Part shown: piece by piece, positions 1 to 32,703 of the stretch
Layout: each line of letters begins with the position of its first letter
Position numbering within the stretch: position 1 is the stretch's first letter
Origin: a candidate division WOR-3 bacterium
GTDB lineage: Bacteria > Hydrothermota > Tepidihabitantia > Tepidihabitantales > Tepidihabitantaceae
Direction of reading: 5' to 3'
Assembly: GCA_039801245.1 (NCBI GenBank)
Contig: JBDRUF010000019.1
Location: 1 to 32,703 of the forward strand
Length of the DNA: 32,703 nt
The notes under the pieces: generated by a model
The model's database searches: none
Seen by the model: the letters and a program-made list of their open reading frames with translations, nothing else
What the model was told of the DNA's origin: nothing
Made by a program: the position numbers and the translations under genes

Positions 1-203
1 CCCTGCGTGAGGGAAAAAAGTAGATACTTACCTTTGCGCCCGATCTTTGCTATTCGGTGCCCTTTAATCTGGTACTTGAACTCTCGCACCGAAGGAAATC
101 CCACAATATCCTGGCGCCTAATTACCACATCAACAATCACCCGGTTTGTTACAATTGGAAGAAGGTGACGGCGAATTGTCTCAACCTCAGGCAGTTCTGG
201 CAT
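1..203 (-). CDS. mutM: formamidopyrimidine-DNA glycosylase, N-terminal fragment (cut by window edge)
   Basis: Base-excision repair enzyme that removes oxidised purines such as 8-oxoguanine and nicks the abasic site. Only the first 67 codons lie in the window, and the gene runs off the left edge. Reading the minus strand from the ATG at 203 gives MPELPEVETIRR, the Fpg/MutM signature: Pro2 is the catalytic nucleophile after Met removal and Glu3 the acid catalyst. Further on, the segment GRKGKYLLF matches the conserved region holding the catalytic lysine near residue 57 of family members. The start lies 11 bases after the ctpA stop, so it is the last visible gene of the ino1-tmk-ctpA-mutM unit. 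The ribosome site is weak, so translation is probably coupled. The signature is distinctive, and little else is plausible. Confidence 0.93.
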   Translation of the reverse strand, partial: MPELPEVETIRRHLLPIVTNRVIVDVVIRRQDIVGFPSVREFKYQIKGHRIAKIGRKGKYLLFSLTQ

Positions 204-214
204 TAGCGCTTTGC

Positions 215-1744
215 CTACAGTCCCTTCAAAATATCTGCGGTTGAACGGGCTCGGTCTAAGACCTCAATCGCCCTTTTAACCTCGGGGTCTCGGCGGAGTC
301 TCATCTGATACTCCCCGTGCAAACCATCAATCTTCCCACCGATTTCAATCTCAATCATCTGCGCCAAGTTAGCCTCACAGGAGTCAAACTCAGCATCGGT
401 GAATTCAATCTTCTTCTTTGTACGCAGATAGTTCCGAAACTGCCCGAGGATGTTTTTATCCGCCTTGAAATCCATTGTCAGGTCAGGATGGGAATTTGCA
501 TACTCGGTCGCAAAGTCAAAGAAGGCGGAACCTGGTATTCGGGCAGCAAGTCCGGTTATTCTCTCTGGCTCAACATAGATGTCGGGGGCAATACCACCAC
601 CACCGTACAGGGCACGATGTAAGGAACCAAGGGTATGATAGCTCTTTTTCACAATAGCACTCGTGTCCCTTAATACCACACTACTCTTTTCACGGGGTCT
701 GTTGATGCATCTGCCACTCGGTGTATACCAGTAAGCGGTGGTTAATTTCATACCGATTTCCGGCCCTAACTGATGAATCGTCTGCACCGAGCCCTTGCCA
801 AATGTGGTGTCCCCGATAATTACCGCCCTTTCCCAGTCCTGGAGCGCGCCGGCAACAATCTCTGCGGCTGAAGCGCTGCCACGATTGACAAGAACAACAA
901 GGGGATAGTCGCCGTAAGGGTCTTCCGTTTCCGCCACAAAATCCTGAGCCGTGCCCGGAGCTCTGCCTTTGGTTTTGACAATCAGTTTGCCTGGACCGAG
1001 GAATAAATCTGCAACCTCTTTCCCTTCCTGCAAAAGCCCACCCCCATTATACCGTAAGTCAAAGATGAGCTTCTTTGCACCTAATCCAAAAAGCGAATCC
1101 ATCGCCCGCCGGACCTCTTTAGAGGCGACACGGGAAACATCCGCAAGGCGGATATAGGCGATGTCCTTTGTCACCATTCCTGAGTACGGAACAGCCTTAA
1201 TGTTAATTATCGCCCGGGTCAATTCAAATGGGATCAGCTCCTTAACACCCGGACGGGCAATTTTTATCTTGACTTTTGTTCCAGGTTCACCACGAAGCAG
1301 TTTTACCGCATCCTCAGTGGTGAAGCCCTTAGTGGATTTGCCTTCGATCTCGGCGATCCGGTCTCCCGCCCTGATGCCGGCACGCGCTGCTGGTGTCCCT
1401 TCAATCGGCGCAATCACAGTTAACTCATCCTCCACCATGCCAATATGGATACCAATGCCCCCGAATTGCGCCTCGGTTTTAATCCTTAGCTCCTTATAAT
1501 CCTTTTCGTCTAAAAACTCGGAATAGGGGTCAAGGGCATTCAAGAGCCCTTTAATTGCCTCCTGGACAAGTTTCCCGCTGTCGACTGGCTCCACATAGGT
1601 GTTGATAACAATCCCTACGACCCTACCGAAAACATTCAGACTCTCAGCCAGATTTGTCCCGCGCTGGGCAAATAACCTCCCGACAAATAAACCGACAAGC
1701 GCGGCAAGCACCACGAGGGCCACAGTTACTATTCGCCGCTTCAT
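215..1744 (-). CDS. ctpA: S41 family C-terminal processing peptidase (CtpA/Prc type)
   Basis: Serine peptidase of the carboxyl-terminal processing family, anchored in the inner membrane and acting in the periplasm on C-termini of envelope proteins. The 509-residue product has one N-terminal membrane segment (about 5-25), a PDZ domain around 100-165 and the S41 core at about 190-395. Ser292 in GSASAAEI and Lys317 in FGKGSV sit 25 residues apart, the spacing of the Ser-Lys dyad known in Prc (Ser430/Lys455). The region after 400 is an extra C-terminal part without a recognised motif. The start ATG overlaps the stop of tmk as ATGA, so the two genes are translationally coupled. The substrate cannot be read from the sequence. 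Confidence 0.93.
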   Translation of the reverse strand: MKRRIVTVALVVLAALVGLFVGRLFAQRGTNLAESLNVFGRVVGIVINTYVEPVDSGKLVQEAIKGLLNALDPYSEFLDEKDYKELRIKTEAQFGGIGIHIGMVEDELTVIAPIEGTPAARAGIRAGDRIAEIEGKSTKGFTTEDAVKLLRGEPGTKVKIKIARPGVKELIPFELTRAIINIKAVPYSGMVTKDIAYIRLADVSRVASKEVRRAMDSLFGLGAKKLIFDLRYNGGGLLQEGKEVADLFLGPGKLIVKTKGRAPGTAQDFVAETEDPYGDYPLVVLVNRGSASAAEIVAGALQDWERAVIIGDTTFGKGSVQTIHQLGPEIGMKLTTAYWYTPSGRCINRPREKSSVVLRDTSAIVKKSYHTLGSLHRALYGGGGIAPDIYVEPERITGLAARIPGSAFFDFATEYANSHPDLTMDFKADKNILGQFRNYLRTKKKIEFTDAEFDSCEANLAQMIEIEIGGKIDGLHGEYQMRLRRDPEVKRAIEVLDRARSTADILKGL

Positions 1745-2376
1745 TTTCGCAAAACCCCCTTTCTTTCTAAGAAACCTTCCACCAGCGAACCAATTTCAGA
1801 CTGAATCTCTTCTTTCGTCCTCTCGCCATTGACTATCTTTATTCTGCCTTTTGCCCGCTGGGCAATTTTAAGATACCCGGCACGCACCAACCGGTGAAAC
1901 TCCTCTCTTTCCTTTTCCAGTCTGTCAGGCTTTCCCTGTTTCCGCTTAGAGCCGACCCCAACCGGAACATCAATAAAAACCGTCAGGTCAGGCTTAAGCC
2001 CCCGGGTAGCAATTTTATTCAACCGCGAAACCAGCCGCTCACCCAAGCCCCGACCGTAACCCTGATACGCAACTGATGAGTCAGTAAACCGGTCAGAGAC
2101 AACAACCTTGCCCGCGGCAAGTGCAGGCATAAGTTTTTCCCGAACAAGTTGAGTCCGACTGGCAAGATAGAGGAAAAGTTCAGCAAGGGCATCCATCCTC
2201 TCTATTTTGGGGTCAAGGACAATCTCCCGTACCCGCTCGCCGATTTCTGTGCCCCCGGGCTCACGGGTAAAAATCGCCTCCACCCCCTTACCCCTTAAAT
2301 ACTCGACCAAGAGCTGCGCCTGGGTTGTCTTGCCTGAACCCTCAACCCCTTCAAAGGTTATCAGAACCCCTCTCAC
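1741..2376 (-). CDS. tmk: dTMP kinase (thymidylate kinase)
   Basis: Cytoplasmic enzyme phosphorylating dTMP to dTDP with ATP in the dTTP pathway. The 211 residues are of normal family length. Visible motifs are the P-loop GVEGSGKTT at about 10-18, the REPGG segment at 38-42, the DR pair at 95-96 followed by TDSSVAYQGYGRG, which binds dTMP, and a short basic LID region near 143-150. The start codon is GTG at 2376, two bases after the ino1 stop. No other start fits the N-terminal strand before the P-loop. It ends in an ATGA overlap with ctpA. All signature residues are present and nothing looks unusual. Confidence 0.96.
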   Translation of the reverse strand: MRGVLITFEGVEGSGKTTQAQLLVEYLRGKGVEAIFTREPGGTEIGERVREIVLDPKIERMDALAELFLYLASRTQLVREKLMPALAAGKVVVSDRFTDSSVAYQGYGRGLGERLVSRLNKIATRGLKPDLTVFIDVPVGVGSKRKQGKPDRLEKEREEFHRLVRAGYLKIAQRAKGRIKIVNGERTKEEIQSEIGSLVEGFLERKGVLRK

Positions 2377-2378
2377 CC

Positions 2379-3467
2379 TTAACCTTTTCTTTTCCTGCCG
2401 TAGCGTCTAATGAATGCCTCGGTTTTTTCCCGGCAGACATCATCAGGAAACTGAACCGGCGGGGTCTTCATAAAGTAAGAGGAGGGTGCCACAATACTGC
2501 CGGCAAGACCGTTATCCAGTGCCAGCTTGGCGCAGCGAATCGCATCAATCACCACGCCAGCAGAATTGGGCGAATCCCAAACCTCGAGTTTCAGTTCAAT
2601 GTTCAAGGGGACATCGCCGAATGTCTGCCCCTCCATCCGCAAATAGCACCACTTGCGGTCCTCAAGCCAAGGCACATAGTCAGAAGGACCAACATGGACA
2701 TTCTCGGCACCGATGTCATATTTCAAAAGCGATGTCACCGCACCGGTCTTTGAGATTTTCTTGGAGTGCAGACGCTCACGCTCCAGCATATTCAAGAAGT
2801 CGGTGTTGCCGCCAACATTCAATTGCATCGTCTTCAGCAGTTTTACTCCCCGGTCGTTGAACAGGGAAACCAAGGTGCGGTGGACGATGGTTGCGCCCAC
2901 CTGGGATTTGATGTCATCACCGATCACCGGCAGACCCGCCGCCTTGAACCGACGGTGCCAGTACTTCTGCGAGGCGATGAAGACGGGAATGCAGTTGACA
3001 AAGGCACAACCAGCCTTTAACACCTGCTCCACATACCACTTAGTCGCCTCCTCGCTCCCTACCGGCAGATAGTTCACCACCACATCAACCTTGGCATCCT
3101 TCAACTCCTTCACAATGTCTGCGGTTGGACCAGGCGCCTTTTCAATTATCTGCGAGAGGTAATAACCCAGACCGTCATGGGTCATTCCCCTGATCACCTT
3201 GACCCCGGTCTTCGGGACATCGGTAAACTTGTAGGTGTTGTTGGGATAGGTAAAAATCGCCTGGGCAAGGTCCTTGCCCACCTTGCGCTTGTCAATATCA
3301 ATCGCCACCGCAAACTCAATGTCGGAGATATGATAACCGCCCAAATTGACATGCATTATTCCCGGGATAAGCTCATCCTCCTTGGCGTTGCGGTAATAAT
3401 GAACACCCTGCACCAAACTGCTGGCACAGTTACCTACGCCGATAATGCCGACTCTTATCTTAGCCAT
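2379..3467 (-). CDS. ino1: myo-inositol-1-phosphate synthase (short actinobacterial/archaeal type)
   Basis: Converts glucose-6-phosphate to inositol-1-phosphate using bound NAD, the first step to inositol lipids or to the thermophile solute di-myo-inositol phosphate. The protein has a Rossmann start ([11 protein letters not shown], about 7-17), the conserved segment [16 protein letters not shown] with the catalytic-type lysine, and VGGNTDF. Its roughly 362 residues match the short form known from Mycobacterium and archaea rather than the 500-residue eukaryotic one. Two ATG codons are adjacent (3470 and 3467). The strong ribosome site AGGAGG is only 2 bases from the first but 5 from the second, so I chose 3467. 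It is the first gene of its unit, with its own promoter just upstream. Which inositol product is made cannot be told here. Confidence 0.93.
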
Positions 3468-3491
3468 CATTTCCTCCTATTTCTCATAATA

Positions 3492-3520
3492 AAAATAGAC
3501 ATTTTCCGGTCCTAAGTCAA
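3492..3520 (-). promoter_or_regulatory. sigma70-like promoter for ino1-tmk-ctpA-mutM
   Basis: On the minus strand TTGACT (3515-3520) is followed after 17 bases by TATTTT (3492-3497), a good -35 and a fair -10. The -35 box overlaps the TGA stop of the upstream hydrolase gene. Predicted transcription would start near 3485 and give a leader of about 20 bases carrying AGGAGG. This is read from the sequence only. Confidence 0.5.
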
Positions 3521-4173
3521 ATAGACCAGGCGCTCCCTAAAAATGGGTTAATTAAGAGCGCCCTCCCAAATGTCCCGGTATTTCCATGACCTGGATAGAG
3601 CATCGTTTCCTTCCTTAAAAGCCCCTGAAGACGAACAAGTGACGCCTGCATCTCCATTTCCGAACCACCGGGCAAATCCACCCTGCCAATCGAGTCAAGA
3701 AAAAGCGTATCACCGGTAAAAGCATAATCCGAACCTAAGAGGCAGATGCTTCCGGGCGTGTGCCCAGGGGTATGAATCACCTTCAAGGTCTCATCCCCAA
3801 TCACTATCTCATCACCCTCAACTAAAAACCGGCTGGGTTGGGGTGATTTAATCCTCATCCCCATCATTAGTGAGAGGTTTGCATCCGGAGACACAAGCAT
3901 CGCTCCATCCAGTTTATGAATCAAAATCGGCGCGTTGGTATGTTCTGCAACCTCTCCATTTGCCGCAATATGGTCAATATGACCGTGGGTATTAATAATA
4001 AACTTCACCACTCCCCCCAGTTTTTCTGCCCGTCCAAGAATCGCCTCCGCATCCCCGCCCGGGTCAATCACCACCATCTCATCACCGGATTTTAGAATAT
4101 AGCAGTTGGTCAAAAGCGGACCAACCTCCAGCCTCTCAATCACCCGCGCCGAATTTTTATCCTCTGCCCTCAT
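3517..4173 (-). CDS. MBL-fold metallo-hydrolase (glyoxalase II-like)
   Basis: Metallo-beta-lactamase-fold hydrolase of the small 200-220 residue hydroxyacylglutathione-hydrolase-like group, probably cytoplasmic. The metal-binding motif THGHIDH lies at 62-68. Further ligands are His137 in HTPGHTPGS, Asp155 in FTGDTLF and His196 in YPGHG, so both metal sites look complete. The C-terminus keeps the usual NPFL segment, then ends in an unusual short tail. The start ATG overlaps the stop of ogt as ATGA, so the two are co-transcribed. Family members cleave thioesters or act as persulfide dioxygenases. The lack of obvious glutathione enzymes nearby makes the substrate uncertain. Confidence 0.9.
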   Translation of the reverse strand: MRAEDKNSARVIERLEVGPLLTNCYILKSGDEMVVIDPGGDAEAILGRAEKLGGVVKFIINTHGHIDHIAANGEVAEHTNAPILIHKLDGAMLVSPDANLSLMMGMRIKSPQPSRFLVEGDEIVIGDETLKVIHTPGHTPGSICLLGSDYAFTGDTLFLDSIGRVDLPGGSEMEMQASLVRLQGLLRKETMLYPGHGNTGTFGRALLINPFLGSAWSI

Positions 4174-4682
4174 TTCACCAGTCGGGCATTGAACCCTCTA
4201 CCCTTAATTTGCCAACCTTCACTTCTCAAAAGCCTTATCTTCATCTCTGCACCGCCAGCAAAACCGCCCAATCTCCCATTTTTTGCCACCACCCGATGGC
4301 AGGGGAAAAACAAAGGGATTGGGTTGTGCGCCATAACCTGTCCCACCGCCCTTGCCGCACCTGGTTTACCTATTGCCCGCGCCAGTTCCCCATAACTCAT
4401 CACCCTGCCAAACGGGATTTGTGCACAGCGCCAAAGAACCCTCCGGGCAAAACCGCTTAAGTTTTGCAAATCAAACTGAAATCCGCTTTTATTAAAACCC
4501 TCACGCCAGACCCTTCTTATCCTCTTGCCGAGATTTCTGTCCCCTTTCCCTTCAAAATCGCTTTTAAGTTCTGCCCGAACGACCTTCCCATCCCGCAAAT
4601 ACATCACCACCGAGCCAAAATCAAGCCGTGCCCGACACAAAGTTAATCTCTCTTCTCTTTTATTTTTCAAGACTCTAATCAT
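4170..4682 (-). CDS. ogt: methylated-DNA--[protein]-cysteine S-methyltransferase
   Basis: Suicide DNA-repair protein that transfers the methyl group of O6-methylguanine to its own cysteine. The C-terminal domain is complete: the helix-turn-helix region IPFGRVMSYGELARAIG, the arginine-finger segment GAARAVGQVMAHNP, and the active site PCHRVVAKNG with the acceptor Cys, followed by LGGFAGG. The N-terminal beta domain is recognisable from about LDFGSVVMYLRDG. The frame stays open to an ATG at 4766, but the residues before 4682 do not resemble the family and would make the protein about 28 residues too long. The ATG at 4682 gives about 170 residues, the usual size. The strong AGGAGG near 4741-4747 fits an out-of-frame ATG at 4734 instead. 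The start is uncertain, the function is not. Confidence 0.88.
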   Translation of the reverse strand: MIRVLKNKREERLTLCRARLDFGSVVMYLRDGKVVRAELKSDFEGKGDRNLGKRIRRVWREGFNKSGFQFDLQNLSGFARRVLWRCAQIPFGRVMSYGELARAIGKPGAARAVGQVMAHNPIPLFFPCHRVVAKNGRLGGFAGGAEMKIRLLRSEGWQIKGRGFNARLVK

Positions 4683-4817
4683 AACCCTGTACCTGCAAAA
4701 GTCAAGAAAACCTACCCTGCCCATTACGATACATTTTCCCCTCCTCAAAATCCAGAAAAAAACCATTCACTGAGGCGCAAAAACAAAAGCACAGAAGCCA
4801 ATTATGCCAACTCTTTT

Positions 4818-4845
4818 ATTATCTATATCTTATCTACTTAAACAA
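4818..4845 (-). promoter_or_regulatory. possible promoter upstream of ogt
   Basis: On the minus strand TTGTTT (4840-4845), a 16-base spacer and GATAAT (4818-4823) form a weak -35/-10 pair in an AT-rich stretch upstream of ogt. The -10 is good and the -35 poor. The 16-base spacer matches two stronger promoters near 18940 and 19300. Confidence 0.35.
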
Positions 4846-4868
4846 TATTGCGGTTACCATTCATAATC

Positions 4869-4888
4869 CACCCCGGGGGTCACCCCCC
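4869..4888. repeat. GC-rich extragenic palindrome, copy 1
   Basis: A GC-rich element in otherwise AT-rich spacer, holding the palindrome ACCCC-G-GGGGT directly followed by CACCCCC, so that GGGGGT-C-ACCCCC also forms an inverted repeat. On the minus strand it shares ACCCCCGGGGTG with the element near 19190. It lies about 30-45 bases downstream of the stop of the metallopeptidase-barrel gene. It lacks the T-run of an intrinsic terminator. Confidence 0.55.
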
Positions 4889-4923
4889 TCCTGCTCTCCT
4901 TCAGCGAAAATCTGTTGCTGGCG

Positions 4924-7734
4924 CTATTCCCTGCTGAACCTAACTGGATTAAAAGGGTTAATCATGACCCCTTCCAAAACCTCACTTTTAACCTGGATAT
5001 AAAACTGATGAGTGACCGGCTTTTTTAGACCAAGCGCAAGACCAGCGCTGAAACGGACCGGAACATAATAGGCAAGAACAAAGTCAAAACCCATCTCCGC
5101 TCCGAGCCCGATGCGGTAATCCTTTATCCCCCTCCTGATTTCATCAAAAGTCATACCGGCATCAGCGAAGAGAGCGGCGTTGATATTGGATAAGAAAACC
5201 GGTGCAATACCCAGACCCCGCTCAACCCAGGAAAATGGTGTCCGGAACTGCAGCCCACCTGCCAATATATTTGCCCCGCTCCTGGAGGAATCGGTAAAGC
5301 CCCGCACAACAAACGGTCCGTTCTGATTTGTAAACGCAAAGGCGTTGAATCGCGAACTGTCGCCATAAGATACACCTATTGCCACCCTGGGGCTTAAACT
5401 CCAGTTTGCCGGCGGGTTTCCAAGGTATTCCTTCCAGGAAACAACCGCACGCAGCCGGTTATGCGGGGATACCAACTGCCTTGACTCTGCAATTGCAATG
5501 ATGTCAAAACTCCTACCCTGGACCGGCTCCACACAGAATCTGAATCTGCGGGCATTGCTGAACCGATAGAAACCGTCAAAAATTAGGGAAAAGAGTGAAT
5601 CGTGATTGAGGTTTGCCCCTATCCCAAAAGCTTGATAATCCCTTGTCCGGTAAATCGGCATTTCCACCCCGAGCCGGCTGTTTTGCCTTTTAAAACTCCA
5701 GTTGCCGGTGAATTGAAAAACAGGAGGGTATTGATGCAGTTCATAAGAGAAATTTAACTGCGGCGTCCTCTGTTTGCCTTGATATGTTGCTACTACCTGA
5801 TACCGGTGAAAGCGCAAAACATCCCAGCCCATTGTGAAGATACCAAGACCAATTCCTGAATCAAAGGTAAGCCAGGGGAGCCAGAACCTGGGTAGAACCG
5901 AGGGCATGGGATTATAATAGTAAACCGCTGATGCGAAAGAATCCACTGGACAATCTGGGGCTTGTGAAATTCCGAATTCCAAATGCTCAGATGCTGGCTG
6001 CCACTCCCGAGGAACAAAATCCATCAGATTGATATCATACCCTTCAGGTCCAAGTGCGGTAACGGCGATTTTTTTGTTATTTGGTGAGACTGCGGGCTGG
6101 AAGACACCCCCAAGGACATCGGTGCAGCGGTAAAGTTTTCTGGTCTCAACCGCAAAGGCATAAAGGTTGTAAACCCCGGAGCGGTCAGAAACAAAGAAAA
6201 GCACCTTGCCGGTTCTCGACCAAGAGGGAAAAAGGTCGCAGGCGCGGTCCTGGGTTATGGGGATAACCCAGCCCTGGTTCAGGTCGATGATTTCGATATC
6301 AGCGTAGCCGGACTCCCGCCAAACACCGACCGCTACTAATCCACCTTCGGGCGAGAACCGAGGCTGATGAAAGTAGTCAAGCCCGCTCATCTCTGCCAAC
6401 ACCGTCCTTTCCCCGGTTTCGTAGTTTAAAATGACGAGGCGACTTTTCCCCGAGTCATTGCTGACATAGATGACAGCGGGGCGGTCTGGAGCAAAGTCAG
6501 GGTCACGCGCCCGCTCATCAAAGGTAATTCTTTTCACCTTGCCCTGAAAAAGGTCATAAAAGAAGATATCGCCCTGAACATAACCCTGACCTTTGACAAA
6601 CAATTCGGCAAACGCCAGATACCTGCCATCAGGCGAAAGGCTGAGGCTGCCCGTTACCTCACCCTCGTGAAGGGTTGTGGAAATGTTGGTGCCAAGGTTG
6701 AACGCCTTGATTGCGCGCCTTTCCCTGTCCGATGCCGAGACAAAGTAAATCTCCATTCCATTCCGCGACCAGATGGGTGAGGAGGTGTTGAAACCCTCAA
6801 AGGTAATCTGGTTAAGTGCTGGTTTCTCAGTGATGGTTGAAAGTTGGGAGTCTTTTTGTCTGATTAGTTGGTTTTGCCACTCCTGATAGAGAGCGGCAAA
6901 GTTGGTGCCGAAAACCCTTTTTGCGGCAACATTCTCAAAAAAAGGCAGCTGTTTTGAATGCTGACGATTAAAAACCTCCCAGATGGTATCCCCATTTCTC
7001 TTAGCGAGATGGGCAAAAAAGCTGCTGCCATAAATATACGGGGCAAGAGCTGAGGGATAGCGCTGAAGTTCGTAATTGGTGCAGCGGTCTAAAGGCAAGA
7101 GCCGACCCTTTTGCGCTGCGGTTAAAAGGATTGAACGCCATTCAGCGCTCCGCTCTCTACCAAAACCTGAGAAGCGGCTCTCGTTGTAAACCGCATAACC
7201 TTCAATGAGCCAGAGAGGCATAAGCGCATTGGGAACTATTACCCTCCCGAAAATGCGCCTTAATATGAGAGGCAGACCGTGGCACTGGTCAAGTTGGACA
7301 ATATGGGAGTATTCGTGAAGCAGAAGGAGGCGCAGCCAGTCTTCACTGTTTGCCTTTTCCGGTCCGGGCGTAAAGGGCATAATGACAACGGTGTTGTCAG
7401 GAAAGGGTGTGGCATAGCCATTGTAGTAGTCGTAGTAATCGGCAACAACCAGTTGGGTTTTACTCACGGGGACAGAAATTCCGCTTGTTAGAAATGTCTG
7501 CCTTATCCCCTCAGCAGTTTGAGCCAACTGGGTGATAAATTGAAGCCTTTCCGAGGTTAAATGACCCTTACAAGGGAAGTGAATGGAGAAATGAGGACTC
7601 TCCATCGTGAACCAGCTGAAACGAGGTTCAAGGGAAATGCCGGGCGGTGAAAGGGGCGAGGGGTAAAAAAGGCAAAAGGTAAGAGGTAGAATGGCAAAGG
7701 CAAAATTTTGCATTTTACACTTTTTGGGGGGCAT
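4924..7734 (-). CDS. secreted gluzincin-like peptidase with beta-propeller and outer-membrane barrel domains
   Basis: A 936-residue envelope protein with three parts. After a signal peptide (basic residues at 4-7, hydrophobic to about 28) comes a peptidase MA-like domain with the zinc motif HEYSH at 140-144 and a downstream LIEGYAVY whose Glu178 fits the third zinc ligand. Residues of about 300-590 hold repeated TolB/WD40-like strands, such as SPDGRYLAF, DPDFAPDRPAVIYVSN and FSPEGGLVAVG. The last 300 or so residues alternate like a BamA-type surface-antigen barrel. The ATG at 7734 overlaps the end of truD by 20 bases, and an ATG at 7713 would lose the basic n-region. It closes the long envelope operon. 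I infer surface or periplasmic proteolysis; the substrate is unknown. Confidence 0.8.
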   Translation of the reverse strand: MPPKKCKMQNFAFAILPLTFCLFYPSPLSPPGISLEPRFSWFTMESPHFSIHFPCKGHLTSERLQFITQLAQTAEGIRQTFLTSGISVPVSKTQLVVADYYDYYNGYATPFPDNTVVIMPFTPGPEKANSEDWLRLLLLHEYSHIVQLDQCHGLPLILRRIFGRVIVPNALMPLWLIEGYAVYNESRFSGFGRERSAEWRSILLTAAQKGRLLPLDRCTNYELQRYPSALAPYIYGSSFFAHLAKRNGDTIWEVFNRQHSKQLPFFENVAAKRVFGTNFAALYQEWQNQLIRQKDSQLSTITEKPALNQITFEGFNTSSPIWSRNGMEIYFVSASDRERRAIKAFNLGTNISTTLHEGEVTGSLSLSPDGRYLAFAELFVKGQGYVQGDIFFYDLFQGKVKRITFDERARDPDFAPDRPAVIYVSNDSGKSRLVILNYETGERTVLAEMSGLDYFHQPRFSPEGGLVAVGVWRESGYADIEIIDLNQGWVIPITQDRACDLFPSWSRTGKVLFFVSDRSGVYNLYAFAVETRKLYRCTDVLGGVFQPAVSPNNKKIAVTALGPEGYDINLMDFVPREWQPASEHLEFGISQAPDCPVDSFASAVYYYNPMPSVLPRFWLPWLTFDSGIGLGIFTMGWDVLRFHRYQVVATYQGKQRTPQLNFSYELHQYPPVFQFTGNWSFKRQNSRLGVEMPIYRTRDYQAFGIGANLNHDSLFSLIFDGFYRFSNARRFRFCVEPVQGRSFDIIAIAESRQLVSPHNRLRAVVSWKEYLGNPPANWSLSPRVAIGVSYGDSSRFNAFAFTNQNGPFVVRGFTDSSRSGANILAGGLQFRTPFSWVERGLGIAPVFLSNINAALFADAGMTFDEIRRGIKDYRIGLGAEMGFDFVLAYYVPVRFSAGLALGLKKPVTHQFYIQVKSEVLEGVMINPFNPVRFSRE

Positions 7735-8917
7735 TTTGCATGGATGGGTGCGCTGTAATTGATGGTGGGAGAAGGAGGCGTTTCAGGAGGACAGTGGCAT
7801 ATGAACCAGGGGGAAGAATAAATGAAAGGCGAACCTTGCTTTTGCCCGGGTACAGCTCATCCGGCTCTGGACCCATCATCTTTAACTGCACCGGCTTAAA
7901 TATTGCTCGGCGCTCATAAGGCTTAAAAAATAGCCCTTTGATGCGGAATCTGAGTTTCAACTGGTTTAGATTTAGACCTTCTTCTTTTAAAACCTCCTGG
8001 GCGATCCGCTCAATCCGCTCATCAGGAAATCGGGCTTTTGGTCCTAAAGCCGGCAGGGGAAGATGGGTTAAATAGTCCTGCTGGTGAGAGGTGAGGGTTT
8101 CGTAAAAAGCCATCTCACCCAAGTTGTATCTGATTCTGATAGTTTTTAAACCCATCTCTTGAAGAAGTTTGAACAGCATCCGATTCCAGAGCCAAGACTG
8201 ATAGGCTACGATAAATAGTTCCAGAAGGGTCTTAGGAAGGAGCTTTACTGCACCCTCAAAATCACGGGGGTTTTTGACCAGATAGGCAATTGCCGCCTTC
8301 CCCTCAAAGGGAACAATTTTCAGGCATCTTTCCCAGTTGCCCCAGTTTGCCAAGAGTTCCTTTTTGCGCCTTCTGAGTTTGGAATCATCACCCTTCCCTG
8401 GGGTAGCAAGAAATAGCTTTAGGGCGCCGTTGTAATGCCCAGCTATTAATTTGCGCGCAATAAAACCCTGTTTATGCCTTGCAGAACCAAAGCGCTGTTC
8501 ATCATAATAGTTGGCAACACCGTCACTCCGGATTGCAGGAAGTGTCGTGGTAATAGCAGACAGTTCGCTTTCTTGAAGAGCATGGAGGGTGATGTTAAAC
8601 CTGTTGCCAATCACCATCCTCGGAAGAATCGGTTCGTTTGACATTCCGATACGGGTAAGGGAGTAGTTGGGTGCGATTATCCTATCAGGTCCTTTTCCTA
8701 ATAAGGAAAGATATTGCACCGTGAATGAGTAGCGGTCTTTGAGCCCGGCACGAGAAAAGCCCTTGAGTCCGTAACTTCGTTCAACCTCACGAATAACATC
8801 AAGGGTATTCCAGTAGCGCTTTTCCAAACGGTAGATTGAATACCTGCCGGTCTTTTGAAGTTTAAGCCGGATTAGCTCCCTGACCTGGAAATCTTCAGGT
8901 CGGCATTTTATCTTCAT
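7715..8917 (-). CDS. truD: tRNA pseudouridine synthase D
   Basis: Makes pseudouridine at position 13 of tRNA-Glu. The 400 residues show the TruD catalytic region AGLKDRYSFTVQYLSL with the catalytic Asp at 61, then NYYDEQRFGSARH at about 136-148 and the SWLWNRML segment near 240, all diagnostic of TruD rather than TruA/B. The ATG at 8917 forms an ATGA overlap with the preceding small membrane-protein gene, and the 3' end overlaps the next gene by 20 bases. Its place inside an envelope operon is odd for a tRNA-modification gene and may only reflect growth-linked co-transcription. Confidence 0.93.
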   Translation of the reverse strand: MKIKCRPEDFQVRELIRLKLQKTGRYSIYRLEKRYWNTLDVIREVERSYGLKGFSRAGLKDRYSFTVQYLSLLGKGPDRIIAPNYSLTRIGMSNEPILPRMVIGNRFNITLHALQESELSAITTTLPAIRSDGVANYYDEQRFGSARHKQGFIARKLIAGHYNGALKLFLATPGKGDDSKLRRRKKELLANWGNWERCLKIVPFEGKAAIAYLVKNPRDFEGAVKLLPKTLLELFIVAYQSWLWNRMLFKLLQEMGLKTIRIRYNLGEMAFYETLTSHQQDYLTHLPLPALGPKARFPDERIERIAQEVLKEEGLNLNQLKLRFRIKGLFFKPYERRAIFKPVQLKMMGPEPDELYPGKSKVRLSFILPPGSYATVLLKRLLLPPSITAHPSMQNAPQKV

Positions 8918-9192
8918 CCGCGCAGGGAACGGATTAAGAGCAGGATACCGAGAATGAGAAATAGCACACCAGCACCAGTCTGAATCCAGCGTATAGGAAA
9001 GACCCTTGTCAGGTTTGAACCAAGGAGCGCAGCCAAAAGGGAGGAAACCGTCAGCGCCAGGGCACTGGCGATAAATACGCCCCAGAAAGATTTGAAACCT
9101 GCGGCAAACGAGAGCGTTGCCAATTGGGTCTTGTCCCCTAATTCGGCAAGGAAAATCGCAACAAAAGTTGTAAGAAAAGTTTTCCAGTCCAT
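8914..9192 (-). CDS. TMEM165/GDT1 (UPF0016) family half-size cation transporter
   Basis: Inner-membrane protein of 92 residues with three hydrophobic segments and one copy of the family signature E-x-G-D-K-T (ELGDKT at 17-22). Eukaryotic GDT1 and longer bacterial forms carry two such motifs. Single-motif forms of about 90 residues are known in bacteria and are thought to dimerise. Related proteins export Mn2+ or exchange Ca2+/Mn2+ for protons, and which ion is moved here cannot be told. It starts 3 bases after the fabD stop and overlaps truD by 4 bases. Confidence 0.9.
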   Translation of the reverse strand: MDWKTFLTTFVAIFLAELGDKTQLATLSFAAGFKSFWGVFIASALALTVSSLLAALLGSNLTRVFPIRWIQTGAGVLFLILGILLLIRSLRG

Positions 9193-9195
9193 TGT

Positions 9196-10125
9196 CTAAA
9201 CTCCTTCCATCAATCCCTTCAATTCGGTTGCCTTCCCTGCCGGACGAACAACTAATTCGCGGTCTATTCGCCTCACAAGGCCCGCTAGGACCTGGCCAGG
9301 ACCCACCTCAAGAAAGTTGTGGCAACCAATCTCTTTAGCGGACCGAATTGTTCTCACCCATTGCACCGGTGAGATTAACTGTTTCTCAAGGTTTGTTCGC
9401 ACCTCATCAGGGCTCTGCGCGATTCTGCCAGTAACATTCATCACAACTGGAAAACGAGGTGGATGAACCTTAATTGAGCGCAAATATTCAGCAAATTCTT
9501 GGGCAGATTCAAAAAGGAGCGGCGAGTGAAATGCACCTGAAACTGGCAACTGCACCACCTTGAGCGCACCGCGACCCTTTGCCAGTTCCATTGCCCTTTT
9601 CACCGCCTCCGGTTCACCCGATATCACCGTTTGCTTCGGCTCATTGTAATTTGCCGGAACAACTACACCACCAGCCTCGACACAAATCGCCTCCACAATC
9701 GCTGAGTCTATTCCGATAATTGCTGCCATTGTTCCCGGTCTTTTCTCGCCCTCATTAAACATCAAAAAAGCCCTGCGCTTTACCAGTTTCAAAACGCTCT
9801 CAAACTCCAAACAGCCGGCAGCATAAAGTGCAGAGTATTCACCTAATGAGTGTCCCGCGGCAAGTGTAGGATGGAAGGAGCCAGAGGTTAGTATCGAAAG
9901 GCAGGCCAGGGAATGAGTGAGAATCGCAGGCTGGGTATAACGGGTCTGACGCAACTCCTCCTCAGGACCTTCAAAGGAGATTCGCTTTATCGGCAGTTGT
10001 AAAATATCTTCCGCGCGGTCATAGATATCCCGAGCCGAAGGAAATGTTTCATACAGGTCGGCACCCATTCCCACATACTGAGAACCCTGACCAGGAAAAA
10101 GGAACGCAAATGAGGTTGGGCTCAT
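9196..10125 (-). CDS. fabD: malonyl-CoA:ACP transacylase
   Basis: Cytoplasmic enzyme loading malonate onto acyl carrier protein for fatty-acid synthesis. The 309 residues fit the family. The oxyanion-loop motif FPGQGSQ lies at 10-16, the nucleophile elbow GHSLG with Ser93, and the catalytic His200 is in GAFHSPL. The ATG at 10125 overlaps the upstream gene as ATGA. No other fab gene (fabH, fabG, acpP, fabF) lies beside it, although these usually cluster. It sits instead inside an envelope operon, perhaps to couple lipid supply to outer-membrane construction. Confidence 0.95.
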   Translation of the reverse strand: MSPTSFAFLFPGQGSQYVGMGADLYETFPSARDIYDRAEDILQLPIKRISFEGPEEELRQTRYTQPAILTHSLACLSILTSGSFHPTLAAGHSLGEYSALYAAGCLEFESVLKLVKRRAFLMFNEGEKRPGTMAAIIGIDSAIVEAICVEAGGVVVPANYNEPKQTVISGEPEAVKRAMELAKGRGALKVVQLPVSGAFHSPLLFESAQEFAEYLRSIKVHPPRFPVVMNVTGRIAQSPDEVRTNLEKQLISPVQWVRTIRSAKEIGCHNFLEVGPGQVLAGLVRRIDRELVVRPAGKATELKGLMEGV

Positions 10126-11012
10126 TTAGCAATGTGAATCTCTATCCGTGACTGCTTTGGCTTCAGCCCAGGAATGAACTTAGGTACAACCTTAAGTACA
10201 TCTTTAGGCAAAACCAGCCGCCTGCCGATTTCTGACTCCATCACCGCACAGCGGTCAAAGCTAAGCTTCTCCTTTTCAGTATAAACATAAACCACCACCT
10301 CTTGGACAACCCTTTTAGTGTGTTCCTTGATGAAATTAGCAATCTCATCCAGTCGTTGCGCTGCCGTAGAAATCAAAGTAGCACCATCGGACACAAACAA
10401 CTCATCAGCAACGATCGATAAAATCCACTCGTTTTTTTCCTCCCAGCTAACGGCGTTGATTTTCATCGGCTCGCAGGGAATACGAGTTTGGTTTCCTCGG
10501 GCGTCATAGGCATTAAAGGTAAAACTGTAAACATCGCCAGTAGGTATCGGCTCACCATCATCTGTACGTCCATCCCAAGTAATTACTGCTGGTGGTTGCC
10601 CCTTTCCTTTAATGTGCCGGACCGTCTCCCCCAGAGAATTGGCAATGACTAGTTCCCAGTTTGCCACTCTTTTTTCAAATTCAGGTAGAAAGACAAGGAT
10701 ATCACCAGCAAGGAAAGTCCGCTCAACCGGCACTCGCAGATACGAAGAGGAAAGAAACTGACGACTAACCAAAAGCGAATCCACCGCTTTAAGCAACTCA
10801 TCATCAAACACATAAGACTCTGAACCAAAAAACTCCTGCACAGGAATCCAAGGGTCAAACTGTGGTACGAGAGAAAACTTCTGGTCAGTGATAACTATCT
10901 CTGCTTCACCAGTAATTAACTCTTCTCCTAATGCATGCTCTCCTGGAGCTGGCTGACTTTCAGGAGTTTGACCGAAAATTAGCGAAAAAATGATAAACAA
11001 AAAACCATTCAT
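10122..11012 (-). CDS. exported FlgD-Ig / OmpA-like chimera (possible Pal stand-in)
   Basis: Secreted protein of about 296 residues. A short signal peptide (FLFIIFSLIFG) has no lipobox cysteine. The middle carries a FlgD-type Ig module with the signature ITWDGRTDDGEPIPTG. The C-terminal 90 residues resemble an OmpA peptidoglycan-binding domain: LDEIANFIKEHTKR, then KLSFDRCAVMESEIGRRL (compare LSxxRA), and a final SRIEIHI. The GHTD part is degenerate (VYTEKE), so peptidoglycan binding may be weak. The start at 11012 forms an ATGA overlap with tonB, while a longer frame to 11045 adds no export signal. Directly after ExbB-ExbD-ExbD-TonB, it occupies the place Pal has in Tol operons. Confidence 0.7.
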   Translation of the reverse strand: MNGFLFIIFSLIFGQTPESQPAPGEHALGEELITGEAEIVITDQKFSLVPQFDPWIPVQEFFGSESYVFDDELLKAVDSLLVSRQFLSSSYLRVPVERTFLAGDILVFLPEFEKRVANWELVIANSLGETVRHIKGKGQPPAVITWDGRTDDGEPIPTGDVYSFTFNAYDARGNQTRIPCEPMKINAVSWEEKNEWILSIVADELFVSDGATLISTAAQRLDEIANFIKEHTKRVVQEVVVYVYTEKEKLSFDRCAVMESEIGRRLVLPKDVLKVVPKFIPGLKPKQSRIEIHIAK

Positions 11013-11917
11013 GCCAATTGGAATATGAAAGTGACTTCCCCCCACTGTTCCTCAGACTTAACCCCTGGTCCAAGGGGTGCAAACTCCCACAATTGCAATG
11101 CTTCCACCACCACCAGGTCAAGGTCAGGATAACCAGAACTAATAACAACCTGAGGAATCCCCTTCACCTGTCCATTAGGCAAAACCCAGATGCGTACAGT
11201 TACCTTGCCACTGATATGTTGGTCAAGTGCCCATTTGGGATAGCGGGGTTTGACCTTTTTGAGGATTTGGCGCTCTCGAATCGGACCAGCAATTTGAAAA
11301 CTTGTCCCTTTGCCAACCGGAACGGAAACGGTTGGTTGCGGTTGAGCAAGCGGCTCTTTTATAATCTGGGTAGAGGCTGGTTTATCAACCGCACGACGCT
11401 CAAGCGAAAGTTGCGGCTGAGGAGGTGCATGCGGAATACCAGGAACTCCGCGCAGTCCGAGTGCACCACCAGAACCACCACCGCTCCTTTCCAAGACTAT
11501 TGGTGCCTGTGACAAAATCTCCTCCGTAGTCTGCGCCGAACCTTTACCACCGAGGCGTATCACATCCATTTCCTCGCTTTGGGCGAGTTCGTAACGCTCA
11601 AGTTCTATCCGCGCCTGGGATGGAGACCTTTCCAGGGTAGTACTCATATCAAAGGGTACAGCCTCTTCTTCAGCACCACCTCCAAAATAGGCTGGGGGTT
11701 CTTTGCCTTGACCTAAACCCTGACCTGTGCCAGAGGCACGTGTTATCTTGGCCACCTCAGGACGATAAGTCACATCCATAAATGTCACCTCCTGAAGGTC
11801 AAATCCAGTATCAATCGCCTCTCGGGAACGGGAAATAAGGAAAATCATCATAACATGAAAAACCGCCGATATCAAAAGAGCAATTTCAAGGGTGTGGGTC
11901 TTTTGTTGCGCAAACAT
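11009..11917 (-). CDS. tonB: TonB family energy-transducing protein
   Basis: Periplasm-spanning protein coupling the ExbB/ExbD motor to an outer-membrane partner. Residues of about 10-30 form the membrane anchor (IALLISAVFHVMMIFLIS). The middle is rich in Pro, Gln and Gly, as TonB linkers are. The last 90 residues are a TonB C-terminal domain, with KPRYPKWALDQHISGKVTVR, LPNGQVKG, and VVVEALQLWEFAP at the end. Two starts are possible: GTG at 11923, overlapping the exbD stop, and ATG at 11917. The latter has a better-spaced GAGG-type ribosome site and was chosen. It forms one operon with exbB and both exbD genes. No TonB-dependent receptor is visible, so the partner may be the neighbouring barrel or the OmpA-like protein. 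Confidence 0.9.
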   Translation of the reverse strand: MFAQQKTHTLEIALLISAVFHVMMIFLISRSREAIDTGFDLQEVTFMDVTYRPEVAKITRASGTGQGLGQGKEPPAYFGGGAEEEAVPFDMSTTLERSPSQARIELERYELAQSEEMDVIRLGGKGSAQTTEEILSQAPIVLERSGGGSGGALGLRGVPGIPHAPPQPQLSLERRAVDKPASTQIIKEPLAQPQPTVSVPVGKGTSFQIAGPIRERQILKKVKPRYPKWALDQHISGKVTVRIWVLPNGQVKGIPQVVISSGYPDLDLVVVEALQLWEFAPLGPGVKSEEQWGEVTFIFQLA

Positions 11918-11919
11918 CC

Positions 11920-12318
11920 TCACCTCTCCCTAATCTTTTTAGTCGCACAGGCAATCCGAAGCGCACCCGCCTGTCGCGCACAGGCAAGTATGTCCAAAAC
12001 GGACGAGTGTAAACATTCTTTATCCGCTCTGATTATAACGAGCGCATAAGGGTCTCTGGCAATCTCAACGGCAAGCCGATTCTTCAAATCATCAAGATCT
12101 TTAACCGGCTGGTCGTTAAAGTAAAGAAAACCCTGAGTGGTCAGGGTAACGGTAACATCATCTTCGGTTTTTCGCTCAGCGGTATGGGTTTCAGGAACAT
12201 TAACCGGCGTTGAGTTATGGGTTAAGACCATCGGTGCAACCACCATCATCACTAAAACAAGTATTAACCCAACACACGCCATTGGTAAAATGTCAATATT
12301 TGGTGCCTCTTTTATCAT
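11920..12318 (-). CDS. exbD: ExbD/TolR-like protein lacking the membrane Asp (second copy)
   Basis: Small biopolymer-transport protein of 132 residues: one N-terminal membrane segment (about 12-33) and a periplasmic domain ending in the usual SSVLDILACARQAG helix. Aligned on the conserved Pro before the membrane segment and the AP after it, the position of the essential ExbD aspartate (as in PLVDVVL) holds Cys15 (PMACVGL). This copy therefore probably cannot carry protons by itself. The ATG overlaps the preceding exbD stop as ATGA, and the 3' end overlaps tonB. I infer that it pairs with the other ExbD in a heterodimer. A sensory or structural role alone is the alternative. Confidence 0.82.
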   Translation of the reverse strand: MIKEAPNIDILPMACVGLILVLVMMVVAPMVLTHNSTPVNVPETHTAERKTEDDVTVTLTTQGFLYFNDQPVKDLDDLKNRLAVEIARDPYALVIIRADKECLHSSVLDILACARQAGALRIACATKKIRER

Positions 12319-12731
12319 TTAGCTTTCCTTGTTCTGAGAAGTGCCACATCTGCTGCACCCGCCTGTTTTGCTATGTCCAAAACCATCATCACCCTCTCAT
12401 ATTTTACCAAATCCTCAGCTGCTACCACAACCCGACGCTCAATGCTACGCTGAAGAAGTCGGGGCAGAAGTTCAGCAAGGTTTTCAAATGATACCTGGGC
12501 TTCATTCAAAAGGATCCTGCCGTCATTGGTCAGATAGACATTGGCTTTAATATCCGAGCCAGGCTCATTTACCCCTGCCTTTATGGCGCCGGGTGCTGAG
12601 ACAAATATCCCCGTCTCAAAAAAAAGCGGCATCGAGACCATAAAGGCAATCACCAGCGAAAGGGCAATATCCACAAGGGAATTCAAAACGAGTCTTGGGT
12701 TGCGTCGTGGTTCCCATCCTCTTCTGCGCAT
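12315..12731 (-). CDS. exbD: ExbD/TolR biopolymer transport protein (first copy)
   Basis: Inner-membrane motor component of 138 residues that works with ExbB in using the proton gradient. A basic cytoplasmic start (RRRGWEPRRNPR) precedes a membrane segment containing the conserved Asp in SLVDIALSLVI (about residue 21). The periplasmic domain follows, with VYLTNDGRILLN and the C-terminal helix VMMVLDIAKQAGAADVALL. It starts 2 bases after exbB and overlaps the second exbD by 4 bases. This is the proton-competent member of the pair. Confidence 0.9.
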   Translation of the reverse strand: MRRRGWEPRRNPRLVLNSLVDIALSLVIAFMVSMPLFFETGIFVSAPGAIKAGVNEPGSDIKANVYLTNDGRILLNEAQVSFENLAELLPRLLQRSIERRVVVAAEDLVKYERVMMVLDIAKQAGAADVALLRTRKAK

Positions 12732-12733
12732 TT

Positions 12734-13453
12734 TCAGAACCTCCAGGTCGAATCCTCAATAGTCCGGGGCTTTCCTACCGTTGCGTTTCTAACCGGGGGG
12801 TTGTCCCCGGGACTGGCTCCATCTCCGGTCTGTGCCTTGTAACGCTCTAAAATCACTATTAGCCGCTCAGATGCGCTTTCCAGAGCCATCGTGAGGTCCA
12901 GAGATTTTTTGGAAAAGTAATTATAAAAAAAGAGCACCGGTATGCCAATCAGCAGCCCGAAAGCGGTTGTAAGTAGTGCCTCGGCGATGCCTTTTGATAC
13001 CACCGCGGGACCACCAGAACCAGTTGCAGCAATATTGCTGAATGCGCCAATCAATCCGACAACCGTGCCTAAAAGCCCTAAAAGTGTCGCCGCATTGGCA
13101 AGAGTACCCATACCACCTAATAGCCGTTCATAACGAATGCGCTCTTCCAGTATCAGGCTATAAAGTAAATCAGACAGTTCGTCAGCCCCAAGCGTAATGT
13201 TATCAAGGGCCACAGTGAAAAGTCTACCCAGCGGGTTCTTTTGCTCACGACTCCAATCCAAGGCTGGTTGAACACCGGACTGAAAAAGGATCTCTCTGAG
13301 GTCCCGAAGCCCTTTACTGGCATTAAATCGATTTTTAGTGAAATACCAGAAGCGCTCAATGATTAACGCTAAGGCAACAATAGAGGCTATGAGCAAAATC
13401 ATCATCACTGCGCTGTTCTTAAAGATTGAAATTAGACTCTGACCTAGTATCAT
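12734..13453 (-). CDS. exbB: ExbB/TolQ/MotA-type proton channel protein
   Basis: Inner-membrane protein of 239 residues forming the ring around ExbD. Three hydrophobic segments are visible, at about 13-33, 112-140 and 160-180. The family core ATLLGLLGTVVGLIGAF, including the conserved Thr in the second membrane helix, and the third-helix segment GIAEALLTTAFGLLIGIPVLFFYNYF are intact. The ATG abuts the TAA of the TPR gene. A C-terminal tail rich in Gly, Pro and Asn follows the last helix. ExbB, TolQ and MotA cannot be separated by sequence alone. The two ExbD proteins and TonB next door favour ExbB/TolQ. Confidence 0.92.
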   Translation of the reverse strand: MILGQSLISIFKNSAVMMILLIASIVALALIIERFWYFTKNRFNASKGLRDLREILFQSGVQPALDWSREQKNPLGRLFTVALDNITLGADELSDLLYSLILEERIRYERLLGGMGTLANAATLLGLLGTVVGLIGAFSNIAATGSGGPAVVSKGIAEALLTTAFGLLIGIPVLFFYNYFSKKSLDLTMALESASERLIVILERYKAQTGDGASPGDNPPVRNATVGKPRTIEDSTWRF

Positions 13454-15949
13454 TTATTTATCTCCTTGTGCTTTTGTCTCCTTGATTTTTTCTGCCGGCA
13501 CATCGGGGGAATCGGGCGTCTGGCTTCCAGTAGCGCCCAGCCGCTGCCGACAAAGCTCTAAATTCTTTCGGGCACTCTCAACATACTCAGAAGCAGGGAA
13601 TGAATCAACAACCATCTGGAATGACGACAGTGCCTTGTTATATTCACCGGCATTGAAATAAGCAACCCCCTGGTTGAAAAAGGCGCCACTCCTTAAGTCA
13701 TGTTTAGGGAAATAGTCAAGGAACTTTTGATACGCCTGGGCTGACTCATACCACCTTTTTAACTGGGCATAGGCCTCAGCGGTCAATAGTTGCGCATCAC
13801 CAGCAACCGCCGAATTAGGAGAGTTAACCACTACCTGCTGAAGTGGTATTATCGCCTCATCATATCTACCCGCATCAAACAGTTCTTTCCCCCTTCTAAA
13901 ATACCCTTCTGCTGCCAGCTCCGACTCGGGAAATCTCTTGAGAAATTCCTGTCTCAAAGTGGTATCCTCCTGACTGGCGAGATAATAAGCCATCTCCAGA
14001 CTCTTACGCACACTTGGCGCCTGCCGGTCTGAGGGATAAATGTCGAGGAACTTCTGATACTCCCGAATGGCATCCAAGAATTGGCGCCGATTGTAATAGC
14101 ACTGGGCGATGAGTGCCTGCGAAGCCGGTGCAAATGAAGAAAAAGGATAACGCTCAATGACAAATTGAAAGGCGGCAATGGCTTTATCATATTCCAATGC
14201 CTTGAAATAGGTATCACCGGTGCGAAAAGCCGCTTCTGCTGCCTTGAGGTTACCGGAAGGATATTTATTAATCAATGCGGTCCAGGCATCCACCGCTTGG
14301 CCATAATATTTTAACTGGTAATAGCAGTATCCAGCATAGAAGTAGCCAGGAATTGCGGCAGAGGGAATGTCAGGGAAGGTATTGGTCAAGGCCTCAAATA
14401 CATCCAACGCCTTTAAATACTCTTTTTTGTTAAAAAGAGAATAGCCATACCCAAGGTAGGCAGAGATAGTAAAAAATGTGTCGTTAAGTTGAGAGGTAAG
14501 GAGGATTTTAAAGGCATCGGTTGCCTCAGATAGGCGGTTGAGGTGATAGAGGCAATAGGCGCGCCCAAGTCGGGCATAATGGAAAGTAGTAGCATCGTTT
14601 TTCCGCTGGAAACTCTCTTGATAATACTGTTCTGCCTCCCTATACTTCTGAGCGTAATAAAACGCCTCCGCAAGAAAATAAAGTGTCCGGGTCCGCCAGC
14701 AAGTGGTGTCATCAGGATAGTCAATGACGTGTTTCGTTCCCAATGCCATTGCCTTTTCAAACTGACTGGTGGTATTTAGGGTCAAAAGAAGCATGGCTGC
14801 TGCCGGCTCGCGGAACGCGGTAGTGCCATAATCGATAAGAACCTTTTCAAACTGTTTGATAGCATCGTCATAATTGCCCGTCTGGTAGTAAAGACTCCCG
14901 AGGAAGTAAAAACCAACTCCAGAGAGTTCGCCACTGGTAAACATCCTCGCCAACTGACTGGTGGTGAGGATAGCCTGAGCGGTATCAGCACTTGCCAGCA
15001 TCGCCTGCGCCAGTTGGAGGTGGGCATAGGTTGACAGCTTACTGCGGGGGTAGTTTGAACGAACCTTTTGGAAACGCTCTACCGCCTGCTCTGGTCTACC
15101 CAGCGCCATTTCGGCATAGGCAATGAAGTAGTTGGCGTGGGCTGCAAGGAAGTTATTCGAGGCGCGAGTAAGTGGCAGAAGGTGCTCAATTGCGCTCGGA
15201 TATTCCTTCTGGGCTATTAATGCACAGGCTAAGAAGTAATGAGCGTAATCGGCAAACGGAGAATGGGAAAACCGCTCAAGAAAGAACCCAAACTTTGCCC
15301 GAGCACCATCGTAATCCCGATGTAAGAAAAGTGCCAGTCCGGCCTCAAAGTGGGCAATCTCTGCTAATGGTGTAGCGGGATGGCTGTCGCTAACCTCTTT
15401 AAATTTCAAAAGTGCTAAAAGTGGTTTGCCAAGTTTCGCGTAGGTCTTGCCCAAATAAAGTTTTGCCTCAGGGAGGTCTGCCATCTCAAGTTTCGCCCGT
15501 GCCTGTTCATAGGAATGTTGGAAATAGTATAAAATCCCCAGGGCGAAATTAGCACGCGGGTTGTTCTCATAACCCGGCTCCTTTAACAGCTTCTCGCAGA
15601 TAACTTGCGCCTGGCGGAAGTTGCCCATCATAATATATGTCAGCACCGCTCCATACATCGCCTCTGGTTTTATATACGAATAACGATGGCGCTCAAATAG
15701 ATACTGAAATATCTTTAACGCCGCTTGATAATTACCCTGGTTAAAATGGCATTCAGCAAGGGTATAGCGTAATTCGTCACCATATTCACTTTCACCAAAC
15801 TCTCGAATAAGCCCCTGCAGCTGCCTAATCGCCCGTTCATATTCACCATCAGCGATCAAAACTTGAATTTGGTTGTATCTTTCAGTTAGCCTGCGGGTCT
15901 CCTGTGATGTCAGGACAAAAGGAATTGTCAAAAGTATTGCTAAACTCAT
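13454..15949 (-). CDS. exported tetratricopeptide-repeat protein
   Basis: An 831-residue protein with a signal peptide (LAILLTIPFVLTS) and TPR-type helical repeats over nearly its whole length, such as YERAIRQLQGLIREFG, NYQAALKIFQYLFERH, NYDDAIKQFEKVLIDYG, EYDKAIAAFQFVIERYP and EYNKALSSFQMVVDSFP. The repeat style (Y..A...F..V...YP) is that of periplasmic YbgF/CpoB and BamD-like proteins. The C-terminal 30 residues are charged and unstructured. No lipobox is seen. The start overlaps the upstream gene as ATGA. Next to ExbB/ExbD/TonB, a role as periplasmic scaffold, like CpoB in Tol operons but far larger, is an inference. Confidence 0.85.
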   Translation of the reverse strand: MSLAILLTIPFVLTSQETRRLTERYNQIQVLIADGEYERAIRQLQGLIREFGESEYGDELRYTLAECHFNQGNYQAALKIFQYLFERHRYSYIKPEAMYGAVLTYIMMGNFRQAQVICEKLLKEPGYENNPRANFALGILYYFQHSYEQARAKLEMADLPEAKLYLGKTYAKLGKPLLALLKFKEVSDSHPATPLAEIAHFEAGLALFLHRDYDGARAKFGFFLERFSHSPFADYAHYFLACALIAQKEYPSAIEHLLPLTRASNNFLAAHANYFIAYAEMALGRPEQAVERFQKVRSNYPRSKLSTYAHLQLAQAMLASADTAQAILTTSQLARMFTSGELSGVGFYFLGSLYYQTGNYDDAIKQFEKVLIDYGTTAFREPAAAMLLLTLNTTSQFEKAMALGTKHVIDYPDDTTCWRTRTLYFLAEAFYYAQKYREAEQYYQESFQRKNDATTFHYARLGRAYCLYHLNRLSEATDAFKILLTSQLNDTFFTISAYLGYGYSLFNKKEYLKALDVFEALTNTFPDIPSAAIPGYFYAGYCYYQLKYYGQAVDAWTALINKYPSGNLKAAEAAFRTGDTYFKALEYDKAIAAFQFVIERYPFSSFAPASQALIAQCYYNRRQFLDAIREYQKFLDIYPSDRQAPSVRKSLEMAYYLASQEDTTLRQEFLKRFPESELAAEGYFRRGKELFDAGRYDEAIIPLQQVVVNSPNSAVAGDAQLLTAEAYAQLKRWYESAQAYQKFLDYFPKHDLRSGAFFNQGVAYFNAGEYNKALSSFQMVVDSFPASEYVESARKNLELCRQRLGATGSQTPDSPDVPAEKIKETKAQGDK

Positions 15950-17277
15950 TGCTTCCTGGATTTAATTTCTATCTTGCCCTGAGGACCCCGAGTGAAAACC
16001 GTAGTCAACAAACCGCTGGATTTTAGCGAAAGGTTACGCTGGTCAACAACCACCATCTCGTAGTAATATCTGCCATCGGGAACTAACCTGCCCGCATCGT
16101 CCAGCCCATCCCACAAGAGCCGCGGCGGTGGTGCATCCCAGCCACTGTATGAGCGCACCAACTCGCCATACGAATTTTTAATGATAACCTGCCAGCGCTT
16201 TGCCGGCGCACGAGAAAGACAGCGGACATCCATCCATAGAACATTTGTTTTATCTTCAGGCGTCGGAGTAAAAAGCTTGGGGAAACCGTCAATCCACACC
16301 CGGAAGCCGCCAAAATTCAAAGATAAACCCAGTTTGTGTGTCGGTGCCAGCTGGAAGGTGGATTGGTAGTGAATTAAAATCGCATAATCAATACCCAATG
16401 ACATCTTACCCCAGGATTGGTGAATTCCTAAGCCAAAACTGAGTTCATTGAGGTCAATCCCAGCACGCTGAATCAGAACACCGGGAAGAATCTCAAACTC
16501 CAACCCACCGCGAGGCCTAACGTCCAGCTTGTATGCACCTAATTTACCACCAGAGTCAATCTTGCGAACAATGGGCGAGGTTAAATCCGCCGTAATTGTT
16601 ACCCGATTATCAATAAACCGCACCGCTGCGCCAGCACGGATCGTACGGGGATATCGGTCGGAAACACTGTAAAGGGTTAAAACGGGCTCTACCACATTCT
16701 GCATCGCCAAACCAAAACTGAACGGTCCCAAATCCCTTAGGAGAAGCCCTAAATCAGCACCAATGCCCACATCAGCATATTGCGCCAGGTTTTTTAAGAG
16801 TAGTTTTACCGTCCCGCCCAAGCCTACAATTGGAAAAGGATTGTAACCATAGGAAACAATAAAAGCATTCTCCGAAAAAAATGTAGGCTGGTAAGGGTAG
16901 TTTTCTGGAGTCCGGGAGTCTATCCCCTCCGCACCAAAATTCAATATACCCAACCCAAACCCGCCGAACTCTCTTGTCGGTAAAGTATAGGCAAGGTACT
17001 CCATTCTTGCCCCGTAAAGTTGTGCATGGGAGATTAAAACCTCCTGACTGTTCAACTGGAAAAGACCGCCCGGATTAAAATACAAAGCCTGGGCATCATC
17101 GGCTATAGCCACAAACGCCTTTCCCATCCCTAAACTCCTGGGTGCGCACCCATAATCAAGAAATGCGCCTGGAAGCCCCCCCTCGAATGCCAGGGCTGGA
17201 CACAGGAAAAGGCATAGGTATATGGTAAGGTAAATAATTCTCAACCTTAAGCTTGACCTTTGCCTGTTCCTTTTCAC
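15946..17277 (-). CDS. PorV/PorQ-like (UPF0164) outer-membrane barrel with C-terminal FlgD-Ig module
   Basis: Outer-membrane protein of 443 residues. After a basic start and signal peptide (IYLTIYLCLFLCPALAF) comes the PorV/UPF0164 opening pattern: SLGMGKAFVAIADDAQALYFNPGGL, then barrel-like alternating strands to about residue 330. The last 95 residues are a FlgD-type Ig module with NSYGELVRSYSG and LLWDGLDDAGRLVPDGRYYYEM. PorV proteins of type IX secretion carry no such tail, so this is a lineage-specific fusion. The GTG start overlaps the upstream stop as GTGA. No other type IX component is in the window, so a secretion role is only a possibility. A structural porin is the alternative. Confidence 0.78.
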   Translation of the reverse strand: MKRNRQRSSLRLRIIYLTIYLCLFLCPALAFEGGLPGAFLDYGCAPRSLGMGKAFVAIADDAQALYFNPGGLFQLNSQEVLISHAQLYGARMEYLAYTLPTREFGGFGLGILNFGAEGIDSRTPENYPYQPTFFSENAFIVSYGYNPFPIVGLGGTVKLLLKNLAQYADVGIGADLGLLLRDLGPFSFGLAMQNVVEPVLTLYSVSDRYPRTIRAGAAVRFIDNRVTITADLTSPIVRKIDSGGKLGAYKLDVRPRGGLEFEILPGVLIQRAGIDLNELSFGLGIHQSWGKMSLGIDYAILIHYQSTFQLAPTHKLGLSLNFGGFRVWIDGFPKLFTPTPEDKTNVLWMDVRCLSRAPAKRWQVIIKNSYGELVRSYSGWDAPPPRLLWDGLDDAGRLVPDGRYYYEMVVVDQRNLSLKSSGLLTTVFTRGPQGKIEIKSRKQ

Positions 17278-18947
17278 CAGACCACCCCTAACCGGTATGT
17301 GCTCTTAAATGTGGTGCCGGTGTGAAGCTGCCCAAGTATCTGCACAACATAAATGCCACTGGCAACCCTCCTGCCTTCCCGATTGCGTCCATCCCAGATG
17401 ACCTTGTTAACCCCGGCACGCCCTCCGGGTTGACCCTGCTTGAACTTGTAACGCACAACCTCATTACCAAACGGGTCGTAGATGCGAAAGTCAATCCCAC
17501 TCGAGCGATTGAGATAATAGTAAATCTCGGCGGTGCTGCGATTGTACCCAAAAGGATTAGGAAAGGCGATAATTCTTCCAGAAAACAAACCGCTATCAGG
17601 AAGATTCACATAGATAGCAATCAAAGAATCTGCTATGCCTGAACTTATGCGAATCGTGTCCCACTCGGCAAAGTGTGCCCTGGTGCAGAGAAAACGGGCG
17701 AGCGCAACACCAATCGTATCGGTGAGTAACGCCTCATCCAGCATCTCACCATTGCCTTTTGCCACCTCAAACTGGCACACCGCCTGCTTAACCGGCTCGC
17801 CATTGGCGTCACGCACAACCACCTTGATAAAAGCGGTATCACCGGCAAAAATCGTATCCGGCGCTGTAATCTCAAGGTTTTCCCCCCTTGCCCTGATGTC
17901 AATCCTTGTGCGATAAGACTCAAACCTTCCCTCAGGGTCAGTAACACAGATGTCCTGATTTGTCCCGGGAAAATTGAACATTGCCGCAATAACAACACTA
18001 TCAATCAGGGTCGTTTCCGCCGGAATAAACTGCGCGGCAAAATCAGACCGCAACGAAACAGTAACACCTCCGGCACTTACCGGGTTCCAGCACCGGTCGC
18101 ACCCGTAAACCACAACTGGAAAAGGTTCCTGAACAAACTGGGGCAAAGGAATTCCGGCTTTACCTGGGGTTTGCCACCCTGAGACAGCAGTATCACCAGG
18201 AAGAGAGGTCTCACCTGGGACAAGGAGCAAAAGTCGGGAAAACGCACCTGGATTTACCGTGAATAAGGCGGATGTATCTGACCTTAAACCCTGAGCATAA
18301 ATCGGTTGAATAATAACCCAGTGCCTGCCTGCCTGCCGAAATGAAGCGGTAATTGCTCTGCAGCCATTATTAAGCTCTCCACCTCTGGGCAAAAAGGCAA
18401 AGCTGTCGGTTGCCCTTAAGGAAAAACTGTCTCTCCCCGCACCAACCGGATTGCACCACTCGTCAGTTAAATAAACAGTAAAGACAAAACTGTCGCCAGC
18501 GGTCTGACTTTGCGGCAAACCTATCCTGCCCTCTTTTGTCCCCGGGCTCAACTGCTGGCCAGGCAGAATACCGAGAAACCGCGCCGGCGTATTAGCATAA
18601 ACCGCAAAGGCATTGCTGCTGCTTGTTACCCTTCCGGAATCATCGGTGCAGCGAATCTGCAGACTCTCGGCAAGCGTCACCATCACCTTGCCCTGCCAAA
18701 CCCCGCTGCGAAAAGGACCGATGACATTGGGATAGATATAAATTGCACCCCGGCTCGTGGAAAGAAAAGCCGGACGGTTGTAATCATAATAAATGTTGCC
18801 ATTAATGTCACGGGCAATGACAGTTATGTTAAAAGAGTCTCCCGCGAACTGAGGGGTTGTGATGGGCGTGAACTCAAACGAGTTCAACTGGGCGATTAAA
18901 AGTAACCCCAGCGTCGCACTCATTAAAATTATTATAACATTCTTCAC
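17274..18947 (-). CDS. secreted multi-Ig-domain protein with C-terminal FlgD/PNPF sorting-like domain
   Basis: First gene of the envelope operon, up to 557 residues. A signal peptide is followed by three or four bacterial Ig-like segments opening with repeats such as AGDSFNITVIARDINGN, AGDSFVFTVYLTDEWCNP and AGDTAFIKVVVRDANGEP. The last 105 residues are a FlgD/type-A-sorting-like domain: AFPNPFGYNRS, FRIYDPFGNEVVRY, VIWDGRNREGRRVASGIYV. Such tails often direct export or surface attachment in FCB-group bacteria. The start is unclear. The GTG at 18947 gives a lysine-containing signal peptide but has no ribosome site and lies inside the spacer of a perfect promoter. The ATG at 18923 would make a leaderless message. 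The ligand or surface role is unknown. Confidence 0.75.
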   Translation of the reverse strand: MKNVIIILMSATLGLLLIAQLNSFEFTPITTPQFAGDSFNITVIARDINGNIYYDYNRPAFLSTSRGAIYIYPNVIGPFRSGVWQGKVMVTLAESLQIRCTDDSGRVTSSSNAFAVYANTPARFLGILPGQQLSPGTKEGRIGLPQSQTAGDSFVFTVYLTDEWCNPVGAGRDSFSLRATDSFAFLPRGGELNNGCRAITASFRQAGRHWVIIQPIYAQGLRSDTSALFTVNPGAFSRLLLLVPGETSLPGDTAVSGWQTPGKAGIPLPQFVQEPFPVVVYGCDRCWNPVSAGGVTVSLRSDFAAQFIPAETTLIDSVVIAAMFNFPGTNQDICVTDPEGRFESYRTRIDIRARGENLEITAPDTIFAGDTAFIKVVVRDANGEPVKQAVCQFEVAKGNGEMLDEALLTDTIGVALARFLCTRAHFAEWDTIRISSGIADSLIAIYVNLPDSGLFSGRIIAFPNPFGYNRSTAEIYYYLNRSSGIDFRIYDPFGNEVVRYKFKQGQPGGRAGVNKVIWDGRNREGRRVASGIYVVQILGQLHTGTTFKSTYRLGVVW

Positions 18948-18958
18948 ATATGTGTCAA
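18931..18958 (-). promoter_or_regulatory. consensus promoter of the envelope operon, overlapping the gene start
   Basis: On the minus strand TTGACA (18953-18958), a 16-base spacer and TATAAT (18931-18936) match both sigma70 boxes exactly. An in-frame ATG begins 7 bases after the -10 (18923), where transcription should start, so a leaderless mRNA is suggested. The alternative GTG start at 18947 lies in the spacer and could only be used from an upstream promoter. Confidence 0.65.
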
Positions 18959-19294
18959 TTAAGTGCCCATAATCAAAAACATCCCTACCAATTTTTGTTT
19001 AAGTTCTTTGTGAACCCTCTGATAGAGCGTTCGAGGTAGTGTTAAATTTAAAGGGGCAACAAATAATGAAAAAATTCTCCTATTCTTATATTCTTATTCT
19101 TATATAAATGCACAAAATATTAGGGTGCAAATTGGTTATCTATCATATTTCCATAACTTAGCCAAATACCAATTTAAATCAGGGGATCACCCCGGGGGTG
19201 ACTCCCTAAGGGCACACCAACCAGCACCTCTAACACCGATCTGGTGCCTCATCAATCTCTTTATCTTTTGGTATTGGCCTTAATCAGGTTAACC
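18959..19294. other. divergent intergenic region between the envelope operon and rpmH
   Basis: AT-rich spacer between two divergent promoters. It contains a low-complexity stretch of TATTCTTA-like units near 19080-19105, one GC-rich palindrome (19182-19206) and no convincing gene. The region next to rpmH is often the replication origin, but I found no run of DnaA boxes of the TTATNCACA type and no dnaA gene, so I do not call an origin. Confidence 0.6.
19182..19206. repeat. GC-rich extragenic palindrome, copy 2 (best formed)
   Basis: Nearly perfect hairpin: GGGA-TCACCCC, central G, GGGGTGA-C-TCCC, with one bulged base. Its core is the perfect odd palindrome TCACCCCGGGGGTGA. It lies between divergent promoters, so a terminator role is unlikely. 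It shares its core with the elements near 4870 and 29680. Confidence 0.65.
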
Positions 19295-19322
19295 TTGACT
19301 CCTATTTTAGGATTTCTATAAT
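19295..19322 (+). promoter_or_regulatory. promoter of the rpmH-rnpA-yidD-yidC block
   Basis: TTGACT (19295-19300), 16-base spacer, TATAAT (19317-19322). Transcription should begin near 19329, leaving a leader of about 10 bases with AAGGA in front of the rpmH ATG. It has the same spacer length and box quality as the divergent promoter at 18931-18958. Confidence 0.65.
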
Positions 19323-19338
19323 TCTAAAAGGATTAATT

Positions 19339-19476
19339 ATGCCCAAGAGAACTTATCAACCATCAAATATCAGGCGGAAGCGCACCCATGGCTTTCGCGC
19401 CCGGATGAGAAGCGTCGGCGGTAGAAGGGTTTTGTCCAATCGTCGGCGTAAAGGCAGACACCGTCTGACCGTATGA
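19339..19476 (+). CDS. rpmH: 50S ribosomal protein L34
   Basis: Small basic protein of the large ribosomal subunit. The 45 residues start [19 protein letters not shown] and contain the family core [23 protein letters not shown], ending in HRLTV. The length and sequence are typical of bacterial L34. The ATG at 19339 has an AAGGA ribosome site 6-7 bases upstream. It is the first gene of the conserved rpmH-rnpA-yidD-yidC-jag-mnmE order and is driven by the promoter just before it. Confidence 0.97.
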
Positions 19477-19509
19477 GGAATCAGGTGCCTTACTGGCACA
19501 GGTTGTCCG

Positions 19510-19863
19510 ATGCGCGAGAGTCTGAAAAGAGAGGAGATTATCCGGCGTCGCCGCGATATCGGCGCGGTGATGAGCACGGGCAAAAGGGTGGATTCCGAAC
19601 CTTTTACCTTGCGCTACAAGGAGCGTGAAGCGAGCTTTCCTTCACGGCGGGTCGCGTTTCTGTTAAACGGAAAAATCAAAGGGGCGGTTGTTCGCAACCG
19701 GCTCAAGCGCCGGTTAAGGGAAATCTTTCGGCGCAACAAGCACTGGTTTCCTTCAGGTTATGACTATATAATTCAGGTGCGCCTCGGTGCCGAAGGGCTG
19801 AAATTTGATGGGTTAAAAGAAAGGCTCAAAACACTTGCCGGAAAGGTGGAAAATGTTGGCTGA
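19510..19863 (+). CDS. rnpA: ribonuclease P protein component
   Basis: Protein cofactor of RNase P, which matures the 5' end of tRNAs together with the catalytic RNA. The 117-residue basic protein begins with the usual SLKREEIIRRRRDIGAV helix, and has FLLNGKIKGAVVRNRLKRRLRE with the RNR signature, then YDYIIQVRLGA. The ATG at 19510 is the first usable start in this frame after rpmH, and the ribosome site is poor. It overlaps yidD by 11 bases. The RNase P RNA gene is not in this window. Confidence 0.96.
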   Translation: MRESLKREEIIRRRRDIGAVMSTGKRVDSEPFTLRYKEREASFPSRRVAFLLNGKIKGAVVRNRLKRRLREIFRRNKHWFPSGYDYIIQVRLGAEGLKFDGLKERLKTLAGKVENVG

Positions 19864-20110
19864 TCTGCTTAAGTTCTTTATCCGGGGTTATCAGTTTACA
19901 CTGGGAACGGTTCTGCCCAACTCCTGCCGTTTTCAACCATCCTGTTCTCATTATGCCTTTGAGGCAATCAGCCGTTATGGGGCCGGCAAGGGAATGGTTT
20001 TGGCACTGAAACGGGTTTTACGCTGCCATCCGTTTTCTTCTGGAGGCTATGACCCGGTGCCGGATAGTATTTGTCGAGGAGTCGGCAATAACCAAAAGGA
20101 GCGAATTTGA
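19853..20110 (+). CDS. yidD: membrane protein insertion efficiency factor YidD
   Basis: Small membrane-associated protein of 85 residues thought to help YidC-dependent insertion. The family pattern is complete: an amphipathic start (LLKFFIRGYQFTLG), PNSCRFQPSCSHYAFEAISRYG, LALKRVLRCHPFSSGGYDPVP. The frame is open further upstream, but the ATG at 19853 has an AGGTGG ribosome site and gives the normal N-terminus. It overlaps rnpA by 11 bases and yidC by 4. Confidence 0.95.
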   Translation: MLADLLKFFIRGYQFTLGTVLPNSCRFQPSCSHYAFEAISRYGAGKGMVLALKRVLRCHPFSSGGYDPVPDSICRGVGNNQKERI

Positions 20111-21657
20111 GTTCAGACAGTCTGCGGATGATAATCGGATTCGCATTAATAATGGTGATTTTAATTCTCTGGCAGGTGCTTTTGCCACAGAGAAGACAAC
20201 CGGTATCCCAGCCACAACCAGCACCCGCAGTAGGAGAGCCGGAAACGGTGGCGGTAGCAGCGGTTTTGAAACCAGCAGAGTTTATTGTTCCAGAAACGAC
20301 CTTTTTTCTTGAAAATCAATTTCTCCGGCTGGAGTTATCCAGCCGTGGTGGGGCAATCAAATCCTGTTATCTGAAAAAATATTCGGTACAACTTGTGCCT
20401 GAAAAGCAGACAATTTTAGGAACCGAAGAAATCAGCCACCTCCCCCCCACCGGTTTCAATCTCTCCGAATCAACCGTCGCTTTTAGTTATCTCACCTCTG
20501 AAGGTATTCTAACCAAAACCTGGAAACTGGGCGGTGATTATTCCCTTGACCTCATCCTTGAGCTGCCCGGCGAAAACACCGTTTTAACCTTTGATGCCCG
20601 CGCCGGAATCAACCTTACCGAAAATAATGTCAAGGAGGATTTGGCAAACTTCCATTTCTACGCCCATAACCAGGGCAAGATTCATCAGATTGCTGCTAAC
20701 AGTCTGCGAAAGAAGCCTTTTGTTACTGCGGCTGACTGGGTCGGGCTGAAGTCAAAGTATTTCTTTCTTGCCCTGGTCAGTAAAGACAGCCGTTTTGATT
20801 CCTGCCGGGCAGAGGTGCTTGATGACGGCAGGATTGGATTTAAGGCTGAGGTGCGGGCGGCAGGAAAGGAAAAAGGCTTTTTAGTGTATCTCGGACCGGT
20901 TGAATACAACCGGCTCAAATCCTTTGGCTTGGGGTTTGAGAATGTTGTCAGTTTAGGCTGGCTCAAACCCATTGCCCTCGGCATTCTCTATCTCCTGCGC
21001 CTTTTCTTCACCATTGTCCGCAACTGGGGTGGTGCGATTGTCCTCTTTTCGATACTGATGAAGGTAGCATTTTATCCTTTAACGAGAACCCAAACCCGGC
21101 AGATGCGGCAGTTGCAACTGCTGCAGCCGAAGATTGAGGAACTGAAAAAGAAGTACAAAAACGACCCTCAGACGCTGAATCAGGAGACGATGCGACTTTA
21201 TCAAATGTACAAGGTGAACCCGGTTTCCGGGTGTCTGCCCCTTTTAGTCCAGATGCCGGTATTTTTTGCCCTTTATACGGTCCTGCGCAACTTTATTGAA
21301 CTCAGGGGTGCCGGATTTATTTTATGGCTCAAGGACCTTTCCCAGCCCGATACCCTGTTCGGGCATTTACCTTCAGGAATACCATTGGTCGGTGGGTTTG
21401 CGATTGGCTTGCTCCCGATTTTGATGGGGGCGTCCTTCATCGCCCAGAACCTGTTAACAGCCACCGACAAGCGGAACTGGGCGATGACCATCATCTTCCC
21501 GATTTTTATTACTGCAATCTTTCTCAACCTTTCCAGCGGATTGCAGTTGTACTGGTTTATTTATAACATCCTCTCAATTTTGGAGAGTCTGATTGCAACC
21601 AAAGGAGGCGTAATATGGCAACGATTCAGGAAAACCCCGAATTTGGGGGTGAGTTAA
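20107..21657 (+). CDS. yidC: membrane protein insertase YidC
   Basis: Inner-membrane insertase, alone or with SecYEG. The 516 residues are of the Gram-negative type. An N-terminal membrane helix (about 8-27) is followed by a periplasmic domain of about 270 residues. The conserved five-helix core runs from about 305 to the end, with LKVAFYPLTRTQTRQM-like residues including the Arg of the hydrophilic groove, KYKNDPQTLNQE and PVSGCLPLLVQMPVFFALY. The start codon is TTG at 20107, supported by AAGGAG six bases upstream and by TTGA overlap with the yidD stop. The large periplasmic domain supports a two-membrane cell. It overlaps jag by 43 bases. Confidence 0.96.
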   Translation: MSSDSLRMIIGFALIMVILILWQVLLPQRRQPVSQPQPAPAVGEPETVAVAAVLKPAEFIVPETTFFLENQFLRLELSSRGGAIKSCYLKKYSVQLVPEKQTILGTEEISHLPPTGFNLSESTVAFSYLTSEGILTKTWKLGGDYSLDLILELPGENTVLTFDARAGINLTENNVKEDLANFHFYAHNQGKIHQIAANSLRKKPFVTAADWVGLKSKYFFLALVSKDSRFDSCRAEVLDDGRIGFKAEVRAAGKEKGFLVYLGPVEYNRLKSFGLGFENVVSLGWLKPIALGILYLLRLFFTIVRNWGGAIVLFSILMKVAFYPLTRTQTRQMRQLQLLQPKIEELKKKYKNDPQTLNQETMRLYQMYKVNPVSGCLPLLVQMPVFFALYTVLRNFIELRGAGFILWLKDLSQPDTLFGHLPSGIPLVGGFAIGLLPILMGASFIAQNLLTATDKRNWAMTIIFPIFITAIFLNLSSGLQLYWFIYNILSILESLIATKGGVIWQRFRKTPNLGVS

Positions 21658-22154
21658 AACCGGCTGACCCGGAAAATGTTCAAAGTTTAGATGAGGCAGG
21701 GGTGATTGCTCAGGTCACCCAGACGCTTATCAACCATGTTGGCGTCCGTGCCAAGGTGGAGGTGACAAAGACGGGGGAAGGCTATCTTGCCAACATCAAT
21801 ACCAAGCGCGGTGCTATTCTCATTGGCAGACGCGGGGCAACTTTGAAAGCGCTCCAGCACCTGGTGAGGACAATTGTGAGGCGCCAGTATCCAGATGTAC
21901 CACCGATTACGGTTGATGTTGCCAACTATCTCCAGCGCCGGGACAATTTTCTCCGTAAGAAGGCCTTGGCGGTTGCCAAAATTGTTACCGAGACTAAAAG
22001 GGAGATGGCACTTGACTTCTTAAGCGAAAAAGAACTCGCGGTTGTCCGGGAGGCGCTGAGCGCAATGCCTCAGGTCAGAGTTTATGCGGTTGGTACCGGC
22101 TCGCGCCGAAATGTGGTGATTGCGCCGATAGAAACCGAAGAGAAGTCCGGTTGA
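21615..22154 (+). CDS. jag: Jag/KhpB-like KH-domain RNA-binding protein with degenerate R3H
   Basis: Cytoplasmic RNA-binding protein of 179 residues, regularly encoded after yidC. The KH domain shows GAILIGRRGATLKALQHL at about 66-83, with the GxxGxx loop intact. The following helix and strands (RRDNFLRKKALAVAKIV ... VYAVGTGSRRNVVIAP) align with the R3H domain. The R-x3-H signature itself is replaced, however (ELAVVREAL where ERKIIHNAL is usual). The N-terminal Jag domain is missing, replaced by about 30 unrelated residues. The ATG at 21615 has an AGGAGG site six bases away and lies inside the 3' end of yidC. Confidence 0.87.
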   Translation: MATIQENPEFGGELKPADPENVQSLDEAGVIAQVTQTLINHVGVRAKVEVTKTGEGYLANINTKRGAILIGRRGATLKALQHLVRTIVRRQYPDVPPITVDVANYLQRRDNFLRKKALAVAKIVTETKREMALDFLSEKELAVVREALSAMPQVRVYAVGTGSRRNVVIAPIETEEKSG

Positions 22155-23482
22155 TGCGAAAGGACACGATTGTTGCGCCAGCAACAGCGGCGGGGGTGAG
22201 CGGACTGGCGATTGTGCGGCTTTCAGGACCGAAAACATTTGCGGTTCTCAGTCGTCTTCTGCCCGGAGATAGGGTCAGCAGCCAGCCTTCATATACCGCC
22301 CGGTTGGTCTGGCTGAAAGATGAAAAGGGTGAGCCAGTCGACCAAGTAATGGTGACTGTTTTTCGCAAGCCCCGTTCCTATACCGGTGAGGATATGGCAG
22401 AAATCACCTGCCATGGTTCCCCATTCATCTACAATAAAATCACCGAGTTGTGTCAGAAACTGGGATGCCGTCTTGCCGAACCGGGCGAGTTTACCCAAAG
22501 AGCGGTTCTTAATGGTAAACTTACCCTCTCTCAGGCAGAGGCGATTTGGGCGTTGGTCAATGCCACCAATCCACTTGGGCACCGCACCGCAATTAAAGCC
22601 TACCAGGGTGCAACCAGTCGCCAGATAGCCGAACTTGCAGAGATGCTACGTGACCTCCACAGTGATGTGGAGTACCTTCTGGGTTTTGATGAAAACGAAG
22701 CAGTAGACACAAAATCTCTTGATAGTAAAACAAAGAATATATTGGTACAATTAACCCAGATGGTAAGAGACGTTGAACGCAGCCGGTTTCTATTTGAACC
22801 GGCAAGGGTAGCAATTGTTGGCAGGACTAATGTGGGAAAGTCGAGCCTCTTCAACAGACTCCTCGGTAATAACCGAGCAATCACCAGCTCAATTCCTAAT
22901 ACCACCCGGGACCGGATTGAAGCAAGCCTTTCCCTGGGGAACCTCCGTGTGAATCTCATTGACACTTGTGGTTTTCGAGTAGAAACCGAAGATCCGCTGG
23001 CACGAAAGGGCACGACAGAAACGAAGAAGGCAATTCAGGATGCTGATTTGCTTGCAATAGTGTTTGATGGGTCCCACACTCCGCGGAAAGATGACTGGGA
23101 AATCATTACCGCAACAGAAAAAAAGCCTAAGATTTTTGTTATCAACAAGAGCGACCTCACCTGCAGGTTTGACCCCCGATTTCTCCCGGGACGGGCAATC
23201 CGCGTCTCCTGTAAAACCGGGTACAATATCAACAGAGTCCGTGCTGCACTCATCCGCCATCTTCAACCCCGGTCCCTCTCATCTCCTCTAATAACCCTGC
23301 GCCAAATAGAGATAATCACTGAATGCCGCAACCACCTTATGGCGAGCCTTGCTTCTCAAAACCTGGAAACAAGGGCACAAGAAATCAAATCTGCCCTCGA
23401 GGCACTGGGAAAGATTGACTCCCCATTAGAAACCGATGATATCCTTAACCGCATATTTGCCCGGTTCTGTATTGGCAAATGA
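22154..23482 (+). CDS. mnmE: tRNA uridine-5-carboxymethylaminomethyl modification GTPase
   Basis: GTPase that, with MnmG, modifies wobble uridine 34 of certain tRNAs. The 442 residues have the N-terminal folate-binding domain (DTIVAPAT, PRSYTGEDMAEITCHG), the G domain (GRTNVGKSS at 223-231, NTTRD, DTCG 270-273, NKSD) and the C-terminal FCIGK. The second switch is odd: DTAGLR is DTCGFR, and the Glu that E. coli uses for GTP hydrolysis (E282) appears to be Ala in EDPLARKG. The ATG at 22154 overlaps the jag stop by one base (TGATG). A TTG three bases earlier is less likely. mnmG is not in the window. Confidence 0.94.
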   Translation: MRKDTIVAPATAAGVSGLAIVRLSGPKTFAVLSRLLPGDRVSSQPSYTARLVWLKDEKGEPVDQVMVTVFRKPRSYTGEDMAEITCHGSPFIYNKITELCQKLGCRLAEPGEFTQRAVLNGKLTLSQAEAIWALVNATNPLGHRTAIKAYQGATSRQIAELAEMLRDLHSDVEYLLGFDENEAVDTKSLDSKTKNILVQLTQMVRDVERSRFLFEPARVAIVGRTNVGKSSLFNRLLGNNRAITSSIPNTTRDRIEASLSLGNLRVNLIDTCGFRVETEDPLARKGTTETKKAIQDADLLAIVFDGSHTPRKDDWEIITATEKKPKIFVINKSDLTCRFDPRFLPGRAIRVSCKTGYNINRVRAALIRHLQPRSLSSPLITLRQIEIITECRNHLMASLASQNLETRAQEIKSALEALGKIDSPLETDDILNRIFARFCIGK

Positions 23483-23877
23483 TTAAACAAATCCTCGTCT
23501 GGGTCAATGACACCGAGGAGTTTCGTTCTGCCGCCATTTGGGCTCTTGAACTTGCTCGCGCCCTTTCTGCTCGGGTTTATGCAGTTTATATTATACCTCT
23601 TGATATTAAAACCAAAAAAGGTAAGAGGTTAGACCCTGAAAAGGAGGAAAAGGCATGGGAGGTGCTTTATGAGATTGAGGATGATGCGTTTGAGCGCAAT
23701 GTCCGAGTTTCATTGCTTTTGGAAACCGGTGAACCGCTCACGCGCATTTGTGAATTGATTGCCAATTACAAAACCGACCTGCTTGTCGTCAGTGCCTCCT
23801 CCACGCTTTCAGCGAATGAAATTATCAGGCACTCACCCAAGCCGGTCATCTTTTACAAACATCCTAAGGAGGAGTGA
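23479..23877 (+). CDS. universal stress protein family (UspA-like)
   Basis: Cytoplasmic protein of 132 residues with the Usp alpha/beta pattern: IKQILVWVNDTEEFRSAAIWALELARAL at the start, a central YAVYIIPLD strand and the C-terminal DLLVVSASSTLSANEIIRHSPKPVIFY. The nucleotide-binding motif G-x2-G-x9-G-S/T is absent, so it probably does not bind ATP, like UspA itself. It overlaps mnmE as ATGA and is followed at once by a PTS IIA gene. Its target is unknown. Confidence 0.8.
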   Translation: MIKQILVWVNDTEEFRSAAIWALELARALSARVYAVYIIPLDIKTKKGKRLDPEKEEKAWEVLYEIEDDAFERNVRVSLLLETGEPLTRICELIANYKTDLLVVSASSTLSANEIIRHSPKPVIFYKHPKEE

Positions 23878-24341
23878 TGATCAAAAAGGTTTCGGAACTA
23901 CTCCGACCAACAGCAATAATACTTTCTCTCCAATCAAAGGAAAAAAACGGGGTAATTGGTGAACTTACTGCCCCTTTGATCGCTGAAGGTTTGGTTACGG
24001 ATGAAAAGGAGTTTATCGCCGCCATCCTCAGGCGGGAAAACCTTGAAAGTACCGGCATCGGGTTCGGGGTTGCGATACCCCATGCCCGCACTGACTCGGT
24101 CAAGACCGCGGTGCTTGCCTTTGGCAGGTCAAAAAAAGGGGTGGATTTCTCCAGCCTCGATGGCAAACCTTCCCATCTCATCTTCCTAATTGCCGCTCCG
24201 GAAGCAATGAAACGGGAATATATCTGGACCCTGGCAAAACTATCAAGCCTTTTGCGCCGAGATGAGGTCCGGAAAGGCTTGGATGATGCCCAGACGGTTG
24301 AAGAGGTTTATGCCGTTATCGAACAGTATGAGCGCTACTGA
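23877..24341 (+). CDS. PTS EIIA type-2 (fructose/nitrogen-type) domain protein
   Basis: Single-domain phosphotransferase IIA protein of 154 residues. The phosphorylation-site motif is GIGFGVAIPHAR, with His69 as the likely acceptor. FGRSKKGVDFSSLDG and LIFLIAAPEAMKREYIWTLAKLSSLL match the family. An AAGGAG site places the start at the ATG 23877 rather than the GTG at 23874. No IIB, IIC, HPr or EI gene is in the window, so a regulatory PtsN-like role is more likely than sugar uptake. It follows usp within the same unit and overlaps the macro-domain gene by 14 bases. Confidence 0.9.
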   Translation: MIKKVSELLRPTAIILSLQSKEKNGVIGELTAPLIAEGLVTDEKEFIAAILRRENLESTGIGFGVAIPHARTDSVKTAVLAFGRSKKGVDFSSLDGKPSHLIFLIAAPEAMKREYIWTLAKLSSLLRRDEVRKGLDDAQTVEEVYAVIEQYERY

Positions 24342-24879
24342 AAAAGTCATAAAACGGTTCGGTGATTTTACCATTACCGTTGTCTTGGGCGACATTACCG
24401 AACAGGAAACCGAGGCAATCGTCAATGCTGCCAATAATCATCTCTGGATGGGAGGTGGGGTTGCCGGCGCCATCAAGCGTAAGGGTGGGGTTGAAATTGA
24501 ACAGGAGGCAATGAGTCAGGGACCGATTGAGCCAGGTGCGGCAGTGACCACATCTGCGGGCAGGTTGCGGGCAAAGTACTGCATCCATGCAGCAGTGATG
24601 GGTCAGGACCTTACCACCACTGCTGAATTGATTGTCAGGGCAACCAAAAGTGCCCTTCTTGAAGCCAAGCGACTCAAAGTTGAGTCAATTTCCTTTCCTG
24701 CTCTCGGCACCGGTGTTGGGGGCTTTCCTTTTTCCGCCTGTGCCCGCTTGATGATTGGTGCGGTGATGAGCCACTCCCGCGCCAACGATTATCCCAAAGA
24801 GGTCAGGTTCGTCCTTTTTGACCAGAGCGCCTATGAGGCATTTGTCCAGGTGCTCTTGGCTTCTCCAGAAAAACAATGA
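24328..24879 (+). CDS. macro domain protein (ADP-ribose binding/hydrolase type)
   Basis: A 183-residue protein that is essentially one macro domain. Macro domains bind ADP-ribose and often remove it from proteins or from O-acetyl-ADP-ribose. Visible motifs are VVLGDITEQETEAIVNAAN, the glycine loop LWMGGGVAGAIKRKGG and FPALGTGVGGFP. The frame is open upstream to 24262, but the ATG at 24328 gives the normal start and a 14-base overlap with the PTS gene. It overlaps argS as ATGA. No ADP-ribosyltransferase or toxin is encoded nearby, so a housekeeping role is likelier than an antitoxin one. Confidence 0.92.
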   Translation: MSATEKVIKRFGDFTITVVLGDITEQETEAIVNAANNHLWMGGGVAGAIKRKGGVEIEQEAMSQGPIEPGAAVTTSAGRLRAKYCIHAAVMGQDLTTTAELIVRATKSALLEAKRLKVESISFPALGTGVGGFPFSACARLMIGAVMSHSRANDYPKEVRFVLFDQSAYEAFVQVLLASPEKQ

Positions 24880-26642
24880 GCCAATCGCAAGCCAATTACT
24901 TCCTCTTTCGCTCTCGGGAGATGTTGTATGAAAGGTTTGCCAGCCTGGGTTACAAAATTGAAATTGAGGAAATCCGGGAAGGCGAAGCAGGAATTGGTGC
25001 GGACATTGCCGTGCCTGTTTTCCGTCTGGCAAGGACAACTGGGGTTAACCCTATTACCCTTGCTGAATCAATCGCTCAACGGCTTGACCTTGCTGATTCC
25101 CCTTTTTCCTCGGTTCAGGCGCTTAAAGGTTATGTCAACTTCAAGTTTAATCCAAGAGTCCTTGCACGGGAGGTTTTTGCCGATTATCAGACAAACCCTT
25201 TAAAATACGGTAGCGGTGAATTAGGCAGAGGCAAAACAATTGTTATTGACTACTCCTCACCCAATATTGCCAAGCCGTTCTCAGTGGGGCATCTGCGTTC
25301 CACGCTCATCGGTCAGGCGCTTCACAATATCTTCACCTATTTAGGTTACAAAGTGATTGGCGACAACCATCTCGGCGACTGGGGAACCCAGTTTGGCAAA
25401 CTCCTCTGCGCATTTGAGCTCTGGGGCGAAGAAAAAAGGCTGGAGCAAAACCCAACCTCCCATCTCTTAGAACTTTATGTCCGATTCCACGAACAGGCAA
25501 AACAGGACAAAACCCTAATTTCAAAGGCAAGGGAGTGGTTTCGCCGGCTGGAAACTGGTGACCCGATTGCCCGTTCCCGCTGGCAGCAGTTTGTCCGGTT
25601 AAGCAAAAAAGAGTTTGAGCGCATCTATGATTTGCTGGGGGTAAGGTTTGATGTTACTCTTGGAGAAAGTTTTTATGCCGACCGGGTTAAAGATGTAATT
25701 GAACAGGCGCTGAAAAAGGGTGTTGCCCGTAAGGAGAAACCGCCCGCTAATGTCAGGGGTGACGATGAGGAATTTCAGGAAGAGGAAGGGGTTGTCCTGA
25801 TTCCCCTGGATGATTTTGGTATCAAGGTCCCGCTTATCTTGCAGAAATCGGATGGCACCAGCCTTTACGCTACCAGAGAAATTGCCACTGCCGAATATCG
25901 TATTGAAACCTGGCACCCGGAGAAGATTCTTTATGTTGTTGGTAAAGAGCAGGAGTTTTACTTCAAACAGTTCAACGCCGCCCTGCAACTGTTAGGGTAT
26001 AATGTCCCCTGCGTCCATGTGAACTTCGGACTGGTGCGTCTGCCTGAAGGCAGGCTTTCTACAAGAGAGGGCAGAATCATTCTGTTGGAGGATGTGATTA
26101 ACGAGGCGATTGAACGGGCAAAGGCAATTGTGGTGGAGCGCGAGTTGACCGCAGAAGAAAAGGAGGAGATTGCCCGCAAGGTTGGGATCGGTGCCATTAA
26201 GTATGCTGACCTCTCTCAGAACCGTATCAAGGAGGTGGTATTTGACTGGAACCGGATGCTGGCGCTTGATGGTGATTCAGCACCCTATCTCCAGTATGCC
26301 TATACCCGCACCCGCTCAATCCTGCGCAAGGCAGAAAAATTGAACCGTTCACTTGCTGACCCAAGCCTGCTTGTCGCACCTGAAGAGCAAAAACTCCTTC
26401 TTCACATCGCCCGTTTCCCCGAGAGCATCCTTGCGGCTGCCCAAAATTATGAACCCCATCGCATTGCCAACAGGCTCTACAGCCTTGCCCGTGATTTTTC
26501 TCTCTTCTACGACCGGGTGCCTGTTCTCAAAGCCGAAACCAAGGAACTTTGTGCCAGCCGGCTTGCCTTAGTGGAGATGACCGGCACAGTTATAAAAATC
26601 GGGCTCAACCTCTTGGGCATTGATGTCCTTGAACGGATGTAA
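24876..26642 (+). CDS. argS: arginyl-tRNA synthetase
   Basis: Class I synthetase attaching arginine to tRNA-Arg. The 588 residues show the N-terminal additional domain, then SSPNIAKPFSVGHLRST (127-143), whose HIGH motif reads SVGH, DNHLGDWGTQFG, the SDGTSLYATREIAT region, and at the KMSK position RLSTREG, a degenerate form as is common in this enzyme. The C-terminal DALR anticodon domain ends with IGLNLLGIDVLERM. The ATG overlaps the macro gene as ATGA. A 33-base gap before the next gene is the largest inside this operon. Confidence 0.96.
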   Translation: MSQSQANYFLFRSREMLYERFASLGYKIEIEEIREGEAGIGADIAVPVFRLARTTGVNPITLAESIAQRLDLADSPFSSVQALKGYVNFKFNPRVLAREVFADYQTNPLKYGSGELGRGKTIVIDYSSPNIAKPFSVGHLRSTLIGQALHNIFTYLGYKVIGDNHLGDWGTQFGKLLCAFELWGEEKRLEQNPTSHLLELYVRFHEQAKQDKTLISKAREWFRRLETGDPIARSRWQQFVRLSKKEFERIYDLLGVRFDVTLGESFYADRVKDVIEQALKKGVARKEKPPANVRGDDEEFQEEEGVVLIPLDDFGIKVPLILQKSDGTSLYATREIATAEYRIETWHPEKILYVVGKEQEFYFKQFNAALQLLGYNVPCVHVNFGLVRLPEGRLSTREGRIILLEDVINEAIERAKAIVVERELTAEEKEEIARKVGIGAIKYADLSQNRIKEVVFDWNRMLALDGDSAPYLQYAYTRTRSILRKAEKLNRSLADPSLLVAPEEQKLLLHIARFPESILAAAQNYEPHRIANRLYSLARDFSLFYDRVPVLKAETKELCASRLALVEMTGTVIKIGLNLLGIDVLERM

Positions 26643-26675
26643 AATCCTTTTGTCCGGTAATCAAGTCTAACAGTT

Positions 26676-27899
26676 ATGCGTCGGGTTTATTTTGACCATC
26701 TTGCCGCTACCCCGCTTTTGCCTGAGGCGCTGGAGGCGATGATGCCCTTTCTCAGAGAGGATTTTGGGAATCCGAGCAGTTTGCACCAATTTGGCACCAA
26801 GGCATTTCAGGCGCTAACAACCGCAAGGGAACAGGTTGCCAGCCTGATTAATGCCCAGCCTGAGGGAATCATTTTTACCTCCTCCGCATCAGAAAGTAAT
26901 AACCTTGCCATTAAAGGTCTGGGACTGGCAAACAAAACAAAGGGCAATCATATTATTGTATCCGCGATTGAGCACCCATCGGTGCTGGTGCCGGTGAAAA
27001 ATCTCAAGCGGCTTGGGTTTGAGTTCACCATCGTGGATGTTGACCCATTCGGCAGGGTTAATCCAGAAGCGGTTGTTAATGCGATAAGACCGGAAACGGT
27101 TCTCGTTTCGGTTATGCATGCCAATTATGAAATCGGGACAATCCAGCCCCTCAAGGAGATAGTTAAACTCTGCCACCAAAAGGGTGTGCCTGTCCATGCT
27201 GATGGCACGGCAGCAATGGGTAGAATTCCGGTTGATGTTAAAGAACTTGATGTTGATGCCTACTCATTTTCTGCCCAGTCATTTTATGGACCAAAAGGCG
27301 CTGCTGCACTTTACCTAAAGCCTGGAACCCGCATCCTTCCTTTGATTGAAGGCGGGATTCAGGAAAAGGGGCGGCGTGCCGGAACCGAAAATGTTGCTGC
27401 AATAGTTGGTATGGGCAGGGCAGCAGTAATAACAAAGGAGAAACTTGCCCAATGGGCAGGAAATATGAAGCGGCTTGAACAGAGATTGAGAAATGAACTG
27501 CCCAAAAGGGTGGAAAGGCTTGTCTTTACCGGTCATCCTGTTGAAAGGTTGCCCGGCGTTGTCAGTATGTGTGTTGAGTTTGTTGAGGGTGAGGCGCTCC
27601 TTCTGTCTCTTGATGATGAGGGTATTGCTATTGCATCCGGTTCTGCCTGCACCGCGCGCACGCTCAAGGCATCCCATGTTCTTTTGGCAATCGGACTTCC
27701 CCATGCCATTGCCCAGTCCTCTCTGCTTCTAACATTAGGCAAGGACAATAACGATGATGATGTTAGTTATTTCCTTGAGCGCTTCCCTCCAATTGTTGAG
27801 CGGTTGCGCAAACTTTCTCCGCTATATGCCAAATATCTTAAGGGCGAAAACCCCTATGAGTTCAAAACTGGACAAGGACATAATCACGAGGAAAATTAG
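26676..27899 (+). CDS. NifS/IscS-like aminotransferase-fold protein lacking the PLP lysine
   Basis: By fold this is a cysteine desulfurase of the NifS/IscS group: YFDHLAATPL start, SASESNNLAIKG, His100, Asp176 in HADG, GRRAGTENV, and Cys325 in the GSACTA loop followed by SHVLLAIG. In the family the cofactor lysine lies in SAHKFYGPKG. Here residues 198-207 read FSAQSFYGPK, so His-Lys is Gln-Ser and no Schiff-base lysine is present. The Gln that usually contacts PLP (HTDAVQ) is Ala179. The codons are plain in the DNA and the frame is intact. The product is probably not an ordinary desulfurase and may act as a partner or sulfur-relay subunit for the IscU encoded 8 bases downstream. Other possibilities are an altered activity or no activity. 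Confidence 0.85.
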   Translation: MRRVYFDHLAATPLLPEALEAMMPFLREDFGNPSSLHQFGTKAFQALTTAREQVASLINAQPEGIIFTSSASESNNLAIKGLGLANKTKGNHIIVSAIEHPSVLVPVKNLKRLGFEFTIVDVDPFGRVNPEAVVNAIRPETVLVSVMHANYEIGTIQPLKEIVKLCHQKGVPVHADGTAAMGRIPVDVKELDVDAYSFSAQSFYGPKGAAALYLKPGTRILPLIEGGIQEKGRRAGTENVAAIVGMGRAAVITKEKLAQWAGNMKRLEQRLRNELPKRVERLVFTGHPVERLPGVVSMCVEFVEGEALLLSLDDEGIAIASGSACTARTLKASHVLLAIGLPHAIAQSSLLLTLGKDNNDDDVSYFLERFPPIVERLRKLSPLYAKYLKGENPYEFKTGQGHNHEEN

Positions 27900-27907
27900 G
27901 AGTTAAT

Positions 27908-28435
27908 ATGTATTCAGAAAAGGTAATGGAGCATTTTCGCAACCCGCGCAATGTCGGTGAGATTGAAGATGCGGACGGCATTGGCGAGGTTGGCAATCCG
28001 GTCTGTGGTGATATGATGACATTTTACATCAAGGTTAAGGATAACATCATCACCGATGTGAAGTTCAAGACCTTTGGGTGTGGTGCGGCAATTGCGGTTT
28101 CATCAATGGTGAGCGAGATGGCAAAAGGGAAAACCATTGATGAGGCCTTAAAGATTACCAATGAACAGGTTGCAAAGGAGCTGGGTGGATTGCCACCGAA
28201 TAAACTTCACTGCTCCAACTTGGGTGCGGATGCCCTGCACGCAGCAATCCAGGACTATCTGCGCAAACAGCAAAAGCCCGAAAAGGAGTGCCGCTGCCCA
28301 TATTGTGACCAGCCGATTGCTGAAGGTTCAATCTGCCAGCCCTGCGCAGCCAGGGTTGATATCTGCCCTGATTGTAAAAAGCCGGTTCCCAAAGGTGCGG
28401 ACACCTGTCCGCAATGCGGCAGAAAGATAAAATAA
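27908..28435 (+). CDS. iscU: IscU-type iron-sulfur scaffold with C-terminal double zinc ribbon
   Basis: Scaffold on which Fe-S clusters are built. Residues 1-120 are a complete IscU/NifU-N domain, with Cys33 and Asp35 in VCGDMM, Cys58 in GCGAAIA and Cys102 in LHCSNL, all at the canonical positions. A tail of about 50 residues adds two zinc ribbons (C130-x2-C133, C143-x2-C146, C153-x2-C156, C167-x2-C170), unlike standard IscU of about 128 residues. TAGGAG lies five bases before the ATG. It sits between the lysine-less IscS-like gene and a glutaredoxin gene. The tail could bind metal, donate iron or dock partners. That part is inference. Confidence 0.92.
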   Translation: MYSEKVMEHFRNPRNVGEIEDADGIGEVGNPVCGDMMTFYIKVKDNIITDVKFKTFGCGAAIAVSSMVSEMAKGKTIDEALKITNEQVAKELGGLPPNKLHCSNLGADALHAAIQDYLRKQQKPEKECRCPYCDQPIAEGSICQPCAARVDICPDCKKPVPKGADTCPQCGRKIK

Positions 28436-28446
28436 AAGGAGAGAAA

Positions 28447-28728
28447 ATGCCATTTCAAAAGGTAAGTGGTAATAACAACCGGCATCAGGTAACACTTTAT
28501 GCCCTTTCAACCTGCGGCTGGTGCAGAATGACAAAGGATTTGCTCAATGCCAACAACATTGAATATCAGTATATTGATGTTGACCTCTGCACCGGTCAGG
28601 AACGGAAGGAGATGATTAACAGGGTCAGGCAGCTTAATCCGCGCGGCTCATTTCCCACCTTGCAGATTGATGATAAGGTGGTGATTGGCTATGACGAGGA
28701 GCGGATAAAGGAGCTCTTGGAAATCTGA
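28447..28728 (+). CDS. glutaredoxin/NrdH-like CXXC redox protein
   Basis: Thioredoxin-fold protein of 93 residues. The dithiol active site CGWC lies at 23-26 after LYALST, the cis-proline region reads GSFPTLQID, and the C-terminal helix starts [11 protein letters not shown]. The frame runs upstream into iscU, but AAGGAG five bases before the ATG at 28447 settles the start. Two bases separate it from the FTR-type reductase gene, which makes that reductase its likely electron donor in place of glutathione. The likely tasks are thiol or persulfide reduction for the Fe-S cassette, or for ribonucleotide reductase as NrdH does. Confidence 0.9.
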
Positions 28729-28730
28729 TT

Positions 28731-29243
28731 ATGGAAGAGGTTCTTTCTCCTGAGGTCAATGAGGTTTACGAGCGGTTGAAAAGGGAGGCAGAGGAGGGAG
28801 GATATCATCTAAATCCAGACAGAGATTTTACCCTTAAACTTATCAACGGTCTTTTGGTTAATGAAAAACGGTATGGTTATCGTGCCTGCCCGTGCCGGCT
28901 CGCATTGGGTGAAAAACAGAAGGACATTGACATCATCTGCCCGTGCTATTACCGCGACTCTGACCTTGAGGAGTTTGGTGCCTGCTATTGCGGTTTATAT
29001 GTGAGTGAGGATTGGATTAAGGGGAAATTACCGCACAAATCCATTCCTGAGAGAAGACCGGCAAGGTTTGTGCTTGAGGGTTATTCAGAAACCGCTCCTG
29101 TCTCTGCCCAGCCTGAAAGAGCAAAACTTGCCTATCCGGTCTGGCGGTGCAAGGTCTGCGGGTATCTATGCGCCCGTCCTGAACCGCCAGGAAAATGCCC
29201 GATATGCAAGGCAGGCAAGGAACGGTTTGAGCGTTTTATGTGA
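28731..29243 (+). CDS. ferredoxin:disulfide reductase (FTR catalytic domain fused to rubredoxin-like domain)
   Basis: Residues 1-110 match the catalytic subunit of ferredoxin-thioredoxin reductase, which passes single electrons from ferredoxin through a [4Fe-4S] cluster to a disulfide. Motifs are CPCR, CPCYYRD and CYCGLYV. The plant enzyme's CHC is CYC here, as in archaeal and anaerobe forms. Residues of about 130-170 are a rubredoxin-like knuckle pair (WRCKVCGY ... KCPICKAG). This architecture is known in ferredoxin:disulfide reductases of methanogens and some bacteria. No FTR variable subunit is needed or present. Next to the CGWC glutaredoxin, the pair suggests a ferredoxin-driven thiol system. 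Confidence 0.9.
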
Positions 29244-29251
29244 GGAGGGTT

Positions 29252-29539
29252 ATGGCAATTGTAGAGTTGAGCATCGTTCCGGTGGGCACAGGTTCAACCA
29301 GTGTCAGCCATTATGTTCGGGCTGCGCTTGCGGTCATCAAGAAAAGCGGCTTGAACTTCACGGTTAACCCGATGGGCACCTGCATTGAGGGTGAATTGGA
29401 GAAAATATTTTCCCTTGTTACCGAGATTCACCAGACCCTTGGCCAGATGGGTTGTGCAAGGCTGATTACAACCATCAAGATTGATGACCGCAGGGACAAG
29501 GCTCAAACAATGCAGGATAAGGTGGCTAAAGTAACTTAA
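29252..29539 (+). CDS. MTH1187 family protein (thiamine-binding-like)
   Basis: A 95-residue protein of the MTH1187/YqgV family, known to form small oligomers with a ferredoxin-like fold and in some members to bind thiamine precursors. It shows the characteristic start MAIVELSIVPVGTGSTSVSH, then NPMGTCIEGELEKIFSLV and the end ARLITTIKIDDRRDK. GGAGG just before the ATG at 29252 supports that start over the GTG at 29240. It is the last gene of the long plus-strand unit. A link to the redox cassette is not shown by the sequence. Confidence 0.88.
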   Translation: MAIVELSIVPVGTGSTSVSHYVRAALAVIKKSGLNFTVNPMGTCIEGELEKIFSLVTEIHQTLGQMGCARLITTIKIDDRRDKAQTMQDKVAKVT

Positions 29540-29668
29540 CCTCCCTGATATTACTCCTATTAAACCCTGCCATCCAAACCAGCCCAAGCCATCAATTTCT
29601 TAAATCAACCATTTTATGGCATATAAGCGTTAATAAATCAAATACTTATATCAATTTCCATTGCAGTC

Positions 29669-29690
29669 GGGGAGTGACCACCTGGGTGAT
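29669..29690. repeat. GC-rich extragenic palindrome, copy 3
   Basis: The sequence GGGGAGTGACCACCTGGGTGAT, with the inner inverted repeat CACC-TG-GGTG, lies in an AT-rich spacer of 229 bases that otherwise shows no gene. It aligns with the reverse complement of copy 2 at nearly every position (GGGAGTSACCMCCKGGGTGAT). It is 130 bases downstream of the last operon gene and has no T-run. Confidence 0.55.
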
Positions 29691-29720
29691 TTCATTAAAA
29701 AATAAAGCAAAACACTTTTC

Positions 29721-29760
29721 TTGACTTCTATAAAGTTATATCTATTCTTGAGTAGATAAT
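29721..29760 (+). promoter_or_regulatory. probable promoter of the XRE regulator gene
   Basis: TTGACT (29721-29726), 16 bases, TATTCT (29743-29748). Alternatively GATAAT at 29755-29760 lies 8 bases before the ATG, as in the leaderless arrangement near 18931. No ribosome site precedes the ATG at 29769. Which -10 is used is unclear. Confidence 0.4.
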
Positions 29761-29768
29761 AGCAGTTT

Positions 29769-30440
29769 ATGGGTAATAAGAAAAAGGCAAAGTTGGAAGG
29801 TCTTGAGGCATTGGGAGCAAGGCTTAAGGAGTTGCGGCTCAAGTCGGGAATATCTCAGATGAAACTTGCTGAACTCCTTGGCTTGAATCCCACCCATGGA
29901 TATAAATACATCCTGCGCCTGGAAAAGGGTCTTGTTCCCAATCCCACAATGAGAACAATTACCGGCTACCTTAATGTTTGTGGCGCAAACTGGCAGGATA
30001 TTGCCGATGTTCTGCCGGTAATCGGAACCGCAACGGCAGAATCCAAACAGGAGGAGAAAAAAACAGCAGAACCGGTTGTGCATCTCCCCTACCAGCCGGA
30101 AAAAACAAAAACCCAGCCCGAAGATAAACTCCTGTTAGTAACGGGGCTAAAGAAAAAGGAGGCTTCAACACCGGATTTCTGGCAACTGGTTGCAAAGGCG
30201 CAAAGGCTCTCCAATGAGGTTTTGCGCTTGCACCACCTTTCCCCAACCAGCCGGCGCCTTTTTTACTCTTTTGTCCGCGCGGTGTGTACGGTGGTTGCGC
30301 AAACGCCCCAGGAGGAGGCGGTTCCAAGCCAGTTAAATTCACTTATTAAACAGGCGGTGAAACAGGGGCTTGATGAAAATCTCCTCAACCGGCTCAAAAC
30401 AGTCTGCCTCAACCTCTGGGCAGAAAAGGAAACTGGGTAA
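29769..30440 (+). CDS. XRE-family helix-turn-helix regulator with long C-terminal extension
   Basis: DNA-binding protein of 223 residues. Residues 12-75 form an XRE/Cro helix-turn-helix: LGARLKELRLKSGISQMKLAELLG, then YILRLEKGLVPNPTMRTITGYL, and NWQDIADVLP. Residues 90-140 are polar, rich in Lys, Glu and Pro, and probably a linker. Residues 145-223 are mostly helical with no family I recognise (FWQLVAKAQRLSNEVLRL; LIKQAVKQGLDENLLNRLK). It is preceded by its own likely promoter and followed 3 bases later by the peptidase-like barrel gene, which it may control. The ligand is unknown. Confidence 0.8.
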   Translation: MGNKKKAKLEGLEALGARLKELRLKSGISQMKLAELLGLNPTHGYKYILRLEKGLVPNPTMRTITGYLNVCGANWQDIADVLPVIGTATAESKQEEKKTAEPVVHLPYQPEKTKTQPEDKLLLVTGLKKKEASTPDFWQLVAKAQRLSNEVLRLHHLSPTSRRLFYSFVRAVCTVVAQTPQEEAVPSQLNSLIKQAVKQGLDENLLNRLKTVCLNLWAEKETG

Positions 30441-30443
30441 AGG

Positions 30444-32588
30444 GTGAAGACAGTTCAGGGATCAACCATTGCTTGCCGCTCGTTAATATTTCTGTTTTTT
30501 ATCAAGAGCATCTTGTATTCCTTTGAGCCTCTTGTTCCTGAATCCGGCAGTCATTTTGCTGATACCGCAATTGCGCCCCATATCCGCTGCCATCTTTCCC
30601 AAAACCTCGCTCCCCATGCAAGAAATATCCTGAATGAGGCGCGGATTATCACGAGCCTTTATAACGCCTGGTTCGGTCCGGCACCTTTTCCTGAAATTGT
30701 GATTGTTGATAAAGGACTTATCAATGCGGACACCACCGTGGCAGAAAATACGGTCATTATCCAGCCGCCGGTTCCTTTTACCCGTCTATTTGAGCGCCAC
30801 CTTGCCAAAGAGATTGCCCGCATCTGGTTTGATGGAAAAAAGTCAAACGAGCCGTTTCTTTCCTTTGGTCTGCCAGCATATTGTGCCAGCCGGTATCTTG
30901 AGGCTGTTTATGATGATGGCAACCTGCTTGACCTGCCAGCTCCTATTCCATTCCTTTCTAAAATCCCTGACCTTTATCTGCATCAGGTATATTTCTATGT
31001 TTTTGGGGTCAACAACCTCACTAAATCCCTTGACCAGTATGAAGAAAAGCCACCTGATGGGTTCACCATTAACGCCTTGGAATCCCAGACGGTTCTGCTT
31101 CTAAAGGTTCTTGAAGAGGAACTGGGCAAAGAGGTGATTGACAGTGGTATCAGGCGCTTTCGCCATTCTGCCAAAACTGTGCCGGCATTTCTTGCCTGCC
31201 TCAGCGCAACTAGTGGACCAGAAAAGGAGGTCCTTATCAATCGCCTTTTCCGTCAGGATGGCAGCCAGGATTTAAGGGTTGAGCGGGTTTTCCGTCAGGG
31301 TGAAAATGTGGTTATCAACCTGAAGGCGCGCACGCCGCTAAATTTCCCGATAGAGGTGAAAACGGTCTTTGCCGACAAATCCTTTCGGATTGACACGGTC
31401 AATTTGGGCAAAACACAGGTTATCTTTCCCACCGAAAAGAAGGTCAAACAGGTCCTCCTTGAGCCCAAAAACAGGGTTCTTGAGACTGACCGCTGGAACA
31501 ACTTTTATCCCCGCAAGATTACATTTAGACCCATCTTTGCCCTGCCCGATTTTGAGGCTTATCAGATATTTTACGGACCCTGGTTCTGGTATGACAACTA
31601 TCGGGGATTTCAGCCCGGAATCTGGTTTCAGGGCAGAAGGTTCATTGATGCTGGACCGGTGCGGGGAGAGCACAACTGGACCTTAATCCATAACTACGCC
31701 TCAAAAAAGTCCGACTGGCACACCGGCATAAGCTATCAAACCCCGGTGCTCTTTTACCCTAAACGGCTCAGGCTTTACATTGCGGCTGACAACTCCTTTC
31801 GCGACCGGGGCATCAAAACCTATTTTACTGCAGAAATCGGCCATCCCTTCCGCCTGCCCAAAAATGAGATTCAGTTTGGCTACCGGCTCTATGAACTGAT
31901 TGATACCACTGGCAGGGACAGCCGCGCCTGGAACCGGGCAAGAACCGCAGAGATCAGAGCAAGGCTCTTTCGCACCCATAAATACCCATATTTCTCCTGC
32001 CGGCACGAGTTGCTATATGCTCAGGGTATGAAACCCATCCTCTCCCAATACAACTACTCCAAAATCAGCCTTGAGGAAAACCTCATTATCTCTCCCTTCA
32101 AACCCCTCTCCCTTTCCTTGCGCCTTTTTGCCGGTGCAATCAAGGGCAATGTCCCCTTGCAGGAGCGCTTCTATCTTTCGGGCGGGCTTTCCTATACCAA
32201 TGCTGAACCAATCTCCTGGGCTTATGAAGGGATGGCATCTGGTCAGGAGCACTGGCACTACGATGGCGATGTTAACTGCCGGGGTTATTACGGTCTTTAT
32301 CGCTCAGGCAGATTTGCCTATGGTATTAACATCCACCTTGTTCCCCCTCCTGAACTGGGCTTCCCCTTTTCTCTTATCCAGCCATTTTTTGACCTGGGCA
32401 ATGTTGCCGACTCATTAAATCAATCCGAATTCTTCAAGCCGGTTCTTGATGCCGGTATCAGGTTAAAACTTGGACCGTTATATGCCGACTTTCCCATCTG
32501 GAAAAGCGCGCCCGAACCCAATGAAAACCAGTTCGCCTTTCGCTGGTCATTGGGCTTCAAACTTACCGGACTTGTTCCTGGTCTATAG
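30444..32588 (+). CDS. secreted protein with inactive M1-peptidase-like domain and outer-membrane barrel
   Basis: A 714-residue exported protein with a hydrophobic signal segment (SLIFLFFIKSILYS). Residues of about 50-260 keep the outline of an M1/gluzincin peptidase, but the zinc motif is gone. Where HELAHQWFG is expected the protein has KEIARIWFDG (122-131), and the NEGFA glutamate is replaced in SFGLPAY. Residues of about 265-365 resemble the beta domain after the catalytic domain, with REGENVVINLKA-like strands and EPKNRVLETD near 360. The last 340 residues are a BamA-like surface-antigen barrel (LFYPKRLRLYIAAD, YLSGGLSYTNAEP, FFDLGNVADS). The start is GTG at 30444. It likely binds rather than cuts peptides at the outer membrane. 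Confidence 0.75.
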   Translation: MKTVQGSTIACRSLIFLFFIKSILYSFEPLVPESGSHFADTAIAPHIRCHLSQNLAPHARNILNEARIITSLYNAWFGPAPFPEIVIVDKGLINADTTVAENTVIIQPPVPFTRLFERHLAKEIARIWFDGKKSNEPFLSFGLPAYCASRYLEAVYDDGNLLDLPAPIPFLSKIPDLYLHQVYFYVFGVNNLTKSLDQYEEKPPDGFTINALESQTVLLLKVLEEELGKEVIDSGIRRFRHSAKTVPAFLACLSATSGPEKEVLINRLFRQDGSQDLRVERVFRQGENVVINLKARTPLNFPIEVKTVFADKSFRIDTVNLGKTQVIFPTEKKVKQVLLEPKNRVLETDRWNNFYPRKITFRPIFALPDFEAYQIFYGPWFWYDNYRGFQPGIWFQGRRFIDAGPVRGEHNWTLIHNYASKKSDWHTGISYQTPVLFYPKRLRLYIAADNSFRDRGIKTYFTAEIGHPFRLPKNEIQFGYRLYELIDTTGRDSRAWNRARTAEIRARLFRTHKYPYFSCRHELLYAQGMKPILSQYNYSKISLEENLIISPFKPLSLSLRLFAGAIKGNVPLQERFYLSGGLSYTNAEPISWAYEGMASGQEHWHYDGDVNCRGYYGLYRSGRFAYGINIHLVPPPELGFPFSLIQPFFDLGNVADSLNQSEFFKPVLDAGIRLKLGPLYADFPIWKSAPEPNENQFAFRWSLGFKLTGLVPGL

Positions 32589-32630
32589 GTTCTATCCGCA
32601 AAACTAAGAAAATGTGCCAGAATCCCGGTC

Positions 32631-32669
32631 AGTGACCAGCCCAGGGGGCGTCCCGGGGACAGTCCCCCC
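32631..32669. repeat. GC-rich extragenic palindromes, copy 4 (compound)
   Basis: AGTGACCAGCCCAGGGGG resembles the first half of copy 3. It is followed by the perfect odd palindrome GTCCCGGGGAC and the hairpin GGGGA-CAG-TCCCC. It lies about 45 bases downstream of the last gene. It could stall transcription but has no T-run. The rest of the sequence from 32670 to the end is C-rich and shows no gene. Confidence 0.5.
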
Positions 32670-32703
32670 TACCCTTTCCCTTATCATCCCCTTTACCCCT
32701 TAC

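Follow-up and report, generated by a model that had tools for sequence, protein, structure and literature searches.

The window analysed here, 32,703 nucleotides long, is contig C19 of the genome of an uncultured candidate division WOR-3 bacterium; the genome amounts to 1.70 Mb in 70 contigs and is 97% complete. It carries on its forward strand a group of genes in the order argS, lysine-less iscS, iscU, glutaredoxin, a fusion of ferredoxin:thioredoxin reductase beta (FTR-beta) with rubredoxin, and thiamine-binding protein. The genes and the residues that are discussed below are as follows.

24876..26642, + strand: argS, the upstream neighbour, assigned by search and from relatives, conserved in several genera of the family
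26676..27899, + strand: lysine-less homologue of class I cysteine desulfurases (IscS/NifS fold), 407 aa, ATG start; Aminotran_5 PF00266, 251 bits
27126..27128, + strand: Tyr151, replacing the second Asn of the NNEIG motif (Asn in 111/111 Lys-bearing and 29/51 Lys-less proteins)
27201..27203, + strand: Asp176, the PLP ring Asp (E. coli Asp180), retained (51/51 Lys-less, 111/111 Lys-bearing)
27210..27212, + strand: Ala179, replacing by alignment the PLP-contacting Gln (E. coli Gln183)
27276..27281, + strand: Gln201-Ser202, replacing the His-Lys pair (E. coli His205-Lys206), from translation and alignment
27648..27650, + strand: Cys325, the catalytic-loop cysteine (E. coli Cys328, A. fulgidus Cys321), retained by alignment
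27726..27728, + strand: Leu351, 26 residues past the Cys, replacing the active-site Arg (E. coli Arg354, a number counted from Cys328)
27908..28435, + strand: iscU, the sole NifU_N gene found in the genome; TIGR03419 above cut-off
28295..28420, + strand: C-terminal double zinc ribbon fused to IscU; DZR, 27.3 bits
28447..28728, + strand: glutaredoxin-like gene (CGWC); PF00462, 49 bits
28731..29243, + strand: FTR-beta-like domain fused to a rubredoxin domain; PF02943 77.8 bits, PF21349 50.1 bits
29240..29539, + strand: thiamine-binding protein, last of the cluster, also in relatives; PF01910

In the lysine-less reading frame the motif that should bear the Schiff-base lysine reads S199-A-Q201-S202-F-Y-G-P-K-G (codons TCT GCC CAG TCA TTT TAT), and this lysine is absent from the protein. 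A sequence-only reading of this DNA had reported SAQSFYGPKG with loss of Lys, His and the PLP Gln (now Ala179), and codons and alignment bear this out. The position 27290 that it gave for the change lies about 10 bases off, as the Ser202 codon occupies 27279-27281, and its list of losses was right but incomplete: the active-site Arg (Leu351) and the second Asn of NNEIG (Tyr151) have gone as well. Its Cys325 is indeed retained, in a mobile cysteine loop of the SSGSAC type that here reads ASGSAC. In E. coli IscS, His104, Asp180, Gln183, Lys206 and Cys328 are each required for activity, and the K206A mutant has no desulfurase activity and retains some PLP (PMC9978102). It is from these data together with the losses in the window protein that inactivity is inferred. 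Judged by its defining residues, that is from sequence only, the protein would not belong to the active class I cysteine desulfurases (EC 2.8.1.7) despite the shared fold; it probably shares with them the place beside IscU. It also misses the NCBIfam cut-offs for NifS (TIGR03402, 451.5 vs 530.75) and IscS (TIGR02006, 355 vs 643). It should be noted here that this test is weak, since the canonical copy of the same genome, at 530.1, also falls just under the NifS cut-off.

The alignment of 162 relatives contains 51 Lys-less and 111 Lys-bearing proteins. Arg is absent and Cys retained in all 51 of the former, and Lys, Arg and Cys are all retained in all 111 of the latter. The position of the PLP Gln is occupied by Ala in 48/51 Lys-less proteins and by Gln in 99/111 Lys-bearing ones. 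His100, Asp176 and Glu152 are conserved in every aligned protein, and Thr237 in nearly every one. At the Lys position of the 51 proteins Ser was found 18 times, Gln 12, Asp 11, Thr 7 and others three times (residues seen: S, Q, D, T, A, R, P). These observations bear on the possibility that the window protein has remained a desulfurase, though an unusual one, which would bind PLP or PMP without a Schiff base and employ another residue as the base. The full conservation of His100 and Asp176 and the nearly full conservation of Thr237 agree with it, as does the argument that E. coli K206A can still perform some of the reaction at a very low rate (PMC9978102); the IscS of Archaeoglobus fulgidus, which also lacks the lysine, was, by its title, published as 'an unusual L-cysteine desulfurase' (4HVK). 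However, a residue that varies in this manner leaves no conserved substitute base, Arg and Gln are gone too, and the A. fulgidus protein was reported inactive in a later paper, which is cited in PMC7585200. Such an activity is considered unlikely.

Perfect coupling of Lys loss to Arg loss holds in the main set and is broken by five Nitrospirota loci (L275, L276, L281, L289, L290), which keep SAHK, have lost Arg (GSLLF) and Gln (DAAM) and lie beside iscU and tusA. Four of these five sequences were left after thinning for the 76-row tree, and they fall inside the bacterial Lys-less clade, where they are apparent intermediates. Arg loss thus seems to mark the clade more generally than Lys loss does. 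The sequence-only reading had proposed to look for a clade with the Q-S pair beside iscU. A Lys-less clade was recovered, and within the family it adjoins iscU; the exact pair, however, is a local signature, and elsewhere MS, HQ, NQ, HT, SQ or ND is found.

A Lys-less ortholog lies directly before iscU in 16/18 genomes of the window's WOR-3 family in GTDB, with the pair always QS or MS. The dN/dS values of the Lys-less gene between close pairs of genomes are 0.122 (G004/G005) and 0.134 (G007/G008); for comparison, those of the canonical copy are 0.078 and 0.074. The Lys-less gene is under purifying selection in this family. It had been said earlier that an assembly error at the motif would refute the claim, and this can be set aside as the Lys-less form is common to the 16 family genomes and to wider relatives. 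A sequencing or assembly error or a decaying gene is excluded for practical purposes: the change is shared by orthologues in independent genomes, dN/dS is 0.12-0.13, the frames remain open at 46-73% identity over phyla, and no point in support of error or decay was found.

The start of iscU lies 8 bases downstream of the Lys-less reading frame, and adjacency holds in 16/16 Lys-less genomes of the family, in agreement with the position directly before iscU that had been claimed. The window IscU retains Cys33, Asp35, Cys58, Lys99, His101 and Cys102, and the ligand residues are intact in all 33 full-length IscUs that adjoin Lys-less genes. Glutaredoxin and FTR-rubredoxin follow iscU in 11 of the 12 family loci with enough flank. 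The succession of a CGWC glutaredoxin and FTR-rubredoxin in most genomes of the family could represent a redox chain of its own. The zinc ribbon, seen in the window and in relatives L136, L139, L142 and L203, is fused to IscU in the window's genus, whereas other genera encode it in a small gene of its own that follows iscU immediately. Rubrerythrin-like genes, often in tandem, stand directly before Lys-less iscS at L146-L150 and L215, in several WOR-3 families. In archaeal loci L206, L209, L210, L217 and L228 iscU is followed by a conserved gene of helix-turn-helix-like type, whose product begins MKPHC or MRPPC and is a possible regulator of the cluster.

Genes for the sulfur carriers TusA and/or DsrE were found within 3.5 kb on the same strand at 22/44 Lys-less loci vs 0/69 Lys-bearing loci. 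The units of this comparison are loci rather than independent events, and the models used to search for both carriers derive from sequences that lie next to Lys-less genes. In a survey of Nitrospirota and Chloroflexota most Lys-less loci had IscU and TusA, and those of Chloroflexota mostly DsrE too. Several Lys-less genes, for example L147, L151-L153 and L214, have no iscU nearby. It could be argued that the protein serves mainly to relay persulfide from TusA/DsrE to acceptors other than IscU, in tRNA thiolation or sulfur metabolism, and that adjacency to iscU is secondary. TusA/DsrE neighbours without a nearby iscU, as in L149-L152, L085, L089, L056 and L055, fit such a relay. Within the window's family, however, iscU is always adjacent and the search of the own genome found no TusA, and all 10 archaeal loci counted carry IscU together with TusA or DsrE; a relay as the main role is quite unlikely.

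The sequence-only reading had proposed to check for another complete desulfurase in the genome, and one was found at G000:C38:1345-2511 (SGHKIHAPKG, SVVRFS), beside an lspA-like gene; none was found in G120 and some other genomes. A canonical enzyme is encoded in 15/16 Lys-less genomes of the family. No SufBD was found in the own genome or in 17/18 genomes of the family. In the one exception, G016, iscU is preceded by a canonical Lys-bearing iscS, and a Lys-less gene is absent. G120, a genome of the same WOR-3 order that is 96% complete, has the Lys-less gene before its sole IscU; no other desulfurase homologue (next match 6.5e-10) and no SufBD were found in it, and as it is a draft this absence is not proof. 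Similarly, no other desulfurase homologue was found in the drafts of five archaea (G275, G352, G260, G182, G328) and of G652, in which SufB is present, and no canonical partner in the draft of G119. One of these archaea (G275) has two Lys-less iscS-iscU clusters (L217, L209). The frequent presence of a canonical enzyme would be in keeping with a regulatory subunit, which forms a heterodimer with the canonical desulfurase or competes with it for IscU. Against this stand G120, G119, G652 and the five archaeal genomes, in which no canonical partner was found, and an identity of only about 46% between the Lys-less and canonical proteins of the own genome. We regard a regulatory subunit as very unlikely.

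The structure of the window protein was predicted with AlphaFold (AF2) from 84 relatives, with a mean pLDDT of 93.9; an earlier run with 13 sequences (pLDDT 58.8) was set aside. Apart from the C-terminal tail, the sole stretch of low confidence is residues 326-329, just past Cys325, as is expected of a mobile cysteine loop. In the PDB the model is matched best by 4HVK, the IscS of A. fulgidus that lacks the lysine (45% identity, rmsd 1.1); human NFS1 in ISC complexes and E. coli IscS rank next (TM about 0.9). Among PDB chains 9wep-9wfy, a closely related set named 'cysteine desulfurase', one chain has Leu in place of the Lys.

In the genome collection the closest relative with a name is likewise labelled candidate division WOR-3 (L054, 64% identity), and Lys-less proteins were found in other families of the same order and class. 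Further bacterial hosts are Anaerolineales, Dehalococcoidia, Omnitrophota, Nitrospirota including Troglogloeales, Desulfobacterales, Scalindua and a proteobacterial bin; the archaeal hosts include Methanophagales. Trees were built after the active-site columns had been taken out. In a 55-row tree the bacterial Lys-less set forms one clade (98/90) and the archaeal set, including A. fulgidus IscS2, another (100/99). With 76 rows the support of the bacterial clade is 90/95, and the archaeal Lys-less set joins archaeal Lys-bearing sequences (97/97). When both sets were forced into one clade, lnL was 3.95 higher with 55 rows (p 0.584) and 34.3 lower with 76 rows (p 0.15). Two origins of Lys-less IscS are favoured over one, and a single origin is neither shown nor excluded. 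The suggestion that the lysine-less class is wider than Archaeoglobus has held up, given a bacterial clade that extends over WOR-3, Nitrospirota, Chloroflexota, Omnitrophota, Desulfobacterales and Scalindua.

We consider it likely that the window protein is an IscS which has lost all or nearly all catalytic activity and acts as a partner platform of IscU, the sulfur being made elsewhere; inactivity, docking, ligand role, sulfur source and electron donors are all inferred. The Lys-less protein keeps the fold of IscS as well as its mobile cysteine loop, and IscU would dock on it. Cys325 could then swing into the IscU site and serve as a thiolate or persulfide ligand during build-up of the [2Fe-2S] cluster. 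Sulfur would not be cut from cysteine by the Lys-less protein and would arrive as sulfide or persulfide. TusA/DsrE carriers would bring it in organisms with these genes in the operon; for the window's family the source would be sulfide or else the canonical desulfurase, whose gene lies at another place. Reducing electrons might come from glutaredoxin and FTR-rubredoxin; as donors these are plausible and are inferred from the operon alone. Anaerobic E. coli that lacks IscS can use H2S to assemble clusters on IscU (PMC13015791), which makes the proposed chemistry plausible.

The role as a platform for IscU is supported by the loss of Arg and retention of Cys in 51/51 proteins, by selection, by adjacency to iscU with intact IscU ligands, by the association with TusA/DsrE, by the failure to find SufBD in 17/18 family genomes and by G120, where no other desulfurase was found. 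It is further supported by the best model match, A. fulgidus IscS, described as inactive and with Cys321 as a cluster ligand. On the other hand the conserved His100, Asp176 and Thr237 hold PLP in canonical enzymes, which counts against a dead protein; a B6 compound may still bind, and the data do not imply that such binding has been lost altogether. The Lys-less genes without a nearby iscU and the failure to find TusA in the own genome also speak against the platform. In addition, the canonical enzyme on C38 can supply sulfur in the own genome, so that cysteine may still be the ultimate source there. The sequence-only reading had envisaged that the protein serves cluster assembly in a conserved manner and without classical desulfuration. 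This is supported by the clade and by adjacency to iscU, the absence of Schiff-base PLP and of activity being a matter of inference.

The recurrence of the Lys-less form in many bacterial phyla and some archaea suggests that clusters are widely built without direct cysteine sulfur at this step. Lys-less proteins score highest against models of cysteine desulfurases, and the sulfur economy of many anaerobes may consequently be misread. It is conceivable, and we stop a little short of believing it, that some bacteria, G120 being the clearest case, make all their Fe-S clusters without any cysteine desulfurase, with IscU and a non-enzymatic IscS platform fed by inorganic sulfide or carrier persulfide, and that this extends across several anaerobic phyla and archaea. 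If true, Fe-S assembly in several phyla would rely on a non-enzymatic IscS that docks with IscU and provides a ligand, and sulfur would be brought in as sulfide or by TusA/DsrE. The old question of whether anaerobes need cysteine as a sulfur source would then become directly testable, and G120, a genome in which nothing else known was found, would be useful for it.

To our knowledge there is no biochemistry for any bacterial Lys-less member. In the open literature nothing was found on a bacterial lysine-less IscS clade or on linkage to TusA/DsrE, subscription papers being outside the search; the bacterial clade and its operon linkage appear to be new. The lysine-less IscS of A. fulgidus and IscS1 of Methanosarcina acetivorans are known already (PMC7585200), the former being the Archaeoglobus precedent that the sequence-only reading had cited.

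Among known systems the canonical NifS-like enzyme on C38 belongs to the same family, with about 46% identity to the window protein, but has Lys, His and Arg, has Cys at the position of the PLP Gln and is not in an isc cluster. E. coli IscS and human NFS1 share the fold (TM 0.90-0.96), the Cys loop and the partnership with IscU, whereas they retain Lys, His, Gln and Arg and liberate the sulfur of cysteine. M. acetivorans IscS1 (MA0808) is, like the window protein, a class I homologue without the Lys, encoded beside iscU1 and with STGSAC kept; it differs in being archaeal, its expression in E. coli gave inclusion bodies so that no assay is on record in PMC7585200, and its neighbours are given only as four genes of unknown function. 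A. fulgidus IscS2 (4EB5, 4EB7, 4HVK; D199K variant 4R5F) belongs to an archaeal clade that mostly has the SSND motif and joins archaeal canonical sequences in the larger tree, and its archaeal relatives have TusA/DsrE operons, whereas the window has glutaredoxin and FTR-rubredoxin. In the structure of its complex with IscU the cluster is held by three IscU Cys and by IscS Cys321 (PMC9769115). PMC7585200 describes this IscS as a ligand donor without desulfurase activity, and cites a later paper for the inactivity. Like the window protein it has lost Lys and Arg and retained Cys, it has an IscU partner and the same fold (TM 0.89-0.98, 45-46% identity), and its close archaeal relatives lie directly before iscU. 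In loss of Lys, retention of Cys and a gene beside iscU, the window protein matches the A. fulgidus type on every count.
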